Made by a program: the position numbers and the translations under genes. Shown here piece by piece: positions 1 through 64,000 of a stretch of 64,000 bases of DNA; the first letter of the stretch is position 1; each line of letters starts with the position of its first letter. Source of the stretch: Candidatus Bathyarchaeia archaeon (GTDB taxonomy: Archaea; Thermoproteota; Bathyarchaeia; Bathyarchaeales; Bathycorpusculaceae); contig JAVZEV010000002.1 of assembly GCA_038873195.1 (NCBI GenBank), positions 62,001-126,000 on the forward strand, read 5' to 3'. The notes under the pieces are model-generated. The model made no database searches. It was given only the letters and a program-made list of their open reading frames with translations, and was not told where the DNA came from.

Positions 1-52
1 AGAATTTGCAGAATTTTCTCTTCTTTTTCTTTGAGGCGTGTTGACAAGATGT

Positions 53-1129
53 TTACCTTGTTATTTGAGCTTCTTTCAGCACTTCTAAGTGTTCTTTTGC
101 TTGTTTGTTGGTTTCGAAGTATTTTCTGATGGGGCTGATGATTTTGGAGAGTTCTTCTGCTACTGCGTTTTTGAGGTCTTGCGGGTGCAGTTTGCCTTGT
201 GCGTAGGCTTTTTCTAGTTCCTCGTAGTTTTCGAATTCTATTGTGCCGCCGAATTTTGTTGGGCGTTCTATTTTGAATGTTTTTGTTTCGTGGAATACTA
301 CGTGTTTGGCTATGTCTAAAATGGGGTTCATGTCTACTTGTTTTTCTGGGCACCATGCTTTGCGTAGTTTTTCTTTTATTTGTTGGTCTGTGTCGTGGAT
401 GAATATGGCGGTCCATGGTTTGGATTTGCTCATTTTGCTTGCGATGACTTGTTCGAGTTTGTCTTTGGTTTTGAGTTTGACTGGTTCTGCTATGCCCATG
501 AGCACATGGTGGTGAACTGCGACTGGTTTGGTCCAGCCCATTTTTGGGAAGATTTCTCTTGCGAGCACGTGGGCTTTTCTTTGGTCCATTCCCCCGTGTG
601 GTATGTCGGCGCCTATTTCTTTCACGTCCACTGCTTGCATTGGCGCGTAGAAATACTGGGATAAATCGAGTTTTTCGTTTTCGCTTCTTCCCATTATTGT
701 TAGGCAACGGAGGCTTCTGCTGAGCGTCATGTGCTTCGCGAATTTTAGTAGGTTTCGCCAGTACTCGTCGTTGTTGTGGTAAAGTTCTGAGCCTACGACG
801 ATTTTTGCTCCGGGGCAGAAGAATTTGAAGGCTTCAGCGTAGTATTTGGATGCGGAGAGGATTTTGTTCCAGTCGCCGCCGAACTTGTTGTTTATGAAGC
901 TGTGCCAGTCGGCGAGGTAGACTTGACATTTTATTCCTGCTTTTAGGAAGTCGTTTATTTTGAAGCCGGAGATTATTAGGTTTCCTAAATGTAGCAAGCC
1001 GGAAATCTCAAAGCCTTGATAGTGTCCGGGGTGCTCGTTTGTTTGTAAAAGTTGTCTTAGTTCTTTTTCTGTTAGGATTTCTTCTGTTGGCGGCTTTTTG
1101 ATTAGGTCGATTTTTGTTTCTATGTCCAA
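53..1129 (-). CDS. tyrS: Tyrosine--tRNA ligase
   Basis: Charges tRNA-Tyr with tyrosine in the cytoplasm. The 358-residue length fits archaeal TyrRS. The class I signature appears as HLGN at residues 47-50 and the KMSKS loop is intact at 232-236. The catalytic core contains YLADWHSFIN, and the helix after HGGMDQRKAH matches the tyrosine pocket of archaeal/eukaryotic TyrRS. The start is TTG (M-D-I-E-T-K). A box A reading CTTTTAAG on the minus strand lies about 40 bases upstream, so the leader is short. It is the last gene of a run holding all aromatic aminoacyl-tRNA synthetases, but the 425-base structured gap before it suggests its own promoter. Function is secure from the motifs. Confidence 0.95.
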   Translation of the reverse strand: MDIETKIDLIKKPPTEEILTEKELRQLLQTNEHPGHYQGFEISGLLHLGNLIISGFKINDFLKAGIKCQVYLADWHSFINNKFGGDWNKILSASKYYAEAFKFFCPGAKIVVGSELYHNNDEYWRNLLKFAKHMTLSRSLRCLTIMGRSENEKLDLSQYFYAPMQAVDVKEIGADIPHGGMDQRKAHVLAREIFPKMGWTKPVAVHHHVLMGIAEPVKLKTKDKLEQVIASKMSKSKPWTAIFIHDTDQQIKEKLRKAWCPEKQVDMNPILDIAKHVVFHETKTFKIERPTKFGGTIEFENYEELEKAYAQGKLHPQDLKNAVAEELSKIISPIRKYFETNKQAKEHLEVLKEAQITR

Positions 1130-1166
1130 TCTTTATCAACTTCTAACTTTCTATGCGGAAGAGAGA

Positions 1167-1174
1167 CTTAAAAG
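1167..1174 (-). promoter_or_regulatory. Box A candidate for tyrS
   Basis: CTTTTAAG on the minus strand, centred about 41 bases upstream of the TTG start of tyrS. Transcription would start about 25 bases downstream, leaving a leader of roughly 15 bases. Seen by eye only. Confidence 0.4.
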
Positions 1175-1180
1175 TTGTTT

Positions 1181-1365
1181 CGCGGGCGTTTGTTTCCCAC
1201 GTAACCTATCACTTAACTTCACTGTGGAGCGTTGCGCTCCTCTAGGTTAAGCTCTCTCGGCGTGGGATTTTTGCGCCCGCGCCCACCGTGTCCCATGTTT
1301 GGGTAAACCCTTCGTCATTGGCTTGTTGCCTTTGTTGGGTCCGTCTTCATGGATTTGCCGGTGGG
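1181..1365. ncRNA. Candidate structured non-coding RNA (family not recognised)
   Basis: The 425 bases between tyrS and pheT hold no convincing ORF but many nested perfect helices. CGCGGGCG (1181-1188) pairs with CGCCCGCG (1274-1281). Inside it, TCCCACG (1195-1201) pairs with CGTGGGA (1261-1267). Inside that, CTTAAC (1212-1217) pairs with GTTAAG (1246-1251), closed by the hairpin GGAGCG-TTG-CGCTCC (1226-1240). A second arm is closed by CCCACCG (1282-1288) with CGGTGGG (1359-1365) and holds hairpins at 1298-1307 and 1340-1353. TAACCTA (1202-1208) could pair with TAGGTTA (1243-1249) instead, excluding the CTTAAC helix. The strand is uncertain: a G-U pair at 1343/1350 favours plus, while a TATA box at 1491-1501 could drive a minus transcript. 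RNase P RNA or SRP RNA are the first families to test, but I could not match their conserved cores. Confidence 0.5.
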
Positions 1366-1490
1366 ATTTGGGAAGCTCCAGACTTTGTCATCGCCCATGG
1401 ATTAGGTGGGTTTTTGAAAAGTTAAACATTACTGTCTACTGATGAGTGGTTGTTGGAAAAAATAGGTTCTTTTTTGTGACTAGACCCCCC

Positions 1491-1501
1491 TTATAAATAG
1501 G
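1491..1501 (-). promoter_or_regulatory. TATA box candidate next to a C6/G6 run
   Basis: On the minus strand this reads CCTATTTATAA followed by GGGGGG (1490-1485). Transcription toward lower coordinates would start near 1470 and cross the structured region. It also resembles a plus-strand box A. A near-identical element occurs at 29113-29129. Confidence 0.4.
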
Positions 1502-1554
1502 TTGACCCGTTAGTCTACTCTCTTCCAAGGTAATGTGTTATAGGCTATATTTCA

Positions 1555-3213
1555 TTATTTTCTTATTAGTGGTTCTAGGTCTATTTCGAATGCTGCTGTT
1601 GGGTTTTCAAGTTCAAAGTTGTTTAGGACTTGCGGGTGAATCTCGCCTAAAACGCCCAGCTGTTTGCCGTTGATGATTATGGCGGCGGTTCTGCCTTCTA
1701 AGAAGCTTGGGTGTTTAGCCTCTTTTATTTGCCATTTCAATCCCAAATTCGCAAGAAAAGCCTCAACAATTGATTTTATCTCGGTGAAGTTCGCTGTGGA
1801 ATGTGAAGCGACTGCAGCTACGTGAAGTCTCCTTTCGCACATGGTTTCTGTTCGCTTGTTTATTTTTCCAACATCCGATGCCTCGAACAATCGCTGTGGA
1901 AAGCTTTCGCTTTTGTTGTCAGCCAAATTTTTCATCAGTCCAGGCAATAGGGATTGCCGCATTATTGTATAGTCCATGGAGACTGGATTGGCAAGTTTTA
2001 TTGGGTTTTCTGGTTTGGTTCGCATGTACTCGTAGTGGATGCGTTCGTTTGTAAGTGTGAAATTCATGGCTTCCAAAAAGCCTAAGCCTATCATTATTTG
2101 ACGCGCAGTGTTCGCCAGTCTGTGGGCTGGATGCTGTTCGCCGACTGTTACAGCCTTAGGAATTGTTGGCTTCAGCTTGTAATATCCGTAGCCTATGGCG
2201 ACTTCTTCGACTAAATCCACTTCGTGAAGGATGTCAATTCGATAAGCGGGATAAGAAACTTCCAAAACTCCTTTGCATGTTTTCTTTGCATCCAATCTGC
2301 ATTTTCGCAAGCACCTAATAGTTTCTGCTTCAGAAAGCTTCAAACCGAGAAGCTCATTTGCATAATCAACTCTCAACCTCATCTTTTCAGCGTCAAGGTT
2401 CGGCGAAACCACAGTGCGATCAGAGTATTTCACGTTAACCTTTTCGAGCGTGCCGCCCATTTCCGCTAAAGCTGTGGCTAAAACATTCAAGCTTTTTTCA
2501 ACAGCTTCATAGCTTGTGCCAGTAACATCCAAAAACAAGTTTCGCGTGTTAGCGTCTACTCTCGTTAATTCCCCATTTATTATCGGAGGCATCGAAAGAA
2601 CAGCGCCGTCCTTGTCAATTAACAATGGATACGTTGGCGACCAGTCCACAAGATGACGATAATCCATTCCCTTCTCATGCTTCTCCAAAATCTCCTTCAA
2701 ATCCATCTCTTCAGTCTTACCTAAAGGAACAAACTTCACGCTTTTAGGCTCAACAGCCGTGAAAGTGAAAGGCGGCTTGACTACGTCTAGGTTGTGAATG
2801 CCAATAGACGCTTTTTTGCGGTCTCTGCCGATTCCCCAGTGAAGGTCTTCCTGAATCTCCATCAACTCGACAACAGCGTCTTCATCAAGCTTTATGCCAC
2901 GAACAACGCCCGCAAGCATGTATGGTCTAACATTGGCAACAGCTTTGTCTATGACAAGCGTGGTTTTCGGAGCGTTCAAAGTGTATTTTGGCAGTCCAGT
3001 TTCCAATTCCAAGAATCCTTTCAAAGCTCTGGCGACACCCACGTAACTGCAAAAGTCGATGCGGTTGGGGTTATACTCGGCTTTCACGTAATCTTCAGTT
3101 ATCTCTTCCAAGTCGAAGCCAATCCATGGCAAATTCTTTGTCAATTCCTCAATCGTGACTTTCTTGCCCATGAATTTGGAAAATCTTTCCTTGTAAAGCG
3201 TTATCACTGGCAT
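1555..3213 (-). CDS. pheT: Phenylalanine--tRNA ligase beta subunit
   Basis: Non-catalytic beta subunit of the alpha2-beta2 PheRS. At 552 residues it matches the short archaeal/eukaryotic form (bacterial PheT is about 800). The N-terminal B1-like region starts with LPWIGFDLEEIT. The B3/B4-like region (about 90-260) includes RVDANTRNLFLDVTGT. A B5 domain follows, with HEVDLVEEVAIGYGYYKL, and then the class-II-like core with MRQSLLPGLMKNLADNK and the C-terminal GVLGEIHPQVLNNF. The ATG at 3213 lies inside the end of pheS (10-base overlap), so the two subunits are probably translationally coupled. Confidence 0.95.
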   Translation of the reverse strand: MPVITLYKERFSKFMGKKVTIEELTKNLPWIGFDLEEITEDYVKAEYNPNRIDFCSYVGVARALKGFLELETGLPKYTLNAPKTTLVIDKAVANVRPYMLAGVVRGIKLDEDAVVELMEIQEDLHWGIGRDRKKASIGIHNLDVVKPPFTFTAVEPKSVKFVPLGKTEEMDLKEILEKHEKGMDYRHLVDWSPTYPLLIDKDGAVLSMPPIINGELTRVDANTRNLFLDVTGTSYEAVEKSLNVLATALAEMGGTLEKVNVKYSDRTVVSPNLDAEKMRLRVDYANELLGLKLSEAETIRCLRKCRLDAKKTCKGVLEVSYPAYRIDILHEVDLVEEVAIGYGYYKLKPTIPKAVTVGEQHPAHRLANTARQIMIGLGFLEAMNFTLTNERIHYEYMRTKPENPIKLANPVSMDYTIMRQSLLPGLMKNLADNKSESFPQRLFEASDVGKINKRTETMCERRLHVAAVASHSTANFTEIKSIVEAFLANLGLKWQIKEAKHPSFLEGRTAAIIINGKQLGVLGEIHPQVLNNFELENPTAAFEIDLEPLIRK

Positions 3214-4745
3214 AATGGTGTCCTCCTAAGCCATTCAAGACGGTTACCATAAAGTGTTCTAATATCATCCACGCCAAGCTCAATCATCGCTAAACGCTCT
3301 AATCCACCGCCCCACGCAAGCACTGGATATTTGACGCCCACGGGCGCAGTGACTTCTGGCCTAAAAATGCCCATTCCGCACAGTTCCATCCACCGCTTAA
3401 GTTTGGGATGGTAAACCATTGCTTGGGCTGAAGGTTCAGTGTATGGGAAGTAGCATGACCAAAACTCCACTTTCTTCAGTCCCATTTTCGCGTAGAACGC
3501 CTTTAACGTGCCCATTAAATCTTCAAGTGTCACGCTTTTATCCATGACTATGCCTTCTACTTGATAAAATTCTGGAAGATGCTTGTACGTGACTTGCTCG
3601 TTGCGGTAAACCCTATCAACAGAAAACACTTTTATTGGCGGTTTTCGATGCTGAGAAAGATACTTTATCGTTTCAGCTGTCGTGTGCGTTCGCAAAACAA
3701 GCCTTTTCGCTTCTGCATGACTCCACTTGTAATGCCAACCCTTAGAACCCGTTGTCCAACCGTTTTCATGCGTTTTAGCAACAGCATTCACTATGCCTTT
3801 TGAAGGCAGTTTCCCAGCTTTAGGATTAGCCAAATAGAAAGTGTCCATCATCTCGCGGGCTGGGTGGTCCTGAGGCTGGAATAAAGCGTCAAAGTTCCAG
3901 AAGGCAGTTTCAACTAATGGTCCACGGATTTCTGTAAAACCCATTTCGAGAAAGATTTCGCGGACACGAGTTATAATTTGCTGCAACGGATGACTTTTGC
4001 TCGGATAAACAACTGGCCCAGGCGCGGTAACGTCGAATTTTCTCAGTTTTGTTTCACGCCATTTTCCAGTAATAATAAGTTCAGGCGTTAGCTGAGTTAC
4101 TTCTTCCTTAATAATTTCTAATCCTTTTTTGACTAGCTTCTTTCCCTCTTCTGTTAGCTCCAACTCGTAAATTGATTTCTCCTTTGTTTCCATAAGCTTA
4201 CGACGTTTCAGCAGGGCAACAGCGTCTTGAAGCCACTTGTCCAACCCTTCAACAACCACTGATTTTCTTTCCGCTAAAATTTCGAGAAGTTTTTCTTCAT
4301 CAGTTTTAGGTGGTTTCTGAGCTAAAACATCTTTGGTGATGGCGAGCGTGCGGTTCTTTTGGTTTATCACCGCCCATTTTCTCCGCACAAGCCAACCTAA
4401 CGCTACAGAAACAGTGTCAGAAGGAACCTCTGCCTCTTTCACAGCAGTAGAAATTGCAGTTTCGCAGCCTTTGTTATAAAGCACGTTTAAAATTCTGCGT
4501 TCCGGCAGCCCCTTTTTCGCGTATAATGCCCCTTCCTTGCTAAGTCCCGCGATTGTCTGCTTCTTCTCGTTTATTTTAACAAGCTTCTTTTCCTGCATTG
4601 TCAATGCTGCGCGCATTATCGCAGCGTTTGGCAGTCCAGTTTCCGCCATTAATTGTTCAACTGAAGCCTTTCCTTGGAGCTTTTCTAACGCTAGAAGTGT
4701 TTTGCGTTCGTGTTCTCTGAGGTCAACCATGCTTTTTCCCTTCAT
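3204..4745 (-). CDS. pheS: Phenylalanine--tRNA ligase alpha subunit
   Basis: Catalytic alpha subunit of PheRS. The 513-residue length suits the archaeal form. About 190 N-terminal residues form winged-helix-like DNA/tRNA-binding repeats (LEKLQGKASVEQLMAETGLP and similar). The class II core follows: the motif 1 region with HPLQQIITRVREIFLEMGF, motif 2 around VYRNEQVTYKHLPEFYQVEG, and motif 3 with AWGGGLERLAMIELGVDDIR near the C-terminus. The HTTAE segment of the phenylalanine pocket is present. It is upstream of pheT with a 10-base overlap. The preceding 177-base gap up to trpS holds an A/T-rich stretch (TTTTAATAAAAG near 4786-4797) that may be the promoter. Confidence 0.95.
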   Translation of the reverse strand: MKGKSMVDLREHERKTLLALEKLQGKASVEQLMAETGLPNAAIMRAALTMQEKKLVKINEKKQTIAGLSKEGALYAKKGLPERRILNVLYNKGCETAISTAVKEAEVPSDTVSVALGWLVRRKWAVINQKNRTLAITKDVLAQKPPKTDEEKLLEILAERKSVVVEGLDKWLQDAVALLKRRKLMETKEKSIYELELTEEGKKLVKKGLEIIKEEVTQLTPELIITGKWRETKLRKFDVTAPGPVVYPSKSHPLQQIITRVREIFLEMGFTEIRGPLVETAFWNFDALFQPQDHPAREMMDTFYLANPKAGKLPSKGIVNAVAKTHENGWTTGSKGWHYKWSHAEAKRLVLRTHTTAETIKYLSQHRKPPIKVFSVDRVYRNEQVTYKHLPEFYQVEGIVMDKSVTLEDLMGTLKAFYAKMGLKKVEFWSCYFPYTEPSAQAMVYHPKLKRWMELCGMGIFRPEVTAPVGVKYPVLAWGGGLERLAMIELGVDDIRTLYGNRLEWLRRTPLCQ

Positions 4746-4922
4746 GAATGTGGCTGGGTGAAGTTTGTAATGTAGTTGTTATTGTTTTAATAAAAGTATG
4801 CGTGGTCCTCGCTGTTTTTCGGTTAGAAAACGTTTGTTTTTTTATGTAAATTGGCGAGGCATCACTTCACCGTGCATAAGGGAATGTGCAAAGGATTATT
4901 TAATGTTTATTTCGCCCTCTTA

Positions 4923-6047
4923 TCATTCAACATTCAGAATTTCCTTAGCTTTATCGATAAACTGCTTCTTTTTGCGTTGATGCTCCTTAACAAACTTCGT
5001 AACTATGTCAATCGTTTGTTTCTTATGCTCTCCACAGAGAAGTTTCCCAGTCTTGCAATCATTGTAAACCCTTATGATTTCATCATCATCCTCGACAAAG
5101 TGGAACATGCAAACTTCGTAAACCGGACAAATCTCGGGAACCCCGCCGAGCTCACGTTGTTCCTTGATGGTTGCTCTCCCGCCAGTAAACGCATTAGAGA
5201 TTCTCTGCGCAATCACTTCAGGCTTGTCATGCAAAGTAAAATAGTTCATTAGGCGCTTGCTCATTTTCGGAGAACCATCCAAACCCTTCATGAGCTTGTG
5301 ATAAGTCGACGAGGGAAGAACAAAACCGTATTTCTTATAGAATATTTGAGCGAGGTCTCTCGTGAAGCGAATGTGAGGGTCCTGGTCAACACCGACTGGG
5401 ATAACTGTGGGTTTTGGTCCTCCAAACTCTTCAAGCTGAGGCAAAAGAATATCTCCAGCCTGTATCAAAGCAGCCAAGTATAAGCCTATGTTGCGTTCGC
5501 CGTAGATTGCCTTCATCGTAGCCAACGTTGCAGCTCTACCAAAGACTATCGCCAAATCCTTCACATGGTTTTCTTTGGATTGACGGTAAATATACGCTTT
5601 TTTCGGGTCCAACCCAAGCGCAAGCAAATCCGCTACGTTGTCAACGGCTATTTTTTCACTTTTTTCAAACGGAACCTTGTTGTCCTCGTAGGATTCAATA
5701 TCTGCAATACAATAGAACGTCTGAGCGCCTTGCTGCTGGAAATAAATGATTTCCTTCGCAGTCATTAACGTGCCAAGATGGAACTCGCCGGAAGGTTTTA
5801 TGCCGCTTAAAACTGCAAATTCCTCATGTTTCTTCATCGCATTCAGTATTCTTTCGAAGTCGCGGTGTCCGAAAACTACGCCACGCCTCATGTAAAGCGA
5901 AGGATTAGGCACTTTCGATAGAAACGGCTTAAACGGCTCAATTCCAAACTCTTTGTATAGGCGTTCGTAATCTGCAATCACGCTTGTTCCGAAGGGGTCA
6001 AGCACCGTTTTCTTGCTAGGGTCTTGCTGCAAGAGTTTCTCCTCCAT
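4923..6047 (-). CDS. trpS: Tryptophan--tRNA ligase
   Basis: Charges tRNA-Trp. It is 374 residues, the archaeal/eukaryotic TrpRS size. The class I HIGH equivalent is HLGT at residues 90-93 after GIKPSGEF, the KMSKS loop is KMSKR at 261-265, and PVGVDQDPH at 217-225 is typical of archaeal TrpRS. An N-terminal extension (1-70) with DPFGTSVIADYERL precedes the catalytic domain, as in the family. With tyrS and pheST on the same strand it completes an aromatic aminoacyl-tRNA synthetase block; the cognate tRNA-Trp gene lies 11 kb away. Confidence 0.95.
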   Translation of the reverse strand: MEEKLLQQDPSKKTVLDPFGTSVIADYERLYKEFGIEPFKPFLSKVPNPSLYMRRGVVFGHRDFERILNAMKKHEEFAVLSGIKPSGEFHLGTLMTAKEIIYFQQQGAQTFYCIADIESYEDNKVPFEKSEKIAVDNVADLLALGLDPKKAYIYRQSKENHVKDLAIVFGRAATLATMKAIYGERNIGLYLAALIQAGDILLPQLEEFGGPKPTVIPVGVDQDPHIRFTRDLAQIFYKKYGFVLPSSTYHKLMKGLDGSPKMSKRLMNYFTLHDKPEVIAQRISNAFTGGRATIKEQRELGGVPEICPVYEVCMFHFVEDDDEIIRVYNDCKTGKLLCGEHKKQTIDIVTKFVKEHQRKKKQFIDKAKEILNVE

Positions 6048-6218
6048 AGGCGTTAAAGGAGCATATAAACACTAGAAGGTTTTTAAAGTTAAGTGCATAC
6101 GCTACAAAAACAGAGAGAATTTTGGCAAGCGTTAATGCCAGTCCAACGCATTCCCCATCTAAAATGCTTTCAAGTGACGTTTAAACTTTCTGGAAGAATA
6201 CTCCATGCGCTGGCTTGT

Positions 6219-6677
6219 TTAGAGCAAACCGCGTTTACGCAACATTTCGGCGAACTCTTCCTTTGAAGGAATCACAGAATCCTTAACCAGCTCCGCAGTT
6301 ATTTTACTAACCATTTCCATGGCGCCTCTGTATTGCAACGCCTTAAAAAGCGAACCATCCAACTTCACAATCTTGTTGAAGTAAAGCGACTCCAAAGATT
6401 TTCTACCCGTAACCACCTCAACAGATAATTCATAAGTGGGAATTTCCACAACAAAATCACTTATTTTCCTATGTTCTTCAATTTCACTGGAAGGCACATG
6501 TTTTCTTTCAATAAGCTCTCCATTCTCAAACTTTGAAAACGTAGCAAAAGGCAATTCTTTAACGATAACCAGTGTTTTCCAGTTCATTCCCTTGACTTTT
6601 TCTCGATACTCCACATTAGCGTTTATTCTTTTCTTCAGCTCATCTGAAAATTCTGGAGATTCATACTTGAATGACAT
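6219..6677 (-). CDS. SCP2-like small protein
   Basis: 152 residues, soluble, with no signal peptide or membrane segment. A central alpha/beta stretch with alternating polar and hydrophobic strands (WKTLVIVKELPFATFSKFEN, then FVVEIPTYELSVEVVTGR) leads to KLDGSLFKALQYRGAMEMV. That last part resembles the C-terminal lipid-tunnel region of sterol carrier protein 2 domains. In that family such proteins bind hydrophobic ligands, and archaeal copies have no settled role. It stands alone between trpS and a divergent flavin reductase. The family assignment is tentative. Confidence 0.5.
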   Translation of the reverse strand: MSFKYESPEFSDELKKRINANVEYREKVKGMNWKTLVIVKELPFATFSKFENGELIERKHVPSSEIEEHRKISDFVVEIPTYELSVEVVTGRKSLESLYFNKIVKLDGSLFKALQYRGAMEMVSKITAELVKDSVIPSKEEFAEMLRKRGLL

Positions 6678-6833
6678 GAGTGTCTTGTTAGGACACGGGA
6701 TATTTGAATCTTATGAGTACTTCCGATTAATAGAAATTGTCCACTGCACGAAAACGTCATAACAAAACTTAATAGATGTTTAAAAATACCAATAAAACGC
6801 AAACTTCGAGTATGCTTGTTTGAGGTAATAGCC

Positions 6834-7391
6834 ATGTCTGAAAAGGTTAACGTCAATCCTTCCTCAGCTTCCAGACTGCTACATCCAATGCACACAGTGC
6901 TTGTTTCCTGCATTGACAAAAGTGGAAAACCAAACATTATAACCTTGGCGTGGGCAATGCCAACATCAATTAATCCGCCATTAGTCGCAATAAGCATCTC
7001 GCCACGAAGACACTCACACAGCCTAATTGAAGAAACAAAAGAATTCGTCGTCAACATCCCAACAATTAACATCCTAAAAGAAACGCTGTTCTGCGGCAGA
7101 GTCAGCGGCAGAGAACATAACAAGTTCAAAGAAACCGGCTTAACGCCTTTACCAGCGAAAAAAGTGAAGCCGCCAGCAATAAAAGAATGCGTGGCACATT
7201 TGGAATGCAAACTTCACAGTCAATTTACAACTGGCGACCACACAATATTCATCGGCGAAATAGTCGACGCCTACGCAGATGCTGATGCCTTCACTGAAAC
7301 ATATAGCCTAGAAAAAGCAAAAATGGTATTCCACCTAGGCGGAAACGAGTTCGCAACGCTTGACCCTAAAGTGTTAACGCCTAAACTATGA
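6834..7391 (+). CDS. Flavin reductase / flavoredoxin family protein
   Basis: FMN-binding split-barrel protein of about 185 residues. The segment VLVSCIDKSGKPNIITLAWAMPTSINPPLVAISISPRR is the usual N-terminal FMN-binding half, and NIPTINILKETLFCGRVSGRE with FKETGLTP is characteristic of the flavoredoxin branch. Such enzymes reduce FMN with NAD(P)H or transfer electrons. I chose the ATG at 6834 because GAGGT lies 7 bases upstream; an in-frame TTG 18 bases earlier would swallow that site. A box A candidate (GTTTAAAAATAC, about 6777-6788) sits at a fitting distance. Exact electron partner unknown. Confidence 0.85.
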   Translation: MSEKVNVNPSSASRLLHPMHTVLVSCIDKSGKPNIITLAWAMPTSINPPLVAISISPRRHSHSLIEETKEFVVNIPTINILKETLFCGRVSGREHNKFKETGLTPLPAKKVKPPAIKECVAHLECKLHSQFTTGDHTIFIGEIVDAYADADAFTETYSLEKAKMVFHLGGNEFATLDPKVLTPKL

Positions 7392-7404
7392 ATGTATTGC
7401 TAAA

Positions 7405-8076
7405 CTAGAACTGGTAACTTTCGCCAGGCTTAAGCACCACCACTTTCACTTTAGGCATTTTCTCTTTAACAATTTTTCCAAATTCGTCAGCTGATTGCGC
7501 CAGAACCGGAAACGTCTTATAATGCATCGGAATGACCGCTTTAGGTTTAAGCATTTTAACAGCCTCCGCTGCTTCCTTAGCACCCATAGTATAATAGCCA
7601 CCTATAGGAATCAAAGCCAAATCAAGCTTGTATAACTCGCCGATTAAGCTCATGTCTCCAAAAAGCCCCGTGTCCCCCGCATGATAAACTCTTTTGCCTT
7701 CACCCTCAATTATAACACCGGTCGGCGCACCACGCGAATCCGTATGCAACGCTTGAGTTATCAGAAATCTTATTCCTTTGACTTCCACGCTCCCGCCAAT
7801 ATTCAATCCTTCCACGTTTTTGACACCGTTTTCTTTTGCAAAATCGCCAAGTTCAATGTTAGCCACAAAAGTCGCACTCGTCCTCTTGCAGATATTTATT
7901 GCATCGCCTAAATGGTCCCCGTGGTCATGCGTAACATAAACTATGTCCGCTTTAGTTATTTCCGAAGCCTTAACTGGCGATGTTGGGTTTCCATCAAGCC
8001 ATGGGTCAACCAGAACAATTTTGTCAGCAATTTCAATTTTGAATGCCGCATGCCCAAACCACGTTACTTTAACCAA
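7405..8076 (-). CDS. UPF0173 metal-dependent hydrolase
   Basis: Metallo-beta-lactamase-fold hydrolase of 223 residues. The N-terminal WFGHAAFKIE and VDPWLDGNP signatures define the UPF0173 family, and the metal motif is THDHGDH at residues 49-55. Further ligands lie in AGDTGLFGDM and IPMHYKTFP. Substrate is unknown for most of the family. It converges with the flavin reductase gene (13-base gap) and is divergent from map. Confidence 0.9.
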   Translation of the reverse strand: MVKVTWFGHAAFKIEIADKIVLVDPWLDGNPTSPVKASEITKADIVYVTHDHGDHLGDAINICKRTSATFVANIELGDFAKENGVKNVEGLNIGGSVEVKGIRFLITQALHTDSRGAPTGVIIEGEGKRVYHAGDTGLFGDMSLIGELYKLDLALIPIGGYYTMGAKEAAEAVKMLKPKAVIPMHYKTFPVLAQSADEFGKIVKEKMPKVKVVVLKPGESYQF

Positions 8077-8152
8077 CCATTTTTCACCTCGCCACTAAAC
8101 CCTTTTAAATTATAACATGGTTAGGCGTTATTAAAAGTAAAGTGTGAAATCA

Positions 8153-9058
8153 ATGAGTAAATACGATAAAGATGCCCTTGAAAAGCTTCAGCTTTCTGGA
8201 AAAATTCTCCGCGAAACACGAGAGGAAATGAGAAGTTTCGTTCGCGAAGACATGCCTATAATAGAAATCTGCGAGAGAGCCGAAGCGCTTATACGAGAAA
8301 AAGGTGGAAAACCAGCGTTTCCATGCAATGTTTCAGTGAACGAAATAGCTGCACATTATACGTCACCGCCAAACGACACCGCAAAAATTCCAAAAAACTC
8401 TATTGTCAAAGTTGACATTGGCGCTCACGTGGACGGTTACGTAACTGACACCGCATTCACAGTATCCTTTAACCCAGAACATGAAATTCTTGTAGAAACG
8501 GCTGAACAAGCCTTGAAAGCGGCTATAGACAACATTCGCCCAGAAATACCCACTTCAAAATTAGGCGAAATCATCGAAAAAACCATAAAATCACGCGGCT
8601 TAAAACCAGTCTCAAACCTAACGGGGCACTCAGTAGGACGATACTTGGTGCATGCTGGCACTTCTGTGCCGAATGTTTCACAGTTGTCTTTTTCAAAAAT
8701 CAAGTTAGGAGGAGTTTACGCTATTGAACCCTTCGTGACTTTACCAGACGCTGTGGGACGCGTTGAAGATGGCGATGAAGCCACAATCTTCCGTTTTCTT
8801 AAAGCTAAATCTGTAAAAAACCCGTATGCAAAAGAGCTTATGAAGTATATCGAGGAAAACTTCAGAACCTTGCCCTTCGCTGAACGCTGGTTGGAAGGTG
8901 TGGTGCCAAATGAGCATCATCGAGACGCGTTTCGAGAATTATTAGCTTCAAAAGCAATCATGAGCTATCCAATTTTTGTTGAAATAAGCAGAAAACCCGT
9001 GGCTCAAGCAGAACACACCGTCTTAATAGTGCAAGAAGGCTGCGTCGTCCTAACCTAA
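8153..9058 (+). CDS. map: Methionine aminopeptidase, type II
   Basis: Removes N-terminal methionine from nascent proteins using two metal ions. About 301 residues, the archaeal type II length. The pita-bread core includes PAFPCNVSVNEIAAH, the first ligand pair in KVDIGAHVDGYVTDTAFT, the type II insertion after about residue 200, the histidine ligand in NLTGHSVGRY and the glutamates in AIEPFVTLP and AEHTVLIV. ATG at 8153 is preferred; an in-frame GTG at 8144 is the alternative. CTTTTAAAT at 8102-8110 is a plausible box A. It converges on the zinc-ribbon gene with a 4-base overlap. Confidence 0.93.
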   Translation: MSKYDKDALEKLQLSGKILRETREEMRSFVREDMPIIEICERAEALIREKGGKPAFPCNVSVNEIAAHYTSPPNDTAKIPKNSIVKVDIGAHVDGYVTDTAFTVSFNPEHEILVETAEQALKAAIDNIRPEIPTSKLGEIIEKTIKSRGLKPVSNLTGHSVGRYLVHAGTSVPNVSQLSFSKIKLGGVYAIEPFVTLPDAVGRVEDGDEATIFRFLKAKSVKNPYAKELMKYIEENFRTLPFAERWLEGVVPNEHHRDAFRELLASKAIMSYPIFVEISRKPVAQAEHTVLIVQEGCVVLT

Positions 9059-9456
9059 GGACTCAATTTTTCTTTGACTTCCCTATAAATTGCCGTTATC
9101 AACATTTTGTCATTACATTTTTGGCAAGGCTCAACTTCTTTGAAGATGTAATCGCCACGCTGAAATTCTCTTACACTTTTGAAACCGCACTTTCGACATT
9201 CAATTGTAGTCGTCACGGGCGGAATCTCAATTTTTAAGCGCATGATTCGTCTTCTTGTCTGAAACAGCACGTATGTAGATAAAGCTACTCCCAAGAAACC
9301 CACTAATAAGAAGTATCCAGCTAAAACTTCGTTGCCGCTTCCAAAATAGGCAAGCGCAACCATTAACGCGCTCAAAGACAACGCTAATCCTATAAAGATT
9401 ATTACCAACACAAACGATGAAATTTTAGTTGACGAGTTTTGTGGTGTTCTACTCAT
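9055..9456 (-). CDS. Two-TM protein with C-terminal zinc ribbon
   Basis: About 133 residues. Two hydrophobic segments follow a short polar N-terminus (VLVIIFIGLALSLSALMVAL, then VLAGYFLLVGFLGVALSTYV). The soluble tail has two CxxC pairs, CRKCGF and CQKCND, about 20 residues apart, a classic zinc ribbon. ATG at 9456 is chosen because GAGGAGG lies 8 bases upstream. That site is inside the end of the upstream DUF1512 gene, whose stop is 13 bases before this start, so the two are very likely co-translated. I do not recognise a named family. Confidence 0.7.
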   Translation of the reverse strand: MSRTPQNSSTKISSFVLVIIFIGLALSLSALMVALAYFGSGNEVLAGYFLLVGFLGVALSTYVLFQTRRRIMRLKIEIPPVTTTIECRKCGFKSVREFQRGDYIFKEVEPCQKCNDKMLITAIYREVKEKLSP

Positions 9457-9469
9457 TCCATTTGCCTCC

Positions 9470-10609
9470 TCACTGCCCAATGCCTATCGTGTTACCGACA
9501 CCCGCAATTATCACCTTGTCACCCTCTTTGGTCTTCTCCAAAATGACCTGCTTTATTCTCTCAATAGTCTTATCCACCGCGTCAAAGATTTCCTTGCGCA
9601 TGGGCGAAACTGCATCGCCAATGTCCTCTTTGACTATTACTGCATTTATTGGTATTCGATACTTCAAAAGTGACTCTTCGATTTTGAACTGGTCAACGCC
9701 TGGTCCGCCTATCGCCGCGCCGACTCCTTCAGCAACTTCGCCGATTTCTTCGCCTTCAAGCTTCATGGCAGCATCAATCATTATTACTGTGGCAATCTTT
9801 CCTTCATTCTCTTCAATAACCGTTCTTATTCCATCTCCAATTTTGCCAACGTTTCCACCTGGTCCCTCAGCTTTTATCACATAGGCTGTGCGTCCTTCTA
9901 TCGGCACGGTCGCGACAACACAATCCTTAGGTATTTTCCTTTTCTCATGTCCATACATGAGTTTTGCAGCCACTAATGCGCCGGCGCCGTCGCCGATTGG
10001 TTGTCCGTAAGCGAATGCTTTTAACGCGCTTGCGTAGGCTTCTGCTTCTCGCATGACGAGGGGCAGTATCATTTGCAACTGCATTATAATGTAGAGGCTA
10101 AGCGTCTTTTTGCCAAGCAAGTAATAGTGCCTTATCACCTTGTAAATGTAGTTTAACGCCATTGCCGCTTCAAGAGTGTTTTCTAAATTGTTAACTTGCG
10201 TCTCGTCTGCAGCGGGAGCCATAAACTTCACTTCGTCTTTAAACCGGACATCCCTAACGTCAAGTATGTGCTCAAGCTTCCAAACAACACCTGCTGGGTC
10301 AAGACTTTGAGGCGATATTGTGAAGTACTCTAGAAATCTGTCAACCCTCACGGTTGGGTCCACTTGCGGTTTTCCAATCTCCTTTATTGTTTCTATCGCG
10401 GTTTTTCGTCCTTCATCCTTTATGTACTTCAATTTATAAAGTGACCCTTCAACTTCCCTAATCATAACATACATTTGAATTCTCTGTCCATAAAAAATGA
10501 AAATTATGAAGACGACATAGAAAAGTATGTTAAGAATCCAGGAGAACTCTCCAAACGGTTCCTGCGCAACCGTATTTTGAAGACTGGAAATCACTGCGAA
10601 TATGTTCAC
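9470..10609 (-). CDS. DUF1512-type archaeal membrane-anchored protein
   Basis: About 379 residues. One hydrophobic segment near the N-terminus (ILNILFYVVFIIFIFYGQ) is followed by a long soluble part. The middle has IMQLQMILPLVMREAEAYA and YGQPIGDGAGALVAAKLM, and a Gly-rich C-terminal region has AEGPGGNVGKIGDG and IGGPGVDQF. This arrangement matches the archaeal DUF1512 family as I remember it; function unknown. I prefer GTG at 10609: GGTGA lies 4 bases upstream and a box A at 10645-10655 predicts a start near 10624. An in-frame TTG at 10672 would lie upstream of that promoter. It forms a pair with the zinc-ribbon membrane protein. Confidence 0.65.
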   Translation of the reverse strand: MNIFAVISSLQNTVAQEPFGEFSWILNILFYVVFIIFIFYGQRIQMYVMIREVEGSLYKLKYIKDEGRKTAIETIKEIGKPQVDPTVRVDRFLEYFTISPQSLDPAGVVWKLEHILDVRDVRFKDEVKFMAPAADETQVNNLENTLEAAMALNYIYKVIRHYYLLGKKTLSLYIIMQLQMILPLVMREAEAYASALKAFAYGQPIGDGAGALVAAKLMYGHEKRKIPKDCVVATVPIEGRTAYVIKAEGPGGNVGKIGDGIRTVIEENEGKIATVIMIDAAMKLEGEEIGEVAEGVGAAIGGPGVDQFKIEESLLKYRIPINAVIVKEDIGDAVSPMRKEIFDAVDKTIERIKQVILEKTKEGDKVIIAGVGNTIGIGQ

Positions 10610-10644
10610 ATGCTCACCTTTCGAAAAGACTAACAAACGCTTAG

Positions 10645-10655
10645 TTATAAATTTT
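10645..10655 (-). promoter_or_regulatory. Box A candidate for the DUF1512 gene
   Basis: AAAATTTATAA on the minus strand, about 41 bases before the GTG start at 10609. It implies a transcript start near 10624 and a short leader carrying GGTGA. This is the main reason for preferring the GTG start. Confidence 0.45.
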
Positions 10656-10700
10656 AGGTAATTCTCCTCCAAATTAACAGATTAAATTATAAAAGGGGCA

Positions 10701-10813
10701 GCCAGCTTTCCCGGGTTCGCGTGGCCTAAGACCACACTACAGCCGAGAACGGAGCGCGGTTTAACTTCCGAGTTCGGAATGGGATCGGGTGGGTCCCGCG
10801 CCCTATGACCGGC
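10701..10813 (-). rRNA. rrf: 5S ribosomal RNA
   Basis: The minus strand carries the conserved 5S core: CCGAACTCGGAAGTTAAAC in loop B/helix III, then the helix IV/V region. The 5' GCCGGT and 3' GCTGGC ends pair as helix I with one G-U. Length about 113-115 nt. A T-rich stretch (CCCCTTTTATAATTT) directly follows the 3' end and probably terminates transcription. No 16S or 23S sequence is nearby, so it is a solitary 5S gene between protein genes, as in many archaea. End positions are accurate to a few bases. Confidence 0.93.
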
Positions 10814-10867
10814 AAACCCCAGAATACACGTTAAGCTTATGCTCATTAACTTTTCGCTTTTGACAGG

Positions 10868-11797
10868 CTAACTTTCTTCTTTTCGTATGGCTTCCCAGAT
10901 GCCGAATCCGCCTACAGTTTCGGGGCGTTCGACAGGATTGTACCATGTTTTCTTCGTGCCAATTTTTGCCCGCATTTTCCACCCGAAAGATTTGGGTTCT
11001 TTCTCTATTGCTTGCAAAATTGCTTCGATCTTTTTGGTTATTTCTTGTCGATCTTTTTCCTCGATTTTTTTGGGGTCGATGTCTGCTTCTGGTCCGAGTT
11101 TGTCTATTTCTGTTAAGAATTTTTTGAGGTTTTTTAGGTTGGTTGTGGCTGTGTACCAGAATCCCCAGTCTTGTGACAGGGTTTTGGCTATGTACGCAGA
11201 GTCTATGCATTCTTTTTCGCTTTTTTCTTTAACCTCATGTGCTTTCAACAAGAGTAAGCAGTCTTTTAGGTCTTTAATGCTGAAGGCTTCCCACATCTGT
11301 ATTTTTTCAAGAAGCATGTCTGTTGCCGTGATTGTTGGGTATTCCAGTTCAAGTCTTCCTTTGAAGTCTATTGGGTGGTTTGCCACCATTAGTTTGTCGA
11401 AGAAAACGTCAACGTAAAACCAGCCTTTGGGATGGTAATATATTTGTCTGTCAGAAGCTGCTGAAGAGAGTGTTGCTCTTCGTTTTGCGTAGCCGATTTC
11501 TCCAAAAAATTCTTTCACTTTCTCTCTATGCTTGCCATAGGACATGAAGTCTATGTCGCTGTATTCTTGACCTTGGACAACGCCTGTTCCAACTCTTCCC
11601 AGCTTGATTGTAAAGTCTCTGAAACGTCGGCAGCGTATGGCTATTCCTAACCCGCCCATAATTCTTAATGGTATGCCTTTTTGGTTGGCTTTCTCAACTA
11701 TCGTTTCTGCTTCTTGCATGAAAACTTCGGTTGGAACTACATCTTTCCATTCTGCTGGTAATTCTCTTTTAATTTCCTTGTCCAATAGCCAAGCCAT
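10868..11797 (-). CDS. Nucleotidyltransferase-fold protein (AbiEii-like layout), copy 1
   Basis: 309 residues. The N-terminal half shows a minimal nucleotidyltransferase pattern: MGGLGIAIRC (G-G helix N-cap) at about 48-57, then EYSDIDF with the DxD metal pair, then a third acidic position in FYVDVFFDKL. It continues with TATDMLLEKIQMWEAFSIKDLKDCLLLL, the helical pattern that follows the core in AbiEii/AbiGii-like enzymes. The C-terminus is Lys/Glu-rich helical. Substrate unknown. It lies 12 bases after the metallophosphoesterase gene and is probably co-transcribed with it. A second protein with the same logic lies at 15568-16686. Confidence 0.65.
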   Translation of the reverse strand: MAWLLDKEIKRELPAEWKDVVPTEVFMQEAETIVEKANQKGIPLRIMGGLGIAIRCRRFRDFTIKLGRVGTGVVQGQEYSDIDFMSYGKHREKVKEFFGEIGYAKRRATLSSAASDRQIYYHPKGWFYVDVFFDKLMVANHPIDFKGRLELEYPTITATDMLLEKIQMWEAFSIKDLKDCLLLLKAHEVKEKSEKECIDSAYIAKTLSQDWGFWYTATTNLKNLKKFLTEIDKLGPEADIDPKKIEEKDRQEITKKIEAILQAIEKEPKSFGWKMRAKIGTKKTWYNPVERPETVGGFGIWEAIRKEES

Positions 11798-11809
11798 TAG
11801 GCGCTGCCT

Positions 11810-12784
11810 CTAACCTTCTATTCTCTGCAGCCTAGTTAGCTTGTCTCCTTTAAATTCTATAAAGAACGCTCGTATTATTCCTTCGGCGTATTCGCTTCCC
11901 GGGTTAACGCAGTGTGTCCTGCCTATTTTTATGCAACCCGCAGATTCATGTATGTGACCATGTAAGCCCAAGAAGGGCTGATATTTTTCTATCATTTTCC
12001 GTACAGCCTTTGAGCCTACTGGAACCATCACAACGCTTCCGCTCCGTATGATTGGATTCAAATCCTTATCCAACAGTGGCGCTTCGTCTATTTTGGATTC
12101 AAACGGCGGAGCATGAAAGTTGAATATAGCGTTTTTCACGTCTGTCAACTGAGAAATGTATTTTTCAAGTCTTTCTTCAAGCTTGTCTTCTTCCTCTTCG
12201 CGTGCCGTTTTCCATGGACTGGGGTTAACCCAACCGCAGCTTACCATCTCGTGAGATTCGTCTATTTTGATTACTTTGCCTTCTCCGTTGATTACGCTCT
12301 TGTGTTTTTCGATTAATTCGTCCACTGGAAATCTGTCATCATTTCCAGGGCAAACAACCACTTTTGTTTCGCTTGGAACTTTTTCCGGGATGAGGTCGAA
12401 CCATCGTTTCAGCGTTGATATCATAACGCTGTGGAAGACTTCGTCTACTTTTTTGGGGTTTCTAGTCATTTCTTCATATTCACTTTCGTTGGTAACGTGT
12501 GGATAGTAGCCTATTCCCCTAATGTCTTTGAACGCTTTCTCCAAACCAGCAGAGTCTGTAGTGTGGGTTCCACCCATAAGATAATAAGTGTACTTTCCGT
12601 CTTTCTGCTCAACGATCGGAACAATCATTTTTCCAGTTAAATCTCCGCCGCAAATAGCCACATTGACTTTGAGCATGGCAGAAGCGTTTAGGAATTTTCT
12701 CCAAGACCCTTCTGACCCGTGCATGTCTGTGGCAAAAAGTATCTTAGTCGTCTCTTCTTTCTTTCTTCCAAACAGAAAGCTCAA
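11810..12784 (-). CDS. Calcineurin-like metallophosphoesterase
   Basis: 324 residues with the full phosphoesterase signature set: ATDMHGSEGSW (D-x-H), CGGDLTG (G-D), VCPGNDDRF (GND in place of GNH/E), FNFHAPPF (H) and GLHGHIHESAG (GHxH). CVNPGSEY near the end matches the closing GS motif of this class. The substrate is not evident. TTG start (M-S-F-L-F-G). It immediately precedes the nucleotidyltransferase-like gene, and the promoter region is shared divergently with the APC permease. Confidence 0.85.
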   Translation of the reverse strand: MSFLFGRKKEETTKILFATDMHGSEGSWRKFLNASAMLKVNVAICGGDLTGKMIVPIVEQKDGKYTYYLMGGTHTTDSAGLEKAFKDIRGIGYYPHVTNESEYEEMTRNPKKVDEVFHSVMISTLKRWFDLIPEKVPSETKVVVCPGNDDRFPVDELIEKHKSVINGEGKVIKIDESHEMVSCGWVNPSPWKTAREEEEDKLEERLEKYISQLTDVKNAIFNFHAPPFESKIDEAPLLDKDLNPIIRSGSVVMVPVGSKAVRKMIEKYQPFLGLHGHIHESAGCIKIGRTHCVNPGSEYAEGIIRAFFIEFKGDKLTRLQRIEG

Positions 12785-12909
12785 TTACGCATACTCCATC
12801 AAATTCAACGTGTTTTTAATATCGCCGAGTTATTTAAAATATACGTTACCATGGAAAGTTTTAAATGCTCTCAGCATTAAAACATTTGAGATTGGGTGCA
12901 TTATAAAAA

Positions 12910-14619
12910 ATGGCCTCAAGTAAGCCTGGACTTTTTGCTAGGGAAGCAACTGGACTCGTAAGGGAAATCGGCTTTACGTTGGGTGTCATCATAATCCTCA
13001 GCCACGTGGTCGGCTTAGGCTGGCAGAAACGCGCATTCCAATTCACTGGACCGATGCCAATGCCAACAGACATGATGCCACTTGGACTTCCAGCGATATT
13101 CTGGGCATTCCTAATCTGCGGCTTCATCGTGCTTATCACTGGCTACGCAGCGGGCTACGTTGCAGCAGCGATGCCAAGATCGGGTGGTGGCTACGTTACA
13201 ATATCAAGAGTTATACACCCATCGGTAGGCTACATGTCCGGATGGCTAATGTTCCTTGCGGAAGCGTTTAGCTACGGGTTAATCGGCGTTGCGGTTTTTG
13301 AGGGGATTGAAATATTCTTTGGCATCGCAATGGCACCAACCGCTTATGATTTTGGCCCTATCGGACGGTTCCTCGGAGGTCTAGTGATAGTCTGGATATT
13401 TGCTATTATCGCGCTTCTGGGAACAAAACTCTATGGGCGATTAATGGAAGTAATATTCTACATACCCGCAGCAATTACAATAATCTTCTTTGCAATGTGG
13501 ATAGCGGGTGCAATGAACCCTGCCGCTGTCGCAACTGGTGTGGAAAATGTTATGGGGGCCCCTCCAAGCACATTCGTGTCGGTTGCAAATGCCACTGGTA
13601 TGACAGCCAATCCTGTCGGCTTCTTTGATGCTTTCTCAGTTGCGCTTGGTGGAGCCTTTTGGGCGTATATGGGTTGGTACGCAACAACCTTCTTAGCTGG
13701 TGAAGTTAAAGAGGCGAACAAAAAACTTCCTCAAGTGCTTTTGGTTGCTGGTGTTCTCATAATGGTAGTTTATCTGTTGGCTTCATCGCTTTCAGCCATC
13801 GCAGCAATGAATGTGGAGCCTTACACGGATAGTGAAGGGCATCAGTGGAGCTTTTTCCAAGCATACGCTTGGTTAAGTTACCCGCCAAGCAGCCTTAAAG
13901 ATAGTGTTGTAGCCGCTAGAGATGCTGCTATCCCCAATTTCAAGGGTGCATGGAGTACAGGAATTGCATCTATCATTGCTAATGGCATGGGTATAAGCTG
14001 GCTTCCAGCGCTTATAGCAATAGGTGCTGTACTCTGGGTTGCTAACGACATCCCACCATTCCTACTCGTCGCTTCTAGAACCTTCTTCGCCATGTCATTT
14101 GACAGAATGATGCCAGAAAAGTTCTCCTACGTCAGTGAAAGATGGCACGCCCCCGTGTGGGCAATTTTAATCACAGCTATCTTTGCCATTCCAGCATGCA
14201 TGGCAGAGGCTGACTTTCCGGCAGGAGCAACAAGCTATTTGGCTTTTGCAGGTGTCGTTGGAACAGACATATTTGACGCGTTCTTCCTAACAATGTTCTG
14301 TATATCATGCATGTTGCTTCCGCTAGAAAGAAAGGAAATCTACGACCGTGCAGCTGTCAAGCATTCGATAGGTGCAGTTGTCACCTTAGGATTTGTTGCA
14401 ACACTTGGCGGAGCCTTCTGCCTTTACATCTTCATCAAAGAGTCACCGTGGATATGGTCTCTGTTTACAACCGGAGCAGCAACTGCAGACATAATAAGTG
14501 CGATTGGGTTCTTCGGCTGCATAATCGCGGGAATACTGTTGTATATAGGGTTTATGTACCGCAACACAACAAAGGGCGTTGACATGCGGACGCTGTACCT
14601 CAGCATCCCACCAGAATAG
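12910..14619 (+). CDS. APC-family amino acid permease
   Basis: 569 residues, integral membrane, about 12-14 hydrophobic segments. The start reads REIGFTLGVIIILSHVVGLGW, equivalent to the unwound TM1 of APC carriers. RSGGGYVTISRVIHPSVGYMSGW resembles the conserved TM2-TM3 motif. WAYMGWYATTFLAGEVKEANKKLPQ matches the TM6/loop region that carries GE-K in this superfamily. Substrate cannot be read from sequence. ATG at 12910. The gene is divergent from the phosphoesterase and followed by an unknown two-TM gene 52 bases later. Confidence 0.85.
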   Translation: MASSKPGLFAREATGLVREIGFTLGVIIILSHVVGLGWQKRAFQFTGPMPMPTDMMPLGLPAIFWAFLICGFIVLITGYAAGYVAAAMPRSGGGYVTISRVIHPSVGYMSGWLMFLAEAFSYGLIGVAVFEGIEIFFGIAMAPTAYDFGPIGRFLGGLVIVWIFAIIALLGTKLYGRLMEVIFYIPAAITIIFFAMWIAGAMNPAAVATGVENVMGAPPSTFVSVANATGMTANPVGFFDAFSVALGGAFWAYMGWYATTFLAGEVKEANKKLPQVLLVAGVLIMVVYLLASSLSAIAAMNVEPYTDSEGHQWSFFQAYAWLSYPPSSLKDSVVAARDAAIPNFKGAWSTGIASIIANGMGISWLPALIAIGAVLWVANDIPPFLLVASRTFFAMSFDRMMPEKFSYVSERWHAPVWAILITAIFAIPACMAEADFPAGATSYLAFAGVVGTDIFDAFFLTMFCISCMLLPLERKEIYDRAAVKHSIGAVVTLGFVATLGGAFCLYIFIKESPWIWSLFTTGAATADIISAIGFFGCIIAGILLYIGFMYRNTTKGVDMRTLYLSIPPE

Positions 14620-14671
14620 CCTTAAATATCCTCCCTCTTTTTATTTTTACATTGCCATTGGTGCTTAAAAA

Positions 14672-15562
14672 TTGTATGAACTTAACTTTATCGTTGACAT
14701 GGTGGAAGAACAAATAGCTAAAGGACATTTAAGATGGCTAGCTAACTTCAACGAAATCCACAGAGACTATAAACTCGGCAACATAGTTTTTCCAATTTAT
14801 GCTTCAGGGAGCCTTCAGGAGAAAGGATTCTTCCTTTCAAAAATATTCTCAGCCTTGGTGACGCCAAAATACAAGATTAACTTTTTCATTTACACGTCTC
14901 CAACGGTAGATGCCAAATCTTTTAGAGAAATGATTATTTCGTTGAAGAGCAAGTTTGGTGAAGACGAATGGATTTTTCTAGGCTTGGTCCAAAGTCAACC
15001 ATTTGACAAAGCAGTGAAAAATGCAATAAACGATTTGGTTGACAAAAATATTGGTGTTGTCGCCTTTAGTCTTGCATCCAAAGAAAATGTCACATCCAAC
15101 AACGTCCTAGGAAAAGGACTTGCTAAACACCTCAAATTGACAGAGGCAAAGTTTGAAATTTTCGACGTGCCTAACTATATGAAAAGCTTCATTATACTTC
15201 TTGGATTGGGTGTTCTATTTTTAGTGGCTATTGCCCTCGCTGGGTGGCCTCAAGCCATTCATCCTTTAACCCTTCTGGTAGTAACGGGCTTATCTTTAGT
15301 GGGGGGTTACCGTCTTTACAAGAGTAACTACCACACTATTCTTTTGTTGAACAGTCAAGGATTCACCATTCAAGAAGGAAAAACAGTGAGAGAAGGAAAG
15401 TGGTCAAATTTCAAGGAAGCAACAATGTATGTCACTCCAAAACGTGAAGTTTGCATAAAACTATATTCGGAAAAAGAGACCGTGGAGCTGCCGATTTCAA
15501 GAGCGGGAATGTCCCGAAAAGACACCTACAACACAATAAAGCAGCTGATACGCAAGAAATAG
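14672..15562 (+). CDS. Unknown protein with soluble N-domain, TM hairpin and PH-like tail
   Basis: 296 residues. Residues 1-165 are soluble and alternate strands and helices (NFFIYTSPTVDAKSF, WIFLGLVQSQPFD, IGVVAFSLASKEN), Rossmann-like by pattern. Two membrane segments sit at about 172-190 and 196-213, separated by GWPQAIHPL. The last 80 residues (TILLLNSQGFTIQEGK, EATMYVTPKREVCIKLYS) look like a small beta-barrel such as a bacterial PH domain. I do not recognise the family. TTG at 14672 is used. It follows the APC permease co-directionally and converges with the second nucleotidyltransferase-like gene, 5 bases apart. Confidence 0.6.
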   Translation: MYELNFIVDMVEEQIAKGHLRWLANFNEIHRDYKLGNIVFPIYASGSLQEKGFFLSKIFSALVTPKYKINFFIYTSPTVDAKSFREMIISLKSKFGEDEWIFLGLVQSQPFDKAVKNAINDLVDKNIGVVAFSLASKENVTSNNVLGKGLAKHLKLTEAKFEIFDVPNYMKSFIILLGLGVLFLVAIALAGWPQAIHPLTLLVVTGLSLVGGYRLYKSNYHTILLLNSQGFTIQEGKTVREGKWSNFKEATMYVTPKREVCIKLYSEKETVELPISRAGMSRKDTYNTIKQLIRKK

Positions 15563-15567
15563 CCTTA

Positions 15568-16686
15568 CTATTCAATCATTGGTGTTTCCACAGCAGTATT
15601 CCACCATGGCTTGTCCCATTTTTTGTCAACCTTAGGCAAATACTTCAATAACTCGTTTATTCTGTTAGAAATGGTTGCAATGTCACCTTTCTTTAACCAT
15701 CTTTCCATAAGTTCAGTTTTATCCGCCAAGTTCTGAAGATTGAGTGTTACGGTTAACGCGAGTTTCTTATCTCTTTCCAAAGCCTTCCTCATCTTGCTGG
15801 GGCTGATTTCGTCTTTTCCCTCACCTATAGCATGGTCTAAAAAAATTGCGCAGACATCTTTCGCGTCTTTCTCTTCCATTCCCAAAACAATCTTGTCTGA
15901 AGCGTAGTGTTCGTATGGTAAGATTCTGAATTCTTGCTTGTGCTCTTTTAGTAGGTGAGCATCTGACTTTGGATGGTCCATGATGAACTGTGACTTAGAA
16001 AGTATCAAGTTTTCCAAACCGATTGTGCACAAGTTTTCTCTGCAGTTTTCAAAGGAGTCTTTAACTTCTATTCGGTGACGCAAGTCTATATAGTCACAGA
16101 AAATATCGAGAACGGTAACTGTGGGAAGGCCTTCTTCGGTGATGCCGTTTATTGTTCTAATTCGGTATCGCTGACCCTGTCTCATGGCATTGAAAAGCAC
16201 GTCGCCTTTTGTCCGAAAATACTTAAACTGTGTTCCAAAAGCCTTGTTCATGTTCAAAAGAAGCTTGCAAAAGTTCATTCCCTGTTTTTTGGGGATTATA
16301 AAATCTGTATCCTTTATCGCTCGCGCTAATGGACCGCCAGCATTTGCGCTTTTGCAGAGAATTTTGACTGCTGCTCCTCCAAACAGCAAGGCGGGAATAG
16401 GATTGTCGCTGACTTTTTTCTCAAAAGCTTCGGGGTATAACTCGTGAAGTTTAGGCGCGTTTATGGTCGCCCAAAGGGTTACCATGGCGCTTTTTAGTGG
16501 GAAATAGTTGAGGTCGATATAGGAGGGCAAACCTATTTTTTCTCTCAATTCATCTGGGTCAACGTTGGAAGTTAACGGCAAATCCACTTCGTAAGAAGTG
16601 CCGTCTATCTCTTGGTAAAGAACACATTTCTTTCGCGCATATCCGCCTGACTCGTTTCCCGTTATAAATGCCCTCCACAAACACAC
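15568..16686 (-). CDS. Nucleotidyltransferase-fold protein, copy 2
   Basis: 372 residues. PALLFGGAAVKIL (G-G) at about residue 98-110 is followed by AIKDTDFIIPKK, giving the DxD pair, and VLDIFCDYIDLRH supplies a further acidic strand. Then LENLILSKSQF and AKDVCAIFLDHAI repeat the helical layout seen in the protein at 10868-11797, so the two are probably distant relatives. The substrate is unknown. The N-terminal start is uncertain: the frame opens with GTG-TGT-TTG and a GGAGGG follows, so a start a few codons downstream is possible. Its 5' flank faces the tRNA-Trp promoter. Confidence 0.55.
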   Translation of the reverse strand: MCLWRAFITGNESGGYARKKCVLYQEIDGTSYEVDLPLTSNVDPDELREKIGLPSYIDLNYFPLKSAMVTLWATINAPKLHELYPEAFEKKVSDNPIPALLFGGAAVKILCKSANAGGPLARAIKDTDFIIPKKQGMNFCKLLLNMNKAFGTQFKYFRTKGDVLFNAMRQGQRYRIRTINGITEEGLPTVTVLDIFCDYIDLRHRIEVKDSFENCRENLCTIGLENLILSKSQFIMDHPKSDAHLLKEHKQEFRILPYEHYASDKIVLGMEEKDAKDVCAIFLDHAIGEGKDEISPSKMRKALERDKKLALTVTLNLQNLADKTELMERWLKKGDIATISNRINELLKYLPKVDKKWDKPWWNTAVETPMIE

Positions 16687-16832
16687 ACGTTACCAGAATC
16701 AATCATAAATACTTTAAGATAATTAGGCATCAGCACATTTAACACATAGACCTTTCTAACTATTCTAAAAAGAGCGTAGGAATAACGCATATATCTTATC
16801 CTCTACAGTAAATTTAATGCCACAAACACAAC

Positions 16833-17005
16833 GGGGCTGTAGTCTAGGAAGGTATGACGACGGGCTCCAGAATGCAACAAACGGGTTTGCGGACCGCCCG
16901 AAGCGGAATGAAGAAGTTCTGGAGCGGTCATAGAGAAACCCGTAGGAACAGCCAAGCGCTGTCTCCGGGGAAAGGTCGTCGGTTCAAATCCGGCCAGCCC
17001 CACCA
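16833..17005 (+). tRNA. trnW: tRNA-Trp (CCA) with two introns and encoded CCA
   Basis: Acceptor GGGGCTG (16833-16839) pairs with CAGCCCC (16995-17001), discriminator A and genomic CCA (17003-17005). D arm 16842-16858. Anticodon stem ACGGG (16860-16864) pairs with CCCGT (16939-16943); loop CTCCAGA gives anticodon CCA. T arm GTCGG-TTCAAAT-CCGGC at 16978-16994. Intron 1 (67 nt, 16871-16937) is at the canonical 37/38 site with a bulge-helix-bulge: 3' bulge AAA, central helix CTC/GAG plus one mismatch, 5' bulge AGA, outer ATG/CAT. Intron 2 (29 nt, about 16944-16972) lies between positions 43 and 44, with CCC/GGG helix, bulges GTA and AAA, and an inner hairpin. Removing both gives a normal 74-nt tRNA. 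A TATATC box at about 16789-16796 may be the promoter. Confidence 0.93.
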
Positions 17006-17083
17006 CAATGAGGGTTCTCAAGGAAAATTTGTGGCAACTTTTTTAAAGCCCCCCCTAATTGCTTAACTTTTGGTGTTGAAAAG

Positions 17084-17815
17084 TTGAGTTTGGCTGTTGA
17101 CGCGGTAGATGTTGCTAAAGTCTTCGGCGAAATTCGCGCAGTGGACGGCTTAAGTTTTAATGTCAAAAACGGAGAAATTTTTGGGCTTATTGGTCCAAAC
17201 GGAGCTGGAAAAACAACCACACTGCGCATAGTTTCAACTTTGCTTTTACCAACATCGGGCGATGTGAAAATTTTCGGATTAGATGTGGTTCAAGAAGCAG
17301 CTGAAGTGCGCAAAATTATAACTTATCTTCCCGAAGAAGCAGGCGCTTACCGAAACCTCTCCGGATGGGAATATCTGGAATTTATGGCTAAATTTAACAC
17401 CGGAAGCAAGGATGAAGCGCAACAAATGGTTAATGAAGCGGCTGAAATAACTGGTTTGGGCGAACGCTTGAAGGATAAGACTAAAACTTACAGCAAAGGA
17501 ATGAAAAGAAGGCTTCTCGTGGCAAGAGCCTTAATGAACAAGCCTAAACTCGCCATTTTGGACGAGCCTACCAGCGGGTTGGACGTTCTGCACGCGTTTC
17601 ATGTTAGGGAAATAATCAAACGTTATGTGAAAGAGCATGGCGTAACAGTTTTGCTTTCAAGCCACAACATGCTCGAAGTTGAACACGTATGCGATAGAGT
17701 CGCGTTAATAAACAAGGGCAAAGTCATTGCTGAAGGAAAACCCAGCGAACTGAAAGAAAAGTTTGGAAGCGCAAATTTAGAGGAAGTTTTTGCGAAGGTG
17801 ATTGGACTTGCTTAA
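17084..17815 (+). CDS. ABC-2 type exporter ATP-binding protein
   Basis: 243 residues, the nucleotide-binding subunit of an ABC-2 class export system. Walker A is GPNGAGKT, the Q-loop region is ITYLPEEAGAYRNLSG, the signature is TYSKGMKRRL, Walker B is LAILDEPTSGLD, and the switch histidine is in LLSSHN. The C-terminal LKEKFGSANLEEVFAKV is typical of NatA/CcmA-like exporters. TTG start; a box A-like CTTTTTTAAAG at 17038-17048 lies at a fitting distance, between tRNA-Trp and this gene. It overlaps the permease gene by 14 bases. The cargo is unknown. Confidence 0.92.
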   Translation: MSLAVDAVDVAKVFGEIRAVDGLSFNVKNGEIFGLIGPNGAGKTTTLRIVSTLLLPTSGDVKIFGLDVVQEAAEVRKIITYLPEEAGAYRNLSGWEYLEFMAKFNTGSKDEAQQMVNEAAEITGLGERLKDKTKTYSKGMKRRLLVARALMNKPKLAILDEPTSGLDVLHAFHVREIIKRYVKEHGVTVLLSSHNMLEVEHVCDRVALINKGKVIAEGKPSELKEKFGSANLEEVFAKVIGLA

Positions 17816-19100
17816 GGGATTCGAAAACTTTTTGCTTAAAGAGCTTAAGGAGCTTGTTCGAGACCCCAAGATACTGTTGGGGATGATAATTGTGCCGTTG
17901 TTAATGTTTCCAGTGTTAGGCAGTATAATGGGTTATTCCATACAGTCCGCTCAAGAGCAATCTCAGAAAGCAACAATTCTCGTCGTAAACAATGATGAAG
18001 GAACCAATTCAACCTCTCTAATAGCGTTTCTCAATTTTTCAGCAAGGGTTTCTGTTGAAAACAATAAAGTTCTTGATAATAACACGATTCTGGAACTGTT
18101 GGCAAAATACAACACAACATATCTTATTGAAATTCCAAAAAATTTCAGTGCAAGAATGGAGGAGCACGAGAGTAACCCAAACGTAACTGCTTATGTGAGA
18201 TTTTACGGAGCCTTTTCTGGAACCAGTCTCTTTGAAAATATTGGTTCTTCAGTAATTGACAGTTTAATCTATCAATTTAACAGAGTACAAGCTCCTGATT
18301 CTGTTGCCATTACCAAATCAACCATAATTAAAGGAAACGTCGTAGAAGGCGTTGACCCAAACATGCTGACCAACTTAATGTATTCTCAAGCAATAGCCAT
18401 GCCAATCACCATTATGATTCTGCTTACCTACTCCATGCAAATAGCTGCAACCTCTGTAGCAATGGAAAAAGAAGAGAAAACATTGGAGACGCTGTTAACT
18501 TTGCCGATGGACCGCTTTGCAATTCTCATGGGAAAATTGTCAGGAACAATTCTTGTGGCAGGCATAGGCGCCTTAGCATACATGGTTGGCTTCAACTATT
18601 ACATGGGCTCCTTCATGGCGATGGTTCCTGCTGGCACGTCTCTAGACCTAGCCGCTTTGGGACTTGTTCCGTCAGTTTTTGGTTATTTGCTCTTGGGAAT
18701 TTCGCTTTTTGTCACTTTGCTCTCTGCGTTGGCGTTGGCAGTTATTGTGTCTGCGTTTGTAGAAGATGTGAGAAGCGCGCAGTCCATAGTCGGCTACATT
18801 TATCCCTTAATATTCATTCCAGCGCTTGCCCTAATGTATCTGGACATTAACACTTTGCCTCTCGCGTTGAAAATTCTTCTTTACGCTATTCCCTACAGCC
18901 ACCCAATTATCACATCAAAGGCGGTTATAATGGGCGACTACTTAACCGCCACAATTGGCATAGTCTACGTTACCGCTTTCACATTAGTCGTAATGTATGT
19001 GGCTTCACGATTATTCGCAACTGAAAAAATCCTTACAGCAAAACTAAAGTTTAAGGGATTAAGAAAGCATGAAAAGACACCTAAGGAAGAGTTTCAGTAA
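17802..19100 (+). CDS. ABC-2 type exporter permease
   Basis: 432 residues. A first membrane segment (KILLGMIIVPLLMFPVLGSI) is followed by a large outside domain (about 45-190) rich in Asn-x-Thr/Ser, then about five further membrane segments from residue 195 on, including MPITIMILLTYSMQIAATSVAMEKEEKTLETLLTLP. The EKEE-KTLE-LL motif is typical of ABC-2 permeases of the NatB/YhaP type. TTG start, overlapping the ATPase gene, so one transcription unit. Substrate not predictable. Confidence 0.88.
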   Translation: MDLLKGFENFLLKELKELVRDPKILLGMIIVPLLMFPVLGSIMGYSIQSAQEQSQKATILVVNNDEGTNSTSLIAFLNFSARVSVENNKVLDNNTILELLAKYNTTYLIEIPKNFSARMEEHESNPNVTAYVRFYGAFSGTSLFENIGSSVIDSLIYQFNRVQAPDSVAITKSTIIKGNVVEGVDPNMLTNLMYSQAIAMPITIMILLTYSMQIAATSVAMEKEEKTLETLLTLPMDRFAILMGKLSGTILVAGIGALAYMVGFNYYMGSFMAMVPAGTSLDLAALGLVPSVFGYLLLGISLFVTLLSALALAVIVSAFVEDVRSAQSIVGYIYPLIFIPALALMYLDINTLPLALKILLYAIPYSHPIITSKAVIMGDYLTATIGIVYVTAFTLVVMYVASRLFATEKILTAKLKFKGLRKHEKTPKEEFQ

Positions 19101-19142
19101 AGCTTTTCCAAAGAAACGTAAACTTGTAACAGGTGAGAACGA

Positions 19143-20246
19143 TTGGGAATTCAGCAAATCGAAGTTTACACAGTTACCCTAAAATATAAAAAACCTTTCA
19201 GAATCGCCCCAGGCGCAAGCACAGAAAGCCACAACATAATCGTAAAAATACTTACAGATTACGATGTGATTGGGTGCGGAGAATCCTCACCGTCTAAACG
19301 GGTAACTGGCGAAACCCCAGAAACAGTAGTAAAAGTTCTGGGCAAAATTGCTCCAAAACTTGTTGGCATGTGCCCACTTAGAATCGAACAGGACGTGGAA
19401 ATAATGGATTCGCTTGTGAAGGATAATCCAGCCGCAAAAGCAGCCGTCGACATTGCATTATATGATATTCTAGGAAAAACTTGTCGCAAACCCCTCTACA
19501 GAATAATGGGTGGATACCGCACTGAAGTCTTAACCGACTTGACACTAAGTATAAAATCGCCTAAAGAAATGGCTAGAGACGCTGTTAAAGCCGTCAGAAA
19601 AGGGTTCAAAGCCTTGAAGGTGAAGGTTGGAGTAAACCCAAATGAAGATTTTGAACGCATAAAACTAATTCGAGAAGCAGTAGGCACGGAGATACTGTTA
19701 AGAATTGATGCCAACCAAGGCTGGACACCAAAACAAGCAATAGAAGTCCTAAACAAAATGGAAAAGTTTAACATTCAATTTGCTGAACAGCCAGTCTCAG
19801 CTGAAGACATCAAAGGCTTAAGAGAAGTCAAGAAAAACTCGCCGATACCAATAATGGCTGACGAAAGCATACACTCACCAGAAGATGCCTTACGTCTAAT
19901 ACAAGCTGAAGCCGTAGACTTAATAAACATTAAGCTGATGAAAAGCGGCGGAATACTGAAAGGCAGAAAAATAGCCGAGATTGCTGAGGCAGCGGGCATA
20001 CCATGCATGATTGGATGCATGGGCGAATCGGAAATAGGCATAGCAGCTGGAACCCACCTAGCCGCTGCAACAAAAAACATACGATACGCAGACCTTGACT
20101 CCGACATTTTAATGAAAGACAAACTCGCGAAAAAAGGCGGAACAAAAGTGAAAAATTCAATGCGAATTTTCCCCAAAGAAAACGGCTTAGGCATAAAAGA
20201 GTTAAATGAACAAATGCTTGGAAAGCCGAAAATGATTTACAAGTAA
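19143..20246 (+). CDS. Enolase-superfamily dipeptide epimerase (MR/MLE family)
   Basis: 367 residues with a capping domain (1-120) and barrel. Catalytic lysines are in LKVKVGVN (K-x-K), metal ligands in RIDANQGW (D), QFAEQPV (E) and MADESIHS (D), and a second-side lysine in NIKLMKSGG. The pattern KxK, DAN, E, DES, K matches L-Ala-D/L-Glu epimerases and related dipeptide epimerases. Some archaeal homologues act on other substrates, so the exact reaction is inferred. TTG start with GGTGA 7 bases upstream. It follows the ABC exporter (42-base gap); a link is possible but not shown. Confidence 0.82.
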   Translation: MGIQQIEVYTVTLKYKKPFRIAPGASTESHNIIVKILTDYDVIGCGESSPSKRVTGETPETVVKVLGKIAPKLVGMCPLRIEQDVEIMDSLVKDNPAAKAAVDIALYDILGKTCRKPLYRIMGGYRTEVLTDLTLSIKSPKEMARDAVKAVRKGFKALKVKVGVNPNEDFERIKLIREAVGTEILLRIDANQGWTPKQAIEVLNKMEKFNIQFAEQPVSAEDIKGLREVKKNSPIPIMADESIHSPEDALRLIQAEAVDLINIKLMKSGGILKGRKIAEIAEAAGIPCMIGCMGESEIGIAAGTHLAAATKNIRYADLDSDILMKDKLAKKGGTKVKNSMRIFPKENGLGIKELNEQMLGKPKMIYK

Positions 20247-20281
20247 GTTAATTATTATCGTGGATAGGAGCAAAATAGCAA

Positions 20282-21268
20282 ATGGTCTCTCTTAGGGCTT
20301 TAGCGCCTTCATTAACCAGAATAACAATAGCCGCAGCAGTTGGCGCTGCCTTACATATCGGTCAAGGCAACCCAGATTTGATAGACGCGAACGCCGTAAA
20401 ATTTTCCAGAGCCGTATTAACGCAGACAGACGTAGAAGGAGAAGTCATCTCATGCGAAGGACCCAAAGATAACGCCCCAGCATTCCTAAAAAGAGAAAAA
20501 GTGGGAACAGGCAAAGGACCAAAAGTCGAGTTTGTCGTAGACCCAGTTGACGGCACCACCGCTGCTTCCAAAGGCAGAAAAGACGCCATCTCCGCGCTCG
20601 CATGCGCGCCTGCTGGATGTTTTCAAGTGCTTCCAGACGATGGATACTATTTCAAAGTGGCAACAGACGATCATTCTGCTGGAAAACTTTCTCTGGACAT
20701 GAGTGTTGAAGAGATTGTGCGAACAGTAGCTCAAGAAAAAGGCTTGCCTCTCGAAAACTTTACAGTAATAATGTTAGAACGTGAAAGACATGCAGACATT
20801 CTTAGCATTCTTAGAAAATTAGGCGTACGGATAATCCTCATTCCAGACGGCGACATCGCAGCAGCAGTCGTCACATGCATCCCAAGCTCAGGCGTAGACC
20901 TCCTTATAGGCGCAGGCGCCGGACCAGAAGCAACAATCGCTGCAACCGCCGTTAAATGTTTAGGCGGCACAATGCTCGTGAAAGTGTGGGAAGACAAAAA
21001 AGACGACCCCAAAAGGCTGGATAGACTAAAAGCGGAAGGCGTTGATGTAGAAAAAACATATACAGAAGATGAACTAGCTAAAGGTAACGAGTTGGTTTTC
21101 GCAGCTTCTGGAGTGACAAAAGGCGAACTCCTAGATGGCGTGAGATTCGTTAAAAACGGAGCAATTGTCAGTTCTCTCTGTATAAGGTTGCCAAGCGGAA
21201 CAATAGAGAAATCCGAAACAAACCTACGATTCAAAGGTCACCCAGTCTATAAACACTTTTTAACTTAA
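20282..21268 (+). CDS. glpX: Fructose-1,6-bisphosphatase class II (GlpX family)
   Basis: 328 residues of the lithium-sensitive phosphatase fold. The N-terminus (RITIAAAVGAALHIGQGNPD), the acidic catalytic region EGEVISCEGPKDNAP and VVDPVDGTTAASKGR, and the later IPDGDIAAAV and LLIGAGAGPEA are diagnostic of GlpX. It converts fructose 1,6-bisphosphate to fructose 6-phosphate in gluconeogenesis. ATG at 20282. Most archaea use the bifunctional aldolase/phosphatase instead, so a GlpX is notable though not unique. Its 5' neighbour is the epimerase and its 3' neighbour is tRNA-Pro on the other strand. Confidence 0.9.
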   Translation: MVSLRALAPSLTRITIAAAVGAALHIGQGNPDLIDANAVKFSRAVLTQTDVEGEVISCEGPKDNAPAFLKREKVGTGKGPKVEFVVDPVDGTTAASKGRKDAISALACAPAGCFQVLPDDGYYFKVATDDHSAGKLSLDMSVEEIVRTVAQEKGLPLENFTVIMLERERHADILSILRKLGVRIILIPDGDIAAAVVTCIPSSGVDLLIGAGAGPEATIAATAVKCLGGTMLVKVWEDKKDDPKRLDRLKAEGVDVEKTYTEDELAKGNELVFAASGVTKGELLDGVRFVKNGAIVSSLCIRLPSGTIEKSETNLRFKGHPVYKHFLT

Positions 21269-21283
21269 AACGCAGCGGAAAAA

Positions 21284-21358
21284 TGGGGCTGCCCGGATTT
21301 GAACCGGGGTCTAGAGAGCCCAAGTCTCCAAGCCTAGACCAAGCTAGCCGACAGCCCC
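21284..21358 (-). tRNA. trnP: tRNA-Pro (UGG)
   Basis: On the minus strand GGGGCTG pairs with CAGCCCC, discriminator A. The anticodon stem GGAGA/TCTCT (one G-U) closes loop CTTGGGC, giving anticodon TGG for proline. T arm CCCGG-TTCAAAT-CCGGG. No intron and no encoded CCA. An A/T-rich box (TTTTAAATTTATCC on the minus strand, about 21392-21405) lies some 40 bases upstream. Confidence 0.95.
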
Positions 21359-21441
21359 ATGGATAGTTTGGTGGGTAAAATAGAATTCTAGAGGATAAAT
21401 TTAAAACATTCTCTCTAAAAGAAACGTGAGTAGAGGTTTTG

Positions 21442-21774
21442 TTATCTTTTTCTTATGCTGCACTGGAGGACTTTTGGGCAGACTAGGCATTCGTCTGGAA
21501 TTGAGGCGTTTTTTGGAATGGCGTTTAAGAATCCGAAGTAGTGGGCGCATTTGGCTGGTGAGTCGAAGACTTTGGGATATTCTGTTGGTTTGACGCTGAC
21601 GATTTTCATGTTTTCTACTATTATGTCTAGTTTTGAGTTGCAGTATGGGCATGCATAGTAGTTTTGTCTGGGTATTGTGGATGAGTCAGTTAGGACGGTT
21701 GGTTTTTCGAATTCTTTTCCGCATCCTTTGTATGGGCATTTGAGTTTTTCGTCGTGTAGGTGGAATGGAGGCAT
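21442..21774 (-). CDS. Small cysteine-rich, zinc-binding-type protein
   Basis: 110 residues with no membrane segment. Two clusters pair as a zinc finger or ribbon: CPYKGCGKEF near residue 13 and CPYCNSKL near residue 42. A second set lies toward the end (KCAHYFGF, CLVCPKVLQC). The spacing suggests one zinc ribbon plus a possible second metal or Fe-S site. I do not recognise a named family. It lies between tRNA-Pro and tRNA-Thr on the same strand. Confidence 0.65.
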   Translation of the reverse strand: MPPFHLHDEKLKCPYKGCGKEFEKPTVLTDSSTIPRQNYYACPYCNSKLDIIVENMKIVSVKPTEYPKVFDSPAKCAHYFGFLNAIPKNASIPDECLVCPKVLQCSIRKR

Positions 21775-21873
21775 GACTCATCCTTCCAGAATATTCTTAC
21801 AAAATGTATCTTTAATATTAATATTTAATAAATATTTCTGTTCACCCGCACAACAAAAATACACGAACGTAAA

Positions 21874-21947
21874 AGCCTCGGCCGGGCTTTGATCCCGGGA
21901 CCTACGGTTTACGAGACCGTCGCTCTACCGAGCTGAGCTACCGAGGC
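21874..21947 (-). tRNA. trnT: tRNA-Thr (CGU)
   Basis: On the minus strand GCCTCGG pairs with CCGAGGC, discriminator T. D arm AGCTCAGCTCGGTAGAGC. Anticodon stem ACGGT/ACCGT closes CTCGTAA, anticodon CGT for threonine codon ACG. The T stem is CCGGG/CCCGG with loop ATCAAAG. No intron and no encoded CCA. CTTAAAAATAAC on the minus strand (about 21972-21983) is a good box A, about 30 bases upstream. Confidence 0.95.
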
Positions 21948-22017
21948 GTCTGCAACTAATGAGGGAAACTGTTATTTTTAAGATGTTCGGAATAGCCTTT
22001 TCTAGGCAGTGTCTCCT

Positions 22018-22806
22018 ATGAAAAACTCCAATTTGTTAAACACTATTTTGACAAGAACTTCTATCAGAGATTTTGACAAAAACAGAAAAGTTCCAGAAGA
22101 AATTCTTAAGCAGATTCTGCTTGCAGGAATTAGAGCGCCGTCTGCTGGAAACATTCAACCCAGAACGTTCATAGTTGTAAGAGGCGAAGTTGTTAAAGAA
22201 CAATTGTATGAACTCTGCGAAAATCAAACGTTTATGAAAGACGCTCCAGTGTGGATTGTGGCATGCCTTGACCTTCATCGGCATTTAAAAGCTGCAAAAC
22301 TAACCGGAGTAGACTACGATTTTACTGGCATTCTTCCCTACACTTTCGGAGTTTTGGACACTGCTTTAGCACTTGAAAACATGGTTATCGCCGCAGAAGC
22401 TTTGGGTCTCGGCAGCGTAATAATTGGGTCAGTGATTGAGCATCCGCAGAAGGTTAAGGAAATTTTGAAGTTGCCAACGCATTGTTTGGCGCTTAGCATT
22501 TTGTGCATGGGTTATCCTGTGAGAAAGCCTGGTATAAGGGGGAAATGGAGTTTTGACGTGATAGTCTGCGAGGACAGTTATAGGGATATAGATGCAAAGG
22601 ATGTTTCAGATTACTGGAGAGAGTTCATGTCTAACGATTTGAAACGCCGTGGCGGAAAAGAGCTCTCGCGAGAGGAGTTTGAAAAGCTTTTGGCGGAAAG
22701 AAGTTATGGAAAGTCGTATTCAAGGCATTACAGAGAGGAATTTGTAAAGAGTACAAATGAGAAGTTAATGAATTTTCTTAAGGCGCAAGGCTTCATAAAA
22801 GAGTAG
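22018..22806 (+). CDS. Nitroreductase family protein
   Basis: 262 residues, FMN-dependent nitroreductase fold. The start TRTSIRDFDKNRKVPEEI and IRAPSAGNIQPRTFIVV form the FMN phosphate and ring contact regions. MVIAAEALGLGSVIIGSV and ILCMGYPV complete the usual motifs. A 60-residue C-terminal extension rich in Lys/Arg/Glu follows the core. ATG at 22018 is preferred over an in-frame GTG at 22009. Physiological substrate unknown. Confidence 0.87.
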   Translation: MKNSNLLNTILTRTSIRDFDKNRKVPEEILKQILLAGIRAPSAGNIQPRTFIVVRGEVVKEQLYELCENQTFMKDAPVWIVACLDLHRHLKAAKLTGVDYDFTGILPYTFGVLDTALALENMVIAAEALGLGSVIIGSVIEHPQKVKEILKLPTHCLALSILCMGYPVRKPGIRGKWSFDVIVCEDSYRDIDAKDVSDYWREFMSNDLKRRGGKELSREEFEKLLAERSYGKSYSRHYREEFVKSTNEKLMNFLKAQGFIKE

Positions 22807-22826
22807 TGGAGGTTTGAGAAAACTGT

Positions 22827-22851
22827 TGCACAAGTAAGTGTCGCTTGTGCA
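22827..22851 (+). repeat. Perfect stem-loop between nitroreductase gene and thiL
   Basis: TGCACAAG (22827-22834) and CTTGTGCA (22844-22851) form an 8-bp perfect stem with a 9-base loop, 20 bases after the nitroreductase stop. It is not followed by a T run. It could terminate transcription or be a binding site; I see no TPP riboswitch motif here although thiL follows. Confidence 0.4.
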
Positions 22852-22904
22852 TGAAGATTAGAAAAAGTGCTCCGCATCGGATAGCTACCTTGAGATTTGC
22901 TGAG

Positions 22905-22914
22905 AATATTTAAG
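22905..22914 (+). promoter_or_regulatory. Box A candidate for thiL
   Basis: AATATTTAAG on the plus strand. The predicted transcript start near 22935 lies upstream of the TTG at 22954 and downstream of any earlier in-frame start, which supports the shorter protein. Confidence 0.45.
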
Positions 22915-22953
22915 ACAACAGTTTTCTATTCACTAATACACGGGTGTAGGGGT

Positions 22954-23952
22954 TTGAGCGACTTAGAAGCGATTGGAGAGAGAAAAATAATTGAGTTAAT
23001 TCTAGACCAGCTTGAGAAAATGCCTAAGATGCCTATTCCCTTTGGTGATGACGTCTCCGCATATCCACTAAACGACAAGCAACTCCTAATTTTGAAAACG
23101 GACATGCTGGTAGGCAAAACTGATGTTCCGTCTGGAATGAGTCTTTGGCAAGCGGCGCGAAAAGCCGTTGTTATGAACGTGAGTGATTTCGCTGCGAAAG
23201 GTGTGGAACCAAAGGTTATTCTTGTTTCGCTTGGACTGCCCCGAAAACTTGGCGAGAAGGACGTAAAAGAAATTGGGGCTGGACTAAATGCGGGCGCACG
23301 CGAGTATGGTGCATTCATTATTGGAGGCGATACTAACGAGGCTTCAGATGTAATAATCAGTCTTTCGATTTTTGGAATTGCAGAAAAGGATAATGTTATG
23401 TTGCGGAGTGGAGCAGAACCCGGAGACCTTGTGGCGGTTACCGGCTTTTTCGGTAAAACTTCTGCCGGCTTGCAAATTCTACTTAACAATCTTAAAGCAC
23501 CGAGGAAAATTCGTGAGTCTCTTGTTGAAGCGGTTTTGATGTCACATGCACGGTTAAAGGAAGGCTTAGCATTAAGCCAGACAAAAGCAGTCACAGCAGC
23601 TATTGATTCAAGCGATGGCTTAGCGTGGAGTTTACATGAAATTTCAAGGGCAAGCAATGTTGGCTTCTTGATAAACAAGCTTCCAGTAGCCAAAGAAGTG
23701 GAAAAATTTGCAGAAACCAACAAGCTTGACTTGTTAGAGTTGACGCTTTACGGCGGAGAAGAATACGAGCTTGTCCTAACAGTAAAGCCTAAGCTTTGGA
23801 GTCGAGCGGTAAGAGCTGTTGAGAAGGTCGGTGGAAAGCTTTTGCAAATTGGAAAGGTAACAGCTGAAAAGAAGGTTATTTTGGAAATTGACGGAAAAAA
23901 GCATGTTATTGAGCCGCGGGGTTGGGAGCACTTTAGGAAAAGTAATGTTTAA
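22954..23952 (+). CDS. thiL: Thiamine-monophosphate kinase
   Basis: Phosphorylates thiamine monophosphate to thiamine diphosphate, the last step of cofactor supply. About 332 residues, PurM/SelD-like fold. PFGDDVSAYPL holds the first metal aspartates, KTDMLVGKTDVP the next. VMNVSDFAAKGVEPK and GGDTNEASDVIISLSIFG match ThiL motifs, and AIDSSDGLAWSLHEI and YGGEEYELVLTV are in the C-terminal half. I start it at TTG 22954 because TAGGGGT lies just upstream and the box A at 22905 excludes longer versions. Co-directional with the nitroreductase and radical SAM genes. Confidence 0.92.
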   Translation: MSDLEAIGERKIIELILDQLEKMPKMPIPFGDDVSAYPLNDKQLLILKTDMLVGKTDVPSGMSLWQAARKAVVMNVSDFAAKGVEPKVILVSLGLPRKLGEKDVKEIGAGLNAGAREYGAFIIGGDTNEASDVIISLSIFGIAEKDNVMLRSGAEPGDLVAVTGFFGKTSAGLQILLNNLKAPRKIRESLVEAVLMSHARLKEGLALSQTKAVTAAIDSSDGLAWSLHEISRASNVGFLINKLPVAKEVEKFAETNKLDLLELTLYGGEEYELVLTVKPKLWSRAVRAVEKVGGKLLQIGKVTAEKKVILEIDGKKHVIEPRGWEHFRKSNV

Positions 23953-23988
23953 GTCTGAATTAAGTCATATTAATTAAATTGAAGGCTA

Positions 23989-25065
23989 ATGCCAGATTTA
24001 ACTAGTTACCTGACTGTTCGCAAAGCACTTTTCTATGAAAAGCTTCACGAGGATACTGTCAGATGTAGCCTCTGCGAAAGAAAATGTGAAATTCAGCTTG
24101 GCATGAAAGGTTTCTGCAGAACTCGAATGAATATCAATGGAGAGTTATTCACGCTTGTTTATGGCGATGTAAGCGCGATTGAAAGCCGCCCAATAGAAAT
24201 CAAACCTTTCTTTCATTATTGGCCTGGGTCAACGGCTCTCACTTTTTCAACTTGGTCCTGTAATTTGAATTGTGTTTGGTGTCAAAATTTTCACTTGTCA
24301 AAGCTTGAGCCAAACCCTGCTAAAGCGGTTTATTACTCGCCGGAGAGAATGGTTGAGTTAGCTATTTACAATGGTGATGTCGGTTTGTGTGCAAGTTTTC
24401 AAGAGCCAACGCTTCTTTCTGAATGGGTGGTTCCGCTTTTCAAACATGTTAAAGAAAAGGGCTTAAAATATTGTTGTTATGTTTCAAATGGCTATATGAC
24501 GCTGGAAGTTCTAAAGGCGCTTTCTAAAGCGGGGTTGGACGGACTTAAAATCGACATAAAAGGCGATGCTAAGGTGTATGAGAAATATTGCGGAAGAGCA
24601 GAAGTAGATAAGATTTGGAGAAATGCGCGAGAAGCTAAAAAGTTAGGGTTGCACGTTGAAATTGTTAATTTGGTTGTTAGAGACGTTAATGACGACGATG
24701 CAAGTCTACAGTGGGTTATTGAGAGGCATTTGAAAGAGGTTGGCGCTGAAACGCCTTTGCATTTTACGCGTTACTTTCCCGCTTACAAGTTTGATAATCC
24801 GCCGACAAAAGTTGAGATTTTAGAGAGGGCTTATGAATTGGCGAAGAAGGCTGGCGTGCTTTATCCTTACATTGGCAATGTTGGTGGGCATAAGTACGAA
24901 AATACTTATTGTCCTAACTGCGGGGAGAAGCTTATTCAGAGATATGAATACTACGTGTTGCAGTACAAAATTACTAAAGAAAAGAAATGTCCCAGATGCG
25001 CAACTTTTATTCCGATAATGGGAGAATACTGCGGCAAACAAGAGCGTCCCGCGTATCTTCTATGA
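23989..25065 (+). CDS. AmmeMemoRadiSam-type radical SAM enzyme
   Basis: 358 residues. The radical SAM cluster is CNLNCVWC (CxxxCxxC). An N-terminal extra cluster CSLCERKCEIQLGMKGFC precedes it, as in the radical SAM member of the AmmeMemoRadiSam system and in PFL-activase-like proteins. GFCRTRMNINGELFTLVYG and the ESRPIEIKPFFHYWPG stretch are highly typical. The tail adds a zinc-ribbon-like set (CPNCGEKL, KCPRCATF). Reaction unknown in archaea. Memo and AMMECR1 partners are not in this window. It converges on the MFS gene with a 6-base overlap. Confidence 0.88.
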   Translation: MPDLTSYLTVRKALFYEKLHEDTVRCSLCERKCEIQLGMKGFCRTRMNINGELFTLVYGDVSAIESRPIEIKPFFHYWPGSTALTFSTWSCNLNCVWCQNFHLSKLEPNPAKAVYYSPERMVELAIYNGDVGLCASFQEPTLLSEWVVPLFKHVKEKGLKYCCYVSNGYMTLEVLKALSKAGLDGLKIDIKGDAKVYEKYCGRAEVDKIWRNAREAKKLGLHVEIVNLVVRDVNDDDASLQWVIERHLKEVGAETPLHFTRYFPAYKFDNPPTKVEILERAYELAKKAGVLYPYIGNVGGHKYENTYCPNCGEKLIQRYEYYVLQYKITKEKKCPRCATFIPIMGEYCGKQERPAYLL

Positions 25066-26304
25066 TTTTTTAAGCGTCTCTTTTAATCTGAAGTGAAGTA
25101 GTGCGCCGACGATTCTGCCACTCATGGAGACCATGTAGACAATTTGCAGTCCCGCGATTAAGCCGAAAATGCTGACTGTATATGCGGATAGGTATCCTCC
25201 GAGTAATGACCCGAAAAAAGTTGTCACACCTATCATTAAGTTGAATACTGCAGTGAAGCTTCCGCGGTGCTCTTCCGGCGCGATATCTAAAAGGTAGGCT
25301 GTGACTGCGGCGTTTCCAAGCGCCATGGTTACTCCCCAGAAGGCTCCAACAACTATTAATGCTTCTATGCTGGGTACAAAGGCGTAGGCAAGCGGCACCG
25401 TCACGAGGGTTAATCTAAATATTAGCAAGGCGGGTTTTCTTCCAATAGTGTCTGTTACTTTTCCAGCCCAACCCTGAAAAGCTATAGTTACTACAGATTG
25501 CACGACTGAAAGCAGCGCTATGTGCAGCATTGTGGCTTTTAAAACGTCTACTTGTGTTCTTGCGATTAGTGGCCAGCAGATTGACATGAAAAATTCGAAG
25601 ACGCCGACTACGTAGCAGTATTTTACAAATTGCGGGTTTTTCTTTGCATATCTTAAAGTGTTAAGAAATTCTGACGTGAATTGTCTTCGTAGGTTCAGTT
25701 TTTCGCCGTTTTTCTTTTCTTTTATTCGAAGCATTGCCACGCAAGAGATTATGCCGCATGTGGCGGCAATCAACAAGGGTATGAACATCATTTCTTGAGG
25801 AGAACCGCCAACACTAAGCATTACAATTCCTGAGGCGACTGTTGCAATTACGCTGCCTATTGATGCCCAAAGGTTTATTGAAGCGTTTGCTCTTCCAAGT
25901 TTGGCTGATGGCACTAAATCGCCTACTAGGGCGGTCCACGCTGGCGTTGCCATCGAGCCGATTAGGGCTTGTACGGCGATTAGTAGGATTAGTTGAGTTG
26001 CGTTTGTTACGAATATCATCGGTATCCACAAGGTGGACATTATGAGGGTGCCGGCGATTATGAAGGGTATTCGGCGTTTGATGCGGTCGCTTAGGCGTCC
26101 CCAAAAAACTTGCATTACGTTGTTTGAGATGTTTGAGGCTGATTGGAACCATCCCATGTCTGATTCTGAAGCGCCAAGTTTTATGGCGTATGCTCCCATG
26201 AAAGGGTTGACCATTCCCGCGCCAAGTGAGTTCACTACAGAACGTGCATAAAGTGGCTTGAGACTTACTTCTTTTTGCTCCTGCTGGTTTTTTTCGTTTT
26301 TCAC
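25060..26304 (-). CDS. Major facilitator superfamily transporter
   Basis: 414 residues, 12 membrane segments in two halves joined by a charged loop near residue 205 (RIKEKKNGEKLNLRRQ). FWGRLSDRIKRRIPFI after TM2 is the MFS motif A variant, echoed in the second half by GWAGKVTDTIGRKP. The polar N-terminus is Gln/Glu/Lys-rich. The start is GTG. Substrate unknown. It converges with the radical SAM gene. Confidence 0.87.
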   Translation of the reverse strand: MKNEKNQQEQKEVSLKPLYARSVVNSLGAGMVNPFMGAYAIKLGASESDMGWFQSASNISNNVMQVFWGRLSDRIKRRIPFIIAGTLIMSTLWIPMIFVTNATQLILLIAVQALIGSMATPAWTALVGDLVPSAKLGRANASINLWASIGSVIATVASGIVMLSVGGSPQEMMFIPLLIAATCGIISCVAMLRIKEKKNGEKLNLRRQFTSEFLNTLRYAKKNPQFVKYCYVVGVFEFFMSICWPLIARTQVDVLKATMLHIALLSVVQSVVTIAFQGWAGKVTDTIGRKPALLIFRLTLVTVPLAYAFVPSIEALIVVGAFWGVTMALGNAAVTAYLLDIAPEEHRGSFTAVFNLMIGVTTFFGSLLGGYLSAYTVSIFGLIAGLQIVYMVSMSGRIVGALLHFRLKETLKKS

Positions 26305-26441
26305 GCGTGCTTCACATTTGCAGGTTTATATTTAGATTTTCATTAAGCGTGAGTGGTTGCTTAAAAGCTCATCGTGCATTTTATGGATGAAATTATGTTT
26401 TTTTAACTATTGTTCGTTATGAAGATTTTCGCAGCTTATTA

Positions 26442-26487
26442 TCCTTGAAAACACATGTTTTATGTTGGTTTTTATGGTTTTCAAGGA
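26442..26487. repeat. 11-bp perfect inverted repeat with 24-base loop
   Basis: TCCTTGAAAAC (26442-26452) and GTTTTCAAGGA (26477-26487) lie in the 258-base gap between the MFS gene and the small basic protein gene. On the minus strand this is downstream of the basic protein gene, so it may be its terminator or an RNA-stability hairpin. The rest of the gap is A/T-rich and I see no ORF of note. Confidence 0.45.
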
Positions 26488-26562
26488 AAAATTTTTATTA
26501 AAGAGGTATTGTTTCTTTTTCAATCTCGTATCGAGATGCAAAATTTTGGGTGGAAATTTCTT

Positions 26563-26871
26563 CTATTTGCGTTTCTTTTTAGTTTTCGGCTTTTTGTGTT
26601 TTTTGGATACAATTACTGGTTGGGGTGGCTGATTTAGTTGCAGTATTCGGGCATTCGGATAAGCCTTTTGAATTTCCTTTTTCAATTGGTTCATGTTCAC
26701 GTTTCCGTAGGTTCTTATGCTAACTATTGGGTTTTCGTTTTCGTCGTATTTTACTTGAAGTGTGTAGCCTGCGCCAAGTTCGACTTGGGCTGGTTCAAGG
26801 AGAAAGCCTTGTTCTTCTATGCCTATTTCGGTTATGTTTTCTGTTGGACGTTTTTGTTTGTGTTCTGCCAT
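26563..26871 (-). CDS. Small protein with highly basic tail
   Basis: 102 residues from ATG 26871 (an in-frame GTG lies three codons upstream). A compact alpha/beta-like core (GFLLEPAQVELGAGYTLQVK, PIVSIRTYGNVNMNQLKKEI) ends in a Pro/Gln linker and a nearly pure Lys/Arg tail (KKHKKPKTKKKRK), which suggests nucleic-acid or ribosome contact. Unrecognised family. It is 71 bases downstream of the TIP49-like gene on the same strand, so the two may be co-transcribed. Confidence 0.6.
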   Translation of the reverse strand: MAEHKQKRPTENITEIGIEEQGFLLEPAQVELGAGYTLQVKYDENENPIVSIRTYGNVNMNQLKKEIQKAYPNARILQLNQPPQPVIVSKKHKKPKTKKKRK

Positions 26872-26951
26872 GGGAGTCACTTCGGTTTAAGAAAAGGTGG
26901 GTGTTGGAATTAAAGGGTTGTTGTGTTGTGATATGGATTGTGCATATTTAG

Positions 26952-28328
26952 TTAATGTATCATCATTTTTTCTTCGTGTTTTCTTAAGTATTCTGCGGCT
27001 TCTGTCATGTCCATGAAGAGGTCGTCTACGCGTTGCACATCTTCAACTGTAACTTTGTCTTTTTTGGCTGTTTTGGCGTTTTGTGCGGCTAAGCTTAGAA
27101 GTTGGACCGCATAGCGTAGTGAGCTTTTGGCTCCGACTTCTGCGAGTTTTTCTAACGCGTTTTTGTCAAGTTTGATTTTTTCTTCTGCAGAGCGTATGCG
27201 AAGTATTTCTTTTACGCTTTCTGTGTCGTATGGTTGGGTTGCGATTATGACTGAGCGGTCTATTAGGTCCACTGGGAATCCTAATGGGCTTTTTATGTCT
27301 GTTCCGCGGATTCTAGCTATGCCGCGGTTTGTTGCGAGTATTATGATTGGGACGAGTTCGCTTTCCATGGCTCTTCCGAGAAAGCTGAATGCTTCTAAAT
27401 CCAGCAAGTGAGAGTCGTCGATGAAAAGTACGCCGGGGTGAATGTAGGCTTTGCCGTTGTCTACCCATTCTTTAACTTGTTGATCTACAGCCATGCGGAT
27501 TTCGGTGTCGATTTCTTTTGTTTCCGAGCCGCCGAAGAATAGTGAGAAGAATCCGCCTTGGCGTTGTCTGGCGTTTAGTTCGTCTAAGTCTGCTAATGTC
27601 AGCATGTAAACGAATTCTTTTTCTTTTAAGACTTTACCGTTGGGACGTGGAATCTTGCGTGTTGTGTCTACGTCGTAAGTTTTTCCTTTTGTGCTTTCCA
27701 TGCTTAGCCCTAGGTTGGCTACGCGTCCTGTTTCAGCATCTATTTGGATGACGCTGCCTTCTGTTATGCCTTCTTGAATTATTTGTTGAGCTATTTGGGC
27801 GCCAGCTTCTATGGATTTTTCTTCTTCTGTCGTGCGTAATGTTAGACGTACGCTTTCTGGGATTTTTTGGTATGGGTTGTATGGGTGTGGAGCGGTTTTT
27901 ATGTCTACGGTTGTGAGTTCGCCTTCGTAGACCTTGCGCATTTCGTGGATTTCTATGCCTATGCATTTGCGGATGGCTTCGATGAGAATTTCAGTTTTTT
28001 TGCGTTCACTGCTGTAGACTTCGCTTCCGCTCATTTGGATGAATGGCACGTTAGCGCCTAGTTCGCGTGATATGGCAACTGCTATGGCGGTTTTTCCTGT
28101 GCCTGGTGGTCCTGCAATGATTATGGATTTTCCGCTGAGTTTGCCTTCTTTTATCATTTTTACGACTAATCCTGCGGCTTCTCGGGCTTTTTCCTGTCCG
28201 ACCATGCCGTCTTTTACTTTGATTGCTTGTAGGTTCTCGTCTAATCCTAAGCCTTTGATGTGCGTGTGAGCGCCTATGCGTTCAAATCTGGTTGTGGGTG
28301 TTGTGGGAATTTCTCTTATTGAAGCCAT
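26952..28328 (-). CDS. TIP49/RuvBL-family AAA+ ATPase
   Basis: 458 residues, the archaeal homologue of eukaryotic RuvBL1/RuvBL2 (TATA-binding-protein-interacting TIP49). The N-terminal RIGAHTHIKGLGLDENL and GQEKAREAAGLVVKMIK are diagnostic. Walker A is GPPGTGKT at 73-80. An OB-fold insertion domain (about 125-290) separates it from Walker B. LFIDDSHLLDLEAFSFLGRA replaces the common FIDEVHMLD, so the second acidic residue is Asp. Sensor 1 ATNRG and sensor 2 SLRYAVQLL follow. ATG with GGTGA 9 bases upstream. In eukaryotes these ATPases remodel chromatin and assemble RNPs; the archaeal role is not settled. Confidence 0.92.
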   Translation of the reverse strand: MASIREIPTTPTTRFERIGAHTHIKGLGLDENLQAIKVKDGMVGQEKAREAAGLVVKMIKEGKLSGKSIIIAGPPGTGKTAIAVAISRELGANVPFIQMSGSEVYSSERKKTEILIEAIRKCIGIEIHEMRKVYEGELTTVDIKTAPHPYNPYQKIPESVRLTLRTTEEEKSIEAGAQIAQQIIQEGITEGSVIQIDAETGRVANLGLSMESTKGKTYDVDTTRKIPRPNGKVLKEKEFVYMLTLADLDELNARQRQGGFFSLFFGGSETKEIDTEIRMAVDQQVKEWVDNGKAYIHPGVLFIDDSHLLDLEAFSFLGRAMESELVPIIILATNRGIARIRGTDIKSPLGFPVDLIDRSVIIATQPYDTESVKEILRIRSAEEKIKLDKNALEKLAEVGAKSSLRYAVQLLSLAAQNAKTAKKDKVTVEDVQRVDDLFMDMTEAAEYLRKHEEKMMIH

Positions 28329-28402
28329 GGTGCAGTTTCACCTCGTCTTATTTTGTGTTTGATGTTGTAGATGGTATTGAAAATTTTTCTCTGATATAAA
28401 TT

Positions 28403-28960
28403 TCACTTTTCATTTTTGTCTAGCAGATAGTTTATTATCGTTATGCATGAGGCTGCAAGATAGGGTGTTTTTCCAAGACTGATTTTTTCTCCGTAACGTA
28501 AAGCGAAACCCTCCACCCTTTTTGGTAAGCCTACGTGGTCACCGAGGACGAAGACCGAGTTATTTCCAATTTCTATTTCGTCTATTGGTCTGCCGCCTTC
28601 TTCAAGAATGTAAATTTGTGCTTCTGCAGCTTTAGTTTTTAGTAGTGTCTCAAAGCTTGCTTTTGCTAGGCTTATCCCCGGATGCGGTTTACCAGACAAG
28701 ACCTTTTTGAAAATTTGCGTCCATGTTTGCTGGTCAGTACGCACATCATGTAGCGTTAAGCCTTCTATTTTTAGATGCTGAGGCGGATTTGGCGGACCGT
28801 TTAATATAGCGTGGAAGACTGTGTCTTTGCGGATTGCATGAGAAAGAAAAAGAGAAGCAATTACACATTCATAAACTATGTCTAAACGTCCAGCATCATG
28901 TAGGTTTGTCCAGTTTGAGTCTGTTCTGCCTAAACGAGAGTATAAAATGAATTCTCGCAT
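28403..28960 (-). CDS. trmY: tRNA (pseudouridine-54 N1)-methyltransferase TrmY
   Basis: 185 residues, SPOUT/trefoil-knot fold. Methylates pseudouridine 54 in the T loop to m1-pseudouridine, an archaeal tRNA modification. The N-terminal REFILYSRLGRTDSNWTNLHDAGRLDIV and SLFLSHAIRKDTVFHAIL match TrmY. The knot and SAM region is VFVLGDHVGLPKRVEGFA and the end is YLAASCITIINYLLD. ATG at 28960. Start of the gene faces open sequence; 196 bases downstream of the M29 fragment. Confidence 0.92.
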   Translation of the reverse strand: MREFILYSRLGRTDSNWTNLHDAGRLDIVYECVIASLFLSHAIRKDTVFHAILNGPPNPPQHLKIEGLTLHDVRTDQQTWTQIFKKVLSGKPHPGISLAKASFETLLKTKAAEAQIYILEEGGRPIDEIEIGNNSVFVLGDHVGLPKRVEGFALRYGEKISLGKTPYLAASCITIINYLLDKNEK

Positions 28961-29112
28961 TGTTAGTCAAATTCTCTCGTATTGTGTTCTGTATGTTTTA
29001 AAAGTTTTTACAATGTTGGTAATTTATAACAGAATGAAATGGCAATCTTTGGATGTTGCCTCATAAAGGTTTTACTAATCTCTTCAACTCCAAACTCTAA
29101 CTACTGTTTCAA

Positions 29113-29129
29113 CCTATATATAAGGGGGG
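29113..29129 (+). promoter_or_regulatory. TATA box followed by G6 run
   Basis: CCTATATATAAGGGGGG on the plus strand, nearly the same as the minus-strand element at 1501-1485. A plus transcript would run antisense into the end of the M29 gene; a minus transcript would have nothing but the gap ahead of it. Function unknown. Confidence 0.3.
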
Positions 29130-29133
29130 CTAT

Positions 29134-29155
29134 AACTGTTTAAAACCTAACAGTT
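29134..29155 (-). terminator. Candidate terminator hairpin after the M29 gene
   Basis: AACTGTT (29134-29140) and AACAGTT (29149-29155) form a 7-bp stem with an 8-base loop starting two bases after the stop codon of the minus-strand aminopeptidase. No long T run follows, so the call is weak. Confidence 0.3.
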
Positions 29156-29156
29156 C

Positions 29157-30259
29157 CTAAAACTCTAAAAACTTACCATCCTTATAGAACAATCTTCCAT
29201 CCGCGTAAATCTCTCCACCCTTACGCATATCCTTCAAAATATCCCAATGCAAAGCAGACTTATTCAAACCACCAGTTTCAGGAACAGGATTAAAACCCAA
29301 CGCCATATGCAAAGTCCCACCCATCTTCTCATCAAACAACATATTCTTCGTAAATCGACTAATTCCATAATTCGTCCCAATCGCCAACTCCCCAACCCGC
29401 TCAGCACCATCAATCTTCAACAACTGCTGCAACAACTCGTCACCCTTACCCGCAGAAGCCTTCACAACCCTACCCTTCTCAAAAACAAGCCTAATATTTT
29501 CAACCTCACGCCCCATAAAAATCCCCGGAAACGTAAACCTAATCTCCCCTTCAACGGAATCCTCAACAGGCGCCGTAAAAACCTCTCCATCTGGCATGTT
29601 TTTCTCACCACAACAATTAATCCACTTTCGCCCTTTTACATTAAACCGCAAATCAGTATCCTCACCAATAATACGCATCTCACTCACCCCATCCAAAAAC
29701 TTACAAATCTTCTCCTGCTTCACCTTAATCTTCTTCCACTCAGCAATTGGGTCATCCCTATCCACCAAACAAGCACTATAAACAAAATCCTCATACTCCG
29801 GCAAAGCCATCTCAGCCTCCTGCGCCTGCGCAGTAACAGGAAACGGCAAACCAGTCCACCTATACTTCCCTTCAGCTTCACGCTTAAACAAAATCTCCGC
29901 AATCTCCCTCCTAGCAGCACTCCGCATTCTAATCCTAGCAGGGTCAACACCCGTCAATTTTTTCGGATTTGGCTCACAGAAAATTCCAATCATAACATCA
30001 AAATGTTCAGCAATAAAACGGTCAAAAGGCGAAACAAAACTCAACTGATGTTCTTTGGCATATTAAAAAACGTGTAAGTCGTATCCAAACTTGCCATAAT
30101 CAGTGGATAAGCGTCGCTCAATAAACACTCGCGGTAAATCTCATGCATCAACGGAAACGCCAAATCACTTCCATTAATCAGAACCTTCTCCTTAGGTTTC
30201 ACATCTACACTGTAGTGAACACAGAGCTTAGCCAACTTCACAACTCTCTCATCAACCAA
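29157..30259 (-). pseudogene. M29 aminopeptidase split by a one-base frameshift
   Basis: Two frames together encode a normal-length M29 (AmpS-type) metallo-aminopeptidase of about 367 residues. The first frame (30259-30041, 72 aa, MVDERVVKLAKLCVHYSVD) ends after FFNMPKNIS. The second (to 29157, 295 aa) carries the domain with metal ligands in GELAIGTNYG (E), GTLHMALGF (H) and SALHWDIL (H, D). Read upstream in its own frame, the second part gives YAKEHQLSFVSPFD, which fits directly after T-F-F of the first, so one base is missing near the T6 run at 30065-30070. Stop and TTG restart overlap (TTGA). It is a recent pseudogene, a sequencing error, or, less likely, a recoded or two-piece gene. A complete paralogue lies at 31437-32567. 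Confidence 0.8.
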
Positions 30260-30324
30260 CCAAACACACCAGCCTTAAAGAAAACGATAACAATTCAGAG
30301 CCAGCATAAAACCTTACCGATAAC

Positions 30325-30834
30325 CTAAACAATGTACTTATCTGCCTTCTCAAAATCCCTAACAATCTCCATAACCCGCTTGCGAATATTAACACCCTCC
30401 AAAGGAATATCCTTAAGCAAAACCCACGGACTTTTCCTCGCAACAAAAGTCACAACATAATCCTCACCAAAACACTCCCTCGCAACCTTATACACTAAAC
30501 GCCTAACTTCAACTTCAGAATACTCACCCAACGCATGCAAGTACTCATGTAAAAGCAAATTAAAAACCAAAGCATTCACAATTCGCTTCGACTTAACAGC
30601 AGCCTCAACAATCTCTACCAAAGCCCTATTCAAAACAATATTATTCGTCCCAACAGAATGGTAAGCACCCAACTGCAAAGGCAAATCATCTAGAAAAAGC
30701 ATCATCCCGCCTCTACGCTTATGTAGAGAAGACTCCACACAATCCCTAACAACATCCCAAACTTCCCCATAACTCTTAGCACTCTCTAAACGACCCCGAA
30801 ACCTATCAACAACCGAAGATTCACCCTCAGTCAT
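30325..30834 (-). CDS. Small HExxH putative metalloprotease
   Basis: 169 residues from ATG 30834. The gluzincin-like motif is LLLHEYLHALGEYSEVEVRR, with His96, Glu97 and His100, and Glu107/Glu109 as possible third ligand. The preceding helix IVNALVFNLLLHEYLH is hydrophobic. No signal peptide is needed if the short start is right; a longer frame to 30975 would add a hydrophobic stretch but crosses a strong minus-strand TATA box (CTATATGCATATAAG, about 30869-30883). It is divergent from the CBS protein and lies between two M29 aminopeptidases. Family not recognised beyond the zinc motif. Confidence 0.65.
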   Translation of the reverse strand: MTEGESSVVDRFRGRLESAKSYGEVWDVVRDCVESSLHKRRGGMMLFLDDLPLQLGAYHSVGTNNIVLNRALVEIVEAAVKSKRIVNALVFNLLLHEYLHALGEYSEVEVRRLVYKVARECFGEDYVVTFVARKSPWVLLKDIPLEGVNIRKRVMEIVRDFEKADKYIV

Positions 30835-30981
30835 ACCAGCAACTCCCACAACGCTTTCAAATCTTCTTACAATCTTATATGCATATAGAAAATTCACACC
30901 TATACCATTTTTTGAAACACTAACCAAAACAAATAAAACCCCCAACCCAAAACAATTAGTTACTAAAAGGAGCAAAACAAA

Positions 30982-31413
30982 ATGGCAAGCATAATCCTCG
31001 TCAGAGACGTAATGTCCAAAGATGTCCGCGTTGTCCGCCCAGACACAACCGTCAAAGAAGTCGTCGCCACAATGAACAAATTCAACATAGGCTCAATAAT
31101 AGTCACCCAAGCAGACAGACCAGTAGGCATCATAACAGAACGCGACATCCTCAGAAGACTAGTAGAACAATGCCTAGCACCAGAAACCCTAACCGCAAGA
31201 CAAATCATGACAAGCCCAGTCACAACGATAAACGAAAACACAACAATAGAAGAAGCCGCAAAACTCATGGCTAAAAAAAGAATCAAACGCCTCCCAGTCA
31301 CAAACAACAATAAAATCGTCGGCATCGTAACCTTCACAGACATAGTAACCAAAGTGCCAACACTGCTATCAATTCTAGAAGAACTTGTCAGACCACACCG
31401 CCGAACATACTAA
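30982..31413 (+). CDS. Two-CBS-domain protein
   Basis: 143 residues, composed of two CBS repeats: VRDVMSKDVRVVRPDTTVKE followed by IITERDILRR, and ARQIMTSPVTTINENTTIEE followed by VGIVTFTDIV. Stand-alone CBS pairs bind adenosine nucleotides and regulate partners. ATG with AAAGGAG 7 bases upstream. The coding strand is unusually C-rich and G-poor compared with genes at 21-25 kb. It is divergent from the HExxH gene; partner unknown. Confidence 0.9.
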   Translation: MASIILVRDVMSKDVRVVRPDTTVKEVVATMNKFNIGSIIVTQADRPVGIITERDILRRLVEQCLAPETLTARQIMTSPVTTINENTTIEEAAKLMAKKRIKRLPVTNNNKIVGIVTFTDIVTKVPTLLSILEELVRPHRRTY

Positions 31414-31436
31414 ACCAAAAATAATAATCCTTCTTT

Positions 31437-32567
31437 CTACCCATTAACAAGTTCCCAAACAAACTTCCCTTCTTTCACAACCAATCGTCCATCAACAGTT
31501 ACCGTAGGACTCTCAACCAAGAAATCCCAATGAATACTACTCTCGTTCTTGCCGCCCAACCAAGTATTCTGACCAATCGCAACATGACACGTGCCAAAAG
31601 CTTTCTCCGTTGCAAGAAGCATATCACCACAAGGATTCGTGCCAAAAGCGAACTCCGCAATACAATACGGATTCCCAGTTGCTTTCTCAAGCCGCGCTTT
31701 CAAAAACTCAAAACCTTTCTCAGCAGAAACAACAGCCTTTTCCTTTCCTCTAAACTCTATACGAATACCAGTGGCAACACTTCCCGGCAAATCTTTAGGA
31801 CACAAAACGCCATAAGCACTTTCTTCCATCGGCGCCACAAAAACTTCCCCAACAGGCAAGTTGTGAACGTATTGAGCTATAGGAATTGACGGTGGAAAAG
31901 GTTTTCCGTCATCATTAATCCAATAGCGATTTTCAGCATGAAATCTTAAATCAGTGCCTCTTGGACAAGTTAAGTGAATTTCGCCTCCTCTTTTCATAAA
32001 ATCAATCAGTCGCTGTCCCAAATCGGTTAAAGCATCATAGTCTATGTCTAAAGAAGCAAGGAACATTTCACGCGTTTCTTCATAGGTTTTTCCCAAAGCC
32101 TGCGCTTGTTGCAAATTTGGGTCCAAAAACGCCACAAGATGTGTCTTCTTTTTAAGGCACAGTTGGAGAATGCTATCGAAAGTCCATTTTGAAATTTTCT
32201 GAATTTCTAATAGCCGCTTTTGTGCTTCTGGCCTTTGATAGATTGAAGCGTCAAATCTGCTTCCTCTCATCCAAATAAGCCAATCTGCAACATCAACAAT
32301 CGCTTTTGGAACTTTGGGTGTTTTTGCAAAGACTTCTATTGGAGCTTCTAGAAGCTTAGTATATGATATGTAATCTCCTTCACTCTGAACTAATGTTTCA
32401 ATTCCTCGAGCTTCACATTCAGCAGCAAACGCGTAAGCAAGATCTAAATTTTCGACGCCAGCGTAAAAAACTGCGATTTCATCCCTTTTTATCGGAAGTG
32501 CATTATCTATGACTTTTTTGGCAACTGTTCTTAGACGTTTTGAAACATGAAACATGCTCTTTCTCAC
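31437..32567 (-). CDS. M29-family aminopeptidase
   Basis: 376 residues, full-length leucyl-type metallo-aminopeptidase of the M29 (AmpS/PepS) family. The N-terminal domain carries RDEIAVFYAGVENLDLAYAF. The metal region has AEFAFGTNPCGDML (E), GTCHVAIGQN (H) and SSIHWDFLVE (H, D). It cleaves N-terminal residues from peptides. It lies 6 bases downstream of pyrG on the same strand and could share its transcript. Paralogue of the interrupted gene at 29157-30259. Confidence 0.92.
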   Translation of the reverse strand: MRKSMFHVSKRLRTVAKKVIDNALPIKRDEIAVFYAGVENLDLAYAFAAECEARGIETLVQSEGDYISYTKLLEAPIEVFAKTPKVPKAIVDVADWLIWMRGSRFDASIYQRPEAQKRLLEIQKISKWTFDSILQLCLKKKTHLVAFLDPNLQQAQALGKTYEETREMFLASLDIDYDALTDLGQRLIDFMKRGGEIHLTCPRGTDLRFHAENRYWINDDGKPFPPSIPIAQYVHNLPVGEVFVAPMEESAYGVLCPKDLPGSVATGIRIEFRGKEKAVVSAEKGFEFLKARLEKATGNPYCIAEFAFGTNPCGDMLLATEKAFGTCHVAIGQNTWLGGKNESSIHWDFLVESPTVTVDGRLVVKEGKFVWELVNG

Positions 32568-32573
32568 TCACTT

Positions 32574-34199
32574 TTAAAACTCTGGCTTGGCTTTCCCCAA
32601 TTTTTTGCATAAACACGCCTTTACGAAACCGTAATATTCGGGTTCTGGCTTCACAGGGCGACTTTTAAATTCTCCATGAAATTGGGACGCAAAAAAGAAG
32701 AAATGATTTGGCAACTCCAGAATCTCCATTCTTCTTCCATCTGCACTCTTTCCAGAAAAAACTAATCCATTTTTTTCAAGTTTATCCAGATAGTCCAAGT
32801 TGACCTCGAATCTGTGTCTGTGGCGTTCGTAGATTTCTTCATCCTTGTAAAGGCTATAAGCTAGCGTGTTTGGTTTTATGATTATTTTGTGGGCGCCTAA
32901 CCGCATTGTAGCTCCTTTAATTTCTATTCCACGCTGTTCTGGCATAAGGTCTACCACCGGGTTGGGTGATTGCGGATTGATTTCTGTGCTGTTTGCATCT
33001 TTTAAGCCGCACACGTTACGCGCAAATTCTATTACAGCCAACTGAAAACCATAACATATTCCGAGAAAAGGCATGTCGTTTTCTCTTGCATATTTGATTG
33101 CCATTATTTTTCCTTCAGTTCCTCTCGGACCGAAACCGTAAGGCACAAAAATTCCATCAAAGTTCTTCAAAATTTCCAGTTCCTTCGGGTTTTGTTCAAA
33201 TTTTTCGGCTTCAATGTAACTGATGCAAACTTTTGTCTTGCAAGCGGCACCTCCATGACGCAACGCCTCGTTCATGCTTACATAACTATCTGTTAAGCCA
33301 GCATACTTGCCAACTAATGCAATTTTGACTTCATATTGAGGGTTTAATATAGCGTCAACAAACTTTTTCCATTCCTTAAAATCTTGCAATCGTCCCGAAA
33401 AACCTAGTCGTTTACAGATAAACTCGCCCATTCCTTGCTCGTCCAAAATAAGTGGAACTTGATAAACTGACTCAACATTGTAAGAGCAGAAAACCGCGTT
33501 TTCCGGGATTGTTCCAAAAAGAGCTATTTTCCTTAAAGATTCAGAGTCTATCATTTCTCGGCTTCTTGCAACTATGGTGTCTGGTTGAATACCGATACGC
33601 CGTAACTCATTAACACTGTGCTGCAAAGGTTTTGTTTTCATTTCCTTCGTAACATCTAAAACTGGAACCAACGCAACATGCACATACAAAGTGTTCTCGT
33701 AGCCCTCTTCCAAACGCATCTGACGGATGGCTTCCAAAAAGGGCAATCCTTCAATGTCGCCTACCGTTCCGCCGACCTCCGTTAAAACAACATCCACTTC
33801 AGAAGTTTTGGCAACCGCTCGAATTCGATGTTTAATTTCATTTGTCACATGCGGCACAATTTGAACACATCTTCCTAGAAAATCACCGCGTCGTTCTTTT
33901 TCAATAACTGCCCTATACACTAAACCTGTAGTAAGATTGTTTTCTTTTCTCAAGTTTAAATCAAGAAAACGCTCGTACCAGCCCAAATCCAAGTCTGTTT
34001 CGCCGCCATCGTCAGTCACGTAGACTTCGCCATGCATGTAAGGATTCATTGTTCCAGCGTCAACATTCACGTAAGGGTCAATCTTTATGACTGTTACCTT
34101 TAAGCCTCGTGCCTGCAACATTTTTCCAATAGAAGAAGTTACAATACCCTTTCCAACCGAGCTCAGCACGCCGCCTGTAATAAAAATGTACTTAACCAT
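32574..34199 (-). CDS. pyrG: CTP synthase
   Basis: Makes CTP from UTP, ATP and glutamine. 541 residues from the ATG at 34199 ([19 protein letters not shown]), chosen because the conserved protein begins here and GAGGCGG lies just upstream. The synthetase domain has the P-loop-like VLSSVGKG and [19 protein letters not shown]. The class I glutamine amidotransferase domain has [10 protein letters not shown] with the nucleophile Cys, and SQFHGEF with His and Glu of the triad. It is followed at 6 bases by the M29 gene. Confidence 0.96.
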
Positions 34200-34249
34200 G
34201 ATTCCGCCTCTGCAATAACAAAAGCATACGCTCGAATCTACATTTAAAT

Positions 34250-34792
34250 TTATTCTAGAAGCTTCTTTGCGTAAACAAGCAGAACACTTATGACTACCGT
34301 TGCGTCGAAGCATTCACCTTTTAAAATTTCCTCAAATAGTGAATCAAAATCAACCATTTCAATTTCGGCTATCTCAGTGGTATCAAAATGTTCATTTTTA
34401 CATTTTACCTTTGCAAAGAATATTTCTACAACTGCTTGACTGCTTGGGCCACGACTGAATCTACCAATCCAATCAAGTTTTTCAGCAGTAAAACCAGTTT
34501 CTTCTTCAAGTTCTCTCAGAGCGGCTTGAGAAGGTGTTTCGCCATTTTCTATGGCACCTCCTGGGACATCGTAAACAATTCTTCTGAGAGGATGACGATA
34601 CTGCTTTGTCAAAACCATCTTCTTATCTTCTGTGAAAGCCGCTATAATGACAGCTCCATTGCTTTTGAAGTAAACGTATTCATAAGTTGTTCCATCACCA
34701 AATTTCACGCTATCTTCTAAGATTGTTATACCATGTTTATTGTAAATAGGCTTTGATGTTAAGATCTTTACCGAACAAAATTTTTCACTCAA
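34250..34792 (-). CDS. NUDIX hydrolase (ADP-ribose pyrophosphatase-like)
   Basis: 180 residues. The NUDIX box begins GGAIENGE and continues [11 protein letters not shown], giving GX5EX7REUXEEXGU. The upstream [15 protein letters not shown] and the domain-swapped N-terminal strands are typical of ADP-ribose pyrophosphatases (NudF). TTG start; its 3' end is 51 bases from pyrG on the same strand. The opposite side faces a divergent radical SAM gene. Confidence 0.87.
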
Positions 34793-34886
34793 ATGTTTTG
34801 ATTCCCCCTCTTAATATACCTCTAATGTTTGAAACGGTATATTTTTGAGAATCTCTTATTAGAGTTTGTTTGAGGAAGAGAGCAAC

Positions 34887-35510
34887 TTGAGAAGAAGCCC
34901 AAGCGTGGTCTATTGGCTTGGAGAGAACTTGTATCTGAACATTACTAACAAATGCTCTAACAACTGTTATTTCTGCATAAGGAATTTCAAAAGTGGAGTT
35001 TGCAACTTTAACTTAAAACTTCCGAAAGAACCATCCGTCGAAGAAATTCTAGACGAACTTATAAAAGTTCTGAACCTAAAAAATTGGCATGAGATTGTGT
35101 TTTGTGGTTTTGGTGAGCCCTTGGAGAGACTGGATTGTCTTTTAGAGGTTGCACGTTGGATAAGGAAGCATTACGGAAAGCCAATAGGCATTCGCGTGGA
35201 CACAAACGGTCAAGGTTTTTTGCTAAACAAGAATAGAGACATCATCACAGAATTAAAAGCTGCAGGCGTGGATAAGGTAAGTGTCAGTCTAAACGCTCAT
35301 GACAAGGAAACATATAATCAAGTTTGCAGACCAAAATTTGAAAACGCATTTGAAAACGTATTAACGTTTATTGAGGAAACTAAAGGAAAATTTGATGTTG
35401 AGATTACAGCGGTAACTATTCTCGAAGTTGACCTTTCAAGGGTTGCCAAGATTGCCCAAGAAATAGGCGTGAAATTTCGAGTAAGAGAATACATTCCGGG
35501 TTTCTGGTGA
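34887..35510 (+). CDS. TatD-associated-type radical SAM protein
   Basis: About 207 residues. The radical SAM motif is CSNNCYFC (CxxxCxxC) after ENLYLNITNK. CGFGEPLERLDCLLEV is the GGE-like motif and RVDTNGQG the following strand. This short form resembles the radical SAM family often found with TatD nucleases. No tatD is adjacent here. I prefer TTG at 34887 with GAGG upstream; an in-frame TTG at 34866 would include that site. Box A candidate GTATATTTTTG near 34836. Reaction unknown. Confidence 0.82.
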   Translation: MRRSPSVVYWLGENLYLNITNKCSNNCYFCIRNFKSGVCNFNLKLPKEPSVEEILDELIKVLNLKNWHEIVFCGFGEPLERLDCLLEVARWIRKHYGKPIGIRVDTNGQGFLLNKNRDIITELKAAGVDKVSVSLNAHDKETYNQVCRPKFENAFENVLTFIEETKGKFDVEITAVTILEVDLSRVAKIAQEIGVKFRVREYIPGFW

Positions 35511-35520
35511 ATCTTGTCCT

Positions 35521-35922
35521 TTAACGATTTTCTGCTTGCTCTATAATTGATGTTATTTGTTCTCTTTTAAGGGGAAAACCATGAAAGTATTTCCCTCGAA
35601 TCTTCAAATCTTTAAGAAACGTATCCTTTATCGATAATGGGTTTTCGAATTCTTTAACATAAGTGAATTCTATTGCCTTCTTCCAACCGTGTTTTTCGCA
35701 TTCAAGTTTTTCTTCTTCAGAAAGCTCATCAATTGAGTATAAGTTCCCTATTTCACCATAGCCTACAACAGCATCGCCCTTGCCAGTCTTATGCATGAAA
35801 AGTATGGTTTGTCCCGGTTTCCATTTTCTGCGAGCGTTAGTGTAGTAGATTGCCATGTTAAAGACTTGCTCTACCCACTGTTTGGTGGCTATTCTTAAAA
35901 TGTAACCGTCAGCTTCAACCAT
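35521..35922 (-). CDS. EVE/PUA-like domain protein
   Basis: 133 residues, a single small beta-barrel domain. RRKWKPGQTILFMHK followed by DAVVGYGEIGNLY is the pattern of EVE and related PUA-like domains (bulky aromatic, G-turn, then VGYGE strand), which bind modified nucleic-acid bases. The end reads GFPLKREQI, also common in these domains. It stands alone and converges on the radical SAM gene (10-base gap). Family call is moderate; substrate unknown. Confidence 0.65.
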   Translation of the reverse strand: MVEADGYILRIATKQWVEQVFNMAIYYTNARRKWKPGQTILFMHKTGKGDAVVGYGEIGNLYSIDELSEEEKLECEKHGWKKAIEFTYVKEFENPLSIKDTFLKDLKIRGKYFHGFPLKREQITSIIEQAENR

Positions 35923-35944
35923 CAGAGACTCCGGTATTACTATT

Positions 35945-36973
35945 CTATGGGTTTATAGCTATTTTAATTTCGGTTTTTGATGTAGATAGTATGTTAAATG
36001 CTTCCGTAATATTGTCTAATTTTATTTTTCTTGTTATTAGCGGTCTTACATCAATTGTTCTAGACGCTATCAAATTAAGGGCTTTTCTGAAATGCAACGG
36101 CGTCGTGTGGAAAGCGCCCATAACTGTTACTTCACCATAATGCAGCATTTCCGCGTTAACTTTCACTTCCGTTCCAGGAGGACAGCCACCAAACTCCAAG
36201 ACTGTTCCACCTTTCCTAACAAGTCTAAGGGCTTGCTCCCATGTAGCTGGCAACCCTATTGCTTCGATTACCACATCCGCACCGTAACCACGAGTAAATT
36301 TACGAACAGCCTCAATAACATCCGTTTTTCCAGCGTTAACTGTTTCATCAGCGCCGAGCTTTTCTGCAAAATTCAGTCTCTCCTCCACAAGGTCAATCAT
36401 TATTGCCTTTTCCACGCCCATTTTCTTAACCGTCAACATATGCAGTAATCCAATTGGCCCAGCACCAATTATAGCCACGGAATCGCCCAATTTAACATCC
36501 GCTTCTTCAACGCCATGCAAAACACATGCCAAGGGCTCAGTGACGGCTGCTTCTTCAAAAGAAACATGCTGTGGAATTTCTTGCATGTTCACCAAAACCA
36601 TCCGCGCTGGAACCTTAATGTATTCTGCGTAAGCACCCCAAAGCCAAATCATATTCTCGCAAAGATTATACTTGCCCTTCTGGCACATTGTGCAATGCAA
36701 ACAAGGCGCACTGTTGCCAGCACGAACACGCATCCCTCTCATAGGCCATTCCAAATTCTCTCCTACTTCAACAACTTCTCCAGCCCACTCATGACCAAAA
36801 ATTGTTGGAAGCTTTATAACCTTCTCAACATAGCCCCTCTGAAATATTTTTAAATCTGTGCCACAAGTTGTTGCTGTTTTCACTTTGACAAGAATTTCGC
36901 CGGCATTAACCTTCGGTTTTTCAACTTCCTCAACTCTTAGGTCTTTTACACCATAAAGCATGGCTGCTTTCAT
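35945..36973 (-). CDS. Zinc-dependent alcohol dehydrogenase, copy A
   Basis: 342 residues, medium-chain dehydrogenase. The catalytic zinc region is TTCGTDLKIF and FGHEWAGEV, and the structural zinc loop has four cysteines in CLHCTMCQKGKYNLC. The cofactor site is IIGAGPIGLL. Nearest in type to threonine/sorbitol/butanediol dehydrogenases; substrate not certain. It lies 6 bases after copy B on the same strand, in the block downstream of the E1-E2 genes, though a plus-strand gene intervenes. Confidence 0.88.
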   Translation of the reverse strand: MKAAMLYGVKDLRVEEVEKPKVNAGEILVKVKTATTCGTDLKIFQRGYVEKVIKLPTIFGHEWAGEVVEVGENLEWPMRGMRVRAGNSAPCLHCTMCQKGKYNLCENMIWLWGAYAEYIKVPARMVLVNMQEIPQHVSFEEAAVTEPLACVLHGVEEADVKLGDSVAIIGAGPIGLLHMLTVKKMGVEKAIMIDLVEERLNFAEKLGADETVNAGKTDVIEAVRKFTRGYGADVVIEAIGLPATWEQALRLVRKGGTVLEFGGCPPGTEVKVNAEMLHYGEVTVMGAFHTTPLHFRKALNLIASRTIDVRPLITRKIKLDNITEAFNILSTSKTEIKIAINP

Positions 36974-36979
36974 TCAGAA

Positions 36980-38005
36980 TCACCCATCCAACACAACGAC
37001 TTTTAAGCTTTCTTTATTCTTGAAAGCTGTTTCGAAAGCTTGTGCTGTATCGTTAAGCGAAAAACGGTGAGTTATCAACTCTTCCGCATTTATTTTTCCA
37101 GCTTCTATTAATTCCAAAGCCTCTCTTGTTTCCAAATGTGAAGTTGAATAGGATGGAATTATTTGGATTTCGGAAAAAAACAGTTCTTTCGGGCTTACCT
37201 GCAAGTATTTTCCCGGGTCAGTCGGAGCAAAAATGCAAAGTTTTCCGCCTTTTCGAATGACGCTTAAACCCGTCTTATAGGCTTCCAGGCTGGGTGCGGT
37301 AACCACCGCCACGTCCACGCCTCTCCCTTCAGTTTCAACCTTAACGATTTCCGTCAAATTTTCCTTTTCTGAGCTAACCACGACATCCGCTCCAAATTTT
37401 TTAGCTATTTTCAGGCGGTAATCAATTAAATCGCTTACAATCGTTTTTGTAGCTCCAAAAATTTTCGCTAATGCTGTGTGAATTATTCCAGTTGCTCCAG
37501 CACCAATTACTACTACCGAATCGCCTTTTTGAATATTACATTTCTTTAGAGCTCTTATGCAGCAGCCTATTGGTTCAATTAATGTTGCTTCTTCAAAAGA
37601 CATTTTTTCTGGAATTTTTAACGTGTCTGTCTGCAAGTTAGGCGCTGGAACTTTGAAGTATTCTGCTAATCCGCCAGGTTTAATGTTCGTGTTGTGAAAT
37701 TGCTCGCATAGTGTGTAATCGCCATGTTTACAATAATGACAAGATAAGCAAGCCACATGATGATGGACAAAAACTCTGTCGCCAATATCGAAATCCTTAA
37801 CTTTTTTTCCTTTTTTTGCAATCACTCCAGAAGGTTCATGACCAAGAACAAGTGGAGCGCGAGTTTTCAAATACCACTCCATAAGGTCTGAACCGCATAT
37901 TCCACAAGCCTTCATTTTTACCAAAACTTCGTCTTCTTGGATTTTTGGTGTAGGCATTTCCTCTATCCTTATGTCTTGTGGGCTATAGTACATAGCAACC
38001 TTCAT
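36980..38005 (-). CDS. Zinc-dependent alcohol dehydrogenase, copy B
   Basis: 341 residues, medium-chain dehydrogenase. Catalytic zinc from CGICGSDLMEW and LGHEPSGVI; structural zinc cysteines in CLSCHYCKHGDYTLC; cofactor site VIGAGATGII. Closest by pattern to sorbitol/2,3-butanediol dehydrogenases. It forms a tandem with copy A (6-base gap), the two being about as different as paralogues of different specificity. Together with the acetoin/2-oxoacid dehydrogenase genes upstream, oxidation of a diol or secondary alcohol is a reasonable but unproven role. Confidence 0.88.
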   Translation of the reverse strand: MKVAMYYSPQDIRIEEMPTPKIQEDEVLVKMKACGICGSDLMEWYLKTRAPLVLGHEPSGVIAKKGKKVKDFDIGDRVFVHHHVACLSCHYCKHGDYTLCEQFHNTNIKPGGLAEYFKVPAPNLQTDTLKIPEKMSFEEATLIEPIGCCIRALKKCNIQKGDSVVVIGAGATGIIHTALAKIFGATKTIVSDLIDYRLKIAKKFGADVVVSSEKENLTEIVKVETEGRGVDVAVVTAPSLEAYKTGLSVIRKGGKLCIFAPTDPGKYLQVSPKELFFSEIQIIPSYSTSHLETREALELIEAGKINAEELITHRFSLNDTAQAFETAFKNKESLKVVVLDG

Positions 38006-38173
38006 TTTGATTCACTTGTCTTTCTATCACTGAACACTTAAGACTTTCCAAAATACGTTTTAACATATAAAAATGTCAATTCAAAAATATAAGCGATAGA
38101 TAATTTCAATTTTCACGCAAAAAAAACATTGCTGAATAAAAGGTTTTTATAAAAGGAAAGCAAGTTATTTTCC

Positions 38174-38521
38174 ATGAAAGCCGAAAAAATAGAGAAAATC
38201 TCCGGATACGCTTTCCTAATAATTGGATTAATCTTCATAATTCTCCCAGCAGTGCTGGCGCTCGTAATGTTTTTGACTGGTTGGCAAATCCCACAATTTA
38301 TCCCCATTCAACCTGGAGAAACAGATAGTTACGTAAAGGCAGTTACAACCTTCAGTAACGCTTGTCTTGTATTCTTCATTTTTGTTATACTAGTTTGGGC
38401 AGGTTCCATCCTCTCAAGTCGTGGAGTAACACTGATAAGAGATGTAAAATTGAAGCTTGTCAAGAAAAGCTTACGTGAAGTAGAGGAAACCGCCGAAAAA
38501 ATAGAGAATGAAGAATCTTAG
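38174..38521 (+). CDS. Small two-TM membrane protein
   Basis: 115 residues. TM1 is GYAFLIIGLIFIILPAVLAL and TM2 is ACLVFFIFVILVWAGSIL, with a polar loop between and a charged, helical tail (LVKKSLREVEETAEKIENEE). Box A TTTTATAAAAG at 38147-38157 is about 22 bases before the ATG, so the mRNA is probably leaderless. It is the only plus-strand gene inside the dehydrogenase block. Unrecognised. Confidence 0.65.
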   Translation: MKAEKIEKISGYAFLIIGLIFIILPAVLALVMFLTGWQIPQFIPIQPGETDSYVKAVTTFSNACLVFFIFVILVWAGSILSSRGVTLIRDVKLKLVKKSLREVEETAEKIENEES

Positions 38522-38528
38522 CCTTTTT

Positions 38529-39638
38529 TTAGCTCTCTAATTCTGAAGCCCTTTCAATTTTTCCTTTTATACTTCGCAGAAACTCAGAGGCTGGAGCACC
38601 ATCAACGATTCTGTGGTCATAAGAAAGACTCAGCATCATTCTCGGTTTGACCTCAACTTTCCCATCAACCACAACAGGTTTTTCCATTATTTTTCCTACG
38701 CCAAGTATGGCTGCTTCTGGAGGATTGATTATTGGTGTGAAAAATTCAACGTCATACATGCCGAGGTTTGTGATTGTGAACGTGCCACCTGTTAACTCTT
38801 CTTTGGATAGTTTTCCTTGTCTGGCTTTTTCCGTTAACCCTTTTATGGCTGCATCAATTTCTTGTAGGGACTTCTTGTCGGCATTATGGATGACTGGAAC
38901 AACTAAACCATACTCAGTTGCAACGGCAACGCCTAAGTTTACATCTTCGAAAACTTTTATTTGATTTCCATCTAACGTTGAATTCAACAGCGAATGCTCG
39001 GCCAATGCTTTTGCAACAGCTTTTACGATAATCGTTGTATAGGACACTTGAAGTTTATTATGCAATTCTGCAGCTTCAGAAACATCAACCTCCATCACTA
39101 CTGTACTGTGCGGAGCTGTTTTGAAGCTTGTTGAAACCCGCTCAGCAGATGTTTTTCTGAAACCACTTAACGGAATAACCTGCTTAACTTTAGGCAAAAC
39201 CCCTCGACTTTCTTCTAAAAATCTTTTAACATCCTCCTCAACTATCCTTCCTTCAGGTCCACTACCTTTTACAAGCGATAAATTTACTCCATGCTCTCTT
39301 GCTAAACGTTTTGCAGCCGGCGAAGCCAAAACCTTCTCTTCTATTTCCCCAGTGGCTTGAGGCACTTCTGCACGAATTTGCTCTTCAGAAAACGCTTCAT
39401 CTGGACCTGTTATAACAGCCAGAACAGCATCAACCAGAGCATCAACACCTTCATCTACTAAAATTTTCCGCAACACTCCAGAGGCTGGCGATTCCAAGTC
39501 ATACGTGGCTTTTTCGGAAATTATCTCAACTATCGGTTCGCCTTTCTCCACAGCCTCTCCTTCTTTTTTGTACCATTTACCTACGGTGCCTTCTTTCATT
39601 GTTAAACTAAGTTTTGGCATGACAACCTTCGTAACCAT
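38529..39638 (-). CDS. 2-Oxoacid/acetoin dehydrogenase E2 acyltransferase
   Basis: 369 residues. One lipoyl domain at the N-terminus has the lipoylation site Lys43 in IISEKATYDLESPASG. A peripheral subunit-binding domain follows at about 108-145 (SPAAKRLAREHGVNL, GPEGRIVEEDV). The catalytic domain ends in SYDHRIVDGAPASEFL, with the His-x3-Asp-Gly active site. It transfers an acyl group to CoA. The gene is 2 bases after E1 beta, so one operon E1alpha-E1beta-E2. No E3 dihydrolipoamide dehydrogenase and no lipoate ligase are in the window. Confidence 0.92.
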   Translation of the reverse strand: MVTKVVMPKLSLTMKEGTVGKWYKKEGEAVEKGEPIVEIISEKATYDLESPASGVLRKILVDEGVDALVDAVLAVITGPDEAFSEEQIRAEVPQATGEIEEKVLASPAAKRLAREHGVNLSLVKGSGPEGRIVEEDVKRFLEESRGVLPKVKQVIPLSGFRKTSAERVSTSFKTAPHSTVVMEVDVSEAAELHNKLQVSYTTIIVKAVAKALAEHSLLNSTLDGNQIKVFEDVNLGVAVATEYGLVVPVIHNADKKSLQEIDAAIKGLTEKARQGKLSKEELTGGTFTITNLGMYDVEFFTPIINPPEAAILGVGKIMEKPVVVDGKVEVKPRMMLSLSYDHRIVDGAPASEFLRSIKGKIERASELES

Positions 39639-39640
39639 TC

Positions 39641-40615
39641 TTAGACAACCTCTTTAACCGCCTTGATTATCGCCTTCTCATCGGGAATCACGTATTGCTC
39701 CAATGGTGGACTAAAGGGGATTGGCGTGTCTGGCTCTGCCACTCTTATTATCGGAGCATCTAAATAATCCAAGGCTTCTTCAGCTACTACGGCAGCAATT
39801 TCGGCGCTTACACCAGCAGTTTTGCAGTCTTCGCTTACTATGACTATTCTTCCAGTTTTCTTGACTGACTTTATTATTGCTTGCTTATCCAGTGGTGTTA
39901 GTGTTCTTGGGTCAACAACTTCTACACTTATGCCTTCTGCTTCAAGTATTTCTGCCGCTTTCAACGCCTTATGAACCATGTATAAAGTAGCTACTATTGT
40001 TACGTCAGTTCCTTCTTTCTTCACATCAGCCACACCAAAAGGAATAGTGTACTCTTCTTCCGGAACTTCTCCCTGAATCGGATACAACAGCTTATGTTCA
40101 CAGAAGAAAACAGGATTGTTACCACGTATGGCTGATTTCAAAAGTCCTTTTGCATCATAAGGCGTGGAAGGCACAGCCACATGCAAACCTGGAACATGCA
40201 TAAACCAAGCTTCCAAACTTTGAGAGTGATGAGACGCAATGTTTACGCCAGCTCCAAAAGGTGTTCTGATAACAAGTGGGCAGCTTATTTGACCACCAAA
40301 CATATAGCGTATTTTTGCTGCTTGATTTGCAATTTGGTCCATCGCTAAAGCGGTTAAGTCTCCAAACATTATTTCTGCAACTGGACGCATGCCCGTTATT
40401 GCAGCGCCAACAGCCGTGCCGACTATGGCATTTTCGGAAATAGGTGTGTCGCGGACTCTTTCATCTCCGAATTCTTCTGCCAAGCCTTCGGTTACTTTGA
40501 AAGCGCCTCCCCAGTACTTGCCGATGTCCTCACCAAGCAGAAAAACTGTTGTGTCTCGGCGCATCTCCTCTCTTAAGGCCTCTCTTAAGGCTTCTTTATA
40601 TGTTATTTTTCGCAT
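39641..40615 (-). CDS. 2-Oxoacid/acetoin dehydrogenase E1 beta subunit
   Basis: 324 residues, transketolase-like beta chain. FLLGEDIGKYWGGAFKVTEGL, RVRDTPISENAIVGTAVGAA, MFGGQISCPLVIRTPFG and SHHSQSLEAWFMHVPGLHVAVPS are diagnostic of PdhB/AcoB/BkdB proteins. The C-terminal swap domain starts near GTDVTIVATLYMVHKALKAA. The specificity (pyruvate, branched chain, acetoin) cannot be fixed. A short in-frame direct repeat near the start codes for ALREALREE. Confidence 0.93.
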   Translation of the reverse strand: MRKITYKEALREALREEMRRDTTVFLLGEDIGKYWGGAFKVTEGLAEEFGDERVRDTPISENAIVGTAVGAAITGMRPVAEIMFGDLTALAMDQIANQAAKIRYMFGGQISCPLVIRTPFGAGVNIASHHSQSLEAWFMHVPGLHVAVPSTPYDAKGLLKSAIRGNNPVFFCEHKLLYPIQGEVPEEEYTIPFGVADVKKEGTDVTIVATLYMVHKALKAAEILEAEGISVEVVDPRTLTPLDKQAIIKSVKKTGRIVIVSEDCKTAGVSAEIAAVVAEEALDYLDAPIIRVAEPDTPIPFSPPLEQYVIPDEKAIIKAVKEVV

Positions 40616-40633
40616 ACTTTTCTCTCTCCAAAC

Positions 40634-41638
40634 TTAAGCGTAAACATCCTCCAACGCTTCTTCCGGCATGGGAAACGGGCTTTCTATGGCAAACTTGACT
40701 GCTTCTTCAATTTCAACCGAAACTTCCTTTTCAATATGCTGAATTTCAGCTTCACTTAACACCTTTGTATGTATGAGTTTTTCTTTGAAACGCTTAATCG
40801 GGTCTTTTGCCAGCCATTCTGCTACCTCTTCTTTAGGTCTATACCTTGCCGGGTCAACGCGTGAATGCCCCTTATGTCTGTAAGTTTTACATTCGATTAA
40901 TACTGGGCCTTCGCCTTTTCTGGCTCTTTCAACTGCCTTTTCTGCGACTTCATAAACTGCTAAAACATCGTTGCCGTCTACAACAACGCCTGAAATGCCA
41001 TAAGCTATTGCTCTATCAGCTATGTTTTCTATATTCATAACTATTGATTGGCGTGTTCCCATAGCATAGAGGTTGTTTTCGCAGACGAATATTACTGGTA
41101 GTTTCCATATTGACGCCATGTTTATGCCTTCGTGAAATGTGCCTTGATTTGAAGCGCCTTCCCCAAAGAAACATACTACAACTTGGTCTGTCCGCCTAAG
41201 TTTTATTGATAAGCCTGCACCGACTGCGATGGGTATCCCAGCTCCGACGACCGCGGTTGCGCCTAACATGCCTATGCTGAAATCTGCTATGTGCATTGAA
41301 CCGCCTTTGCCTTTGCAGTAGCCTGTTTTTTTGCCTAAAATCTCAGCCATTGTCCGTTTTAAATCGGCGCCTTTTGCTATGCAGTGTCCATGTCCTCTAT
41401 GCGTGCTAGTAATATAGTCGTCCTTGCGAAGATTACTGCAAACGCCAACCGCCACTGCTTCCTCTCCAGCATAAAGATGAATTGTGCCTGGAACAAGATT
41501 TTGAGCGTAAAGCTCGAAAACTTTCTCTTCAAAAAGACGAATTTCAAGTATTTTTCTAAGCATCTGGGTGAGTTTGTTTTTTGGCAGATTTAACATGAAC
41601 TTTTCCCTCAGCGCATTTGGTGACTTATACTTTTTCAT
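40634..41638 (-). CDS. 2-Oxoacid/acetoin dehydrogenase E1 alpha subunit
   Basis: 334 residues, thiamine-diphosphate binding chain. The TPP motif is FFGEGASNQGTFHEGINMA running to CENN. GTIHLYAGEEAVAVGVC, STHRGHGHCIAKG and KGKGGSMHI are conserved in PdhA/AcoA proteins. TYRHKGHSRVDPARYR forms the phosphorylation-loop region. The short length and the G-T-x-H-L-Y-A-G-E-E start resemble acetoin dehydrogenase AcoA as well as archaeal PdhA-like proteins. First gene of the operon, divergent from the YchF-type gene. Confidence 0.92.
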   Translation of the reverse strand: MKKYKSPNALREKFMLNLPKNKLTQMLRKILEIRLFEEKVFELYAQNLVPGTIHLYAGEEAVAVGVCSNLRKDDYITSTHRGHGHCIAKGADLKRTMAEILGKKTGYCKGKGGSMHIADFSIGMLGATAVVGAGIPIAVGAGLSIKLRRTDQVVVCFFGEGASNQGTFHEGINMASIWKLPVIFVCENNLYAMGTRQSIVMNIENIADRAIAYGISGVVVDGNDVLAVYEVAEKAVERARKGEGPVLIECKTYRHKGHSRVDPARYRPKEEVAEWLAKDPIKRFKEKLIHTKVLSEAEIQHIEKEVSVEIEEAVKFAIESPFPMPEEALEDVYA

Positions 41639-41714
41639 GCTTTTATATTATTTGATGATGAGAGCACAAACCATATAGAATTAATTATTGTAGTATTCTG
41701 TAAAGGAATCCCTC

Positions 41715-42938
41715 ATGCAGAAGTCCTATTCACGCTTGCTTGGCATAGTTGGAAAACCAAACACTGGCAAGTCCACCTTCTTTTGTGCTGCAACTTTGGC
41801 TCCTGCTGAAATTGCAAACTACCCCTTCACGACGATAAAGCCGAACAGAGGCGTTGGTTATGTGCGGACTCCATGTGTGCATGAAGAATTTAATGTTAAA
41901 GACAATCCAGTTAACTCTCTATGCTTGGATGGCATAAGGCTTATTCCCGTGGAGTTCATCGACTGCGCTGGTCTTGTTCCGGACGCTTGGAAAGGAAGAG
42001 GACTTGGCAATCAGTTTCTGGACGAAATCAGAAAGGCAGACGCTTTAATTCACATCGTTGACGCTTCCGGCGGAACAGACTGTGAAGGAAGACTATGCAA
42101 GGCTGGAGAACATGACCCAGTGGAAGATGTTCGCTTCTTAGAACGCGAAATAACTATGTGGATGGCAAACATACTAAAACGTGACTGGCCCAAAATCGCC
42201 AGAACTGCAGAATCCGAAACAAGAGACCTTTTCTCAATGCTGGAAGAACGATTAAGCGGTTTAGCAATCCGGCGGAGCCACATGATTGAAGCAGTTAGAA
42301 AGACTGGCTTAAATGCTGAAAAGGCAACGGCTTGGAGCGAAGAAGACTTCTTAAAGTTCGTGGACATGTTAAGACGAGTTGCCAAGCCCATGTTAATCGC
42401 GGCGAACAAGATAGATGTGCCTCCTGCAGAGGAAAACTTGGAAAGACTCAAAAAATTGGACTACCTAGTTGTTCCTTGCTGTGCAGAAGCTGAACTCGCG
42501 TTAAGAAGAGGAGCAGAAAAACAGTTAATAGATTACCGACCTGGAGACTGCAACTTTAAGATACTTACTCCAGAAAGATTAACTGAAAGCCAAACCAAAG
42601 CATTGGAAACTATTAGAGAGAAGATTCTTCTCAAATATGGCTCTACGGGTGTTCAAGATGCAATAAACACGGCTTTCTTCAAGCTCTTAAACATGATTAC
42701 CGTTTACCCTGTAGAGGATTTGGAGCATCTAGCAGACCATAACGGGCGAGTTTTACCAGACGCTTACCTCGTGCCCTACGGAACGACAGCCCGCCAACTT
42801 GCCTACTTAATCCACACTGAGCTTGGCGAAGGGTTCCTCTACGCAGTTGAAGCTCGACAAAGAAAACGAATCGGAGAAGATTATCCACTCAAAGACGGAG
42901 ACGTCATATCAATTGTAAGCACAAAGAAAAGAGCTTAA
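41715..42938 (+). CDS. YchF/Obg-family GTPase with TGS domain
   Basis: 407 residues, the archaeal YchF-like P-loop GTPase. G1 is GKPNTGKS (13-20). G2/switch reads NYPFTTIKPNRGVGYV. G3 is IDCAGLVPDAWKGRGLGNQFLDEIRKAD. G4 is ANKID. A helical insertion (about 130-210) follows G3 and a C-terminal TGS domain runs from about 325 (MITVYPVEDL to GDVISIVS). Family members bind ribosomes. The gene faces E1 alpha divergently and converges on uppS. Confidence 0.92.
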   Translation: MQKSYSRLLGIVGKPNTGKSTFFCAATLAPAEIANYPFTTIKPNRGVGYVRTPCVHEEFNVKDNPVNSLCLDGIRLIPVEFIDCAGLVPDAWKGRGLGNQFLDEIRKADALIHIVDASGGTDCEGRLCKAGEHDPVEDVRFLEREITMWMANILKRDWPKIARTAESETRDLFSMLEERLSGLAIRRSHMIEAVRKTGLNAEKATAWSEEDFLKFVDMLRRVAKPMLIAANKIDVPPAEENLERLKKLDYLVVPCCAEAELALRRGAEKQLIDYRPGDCNFKILTPERLTESQTKALETIREKILLKYGSTGVQDAINTAFFKLLNMITVYPVEDLEHLADHNGRVLPDAYLVPYGTTARQLAYLIHTELGEGFLYAVEARQRKRIGEDYPLKDGDVISIVSTKKRA

Positions 42939-42947
42939 TCTCCTTTT

Positions 42948-43733
42948 TTACGCGCCAAAGCGTCTCTTGCGTTTTTGAAAAGTTCTAACCGCACGTAGAA
43001 GGTCTATTAAGCGGAAATCAGGCCAGTAAACATCTAGGAAGCAAAGTTCGCTGTAAGCTGATTGCCACAGTAAAAATCCGCTTAGTCTTTCTTCGCCTGA
43101 CGTCCTGATTATCAAGTCCGGGTCTTGCTTAGGCATGTAGGAGGTGTACAAGTACTGCTCAAATAGCTGTTCGTCTACTTTTTTTGGGTCTATTTTTCCT
43201 TCTTGCACTTTTTCGGCAATTTTTCTTGCGGCATCCACGATTTCTGCTCTTCCTCCGTAGGCAAAGGCGATGTTTAAGAAATGCTGGTCATAATCTTGCG
43301 TGGCCTTTTCTACATCCATTATTAATTTTTGCAGACTCCCAGGCAACAGATTTATCCTGCCAATCACCTTTACGCGTACTTTGTTCTTGTGTATGCGTTC
43401 GTCCGTGAGAATTTTCCGAAATTCCTCTTCTGCAATTCGCATAATTTCTTCGACTTCATTTTCTGGTCTAACGAAGTTCTCTGTAGAGAATGCGTACAGC
43501 GTTATCGATTTAACATGAAGCTTCTGACACCAATCAATCAGATCTTCAACTTTTTTTGCTCCTTTTTCGTGTCCAAGCCATGGGTCAAGGGCTTTGCCAG
43601 ACGCCCATCTTCTGTTTCCATCTAGGATTATTGCTATGTGTTCCAGTTTTCCGCCGTTCTTAACTTGGTGCCAGAGCCATTTTTCATAGAGTTTGTATGC
43701 TCCAATTATTGAGAGTAAAGTTTTAAACATCAT
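42948..43733 (-). CDS. uppS: cis-Prenyltransferase (polyprenyl diphosphate synthase)
   Basis: 261 residues. Condenses isopentenyl diphosphate in cis to make the long lipid carrier used for glycan assembly. The active-site motif is IILDGNRRWASG, followed by TLYAFSTENFVRPENEV, YGGRAEIVDAAR and DLIIRTSGEERLSGFLLWQSAYSEL near the end, all standard. An N-terminal hydrophobic helix may dock to the membrane. I use ATG 43733 because it overlaps the mtnP stop (ATGA), with GGTG just upstream; ATG 43730 is possible. The product would serve the glycosyltransferase cluster at 56.7-62.9 kb. Confidence 0.93.
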   Translation of the reverse strand: MMFKTLLSIIGAYKLYEKWLWHQVKNGGKLEHIAIILDGNRRWASGKALDPWLGHEKGAKKVEDLIDWCQKLHVKSITLYAFSTENFVRPENEVEEIMRIAEEEFRKILTDERIHKNKVRVKVIGRINLLPGSLQKLIMDVEKATQDYDQHFLNIAFAYGGRAEIVDAARKIAEKVQEGKIDPKKVDEQLFEQYLYTSYMPKQDPDLIIRTSGEERLSGFLLWQSAYSELCFLDVYWPDFRLIDLLRAVRTFQKRKRRFGA

Positions 43734-44518
43734 TTGCACCTTGCATTTCGAAGGGCATTAGCGCATGGGCATTTATCCCCACGTTCTAGGGGTAAAACTT
43801 TAATGGTTTCAATTAAAACTTGCTCTAGCTTAGGCATGAGTGGTTCGCAGATTTCATGAACTTCATGTGTAGTCAACTTTTCTTGCATGCCAGCAGCCAT
43901 GTTTGAAACGTAACAGAAAACAGCATAGCACATCTCAAGCTCGCGTGCAAGCACAGCCTCGGGTATTCCAGTCATCCCAACAATATCGCAGCCTAAACGT
44001 CTAAACATTTCAATTTCTGCCGGAGTTTCAAAGCGAGGGCCTTCAGTGCACACCAACACAGCCTTATCCCATGTTTTTAATCCGATTTTTCTTGCGTTTT
44101 CAGCCAAAATTTTGCGAATTTCTGGACAGTATGGCTGAGAAACGTCAATGTGAGTAACTGGTGCTTCATCGTAGAAGGTTGTAGAGCGTAATTTCGTGAA
44201 GTCGATAAAATCGTGAGGAATAACGATGTCGCCGGGTTTGAAATCGCGGTTTATTGCGCCCACAGCGTTTACGGCTATTATTCGCGTCACATCAATTTCA
44301 TGTAAGGCATAAACATTTGCCTTATAGTTTATCTTATGTGGCGGAACCAGATGTTTTGGGCCGTGTCTTGGAAGAAAAACAACTTTTTTCCCCTCTATGC
44401 TGCTAATAGACAGTGGTGGAGCTATTCCGTAAGGTGTTCCAACGTGCAGCCGCTTAGCATTTTTAAAGAAGCTTTCGAAACCGGTTCCACCGATGATGGC
44501 AATTTTAGCCTTCTCCAA
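43730..44518 (-). CDS. mtnP: S-methyl-5'-thioadenosine phosphorylase
   Basis: 262 residues. Splits 5'-methylthioadenosine to adenine and 5-methylthioribose 1-phosphate. IAIIGGTGFES, FLPRHGPKHLVPPHKINY, VNAVGAINRDFKPGDIVIP, CTEGPRFETPAEI and MTGIPEAVLARELEMCYA are diagnostic of the MTAP/PNP family. I place the start at TTG 44518, which overlaps the end of the DUF373 gene by 14 bases; an upstream in-frame start would add a non-conserved leader. Stop overlaps the uppS ATG. The three genes are likely co-translated. Confidence 0.93.
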   Translation of the reverse strand: MEKAKIAIIGGTGFESFFKNAKRLHVGTPYGIAPPLSISSIEGKKVVFLPRHGPKHLVPPHKINYKANVYALHEIDVTRIIAVNAVGAINRDFKPGDIVIPHDFIDFTKLRSTTFYDEAPVTHIDVSQPYCPEIRKILAENARKIGLKTWDKAVLVCTEGPRFETPAEIEMFRRLGCDIVGMTGIPEAVLARELEMCYAVFCYVSNMAAGMQEKLTTHEVHEICEPLMPKLEQVLIETIKVLPLERGDKCPCANALRNARCK

Positions 44519-45701
44519 GATTTTCAACCTGCTCTTCTGTCTTCCTGAAAAATCCTTTTGCAGACCTATGAACCACGAAGACAACTAGAACTGAGGCTAT
44601 GCCTATCAAGATGCCAACAACGATAGAAAGGATCAGCTTGTCGTATCCCAACTCTGGTCTAATTAACACGGTCGAAGTTTCATCAAGAATTACTCTGGAC
44701 CACGCTACAGAAGCGATTAACGCAGCATTACGCAGTAACCTGCTATCACGTTCAAAATACCAACGTATAGTTCTTCCAACCAGCGTTACAGAAATTCCAA
44801 CTATTATAAGGTCCATAGCCCCCTTGATGAAGTATCCAGTTAACTTCGGTAGAATACTCAGCCAACCTGCCATGTCTACTGGCGGTGGCGTTTGTATCGC
44901 AACAAATGATGCAGCATTATTCCAGCCAAGGAAAATGCCAATGCCTATGCATAAGGCTCCCGCAACTGCGGTATAATTTGAAATCTGTACTGGGAGAGGT
45001 GGCGGTGAATATTCTTTTATCCATTGGTAAAAGTTCTTTACTGTTTTGTCAATTCCGAAGCCTTTCACAAGTAAGAATGTGCTCACGACGAAAATGAATG
45101 CTATCCAATAATAATAGAGTAGATTGAAGAATGAGAGAATTCCCCATATTAGTATAAGCAACCCTGGCAGGCCTAGTGCAATGCGGGAATAACGCGGATT
45201 TTCCATGAGCATTTTAAGATAGCGCGTGAATAAGGCTGCTGTTTCTTCGATTGATTCACTGTGTTTTACAACTATTCTTCGAACAGATGTCACTGGCACT
45301 CTAGACTCTATAAGTGGCAACACCGCTTGATCAGAGTATCCATCAGTAACTAAAATAACCTCGCTTGCAGGAAAAGAAGTCAATAGTTCGTTTAGTTCAG
45401 CAACTATTTTTCTGTCAGCGCCGACTCCGCCAAGCTCAGAGCCAGCTATTGTTGCTATTTCAAACATTTCTTCTGGTTTGTTTTCGCTTTTTAATCGGTC
45501 ATATATGCTTACGGCTTCAAACATTGCATTCGCATCTGGTTCTTCCGGGTCTTTTAGGGCTAATGCCACCGCCGCATTAAGGTTCTCATCTCTTCCAATT
45601 ACGGGGGTTTTAACATTAGTTTTTATTCCTAAATCGCCATCTCTATCCACACATAGAATAAGAATTTTTTTATGCTCTTCTTTTGCTTCTTCGGCTGCCA
45701 T
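44505..45701 (-). CDS. DUF373 family membrane protein
   Basis: 398 residues. The soluble N-domain (1-160) starts CVDRDGDLGIKTNVKTPVIG and has TIAGSELGGVGADRKIVAEL and LVTDGYSDQAVLPLIESR, signature parts of DUF373. About six membrane segments follow from residue 175 (ALGLPGLLILIWGILSFFNLL onward), the last ones near 360-390. An archaeal family of unknown function. It heads the DUF373-mtnP-uppS chain. Confidence 0.85.
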   Translation of the reverse strand: MAAEEAKEEHKKILILCVDRDGDLGIKTNVKTPVIGRDENLNAAVALALKDPEEPDANAMFEAVSIYDRLKSENKPEEMFEIATIAGSELGGVGADRKIVAELNELLTSFPASEVILVTDGYSDQAVLPLIESRVPVTSVRRIVVKHSESIEETAALFTRYLKMLMENPRYSRIALGLPGLLILIWGILSFFNLLYYYWIAFIFVVSTFLLVKGFGIDKTVKNFYQWIKEYSPPPLPVQISNYTAVAGALCIGIGIFLGWNNAASFVAIQTPPPVDMAGWLSILPKLTGYFIKGAMDLIIVGISVTLVGRTIRWYFERDSRLLRNAALIASVAWSRVILDETSTVLIRPELGYDKLILSIVVGILIGIASVLVVFVVHRSAKGFFRKTEEQVENLGEG

Positions 45702-45743
45702 CTAAGTCTCTATTCTCCTATAGTTAATTAAGAGTATTTTACT

Positions 45744-46619
45744 TTAATCTTGTGCTTTAATTCCCTTTTCTGCTAGTAGTTGAAACTCTTCCCATGTCAA
45801 TTTCTCGCCTCGTCTAAGTTTTTCTCTTGCTTGACTCTCAAGTTTTTCGCGAAGGATTTCCTCTGTTTCCTTTTTTTCTTTAGCTTCTGCCTCTTGAATT
45901 TCTTCTCTCAGCTTTTTTATCTGATTTGAAATTTCCGTCATTTGCTCGCGGAGTGGATTTGCTTTTTCTTTTGATTGTAAAAAGAGCTTGTGCATGTTAT
46001 CTGCTTCCGTTTTAATTTTTTTGGATTCTTCAATTTTCTCAAGCATTTTTTGGTGAAGCTTTTGGCTTCTTTGCGCGGTTTCCATCAGTTTTTCATGTTG
46101 AAGTTTGCCTTGGTCTTTGAGAGTTTTAATTTCAATTTGTAACTTCGAGATTTGTTGGTTTAATTGATTAAGTTTTTTATGGACGCTTAGTTGAGTTTCT
46201 AACTGCTTAACTTTTTCAACAAGTTCCTTTTCTTCCCCTAACTCTAATGGTGTTGTTTGAATTTTCCATTCAATGCTTTCAATTTCTTTTTGTAAAATCT
46301 GAAAGCTTTTGGGAGGCTTTCTTGGCGTTAAAGTTTTGATTTCTTCTCTTAGCTTCTTTATTTCTTCAATCTTTTCGGTAATTTCTTTTTTTGAGGCTTC
46401 TCTTTGCTGTTTAAGTTTTTTTACTTCCTCGTTTAGTTTGTCTCTTTCATTTTTTAATTCCGCTATTTCTGCGCGTTTTTTCTTGAACTGCTCGTTTAGT
46501 TTGTCTCTTTTTTCTGCCAATTCCATTGCTTCTGCATCTAGCTTGCTTTTTTGTTCCTTTAATGCCAGAAACTTTTGAGTTAACTCTTCGATTTTCTTGG
46601 TTTTCTGCTGCTTTGACAA
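45744..46619 (-). CDS. Long coiled-coil protein
   Basis: 291 residues, nearly all heptad coiled coil, rich in Lys, Glu, Gln and Leu (EKRDKLNEQFKKKRAEIAEL and similar). A short conserved-looking break at about 97-105 (LTPRKPPKSFQ) is followed by IEWKIQTTPLELGEEKELV, and the C-terminus ends RRGEKLTWEEFQLLAEKG. This layout is shared by a group of archaeal coiled-coil proteins of unknown function often found near DUF373 genes. TTG start. It is 42 bases upstream of the DUF373 gene on the same strand. Confidence 0.75.
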   Translation of the reverse strand: MSKQQKTKKIEELTQKFLALKEQKSKLDAEAMELAEKRDKLNEQFKKKRAEIAELKNERDKLNEEVKKLKQQREASKKEITEKIEEIKKLREEIKTLTPRKPPKSFQILQKEIESIEWKIQTTPLELGEEKELVEKVKQLETQLSVHKKLNQLNQQISKLQIEIKTLKDQGKLQHEKLMETAQRSQKLHQKMLEKIEESKKIKTEADNMHKLFLQSKEKANPLREQMTEISNQIKKLREEIQEAEAKEKKETEEILREKLESQAREKLRRGEKLTWEEFQLLAEKGIKAQD

Positions 46620-46772
46620 TTAATCTTCCTCTTGTTTGTGCATTCCTTGAATGTGTTTGATTAGCTTTACTAATTATTCGATGTTAAAAAAGATGCAGTT
46701 ACTGCTTTTAAACTGGCGTTTTTGCGGATTTTGCGTGCCAGAAAAGGTTTCTTCCTAGTCAAACTTTCATAT

Positions 46773-47468
46773 CTATTCGAGGATTATTCTTGCATCTACT
46801 GTTTTCGCTCCCTTTTCGTAAACCATTATTGGGTTTAGGTCCAACTCTTTTATTTCTTGATGTTCCATCACCAATTTTGACGTACTCAGCAAAATTTTAA
46901 CTATTGCGTCAATGTCTGCTGGAGGCTGATTTCTATATCCTTTTAACAGCGGATACGCCTTAACTTCTGTAATCATTTCTCGGGCTTCATCTTCAGTTAT
47001 GGGCGCAACACGAAAAGTCACGTCTTTCAGAACTTCCACAAAAATTCCGCCCAGCCCAAACATTATTGATGGCCCAAATTGTGGGTCTTTGATTGCGCCG
47101 ACTATAATTTCTGTTGATGAAGGCGCCATTTCCTGCACGAGTATTCCGGTAATTTTTGCTTTTGCATTATGCGTTTTGACGTTTTGTAGGATTTGTTTGT
47201 AGGCGTTTCGAACTTCTTTTGCATTCTTTAGATTAACAATTACGCCGCCAACATCAGATTTATGAAGAATGTCTGGCGAGACAATCTTTAAAACCACAGG
47301 ATACCCTATTTTCTCTGCAAACTTAACAGCTTCCGCTTCGTTTCTTGCTAATTCAAATTTTGTAACAGGAATCCCATACTCCAAACATACAGTTTTAGAT
47401 TCGTTTTCGAGGAGATTTTTCCTTCCTTCTTTATACACAACGTTGAATAATTTTGATGCAATAGTCAA
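46773..47468 (-). CDS. ADP-forming acetyl/acyl-CoA synthetase beta subunit
   Basis: 231 residues, ATP-grasp domain. Makes ATP and a carboxylic acid from acyl-CoA, ADP and phosphate. ECLEYGIPVTKF-like N-terminus (CLEYGIPVTKFELARNEAEA), YPVVLKIVSPDILHKSDVGGVIVNL, GILVQEMAPSSTEIIVGAIKDPQFGPSIMFGLGG and LDLNPIMVYEKG are diagnostic. The short length means the alpha (CoA-ligase) subunit is encoded separately, and it is not in the window. TTG start. Fits energy conservation from peptides or 2-oxoacids, together with the E1-E2 complex nearby. Confidence 0.9.
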   Translation of the reverse strand: MTIASKLFNVVYKEGRKNLLENESKTVCLEYGIPVTKFELARNEAEAVKFAEKIGYPVVLKIVSPDILHKSDVGGVIVNLKNAKEVRNAYKQILQNVKTHNAKAKITGILVQEMAPSSTEIIVGAIKDPQFGPSIMFGLGGIFVEVLKDVTFRVAPITEDEAREMITEVKAYPLLKGYRNQPPADIDAIVKILLSTSKLVMEHQEIKELDLNPIMVYEKGAKTVDARIILE

Positions 47469-47549
47469 TGTTCATCATCCTTCACGAGATATCTACGAGG
47501 GAAATTGAAATTCTGTTATTCCACATTAATAAATCATTTTGGTTGGATA

Positions 47550-48350
47550 TTAAGGAGACCACATCTTATATTCCCATTTATAGGTCCCGTTATCCTTTAA
47601 AATCCAAGCATCACAACCAATTTGTCCACTAATCCATCTGTTGTTTGTTTCATCCCAATAATGCCAGAACCAGTATTTTTCTTCTGATGGAGCTGCACTG
47701 ACATTGTTAATTGAATTTACAAGTATGTGACCCGGTTCCATCCATGAGTAGTAGGTGTATGTCACTTCTGTCATGTTGTGTGTCAAATCGAACAATGTTG
47801 TGCCATGAGGAACTGAAATATTGTGCCATTCTACAGTTCCGTTTCCGTAGTCAATGCATAAATTTACTTTTATAGCACTTATTTTGTCCATAAAACTCTC
47901 GAGTTCTTTTGCTGCTAGGTCTGTTAACAATTTATAGAAATCATTAAGTAATGAGTTAAATTCCTCTCGTGTTATACTCTGCCCGTTCAATGTTCGGCTT
48001 AACAAATTATTATATGTTTCATTTAGTTTTGGAAATCTGTTCAATGCTAATGTGTAATTATTACCCATATTAGAAAGTAGATTTTTGTATTTGTCCACGA
48101 ATAAGGAGAGATTTTCGCCAAAATGGTAGTATTCTTCAAGCAGTGAATTATAGTCTCTCGATAGCAAATCCAGCTTAGTTATCGATGTGTAATAATTTTC
48201 AGTTAATTCAGTAAGCAATTGTTGCTTTTCATATGCTTGTTTTTGATATCTCATCTGCTCAAGATAGTAATAGGCTGCAAATCCTGAGGTTATTGATGCC
48301 CAAACAGTAATTGCTAATGTTATGAACACTATTGTTCTTTTTTCAACCAA
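47550..48350 (-). CDS. Membrane-anchored DUF4430 (transcobalamin-C-like) protein
   Basis: 266 residues. One N-terminal membrane anchor (VFITLAITVWASITSGFAAYY) is followed by a helical stalk (about 30-155) and a C-terminal DUF4430 domain. That domain begins LCIDYGNGTVEWHNISVPHG, passes LVNSINNVS and WFWHYWDETNN, and closes with DAWILKDNGTYKWEY. DUF4430 is related to the C-terminal cobalamin-binding part of transcobalamin and intrinsic factor. The protein would face outside. TTG start, overlapping the end of the ECF S-component gene by 8 bases, so coupled translation. Likely an extracellular ligand-capture partner of the S-component. Confidence 0.78.
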   Translation of the reverse strand: MVEKRTIVFITLAITVWASITSGFAAYYYLEQMRYQKQAYEKQQLLTELTENYYTSITKLDLLSRDYNSLLEEYYHFGENLSLFVDKYKNLLSNMGNNYTLALNRFPKLNETYNNLLSRTLNGQSITREEFNSLLNDFYKLLTDLAAKELESFMDKISAIKVNLCIDYGNGTVEWHNISVPHGTTLFDLTHNMTEVTYTYYSWMEPGHILVNSINNVSAAPSEEKYWFWHYWDETNNRWISGQIGCDAWILKDNGTYKWEYKMWSP

Positions 48351-48891
48351 TTTTTTCCACCACCAAAAGCTGATTTACCGCTTTGATTAACGGGAAGAAA
48401 GCTAAACCAAACACTGCAATGTTCGACGCTGTATGGATTAGTGAAAATGGCGTGCCATACCCAAGTGCGGTTATTACTGCCAGAGCAGGGTCTGTTCCAA
48501 TAATCATATAGAAAAGAGCCATCCCAATATTGGTTACTAAATCATAAAACACCGTCAAAGCCGCCCCAAGAACCGCAGTTTCAAGCGGATTTGGCCTTTG
48601 CGTGTATTTCTTATATAAACCGCCAACCACACCAACCACGCTCATACCTAACATTTGAAAAGGCATGTTTAAACCAGCAAACCCCCACGGTGATAAAAAT
48701 CCATTAACGAACATAACAAAACCTCCAAAAAACGCTCCAACAAACGGACCAAACAAAAAGCCAACAACAAACGAAAAAAGAGAAGTAAACTCAACATTAG
48801 GCGGTCTCGGAGCCAACTGAACCGCTAAGCATAATCCTGCTAAAACACCAAAAAAAGCTGCTGCACGTGAATTTTTGAGTGGGTTAAGCAT
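48343..48891 (-). CDS. ECF transporter S-component
   Basis: 182 residues, about six membrane helices. FSFVVGFLFGPFVGAFFGGFVMFVNGF and ETAVLGAALTVFYDLVTNIGMALFYMIIG are typical of S-components, the substrate-binding subunits of energy-coupling-factor vitamin transporters. Because the next gene encodes a DUF4430 protein, a corrinoid is the most likely ligand (inference). No EcfA1/A2 ATPase or EcfT is nearby, so a shared module elsewhere would be required. ATG at 48891. Confidence 0.82.
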   Translation of the reverse strand: MLNPLKNSRAAAFFGVLAGLCLAVQLAPRPPNVEFTSLFSFVVGFLFGPFVGAFFGGFVMFVNGFLSPWGFAGLNMPFQMLGMSVVGVVGGLYKKYTQRPNPLETAVLGAALTVFYDLVTNIGMALFYMIIGTDPALAVITALGYGTPFSLIHTASNIAVFGLAFFPLIKAVNQLLVVEKIG

Positions 48892-48935
48892 AGATGTTGG
48901 ATGGATTATCCATCCATATAAATCTTTCCATTTGC

Positions 48936-50165
48936 TTACTCTGAAACGGTTAAGAAAGCGAAAATTTTTGCATCATTAACCATGTTTTCGATTTTTGTGT
49001 ACTCATTCGGTTGGTGGGCTGTTTCGTCTATTGTGCTCCAGACTACTGCGGGAATATTTATTCTTCGGAAGAATGCGGCGCATGTTCCTCCACCAATTCC
49101 ACCTACTTTGGGCTCTACTTTTTTGATTTCTATTATTGCGTTTTTTAGCATAGTGACTATTTTGGCGTTTGCGTTTGTGGGTTTTGGTGCAATGCTTTTC
49201 TGTAAGACTTCAATTTTTATTGTAGCTTCAGTTTTCTTTTCATATTCTTTTGCGAGTTCTTCAATTTCGTTCAATATTTCTTCTAGGTTGTATTCTGGTA
49301 GGATTCTGCAATCAAAATAGGTTATGTCTTCTCCTGGAATTATGTTCACAGCGTCGACATTTTTTTCTTTCTTTGTCGGCTCAAATGTGCTCTCTGGCGG
49401 ATTGAAATACTGGTTCTTAAGCGAATATTTTTCGTGTAACATTTTGTCCAAGGCTGATGCGCATTCCATTCCAATGCGATGTGCATTCAAGCCCTTGTTT
49501 GGCATGCTAGCATGCGTTTGCTTTCCAATGGTGCGCACTCTAAACCACAAGGCGCTTTTTTCAGCTATTTCAATGAAGCTTCCATCTTCGTTTCCTCCAT
49601 CTGGCACAACGATTAAGTCGCTTTCTTTGAAAACTCCTTGTTTCGCCAAATATTGAATACCGTACCTGCTTCCCTGCTCTTCATCTGCAACAAAAGCCAG
49701 AGCAACAGTTCTTTTCGGCCTTATTTTCAGACTTTTTAAAGCTTTAATAGCAAAGATTGACGCAATCATAGACTGCCCGTTGTCTTCGCTACCACGTCCA
49801 TAAACTCGTCCTTCATGGATAGTTGGCTCGAAAGGTTTCGTAATAGTCCAAAGGGAATTTTCTCCTGGTGGAACTACGTCTAAATGCGTTATTATCCAAA
49901 GTCGTTCAGACGTGTTTTCTCCGTAAGAGTATGCTACAATGTTTGGTCTCTTTTTTGAAGGAACACGGTTGTCTTCTGCATCGAAGTGTTCTATCTTGTC
50001 AAAGTCCATGCTTTCCAATAAGTGCATTAGTTTTTCAGCTTTCTTCGTTTCCCCTTCTCCACCATTTTCTGGAGCAATCGCTGGAATGCGGATAAGCTCA
50101 ATTAACGCGTCAACCATCTCGTCTTTTTGTCTGTCAACTTCTGAGAGAATGTTTGAATATTGCAT
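48936..50165 (-). CDS. M20-family metallopeptidase/deacylase
   Basis: 409 residues. The co-catalytic zinc motif is WIITHLDVVPPGENSLW, then YGRGSEDNGQSM, the catalytic glutamates in FVADEEQGSRYG and a third metal site in VPDGGNED. A dimerisation/lid domain is inserted at about 190-320. The end GGIGGGTCAAFFRR resembles GGTD-type closures in M20. Annotated members include ArgE/DapE-like and carboxypeptidase-like enzymes; specificity unknown. I start at ATG 50165 with GAGG upstream; an in-frame TTG/ATG-type start five codons earlier is the alternative. Confidence 0.87.
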   Translation of the reverse strand: MQYSNILSEVDRQKDEMVDALIELIRIPAIAPENGGEGETKKAEKLMHLLESMDFDKIEHFDAEDNRVPSKKRPNIVAYSYGENTSERLWIITHLDVVPPGENSLWTITKPFEPTIHEGRVYGRGSEDNGQSMIASIFAIKALKSLKIRPKRTVALAFVADEEQGSRYGIQYLAKQGVFKESDLIVVPDGGNEDGSFIEIAEKSALWFRVRTIGKQTHASMPNKGLNAHRIGMECASALDKMLHEKYSLKNQYFNPPESTFEPTKKEKNVDAVNIIPGEDITYFDCRILPEYNLEEILNEIEELAKEYEKKTEATIKIEVLQKSIAPKPTNANAKIVTMLKNAIIEIKKVEPKVGGIGGGTCAAFFRRINIPAVVWSTIDETAHQPNEYTKIENMVNDAKIFAFLTVSE

Positions 50166-50256
50166 ACGCCTCACACACATTTAGGCAATTAGTAGAGTAA
50201 CAGCTTATCATCTTTAACGTTTGCTGAAACAAAAAGAATTGGAACTTGTGCAGTTT

Positions 50257-51213
50257 CTAGCTCAGCTGCTGCAAAGCCTTGAGTCGTTTTACTATGTTGG
50301 GGTGTGTAGAGAAAATCTCGATGATTCTGTCAACTGTTGTTACTTTCTGTGAAAGAATTTCTTGGACTAGTTTTTGTTCGCTAGAGCTTGACATCGTTGC
50401 TATTGCCATGGCATCTGCTTCTGCGCGGTCCGGGTCAGCAATGAATAAAGCTTTAAATGCGTTTAGGTGTTGCGTGTCATTTCTGGTTCTTCGCAGGTTT
50501 TTTGACGCTTGAACTATTTTTGCTAGGCCTTCGGAAAGTTTTCTCGAGCCGTCATCAACAATTTGCACGCTGTGTCTATCTGCGTAGTATTCGCGTAGGC
50601 GGCTTAGATATAATATGAACATGTTTAGAAGCCATGAGAAAGCCATGAATCCTAAGCCTAACGCGGCTCCGCCACTATCATTTCTCTGTTTGCTGTATCT
50701 TGACGAGAGCATAAGTGAAAAGCCTATGTAATAGAATAACGCTGGCAAAAGAGAAACAAACATCATTATCTGTACGTCTCTATGCTTCAAATGTCCAAGC
50801 TCATGTCCAATAACCGCCTCAACTTCTTCTGGCTCCAAAGTTTTCAATAATCCACTCGTGACGGCTACTCGGTTTCCTGCTATGGGCGAGCCATAAGCAA
50901 ACGCGTTTGGAATGGGAATTTGTGCAAGCATTAACCTAGGCTTTTTCATTCCACTTTTCTTGCTTAAGTTTTCGACAACTTCATGGAGCTTTGGATTTTC
51001 AGTTTCAGGTATTTCGCGTGTGCGATAAAGCCCGTCGATTATGTATGGTGATATCAGCCACTGGAGAATGTTGAAGGCGACAACTAAGACGCCTAAAGTG
51101 ATAAGGTCGAAAACGCCTGCCAGCGTTAGAACTACAGTAAAAACTAACGTGGATAAGCCAATTATTATGGCTAGAGTTCCGAAGATGGAGAGTCGAAGTT
51201 TCCAAATGCTCAT
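50257..51213 (-). CDS. htpX: HtpX-type M48 membrane metalloprotease
   Basis: 318 residues. Two N-terminal membrane segments (GTLAIIIGLSTLVFTVVLTL and LGVLVVAFNILQWLISPYII) precede the zinc motif VIGHELGHLKHRD. Two more segments follow (MMFVSLLPALFYYIGFSL, LGFMAFSWLLNMFILYLSRL). The third ligand is in REYYADRHSV and the C-terminal STHPNIVKRLKAL is typical of HtpX. It degrades damaged membrane proteins. ATG 51213 (MSIWKLRLS) is preferred; ATG 51243 is possible. Confidence 0.92.
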   Translation of the reverse strand: MSIWKLRLSIFGTLAIIIGLSTLVFTVVLTLAGVFDLITLGVLVVAFNILQWLISPYIIDGLYRTREIPETENPKLHEVVENLSKKSGMKKPRLMLAQIPIPNAFAYGSPIAGNRVAVTSGLLKTLEPEEVEAVIGHELGHLKHRDVQIMMFVSLLPALFYYIGFSLMLSSRYSKQRNDSGGAALGLGFMAFSWLLNMFILYLSRLREYYADRHSVQIVDDGSRKLSEGLAKIVQASKNLRRTRNDTQHLNAFKALFIADPDRAEADAMAIATMSSSSEQKLVQEILSQKVTTVDRIIEIFSTHPNIVKRLKALQQLS

Positions 51214-51346
51214 TTTTTTATCCCGATAATGTTCACGAAACATATACTTGCTTATATTTTTTGCTCCACAAAAAGCCGACTTGTTATTCTGCAGAGAATT
51301 GATGGAATAAGTTAGTTTTAAATGATTGGTTGGTTAACGTGTTTGT

Positions 51347-52369
51347 ATGAGTGTCCTTGTAGATGATGTTGGAAGTTTTCCGTTGCCAGTTAACGTAGAT
51401 AGAAGAGTCTTCGAGAAGGCGTATGTTTTAGCTAGAAAGGCGATGCTAGGTGGAAAAGACATAAAAGACGACGATTTTTTATTAAACAAGTTTTACCATG
51501 TTGTAATTGACTCGTTTAAGAAAAAACTTGATACGGGGTTAGATGTAACCAATTACCCGCAGCATTATGACATACACAAGCAATTTTCAGATTTAATACA
51601 TGAATCAATGAGCAAAGGCACATACGTTGTTGAAGATGAACACGCAATAATACCAGAAGTGAGAGTAATCCAAGAAGCTGCAAAAAGACTCTATGAAGAA
51701 AAAAAGAAAAAAATTTTATTACGCGTCTGCGTCACTGGACCCTTGGAGCTATATGCCAGAGAACTTGGAACAACTCCGTATAAGGATATACTTCTGATGT
51801 TTGCGGAGACAACGAGACGATTTGCAAAGAATGCTATATTGGATTCCAAATACGTTAAAACCGAAGTTGTTTCCATTGATGAGCCAAGTTTCGGCTTTCA
51901 AGACATAAGCATTGATAAGGAAACAATCTTGAATGTTATGGAGAAAGCCTTCGATTTTAAAGGAGCTACAAAACAGATTCATCTTCATTCTTCTTCGAGA
52001 ACTGCAGAGCTGTTAGAAGTGAAAAATCTTGATGTAATATCTTTAGAGTATGCTGCTTCTCCTAAAAACATCGAAGCAATCTCAAGAAACATGCTTGAAA
52101 AAACAGACAAGCAGATAAGAATTGGTATATCACGAACAGATATAGACTCAATCATTGCCGAACTATATGAAAGAGGCATAACAAAACCACACCCAGAGCA
52201 GTTAGTTGAGGACGAAGAAACAATAAAAAGAAGATGTATTGTAGCTAAAAGCAGGTACGGCGACCGAATGACTTTTGCAGGACCAGATTGTGGCTTGGGC
52301 GGCTGGCCTACACAAGAGGTAGCTCAACTGCTTTTAAGGCGAACAGTGAACTCCGTGAAAAAACTTTAA
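51347..52369 (+). CDS. MetE-like (core methionine synthase-type) methyltransferase
   Basis: 340 residues, a single barrel equivalent to the C-terminal half of MetE. DVGSFPLP is the N-terminal substrate loop, VVSIDEPSFG the acidic strand, and PDCGLGGWPTQEVA the closing zinc loop with Cys315. The zinc motif is normally His-x-Cys; here it is His212-Leu-His214 in QIHLHSSS. Glu234 (ISLEYA) is kept. In the short MetE family the methyl donor may be methylcobalamin or a corrinoid protein. Box A TTTTAAATG at about 51315-51323 suggests a leaderless mRNA. It is followed by an Lrp-like gene. Confidence 0.8.
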   Translation: MSVLVDDVGSFPLPVNVDRRVFEKAYVLARKAMLGGKDIKDDDFLLNKFYHVVIDSFKKKLDTGLDVTNYPQHYDIHKQFSDLIHESMSKGTYVVEDEHAIIPEVRVIQEAAKRLYEEKKKKILLRVCVTGPLELYARELGTTPYKDILLMFAETTRRFAKNAILDSKYVKTEVVSIDEPSFGFQDISIDKETILNVMEKAFDFKGATKQIHLHSSSRTAELLEVKNLDVISLEYAASPKNIEAISRNMLEKTDKQIRIGISRTDIDSIIAELYERGITKPHPEQLVEDEETIKRRCIVAKSRYGDRMTFAGPDCGLGGWPTQEVAQLLLRRTVNSVKKL

Positions 52370-52424
52370 AACCCATTTGTTTCTGCCAATTTAATGAAAA
52401 ATTTGATAAAGGATTTCAGCGTTA

Positions 52425-52934
52425 ATGTTATTTATGAAACAAGAAAATCTTGTAAGACTTCTCTTCGAACTCATTAAAAACTCAAAACGAAGCGATAGAG
52501 ACTTAGCGAAAATTCTAGGCATTTCTCAGCCTACCGTAACTAGACTGAGGAAAATTCTGGAAAAAGAAGCCATAATACAATACACGGTAATTCCGAATCT
52601 TTCTTATTTAGACTTCGACATTTTGGTTTTCACGTTTGCTCGCACAAAAGAACTTGTCCATCCTCTTTGGGATAAAGGAAAGGAATGGGCTAAGCAACAA
52701 CCGAACATTCTGTTCGTATCTACCGGTCAAGGAATGGATTCAGACGCAGTTATGGTTTCCGTGCATAAGGATTATGCTGATTTTATCAATTTCTATCACA
52801 TTTTCAGAAGAGATTGGGGCAAGTATTTAGAGGATTTTAAGACGTTCATAATAAGTTTGAAGGGCAGCGTCCAAACGAAACCGTTCTCATTCAACTATTT
52901 AATTGACGCATACAAAAAAGAATCAACTAAATAA
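52425..52934 (+). CDS. Lrp/AsnC-like HTH regulator
   Basis: 169 residues. An N-terminal winged helix reads KRSDRDLAKILGISQPTVTRLRKILE, with the recognition helix at about 33-48. The C-terminal part (about 60-150) has alternating strands (LDFDILVFTFART, NILFVSTGQGMDSDAVMVSVH) like a ligand-binding RAM/ACT-type domain but is not a textbook Lrp. It is 56 bases downstream of the MetE-like gene and may regulate it. The first ATG is at 52425; ATG 52434 is equally possible. Confidence 0.75.
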   Translation: MLFMKQENLVRLLFELIKNSKRSDRDLAKILGISQPTVTRLRKILEKEAIIQYTVIPNLSYLDFDILVFTFARTKELVHPLWDKGKEWAKQQPNILFVSTGQGMDSDAVMVSVHKDYADFINFYHIFRRDWGKYLEDFKTFIISLKGSVQTKPFSFNYLIDAYKKESTK

Positions 52935-52938
52935 TAAT

Positions 52939-53094
52939 CTATTTTTTTCTATGTTTTTTCTCTTTTTCTTTCATCGCTTCAAACAAAGCGTGAAAAATAG
53001 TATAACGCTCTGAACTAGCAGAGGAATGCTCATCATCGCTGTTCTTTCCGTTTTTGTTTACCAAAGCCTTCTCCGAAACTGTGGACTCTTGCAT
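52939..53094 (-). CDS. 51-residue hydrophilic small ORF
   Basis: Opens with MQESTVSEKALVNK and ends FEAMKEKEKKHRKK, with a Ser/Asp/Glu middle (SDDEHSSASSERYTIF). No membrane segment. A TATA box GTTATATG on the minus strand (53123-53130) is about 32 bases before the ATG, predicting a very short or no leader. It fills the otherwise empty 227-base gap between the Lrp-like gene and the MFS gene almost completely. The charged, low-complexity sequence gives no family. Confidence 0.45.
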   Translation of the reverse strand: MQESTVSEKALVNKNGKNSDDEHSSASSERYTIFHALFEAMKEKEKKHRKK

Positions 53095-53161
53095 GATATA
53101 TCAAGGATATTTCAGCTGATGACATATAACAAAGAAACAACACATAATCTTAATTGCACGC

Positions 53162-54370
53162 TTACCGGTTTTGTTTTTCTCTAAACTCTGAACTAACTCG
53201 AAGGAGTGACGCTATTGCTATAATTTGCAACGTAAGGGTATAAAGGATAATCAGAATAAAAGACGCGCTCAAATCAGCAAACAGACCAAATACTGCGCCG
53301 CTAATGACGAAGCCGACACCGTAAGCTGTGTTAAATATGCCGTATGCGGTGCCTCTGGAAGAAATTGACGTAAGTTCTGAAACTGCAGCACGATAGATTG
53401 ATTCTTGCATTCCAAGAACTACGCCAAATATTATTGCGGCAACTATGATTGTAGGCAATTCAAAGCTGACTAGAGTAAGCAAAGAAGGAAACATTGAAAG
53501 AACAAACGGCACAACAAGAATTTTTACGCCAAACTTATCATAGGCGTATCCACTAAGCAACGCGACGGGCGCGTCTACACCCTGAATAACTAGATAGATT
53601 AAAGGAACAATCCACGTTTGTCCTGTAGGCTGTAGAATCTGTGATGCTCTATACAGAATAAGCGTGTAAGATATCAAGCCAGCAGTGTTCAAGAGAACAG
53701 CAAAAGTGTAAATATAGAAAGACTTTGGTAACCGTTCTTTCTTATCGCCTTTCTCTTGAAGTTCTACACCGATTGCCTTTGAACCTATTTTCTTGTAAGT
53801 ATAAGTTAAAAACGCTAAAAGCATCAGAAAGGGTATGAAAAGAAGGCTCAGAGTGTAATTGTAATTGTTGCTGGTTAAAAACATCAAAGTAGCTACTATC
53901 GCAGGTCCAAGCATACCGCCTATCTGGTCCAGAAATTCATGAATGCCGAAGGCTTTGCCAGCTCCTACACCTTTACTTACAACAGATAGCACAGTATCTC
54001 TCGAAGGCGACCTGAAAGCCTTTCCAAACCTCTCAAGCAAAACAAGTATTATGGCTACTTCTAAACCGAGAGGGATACCCAAAAACGGAATGGCGATAAT
54101 CAAGCCGTAACCTAAAAATATGAAAAACCAATAGGCACGAGTTGTATCTGCCAAAAATCCGCTAACAAGCCTGAAAGCGTAGCCTAAAAAATCTCCTAAA
54201 CCACCCACAAAACCTACAATAAACGCTGTGGCGCCTAAAAGTTCCAGATAGCTTGGAACTATTCCTCTAGAACCTTCATAGACGATGTCGCCCAGCAAAC
54301 TTACAATTCCGAGAAGAAGAATGGCAAGGTACGCATTTTTTCGACTATCTAAGTTTGTTTCTTGCTGCAT
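53162..54370 (-). CDS. Major facilitator superfamily transporter
   Basis: 402 residues, 12 membrane segments. FVGGLGDFLGYAFRLVSGFLADTTRAYW corresponds to TM2 and motif A. LLERFGKAFRSPSRDTVLS and HEFLDQIGGMLGPAIVATL are typical of a MFS subgroup common in archaea. The half-way loop carries KGDKKERLPKS. LISYTLILYRASQILQ and YKFGVKILV-like segments form the second half. Substrate unknown. ATG start. Confidence 0.85.
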   Translation of the reverse strand: MQQETNLDSRKNAYLAILLLGIVSLLGDIVYEGSRGIVPSYLELLGATAFIVGFVGGLGDFLGYAFRLVSGFLADTTRAYWFFIFLGYGLIIAIPFLGIPLGLEVAIILVLLERFGKAFRSPSRDTVLSVVSKGVGAGKAFGIHEFLDQIGGMLGPAIVATLMFLTSNNYNYTLSLLFIPFLMLLAFLTYTYKKIGSKAIGVELQEKGDKKERLPKSFYIYTFAVLLNTAGLISYTLILYRASQILQPTGQTWIVPLIYLVIQGVDAPVALLSGYAYDKFGVKILVVPFVLSMFPSLLTLVSFELPTIIVAAIIFGVVLGMQESIYRAAVSELTSISSRGTAYGIFNTAYGVGFVISGAVFGLFADLSASFILIILYTLTLQIIAIASLLRVSSEFREKQNR

Positions 54371-54404
54371 TTTTATCTCCGAGTACCTACGCTTAATGGC
54401 TCTT

Positions 54405-54710
54405 TTACTTTTTTCGTTGTTGAATAAACCGTTTTATTGCTTTTTCATGCTTTTCCAAGGATCTTCCAAATGCTTCCGTTGCGTCTTTTTCAAGCCAGTT
54501 TAGATAGGCAAGGCTTACAACAATCACGTCTGCTATGTCCACTTCAATGTCTTTTCCAAATCGTCCCTCTGTAACGTATTTTTCTGCGACTTGACCTACT
54601 TGTTCTGCCAGAAGAGTTATGAAGAAACTAGATGTGAAAATCTCTTTTTTATGGGCTTCGTAGGAAATTTTCTTCACTGCTTCCTGAGCTTTTAATAACA
54701 TTAACATCAA
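54405..54710 (-). CDS. MazG-like all-alpha NTP pyrophosphohydrolase-fold protein
   Basis: 101 residues, all helical. SFFITLLAEQVGQVAEKYVTEG corresponds to the helix that carries E-x-x-E in MazG-like enzymes, and DIEVDIADVIVVSLAYLNWLEKD to the E-x-x-D helix. The first motif is weakened (AEQVGQVAE instead of EExGEL), so catalytic ability is uncertain. In this fold the acidic residues bind Mg and hydrolyse NTPs. It lies 34 bases upstream of the MFS gene on the same strand. Confidence 0.65.
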   Translation of the reverse strand: MMLMLLKAQEAVKKISYEAHKKEIFTSSFFITLLAEQVGQVAEKYVTEGRFGKDIEVDIADVIVVSLAYLNWLEKDATEAFGRSLEKHEKAIKRFIQQRKK

Positions 54711-54768
54711 ACCTTTCGCTTTACTCTTAAAAAATTGAAGTATATAAGATTAGAAGATGAGAAAGCTA

Positions 54769-55542
54769 TTATTGCCTTTGGGCTCTAGCACTATCCCATG
54801 CCTGCGTTATTTCCTTAACAAGTTGCGGATAAAGCATGAAAATATCTTTAGGGTCTTCAACGTAAATGTAAAACATGTAATGTCTAGCAAAACTCGTTAA
54901 CTTCGTCGATTGATATTCTGGCTTTCTAGGCAACCTTTCAACATAACGCTCAACAACGGCGTCTAAGATTTTTTCAAGTTTTTCTGTAGGCAAACTATGA
55001 TCAAAAGTTAACTCAAATCCGTAACAAAATAATTTTGATTCCTCTTCTCTAAAACGAAAATTTATGATATCCTTGTCCAAAATTCTTAGAGTGCTTATAG
55101 AAGCAACACTATTTGTTGGCGTTAGAATTTTTGCGTAGTTCAACGTTATTTCTTGCACTATGCCTTCAACACCGTCTATGCGAACATAATCACCTACGCG
55201 GAATGGCCTAGTGACCAGGATAAACAGACCCGCTATTAGGTTTCCAATCGTGCGCGTAGAAGCAAAACCAACCGCGGCCCCACTAAGAGCTGAAAAACTA
55301 ACTATTACATCTGCTGGGACTCCTCCGAGATGCAGAAGCGCCACAGTCGCTCCGACAAGTATTATGAGCCGCCCAGTTAAGACTAGTCCATTTCCAACTT
55401 CTGGAGGCATTTCAGTTCGCTTTATGAGCCGCCTCAGCCACCTTGTGATTAAACGCTCCAAAACGGCAGCCACAACGGCTATAACAATTACCCATATTAC
55501 AGTAATCAAATATGGATATTCAGCAAAGATGTCGAAAGCCAT
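54769..55542 (-). CDS. MscS-family mechanosensitive channel
   Basis: 257 residues. Membrane segments at about 11-30 (LITVIWVIVIAVVAAVLERL), 49-67 and the pore helix 80-110 (SFSALSGAAVGFASTRTIGNLIAGLFIL). The beta domain begins RPFRVGDYVRIDGVEGIVQEITLNYAKI, the classic MscS middle domain, followed by the C-terminal alpha/beta domain. Gates in response to membrane tension. ATG at 55542; divergent from the FKBP gene. Confidence 0.9.
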   Translation of the reverse strand: MAFDIFAEYPYLITVIWVIVIAVVAAVLERLITRWLRRLIKRTEMPPEVGNGLVLTGRLIILVGATVALLHLGGVPADVIVSFSALSGAAVGFASTRTIGNLIAGLFILVTRPFRVGDYVRIDGVEGIVQEITLNYAKILTPTNSVASISTLRILDKDIINFRFREEESKLFCYGFELTFDHSLPTEKLEKILDAVVERYVERLPRKPEYQSTKLTSFARHYMFYIYVEDPKDIFMLYPQLVKEITQAWDSARAQRQ

Positions 55543-55704
55543 CAGCTTTAAACTTCCTATATTAATAAGGAACAGTTAGACCAAAATCTAAACTTAAGTT
55601 TATCTGATTTTACGCTTGGAAAATCAAAGAGGAAGTTTTTGTTAGCGAAAGTTTTTATTGATGTTAGAAACTTACATTGGCATTACGTTAGAGGATGAAA
55701 AGTT

Positions 55705-56421
55705 ATGGCTTTGCAGAAAGGAGACTTCATACTAATAGATTACACGGCTAAGGTTAAGGAAACAGGCGAAGTTTTTGACACAACCATTGAAGAAACCGCC
55801 AAGAAGGAACGTCTATATAAAGAAGGTGAAATTTACGAACCAAAATTAGTCGTAATCGGTGAAAGTTGGGTTCTCAAAGCCTTAGACGAAAGCCTAGCAA
55901 CAATGGAAATAAACAAACCTACAACCGTGGAAATTCCACCGGAAAAGGCTTTCGGAGCCAGAGATTCCGAGAAAGTCAAAAGAATATCCTTGAAACACTT
56001 AGCCGACAAAGGAATAACTCCAAGTCTTGGAATGCGCATCGAACACGACGGAAAGATGGCTACCATACGCGCAATAGGAGCCGGAAGAGCTCTACTAGAT
56101 TTCAACCCTCCTTTGGCAGGAAAAACTCTCATATACGAAGTTTCCATCAAAAAGAAACTTGAGACAACAGAAGAGAAAATAGCCGCGCTTATTCATCGCC
56201 GAATACCAGGCGTGGAACAAGCCAAATTCAAATTCTCGGTTAAGGAAAAAGCAGTCAGTATAGAAATGCCTGAAGAATCTTTCTATTTAGAGGGGATTCA
56301 AGTGGCAAAAAGAGGCATAGCCATGGACATACAGAAATTCTTCCCAAAAATAACCACCATCAAATTCACAGAAACCTTTAAAGCTGAACCTAAAACTCAA
56401 ACAGAAAAGAAATCACAGTAG
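55705..56421 (+). CDS. FKBP-type peptidyl-prolyl isomerase (SlyD-like, long form)
   Basis: 238 residues. GDFILIDYTAKVKETGEVFDTT and ESWVLKALDESLATME are the FKBP core, with the insert-in-flap domain at about 80-130 (IPPEKAFGARDSEKVKRISLK). GKTLIYEVSIKKKLETTEEK closes the isomerase. A C-terminal extension of about 80 residues is typical of the long archaeal FKBPs. Chaperone and prolyl isomerase. ATG preceded by GAGGATG. Confidence 0.92.
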   Translation: MALQKGDFILIDYTAKVKETGEVFDTTIEETAKKERLYKEGEIYEPKLVVIGESWVLKALDESLATMEINKPTTVEIPPEKAFGARDSEKVKRISLKHLADKGITPSLGMRIEHDGKMATIRAIGAGRALLDFNPPLAGKTLIYEVSIKKKLETTEEKIAALIHRRIPGVEQAKFKFSVKEKAVSIEMPEESFYLEGIQVAKRGIAMDIQKFFPKITTIKFTETFKAEPKTQTEKKSQ

Positions 56422-56554
56422 GTTCCATAGTAAAACTAGTAAGTATAGTGTTACGCGTTGAGACAACTTATAGAAAGTTTTTTATCCTCTTTACCTTCAA
56501 CACATTGGTAATATCTGCTTAATGTGGTAGATGAAGTAATTTAGGGATTCAAAG

Positions 56555-56689
56555 ATGATGGCTAGAGATGTTTACATAATTAATGAGGTTAGGACCACTT
56601 CTTTCAAAGATTATTTATGGATTAAAGCTAGTTGTATGGCATATTTTTTTCTGCAAATAGCGCATTCTGAAAGGGTGGTCTCATGGTAG
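56555..56689 (+). CDS. Possible 44-residue leader ORF overlapping the GT2 gene
   Basis: Starts with tandem ATGs (MMARDVYIINEV) and ends QIAHSERVVSW at a TAG that overlaps the GT2 start (ATGGTAG, 7-base overlap). The overlap could couple translation. Upstream only a weak AGGG is seen. The other 130 bases of this 261-base gap (56422-56554) show no feature I can name. May be chance. Confidence 0.25.
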   Translation: MMARDVYIINEVRTTSFKDYLWIKASCMAYFFLQIAHSERVVSW

Positions 56690-57441
56690 AAGCGTTTGGA
56701 GCTAAAACCGCTGTCTCATTCGTTTTACCCGCCTATAACGAAAGCGAAGTTATAGAAAACGCTTTGGAAAGATTAGACTCCACGATTAATGGTCATGGTT
56801 TTCGTTATGAAGTGGTTGTTGTTGATGACGGCAGTGTTGATGATACTCGTTTGCGAGCTTTAAAATACGCGTCTAGAAATGGGCATGTCAGAGTCATTGG
56901 ATATAACAAAAATATTGGGAAAGGGTTTGCAGTTAAAACTGGTTTTTGGCGCGCATCCGGAGGCGCTGTTGTTTTTATTGACAGTGATTTGGACATAGAT
57001 ATTGGACAAATCAGACGTTACGTTAAGGCTTTGGAAAATAGTGATATTGTTGTTGGTTCCAAATGGCATCCTAATTCCGTCGTGACTATGCCCCTCATTC
57101 GGAAAGTGTTAAGCCGTGTTTTTAATCTTCTGGTTAGACTATTAACAGGCGTTAAAGTTAGTGACACTCAAACTGGAATAAAAGCTGTTAAGCAAGAATC
57201 TTTAGTTGAGGTTTTTAAGTGTTTAAGCGTTAAACGTTATGCTTTTGATGTAGAGCTGCTGGCTCTTGCCAAAATTTTCGGTTTGAGAGTTATTGAATTG
57301 CCTGTGAAGCTAAAGATTAGCAAACTGTTCAGCCTTAAGGAGTGTTGGCACATGCTTGTTGATTTGCTCGGTATTGCGTATAGACTCAGAATTGCAAAGT
57401 GGTATCAGCACAGGTTTTCTTATCTTTATGGGTCAGGATAG
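56683..57441 (+). CDS. Family 2 glycosyltransferase (dolichyl-phosphate hexose synthase-like)
   Basis: 252 residues. FVLPAYNESEVIENAL, VVVDDGSVDDTR (metal/nucleotide DxD region) and VFIDSDLDIDIGQI are GT2 signatures close to Dpm1/Alg5 and archaeal AglD/AglJ-type enzymes. DTQTGIKAVKQESL is the typical later motif. No C-terminal membrane segments, so it is soluble or peripheral. It probably loads a sugar onto the polyprenyl-phosphate carrier. ATG with GGTGG upstream. First main gene of the glycan cluster. Confidence 0.88.
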   Translation: MVEAFGAKTAVSFVLPAYNESEVIENALERLDSTINGHGFRYEVVVVDDGSVDDTRLRALKYASRNGHVRVIGYNKNIGKGFAVKTGFWRASGGAVVFIDSDLDIDIGQIRRYVKALENSDIVVGSKWHPNSVVTMPLIRKVLSRVFNLLVRLLTGVKVSDTQTGIKAVKQESLVEVFKCLSVKRYAFDVELLALAKIFGLRVIELPVKLKISKLFSLKECWHMLVDLLGIAYRLRIAKWYQHRFSYLYGSG

Positions 57442-57513
57442 ATGCTATTAGCAATATTCAATAATTGATATTTGATATAATCTTAGCACTTGCTCACTTG
57501 GAGCATACAAAGT

Positions 57514-58713
57514 ATGAAAGTAGGTGTAATTTCAGTTTATCCTCCATCGAGGTTAAAACACTCAAAACATAGTGGTGTTGCATCATACACGAAGAACTTG
57601 GTTGTTTCTTTACTAGAAAATTGCCAAGTAGATGTTTTTGCAGATAAGATACCCCACACGACTGATTATTATGGGGAAGGTGAAAAAGTTTATAGATGTT
57701 GGAATAAGGGCGTTTTTTATCCGTTTCAAATTTTTAAGCAGTTATTGCGCAAGAATGTAGATGTTGTGCATATACAGCATGAAATATACCTTTATGGTGG
57801 ATTTGGTTCGGCGATAATTTTTCCATTTTTGCTTTTTTTGATTAGGTTACTTCGGAAGCCCGTGGTGGTTACGTTGCATGGAGTGATTCCATTATCTAAA
57901 ATTGATGAACGTTTTCTAAAGGAAAACTGGATAAGAGGTAGACCCTTTGTAATGAAAATTGGATTGACCTTACTTGTAAAAATTATAGTGTTTCTCTCAA
58001 CTGCAATTATTGTACATGAAGAAAGCTCTAAAGAAACGTTAAAAAGTGAATATCGATGTCCTCCTCGTAAAATCTTTGTCATTCATCATGGCGTTGAGGA
58101 AGGATCTGATTTAATTGAGAAGGACGAAGCGAAAAGAAACTTGGGCTTAAGCGGAAAGAACTTGATTTTATTCTTCGGTTATATTGCTGGTTACAAAAAC
58201 GTGGAGTTACTAATTGAAAGTGCTAAATTTTTGAAAACATCCAATTGGGTCTTGATTATAGCTGGGGGTCTGCATCCTAGATTGAATGGTGATCGTGAGT
58301 ATCTTAGCTATGTCTCAAGTTTGCATGAGAAGGCTTCGGAGATATCTAAAGACCGTATTTTATTCAAAGGTTTCATTTCAGAAGGAGAGATTCCATTGTA
58401 TTTTTCTGCGGCAGATTTGATAGTTTTTCCCTATAAAATTAGCATGCATTCTAGTGGTCCACTTGCTCTTGCTGCTTCTTATGGAAAACCATTTCTAATT
58501 AGTGACATGTTTAGCGAGGTGATTTTTTTCAGAGAGGCTGTGTTTAAGAATGATCCTAAAGAGCTTGCGGGCAAAATAGATAGATTTTTTGGAGATGCTG
58601 AGTTTCAATCAAAAGTTTTAAGATGTTCTGAAGAATTTAAGATGAAGCGATTGTGGAGTGATGTTGCTAGAAAGACATGTGAGCTTTATCGAGAAGTGGT
58701 ATCACAAAAATGA
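57514..58713 (+). CDS. Glycosyltransferase family 4-type
   Basis: 399 residues, GT-B fold. N-domain start KVGVISVYPPSRLKHSKHSGVASYTKNL and VHIQHEIYLYGGFG. Linker and C-domain contain LILFFGYIAGYKNVELLIESA, LFKGFISEGEIPLYFSAADLIVFPY and SSGPLALAASYGKPFLIS, the donor-binding E-x7-E region equivalents. ATG 57514 chosen over an in-frame TTG at 57490; GGAG lies upstream. The following gene overlaps its stop (ATGA). Confidence 0.88.
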   Translation: MKVGVISVYPPSRLKHSKHSGVASYTKNLVVSLLENCQVDVFADKIPHTTDYYGEGEKVYRCWNKGVFYPFQIFKQLLRKNVDVVHIQHEIYLYGGFGSAIIFPFLLFLIRLLRKPVVVTLHGVIPLSKIDERFLKENWIRGRPFVMKIGLTLLVKIIVFLSTAIIVHEESSKETLKSEYRCPPRKIFVIHHGVEEGSDLIEKDEAKRNLGLSGKNLILFFGYIAGYKNVELLIESAKFLKTSNWVLIIAGGLHPRLNGDREYLSYVSSLHEKASEISKDRILFKGFISEGEIPLYFSAADLIVFPYKISMHSSGPLALAASYGKPFLISDMFSEVIFFREAVFKNDPKELAGKIDRFFGDAEFQSKVLRCSEEFKMKRLWSDVARKTCELYREVVSQK

Positions 58714-60347
58714 AGTTTGAATCTGCGTTTCCAGTTAATTATAAATCGCCATATGTTTTCGTGGTTTTTTTAGTTGTCTTCGCGTCAATTATACGTCTTT
58801 ATCAGTTAGGCGTGATTCCTCTTTCGTTGTATTATGATGAGATTACTAGCGTTTACTTTCCATTTCTATATTTTCAAGGCGAGAAAAGTCTTCCTGTGGT
58901 ATCGATTTTAATTAGCATAGTTACTGGAACTATTTCCATTTACGGTTTTGCTGGTCCTTCTGCGTTTTGGACGAGGGTTCCATCGGTTGTGTATGGTGTG
59001 TTGTTTGTTGTTGTTTGTTGGGCATTGGGAAGAAGGTTGTATGGGCAGAGAGTTGGAATTTTAGCTGGTTTATTAGCCAGTGTTATTCCTTGGTCGCTTC
59101 ATTTCAGCAGATATGGAGTAGTATGCGTGGTAAGTTACGCGTTTTATGTTGCGTTAGCGGTTTACTTGCTTGTGCTCTATTTTCAAACGGGTAAAGACCG
59201 TTTCAAGTTTGCAGCTTTTATTGTTGTAGGAGTTTCGCTTTATACTCATGCTATGGCGCTTATTTTTGACACTTTATTTTTTCCGTTAATAATTTTTGCT
59301 GGACTTGTTTATAACCGAACAAAATTGCGCAAAATATTAGGGAACATGCTATTGTTTTTTATGATTTTTTTGGTTTTCGCATCGCCTTTTTTGATTAGTT
59401 ACCTTTTTATGGCTGAACAATTTTCATTTCAGACGCACACAACAATACAGCATTACAGTGGCATAATCGAAGTGGTAGAGGGCGTCGTAAAAAGGGCATA
59501 CTTGCATCTTTCTCCGGACTTTCTAGTAATTTCTACTGGCAAATCATTTTCAATGCTTAATGGTTCGGGTGAGTTTATAACACAAAGCGGGCTTTACTAT
59601 TTTGGTACTGCTGGAAAGACTGGAATCTTAAATACTTATGGCATATTTGTCTATTTGGGATTTTTATGGTTGATATATAAAGTAGTTAAGCGTCCAATTG
59701 TTAGTTTTCGATGGATTCTTTTAATTTGGTGGGTAGCTTCTTATGCTATTGCTAGTGGCTTTGCATATTATGATAATCCGAACGCAGCAAGAAACATCGT
59801 TGGGTTGCCCGCTTTTATTCTTGTAATTAGTTTGGTAATCAGTAAAGTTTGGCATGTATTGTTTAATTCTAATGATGGTTACATATCTAAACGAGCGTTT
59901 AAGAGGTCGTTTCCTGTGAAAATGTTGAAAAGTTTATTCTTAATTTCTCTTATAGTTCCTTCAGTGTATTATTTGCCTACATACGTTATGACCTACGAGT
60001 CTTCATATGACTACTTTGATTATGACTATAAACTTCTCTCCGATTATCTAACAGAAAACCAACTTTGGAACAATAGTATCGTTCTTAATGAGACACGACC
60101 AGATAAGTGGTATGCTAATATAGTCTTGTCTTTTTATAACCATTCTGCCAGCAAAAGAATAGTCGTCGGTAATCTGTCTACCGCTTTGTCTATGTTAAAA
60201 TATAGAAAAAACACAGTTGTATATGTGACCAGAAATATATCGAACCAAAGTAGTTCATCTCCATTGTTCCGTTTTACGTTTCTGAACATAATTTATTATC
60301 CAGATAATACGCCGGTTTTTGCAGTATGGAAAATAAATCGGCTTTAA
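58710..60347 (+). CDS. Multi-spanning GT39/ArnT-like membrane glycosyltransferase
   Basis: 545 residues with about 11-12 membrane segments and a C-terminal outside domain (about 440-545). The first outside loop carries LSLYYDEITSVYFPFLYF with the Asp-Glu pair expected for the catalytic site of PMT/ArnT-type enzymes, which use polyprenyl-phosphate sugars. GRRLYGQRVGILAGLLASVIPWSLHFSRYG is a family hallmark. It probably transfers a sugar on the outer face. ATG overlaps the preceding stop. Confidence 0.85.
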   Translation: MKFESAFPVNYKSPYVFVVFLVVFASIIRLYQLGVIPLSLYYDEITSVYFPFLYFQGEKSLPVVSILISIVTGTISIYGFAGPSAFWTRVPSVVYGVLFVVVCWALGRRLYGQRVGILAGLLASVIPWSLHFSRYGVVCVVSYAFYVALAVYLLVLYFQTGKDRFKFAAFIVVGVSLYTHAMALIFDTLFFPLIIFAGLVYNRTKLRKILGNMLLFFMIFLVFASPFLISYLFMAEQFSFQTHTTIQHYSGIIEVVEGVVKRAYLHLSPDFLVISTGKSFSMLNGSGEFITQSGLYYFGTAGKTGILNTYGIFVYLGFLWLIYKVVKRPIVSFRWILLIWWVASYAIASGFAYYDNPNAARNIVGLPAFILVISLVISKVWHVLFNSNDGYISKRAFKRSFPVKMLKSLFLISLIVPSVYYLPTYVMTYESSYDYFDYDYKLLSDYLTENQLWNNSIVLNETRPDKWYANIVLSFYNHSASKRIVVGNLSTALSMLKYRKNTVVYVTRNISNQSSSSPLFRFTFLNIIYYPDNTPVFAVWKINRL

Positions 60348-60359
60348 GGAGAAACGGAC

Positions 60360-60608
60360 ATGTTAACCGAGACTAAAAGAGCAACAACTAAAATATGTAG
60401 AATTAACACCAGCAAGGGACTAATAGCACTGATTCTGATAGAAAGCTTTGTTTACAGATTTGCCAAAGAACTCTTGCATTATTCATCTCATTATGATGAG
60501 CATATCCCGGTTTTCAAAATGGAAGGAGAAATTATTCAAAAAAACTCTATAATCGAAGAACGACGTAATTCACTTTTGCAGTTGCGAAAAAGATGGGTGG
60601 CAAATTAA
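60360..60608 (+). CDS. Small protein in the glycan cluster
   Basis: 82 residues: a short basic start (MLTETKRATTKICRIN), a moderately hydrophobic helix (GLIALILIESFVYRFAKELL) and a charged tail (EERRNSLLQLRKRW). It fills the gap exactly: the next gene starts with TTG directly after its stop, and the previous stop is 12 bases upstream. It could be a peripheral membrane helper or just the remnant of a larger gene. Unrecognised. Confidence 0.45.
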   Translation: MLTETKRATTKICRINTSKGLIALILIESFVYRFAKELLHYSSHYDEHIPVFKMEGEIIQKNSIIEERRNSLLQLRKRWVAN

Positions 60609-61805
60609 TTGAGAGTTTTGCTCATTAACCCTCACATTTTTTCAGGCGGAGCTGAACGAGTGATTATTTCATCTGCTCGGTGGCTAAACAAACTTGGAGT
60701 AAAATGTGATATACTAACACTATCACTAGAGTTAGAGTCGCTCAGAAAAGAAAAAGAGATTCGCTTGCTTTTACCTCCAAAAGAGATTAAATACAATTTT
60801 AATTTGACAATTCACGGTGCAGCAAAAAGATTATTTCTAGAACTTAAAGAATTATGCTCTTCTTTAAATGCAATAAAAGATGACTACGATATTTTCAATC
60901 CGCATAATTTTCCTGCGTATTGGGTTTTCGGTCTCGTAAAGACACCAAATAGGGCTAAAGTCGTGTGGACATGTCATAACGTCTTCGATGTCTATGGTCC
61001 GATGATAGCTATTTTCCAAAAAAACGGACTACCACATAAGTTATTTAAGATACTCACAACTTTTGATAAACGCGTAATAACTAGAAAAGTCAACGCAATA
61101 GTAACAGTATCTTCATTACATGCAAGAGAAATCACTCGCAGTTATGGCAAACAACCGTATATCATTACTCCCGGAATTGATTTTGAGTGTTATGCGCAAG
61201 GAAATGGTAGGGTATTTAGAGAAAAATACAATGTGTTAGACTCTTTTTTGGCGATTCATGTAGGCAATTTAATCCCTATAAAAAATCAAGAAATCAGTAT
61301 TAGAGCCATTGCGATTTTGCGAAATGTAATCCCTAACATACGTCTTGCAGTGATAGGTGGCGGTCCTGATTTGTTAAAGCTTAAGAAATTAGTGGTAGAT
61401 TTGAATCTGGAAAAGAATGTGTTTTTTACAGGAAATATGGACGAACATGAGTTAAGGAATGCCTACAAAGCTGCTAACGTCAATTTATTACCATCTGCAC
61501 TTGAGAGTTTCGGTTTAACGCCTATAGAAGCGCTAGCTTCTGGTACGATTAGTATCGTTTCAAAAGAGGCTGGCGTGGCAGAATTTCTCGAAAAATACAA
61601 GGCTGGTTATGTTTTAGAGAATAGAATACCAGCTGAATTAGCAAAAGCAATCTTACACGTTTATGAGAATCCAGAAGAAGCCAAAATTAAAGTTGAAAAA
61701 GCTCAAACTATCTTGCAAGAGAAGTTTTCATGGAAGAGTTATGCACAAAGGCTTCTAGAAGTCTATAAAGACGTGTTGAGAGAGGATACACAACGTTTAG
61801 CATAG
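60609..61805 (+). CDS. Glycosyltransferase family 4-type
   Basis: 398 residues. Starts RVLLINPHIFSGGAERVIIS, the usual GT4 N-domain loop. FNPHNFPAYWVFG and VWTCHNVFDVYGPM follow. The C-domain has AIHVGNLIPIKNQEISIRAI, VFFTGNMDEHELRNAYKAANVNLLPSALESFGLTPIEALASG, the classic E-x7-E donor region. TTG start immediately after the small gene's stop. Retaining sugar transferase; donor unknown. Confidence 0.9.
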   Translation: MRVLLINPHIFSGGAERVIISSARWLNKLGVKCDILTLSLELESLRKEKEIRLLLPPKEIKYNFNLTIHGAAKRLFLELKELCSSLNAIKDDYDIFNPHNFPAYWVFGLVKTPNRAKVVWTCHNVFDVYGPMIAIFQKNGLPHKLFKILTTFDKRVITRKVNAIVTVSSLHAREITRSYGKQPYIITPGIDFECYAQGNGRVFREKYNVLDSFLAIHVGNLIPIKNQEISIRAIAILRNVIPNIRLAVIGGGPDLLKLKKLVVDLNLEKNVFFTGNMDEHELRNAYKAANVNLLPSALESFGLTPIEALASGTISIVSKEAGVAEFLEKYKAGYVLENRIPAELAKAILHVYENPEEAKIKVEKAQTILQEKFSWKSYAQRLLEVYKDVLREDTQRLA

Positions 61806-61840
61806 ATTTTATTGAGTTAGCATATGAGTTTCCTGCAAGT

Positions 61841-62926
61841 TTGAGCCCTCCGAAGAACGAAGACTATTTTAGACTGCCAGTTTTGGTAGCCAAAGAGATG
61901 GGTTTACGAGCATGTGTTTATAGTATGCGGACACCAGTTAGAACTAAGAAGCAGGAATCTGTTAGCGAAGTTCTAGTGCGTAGGTTTGATGACCCATTTT
62001 TCTTATTACTCTCGACTGTTGCTCAGAAGCCACTAATTGTGCATGGACATAGTTTCGGGTGGATACCCTCTAGCACTGCTCCGTTACTCATTAAAAAATA
62101 CGTGTTTACTCCGCACATTTACCGTTTAGATAAATTTAACGGAAACTTGACTAAGTTGATTCTTACTTTGATCAGCAGAGCTAATGCTATTATTGTCCTC
62201 ACCAAGTTTGAGGCAGGTTGGTTTATCCCATATGTTGAAAAGGAAAAAATACACATCATACCGCATCCTATTGATTTTCACTTTTTCAGTAACCTTAAAA
62301 AGGATGAATGCGATGAAATCCGTAGACGCTTTCAAATTGATAATGAGCTTGTATTAACAGTAGCTAACCTTGTTCCACGCAAAAATCTTGAGACATTACT
62401 AAAAGGCTTCAAATTAGTAACTCAGACCCTGCCCAAAAGCAAATTAATAATCGTTGGCTCTGAGCCTCCAACAATATTGGGCGTAGTGAAAACAAGAAAG
62501 ACAAAAATAAGCTATTACGAGAGTCTCAAAAAGATGGTGACTAGTCTAAGCTTAGAAAGGCAAGTGATTTTTGCCGGATACAAAAATGAGTATGAGCTGA
62601 GGAAATTTTATGCTGCTGCGGATGTCTTTGCGCTTCCATCAACCACCGAAGGCCAGTTATTGTCTGCTGGAGAGGCTGCTGCTGCCGGTTTGCCGTTGGT
62701 TTTATCCAGTTTAGAGCCGCTGGTGGAGATTTACAAAGAGTGCGCTTTATTCCATGCCCCAACAGACCATGTTTCATTAGCGAACCATATAATTAATCTG
62801 CTCACTAACAAAGAACTTGCTAAGAAACTGTCCGAAGCAGGCAAGAAAAAAATGCGAGAATATGATGTGTCTGTGATAAAACCTAAACTTAAGGCATTAT
62901 ATGAAAAATGCCTAAAAGACATGTAG
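61841..62926 (+). CDS. Glycosyltransferase family 4-type, 5' end uncertain
   Basis: 361 residues from TTG 61841. VLTVANLVPRKNLETLLKGF, VIFAGYKNEYELRKFYAAADVFALPSTTEGQLLSAGEAAAAG are the GT4 donor motifs. The N-domain looks short by about 15 residues: the same frame stays open upstream to 61769 and encodes FIELAYEFPAS, which reads like the start of a GT4 protein (first strand plus EFPPS loop). Yet no ATG, GTG or TTG lies in that extension. A rare start codon, sequence error or true short start are all possible. Last gene of the cluster. Confidence 0.82.
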   Translation: MSPPKNEDYFRLPVLVAKEMGLRACVYSMRTPVRTKKQESVSEVLVRRFDDPFFLLLSTVAQKPLIVHGHSFGWIPSSTAPLLIKKYVFTPHIYRLDKFNGNLTKLILTLISRANAIIVLTKFEAGWFIPYVEKEKIHIIPHPIDFHFFSNLKKDECDEIRRRFQIDNELVLTVANLVPRKNLETLLKGFKLVTQTLPKSKLIIVGSEPPTILGVVKTRKTKISYYESLKKMVTSLSLERQVIFAGYKNEYELRKFYAAADVFALPSTTEGQLLSAGEAAAAGLPLVLSSLEPLVEIYKECALFHAPTDHVSLANHIINLLTNKELAKKLSEAGKKKMREYDVSVIKPKLKALYEKCLKDM

Positions 62927-63006
62927 GCAATCTGCAAGTTTCTTGTCAATCATATATGTCCAATTCTGAAAGTATGTTCTAGAACAATTGCATACTGAAA
63001 GTATTG

Positions 63007-64000
63007 TTATATCACATTCGTTGTCTTTGCGAGTTTTTCACAAGTTTCCTTGTTCAAGTTCAGCTTGTTGAGGATCGTGTATCTTTCCGGTCTTATCGTT
63101 GCAGCGATTTCTAACGCTTTCACAGCATCCTCTTTCTCTATGTCTAGCTCGTTTGCGTTTGTTGGCGCTCCCAGCTTCTTCAATGTGTCTCTTATTCTTT
63201 TCCAGTTTGTCCTATGCAGATAAGCCATCATAATTGTTCCCACACCGCATCTTTCGCCGTGCATGGTATGGTTTGGCTTGATCATGCCAAGGGCGTGGGC
63301 AAAGAGGTGTTCTGAGCCGCTGCAGGGGCGGCTGCTTCCAGCGATGCTCATGGAAACTCCGCAGCTTATTAGGGCTTCTATGACTACTCGCACTCCTTCT
63401 TCGTTATCAGGTTTGATTTGCTCAGCGTTTTCCATAACGAGTTTGGCACTCATCAAAGCCAAGCTTGCAGCGTAGCTTCCGTAATACTCGTTTTTTTCTT
63501 CATGCGCTAGCTTCCAGTCTCTAACTGCGGTGAATTTTGATATGATGTCTCCGCAGCCGCTTATGAGAAAGCGCCATGGCGCTTGCATTATTATGTTTGT
63601 GTCGGCTACTATGGCTATGGGTGCTTGAGCCATAATGGAGTAGGGTTTCTCGTATCCCCTCACAGAAGAGAGGGGGCTTGCAATTCCATCATGTGAGGCG
63701 GTTGTTGGAACGCTAATGAATGGAATTTTCTGTCGTGCAGAACTCAACTTTGCAACGTCGATTTTTGTTCCGCCACCCACTCCGAAAACGACTTCAGGTT
63801 TTAGAATTTTTATTTTTTCTTCTACTGTTTCTACGTCTTTAACCGTGGCTGATTCTACGAGGAAAACGTCAACTGCAATTCCCTCTTTTTCTAGGAGCTC
63901 CTTAACTGTTTTTCCAGCGATTCCGTAAGTTTTGGAACCTGCGATTATTAGTGCTGATTGGGTAAATCCGAGCCTGCGTGAGATTTCACCGATGTGTTCT
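63007..64000 (-). CDS. egsA: sn-Glycerol-1-phosphate dehydrogenase (5' end beyond the window)
   Basis: At least 331 residues; the frame runs off the right edge, so the N-terminus is missing. It makes sn-glycerol 1-phosphate, the backbone of archaeal lipids. The visible part has the Rossmann region ALIIAGSKTYGIAGKTV, the VFGVGGGTKIDVAKL glycine-rich motif and VPTTASHDGIASPLSS. Zinc ligands are in HLFAHALGMIKP and HGERCGVGTIMMAYL. The apparent ATG/GTG at 63780 is internal (VFGVGGG). It fits an archaeon and converges on the glycan cluster. Confidence 0.93.
   Translation of the reverse strand, partial: EHIGEISRRLGFTQSALIIAGSKTYGIAGKTVKELLEKEGIAVDVFLVESATVKDVETVEEKIKILKPEVVFGVGGGTKIDVAKLSSARQKIPFISVPTTASHDGIASPLSSVRGYEKPYSIMAQAPIAIVADTNIIMQAPWRFLISGCGDIISKFTAVRDWKLAHEEKNEYYGSYAASLALMSAKLVMENAEQIKPDNEEGVRVVIEALISCGVSMSIAGSSRPCSGSEHLFAHALGMIKPNHTMHGERCGVGTIMMAYLHRTNWKRIRDTLKKLGAPTNANELDIEKEDAVKALEIAATIRPERYTILNKLNLNKETCEKLAKTTNVI

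Follow-up and report, generated by a model that had tools for sequence, protein, structure and literature searches.

The closest described system is the intron of tRNA-Trp in Haloferax volcanii, which guides two methylations, at positions 34 and 39 of the tRNA (PMC7994747, PMC7714728); PMC2584109 describes it as 103 nt long, with both C/D and C'/D' boxes. Most descriptions of such guides so far concern euryarchaea and introns that have two full box pairs. We analyzed a window of 64,000 nucleotides (the whole stretch of DNA under study) from a Bathyarchaeia genome (G000; 1.63 Mb, 2 contigs). It contains a tRNA-Trp gene whose first intron is probably a conserved, cis-encoded ribose-methylation guide of the box C/D type (for Cm34 and Cm39), reduced to one kink-turn.

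Rfam found the tRNA, a tRNA-Trp(CCA), at positions 16833 to 17002 with 39.8 bits (cut-off, 29) and placed inserts in the anticodon loop and in the variable loop, which correspond to two introns (Table 1). An ARAGORN run did not report this two-intron gene, which could escape automatic annotation. The boundaries of intron 1, read by eye, show the bulge-helix-bulge motif of archaeal tRNA introns, with two 3-nt bulges (A36 G37↓A, and AA↓A at 16936-16938; arrows mark splice sites), an outer helix ACGGG/CCCGT, and a central helix of 4 positions with one C.A mismatch, in which C32-C35 pair with AGAG at 16932-16935. The inner pairs AUG/CAU are replaced by AAG/CUU in one relative (L117). Intron 2, an addition to the original prediction, forms a short hairpin whose splicing motif is relaxed (CCC/GGG, GU↓A and AA↓A). 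Most of the relatives read have this intron, and it is missing from others, e.g., L006, L015, L016, L120, and L155-L158. At permissive thresholds, Rfam returned beyond the tRNA family just two chance matches, far under their cut-offs. The window also holds a 5S rRNA gene (10697-10816), a tRNA-Pro(TGG) gene (21283-21359), and a tRNA-Thr(CGT) gene (21874-21947), all on the minus strand.

Table 1. Features of the tRNA-Trp(CCA) locus, in window coordinates
Feature	Position	Strand	Remarks
tRNA-Trp(CCA) gene, two introns	16833-17005	+	Terminal CCA encoded at 17003-17005
Exon 1	16833-16870	+	Acceptor, D arm, anticodon 5' strand ACGGG 16860-16864, anticodon CCA 16867-16869, G37 16870
Intron 1, 67 nt	16871-16937	+	Canonical position 37/38; putative guide carrier
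Guide 1 ACGGGTTT	16881-16888	+	Pairs with AAACCCGT 16936-16943 across the intron 1/exon 2 junction; C39 (16939) at N+5
D' box CGGA	16890-16893	+	In Bathyarchaeia: CTGA 44/98, CGGA 40/98, CCGA 5, CAGA 4
Kink-turn hairpin	16894-16907	+	Stem CCGC 16894-16897/GCGG 16903-16906, loop CCGAA
C' box ATGAAGA	16908-16914	+	Consensus RTGATGA
12-nt spacer AGTTCTGGAGCG with guide 2 TTCTGGAGC (16917-16925)	16915-16926	+	Guide 2 pairs with GCTCCAGAA 16864-16872 across the exon 1/intron 1 junction
GTCA at expected D box (CTGA) position	16927-16930	+	CTGA in no relative
Exon 2 (A38-U43)	16938-16943	+	Contains C39 at 16939
Intron 2, 29-nt hairpin	16944-16972	+	Position 43/44
Exon 3	16973-17002	+	AGGTC (44-48), T arm, 3' acceptor strand, discriminator A73

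According to the original prediction, intron 1 carries two elements antisense to the exons of its own tRNA, ordered as in the euryarchaeal tRNA-Trp intron, with position 39 designated by the N+5 rule and a C'-like motif between the guides. Every element that it named is in place, and the antisense elements are real. Among 20,000 dinucleotide-preserving shuffles of intron 1, a 9-nt complement to the 5' junction was matched in 0.14% and an 8-nt complement to the 3' junction in 0.4%, and the two never occurred together. The longest complement to exon 1 averaged 6.70 nt in intron 1 versus 4.31 nt in shuffles. Intron 2 of the same genes served as an internal control and showed no antisense above chance (3.54 nt versus 3.53 nt shuffled). 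The N+5 assignment and the C'-like motif held as well, as described below.

The comparison of the intron across relatives, which had been proposed as a check, relied on tRNA-Trp genes from the same order, class, and phylum, picked by an exon-only pattern; the intron was not used in the selection. The parsed set comprises 98 distinct Bathyarchaeia introns, mostly 45 to 73 nt long, and roughly half of the Bathyarchaeia genomes gave no match to the exon pattern. The D'/C' boxes and the guides are conserved. All 98 introns have the same order of guide 1 (or its former place), D' box, hairpin, 3-nt bulge, and C' box, and many relatives have a perfect CTGA at the position of the CGGA of the window. 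The motif first described as C'-like is the C' box of a well-formed D'/C' kink-turn in 98/98 Bathyarchaeia, mostly as ATGACGA (50 introns) or ATGAAGA (38), with ATGATGA in 3 and other variants in the remainder. The hairpin stem has 2 to 6 pairs and the bulge reads GAT, AAT, or AGT (AAT at 16907-16909 in the window, 16907 being its first nucleotide); bulge, tandem GA, and stem are found in every one of the 98, as in the C'/D' kink-turn of archaeal box C/D sRNAs. Stem, 3-nt bulge, and tandem G.A, followed by the D'2/C'5 and D'1/C'6 pairs, are the geometry of a predicted kink-turn. D'1/C'6 is C-G in 92/98 Bathyarchaeia and can also be A-T (L222) or T-A (L223) elsewhere in the Thermoproteota; D'2/C'5 takes the forms T.C, G.A, G-C, T-A, A.A, C.T, C-G, and A-T, among others. 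The kink-turn combined with the GGAG of guide 2 occurs in 94/98 Bathyarchaeia introns and in 1/9,800 shuffled ones.

Guide 1 is also paired in the minimum-energy fold. Its nucleotide G16885, the partner of C39, is the fifth upstream of D', which places the target at N+5 exactly as a guide upstream of D' does in archaeal box C/D guide sRNAs, and the selection of C39 requires no new rule. The same spacing was found in 99/117 introns, and the guide 1 pairing is lost in 16. Where target bases change, whether in the exon or at the end of the intron, guide 1 changes with them: ATACCCAT faces ATGGGTAT in L015, L016, and L022-L026, and ATACCCGT faces ACGGGTAT in L120. Over 39 distinct guide/target pairs, guides scored 204/312 with their own partners, compared with a mean of 180 and a maximum of 198 when partners were swapped.

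Guide 2 lies on the other side of the kink-turn, and its GGAG starts exactly 6 nt after C' in 97/98 Bathyarchaeia. G16922 faces C34 (16867) and is the fifth nucleotide from the end of the 12-nt spacer that follows C', a geometry that is retained with no D box behind the guide. Since the anticodon loop CTCCAG is invariant, co-variation of guide 2 is visible only in the first bases of the intron. There it is readily seen: CTCCAG is followed by CTC in L164-L166 (pair CTCCAGCTC/GAGCTGGAG), by ACT in L223 (pair CTCCAGACT/AGTCTGGAG), by AGC in L181 (guide GCTCTGGAG), and by TTC in L217 (guide GAACTGGAG). Across 55 distinct pairs, pairing at the first two positions of the intron was seen in 107/110 cases, compared with a shuffled mean of 68.9 and a maximum of 85. 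Partner shuffles as good as the own partners numbered 0/10,000 for guide 1 and 0/10,000 for guide 2, counts that are not probabilities because the shuffles ignore relatedness, and the co-variation nevertheless reappears in families that are not related. Either guide can be lost without the other, as members of family f27 (L172-L175, L178-L180) retained the kink-turn and guide 2 without guide 1, whereas L227 and L228, from another family, retained guide 1 with no clear guide 2 or kink-turn. From these two loci and the 16/117 introns without guide 1, it follows that the two guides are not always both required.

The original prediction had described the D box as degenerate and a good C box as missing. 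This is correct for the present copy; it is no peculiarity of this locus, and the boxes are absent throughout the Bathyarchaeia and the other Thermoproteota sampled. Downstream of guide 2, CTGA is in place in 0/117 introns and NTGA in 7/117; upstream of guide 1, the best matches to a C box (RTGATGA) in the 117 introns are no better than in shuffled sequence. Moreover, the introns of L168-L177 stop 3 to 4 nt past the guide 2 spacer, which leaves no room for a terminal C/D motif. What is missing across these groups, as far as sequence can tell, is the terminal C/D kink-turn (RUGAUGA plus CUGA) of archaeal box C/D sRNAs as a whole and not only a good copy of it at this locus. The possibility that the intron, once circularized, restores a C box at its junction was considered and discarded, as the resulting ATAGAGA differs too much from RUGAUGA and relatives of families f25 and f27 do not conserve it. 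The suggestion that the intron is a diverged guide is supported by the comparison, as both guides and the D'/C' core are conserved and co-vary across relatives.

Outside the Bathyarchaeia, the kink-turn and guide 2 were found in about 18 of 40 tRNA-Trp genes read from other Thermoproteota; others of the 40 have no intron (e.g., L201, L202, L215, L216, L236) or an intron without these elements (e.g., L203-L208, L212, L220, L237). Nearly all of the 22 introns read in family f41 have both, and Sulfolobaceae introns share the layout. Exact matches to an intron pattern added ten loci from families f2, f3, and f4 (L294-L303) in which the guide is retained and extra introns split the 5' half of the gene, and two further matches (L306, L307) were rejected as chance on read-out. 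In f2 and f4, tRNA-Trp genes (L297-L300, also L294, L296, L301-L303) apparently have up to four introns, located in the D loop, in the anticodon stem, at 37/38, and at 43/44, with the guide intact in the 37/38 intron; these extra introns are the reason why the exon-based searches missed the genes. Genomes G059 and G106 each gave one match to the intron pattern that resembles a tRNA-Trp intron.

Two genomes of family f41, G311 and G321, have an identical tRNA-Trp intron. Over 123 residues, L7Ae from G321 and chain L7A1 of PDB entry 8hku are identical. We take this entry to be the Sulfolobus acidocaldarius ribosome and identify G311 and G321 here as this species or a sister species. The S. acidocaldarius-like loci L255/L256 have the kink-turn and guide 2 in an intron that ends 3 nt after the spacer. 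The tRNA-Trp of S. acidocaldarius contains Cm34, as determined by mass spectrometry (PMC7668247), and the snoRNA database predictions cited in that study list tRNA-Gly and tRNA-Gln and not tRNA-Trp. An intron with a single kink-turn and no D box thus coexists with the mark predicted from it, a coexistence that need not be causal, and the intron is a candidate guide for this Cm34. For Cm39 in S. acidocaldarius, we found no report in the literature searched.

L7Ae, Nop5, and fibrillarin are all encoded in G000, where the Nop5 gene (C1:438146-438823) adjoins that of fibrillarin (C1:438918-439598) and L7Ae-family genes are present. From the sequence features, we infer the following steps. Within the pre-tRNA, the kink-turn would form from D' box, hairpin, and C' box; L7Ae would bind it and recruit Nop5 and fibrillarin to it. 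Lying immediately 5' of D', guide 1 would pair with the 3' junction and present C39 at N+5; guide 2, immediately 3' of C', would pair with the 5' junction and the anticodon and present C34, eight nucleotides after C', so that the two guides would invade the anticodon stem-loop from both sides. Fibrillarin would then methylate C34, and probably also C39, ahead of splicing. The guide 2 duplex (C32-G37) and the central helix of the splicing motif share bases, which implies that they are successive states and that methylation would come before splicing; PMC2584109 concludes on this order for pre-tRNA-Trp. Selecting C34 without a D box would need a new rule: distance could be measured from C', two half-guides could form dimers, or GTNA could still be recognized residually. 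We propose tentatively, as a possibility somewhat short of an even chance, that a single-kink-turn guide of the box C/D type works in cells and that C34 is picked without a D box, by its 8-nt distance from C' or by half-guide pairing. If true, the N+5 rule from the D box would have an alternative that is widely used across the Thermoproteota. Against the reading of intron 1 as a guide stand the missing D box that would define N+5 for guide 2, the introns that have lost one of the guides, and two published observations: established archaeal C/D RNPs have two kink-turn or kink-loop motifs (PMC3608112), and Haloferax is viable without the intron (PMC4090602).

For a Pyrococcus pre-tRNA, activity reportedly remained substantial in the absence of L7Ae when Nop5-fibrillarin levels were high, which was credited to easy formation of the duplexes in cis; such ease would explain how a cis-acting guide could tolerate the loss of one kink-turn. 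The absence of the terminal motif and of a D box behind guide 2 could also mean that the intron is a folding or timing device, in which L7Ae and the pairing hold the pre-tRNA unspliceable until it refolds and is spliced, with no methylation involved. Both duplexes would indeed block the bulge-helix-bulge, and the loss of guide 1 in 16/117 introns indicates that one target is dispensable. We nevertheless consider this reading unlikely, as the placement of C39 exactly at N+5 and the fixed distance from C' to guide 2 are more precise than a clamp would need, S. acidocaldarius has Cm34 (PMC7668247), and the homologous Haloferax intron guides both methylations (PMC7994747, PMC7714728).

Less likely still, the intron may be a full box C/D RNA in which both ends work as in Haloferax, the terminal kink-turn being degenerate (with GTCA or GTNA as its D box) or using exon nucleotides. 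The box counts given above and the introns that end 3 to 4 nt (L168-L177) or 3 nt (L255/L256) after the spacer argue against this, and a sheared G.A pair would require a G that GTCA does not have; the 12-nt spacer is of the usual length, the tetramer behind it often starts with GT, and a few relatives have GTGA. That C34 is methylated by a trans-acting C/D sRNA or a stand-alone enzyme, the intron being a relic, would have a precedent in the Pyrococcus trans sRNAs that serve other tRNAs (PMC7994747). We judge it very improbable: the pattern GATGA-N4-14-CTGGAG-NNNTGA gave no candidate in G000, G082, or G311, the three candidates in G321 have no counterpart in the sister genome G311 and all lack the 12-nt spacing that a guide has on the C' side, and a relic would not go on co-varying. 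Finally, guide 1 resembles the 5' strand of the anticodon stem and both pair with one stretch of exon 2, yet the notion that the antisense elements arose by chance, or as a side product of the motif for splicing, is already refuted by the shuffle results and the co-variation with partners across families, and the splicing pairing uses other nucleotides (16932-16935).

The reading of intron 1 as a methylation guide with one kink-turn would suggest a reason for an archaeal tRNA gene to retain an intron. No account of this reduced form turned up in the literature searched, although PMC2584109 mentions 29 archaea and may already count some of the present introns as C/D guides. A conserved and co-varying version with one kink-turn in another archaeal phylum challenges the need for both motifs and for the D box. 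The Nanoarchaeum equitans tRNA-Met intron is a comparable case of a tRNA intron proposed as a C/D guide, there as a C/D-like RNA (PMC3491384); that case concerns another tRNA, and the exon targets described here are those of tRNA-Trp. Archaeal box C/D guide sRNAs have in common with intron 1 the D' and C' boxes, the N+5 spacing from D', the 12-nt spacer on the C' side, and the L7Ae, Nop5, and fibrillarin set; unlike them, intron 1 has no terminal C/D kink-turn or stem, lies inside a tRNA gene, and links D' to C' by a paired hairpin. The closest likeness is to the H. volcanii intron and Pyrococcus sR50, with which it shares the tRNA, the 37/38 position, and, as the original prediction had noted for euryarchaeal tRNA-Trp, the targets 34 and 39 in the same order (PMC2584109, PMC7994747, PMC4090602), and also the duplexes over both exon-intron junctions, the rivalry with the splicing motif, and the protein set encoded in the genome. 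A scan of viral contigs for euryarchaeal tRNA-Trp introns returned none and a second scan returned chance matches in non-tRNA sequence, so the comparison draws on published descriptions. Compared with those introns as published, which contain both C/D and C'/D' motifs, the present ones are mostly 45 to 73 nt long in Bathyarchaeia and have D'/C' only, with no CTGA D box and no C box. As reconstructed here, intron 1 acts in the manner of the known guide in the tRNA-Trp intron yet does not have the terminal C/D motif, one of the features that define box C/D RNAs.
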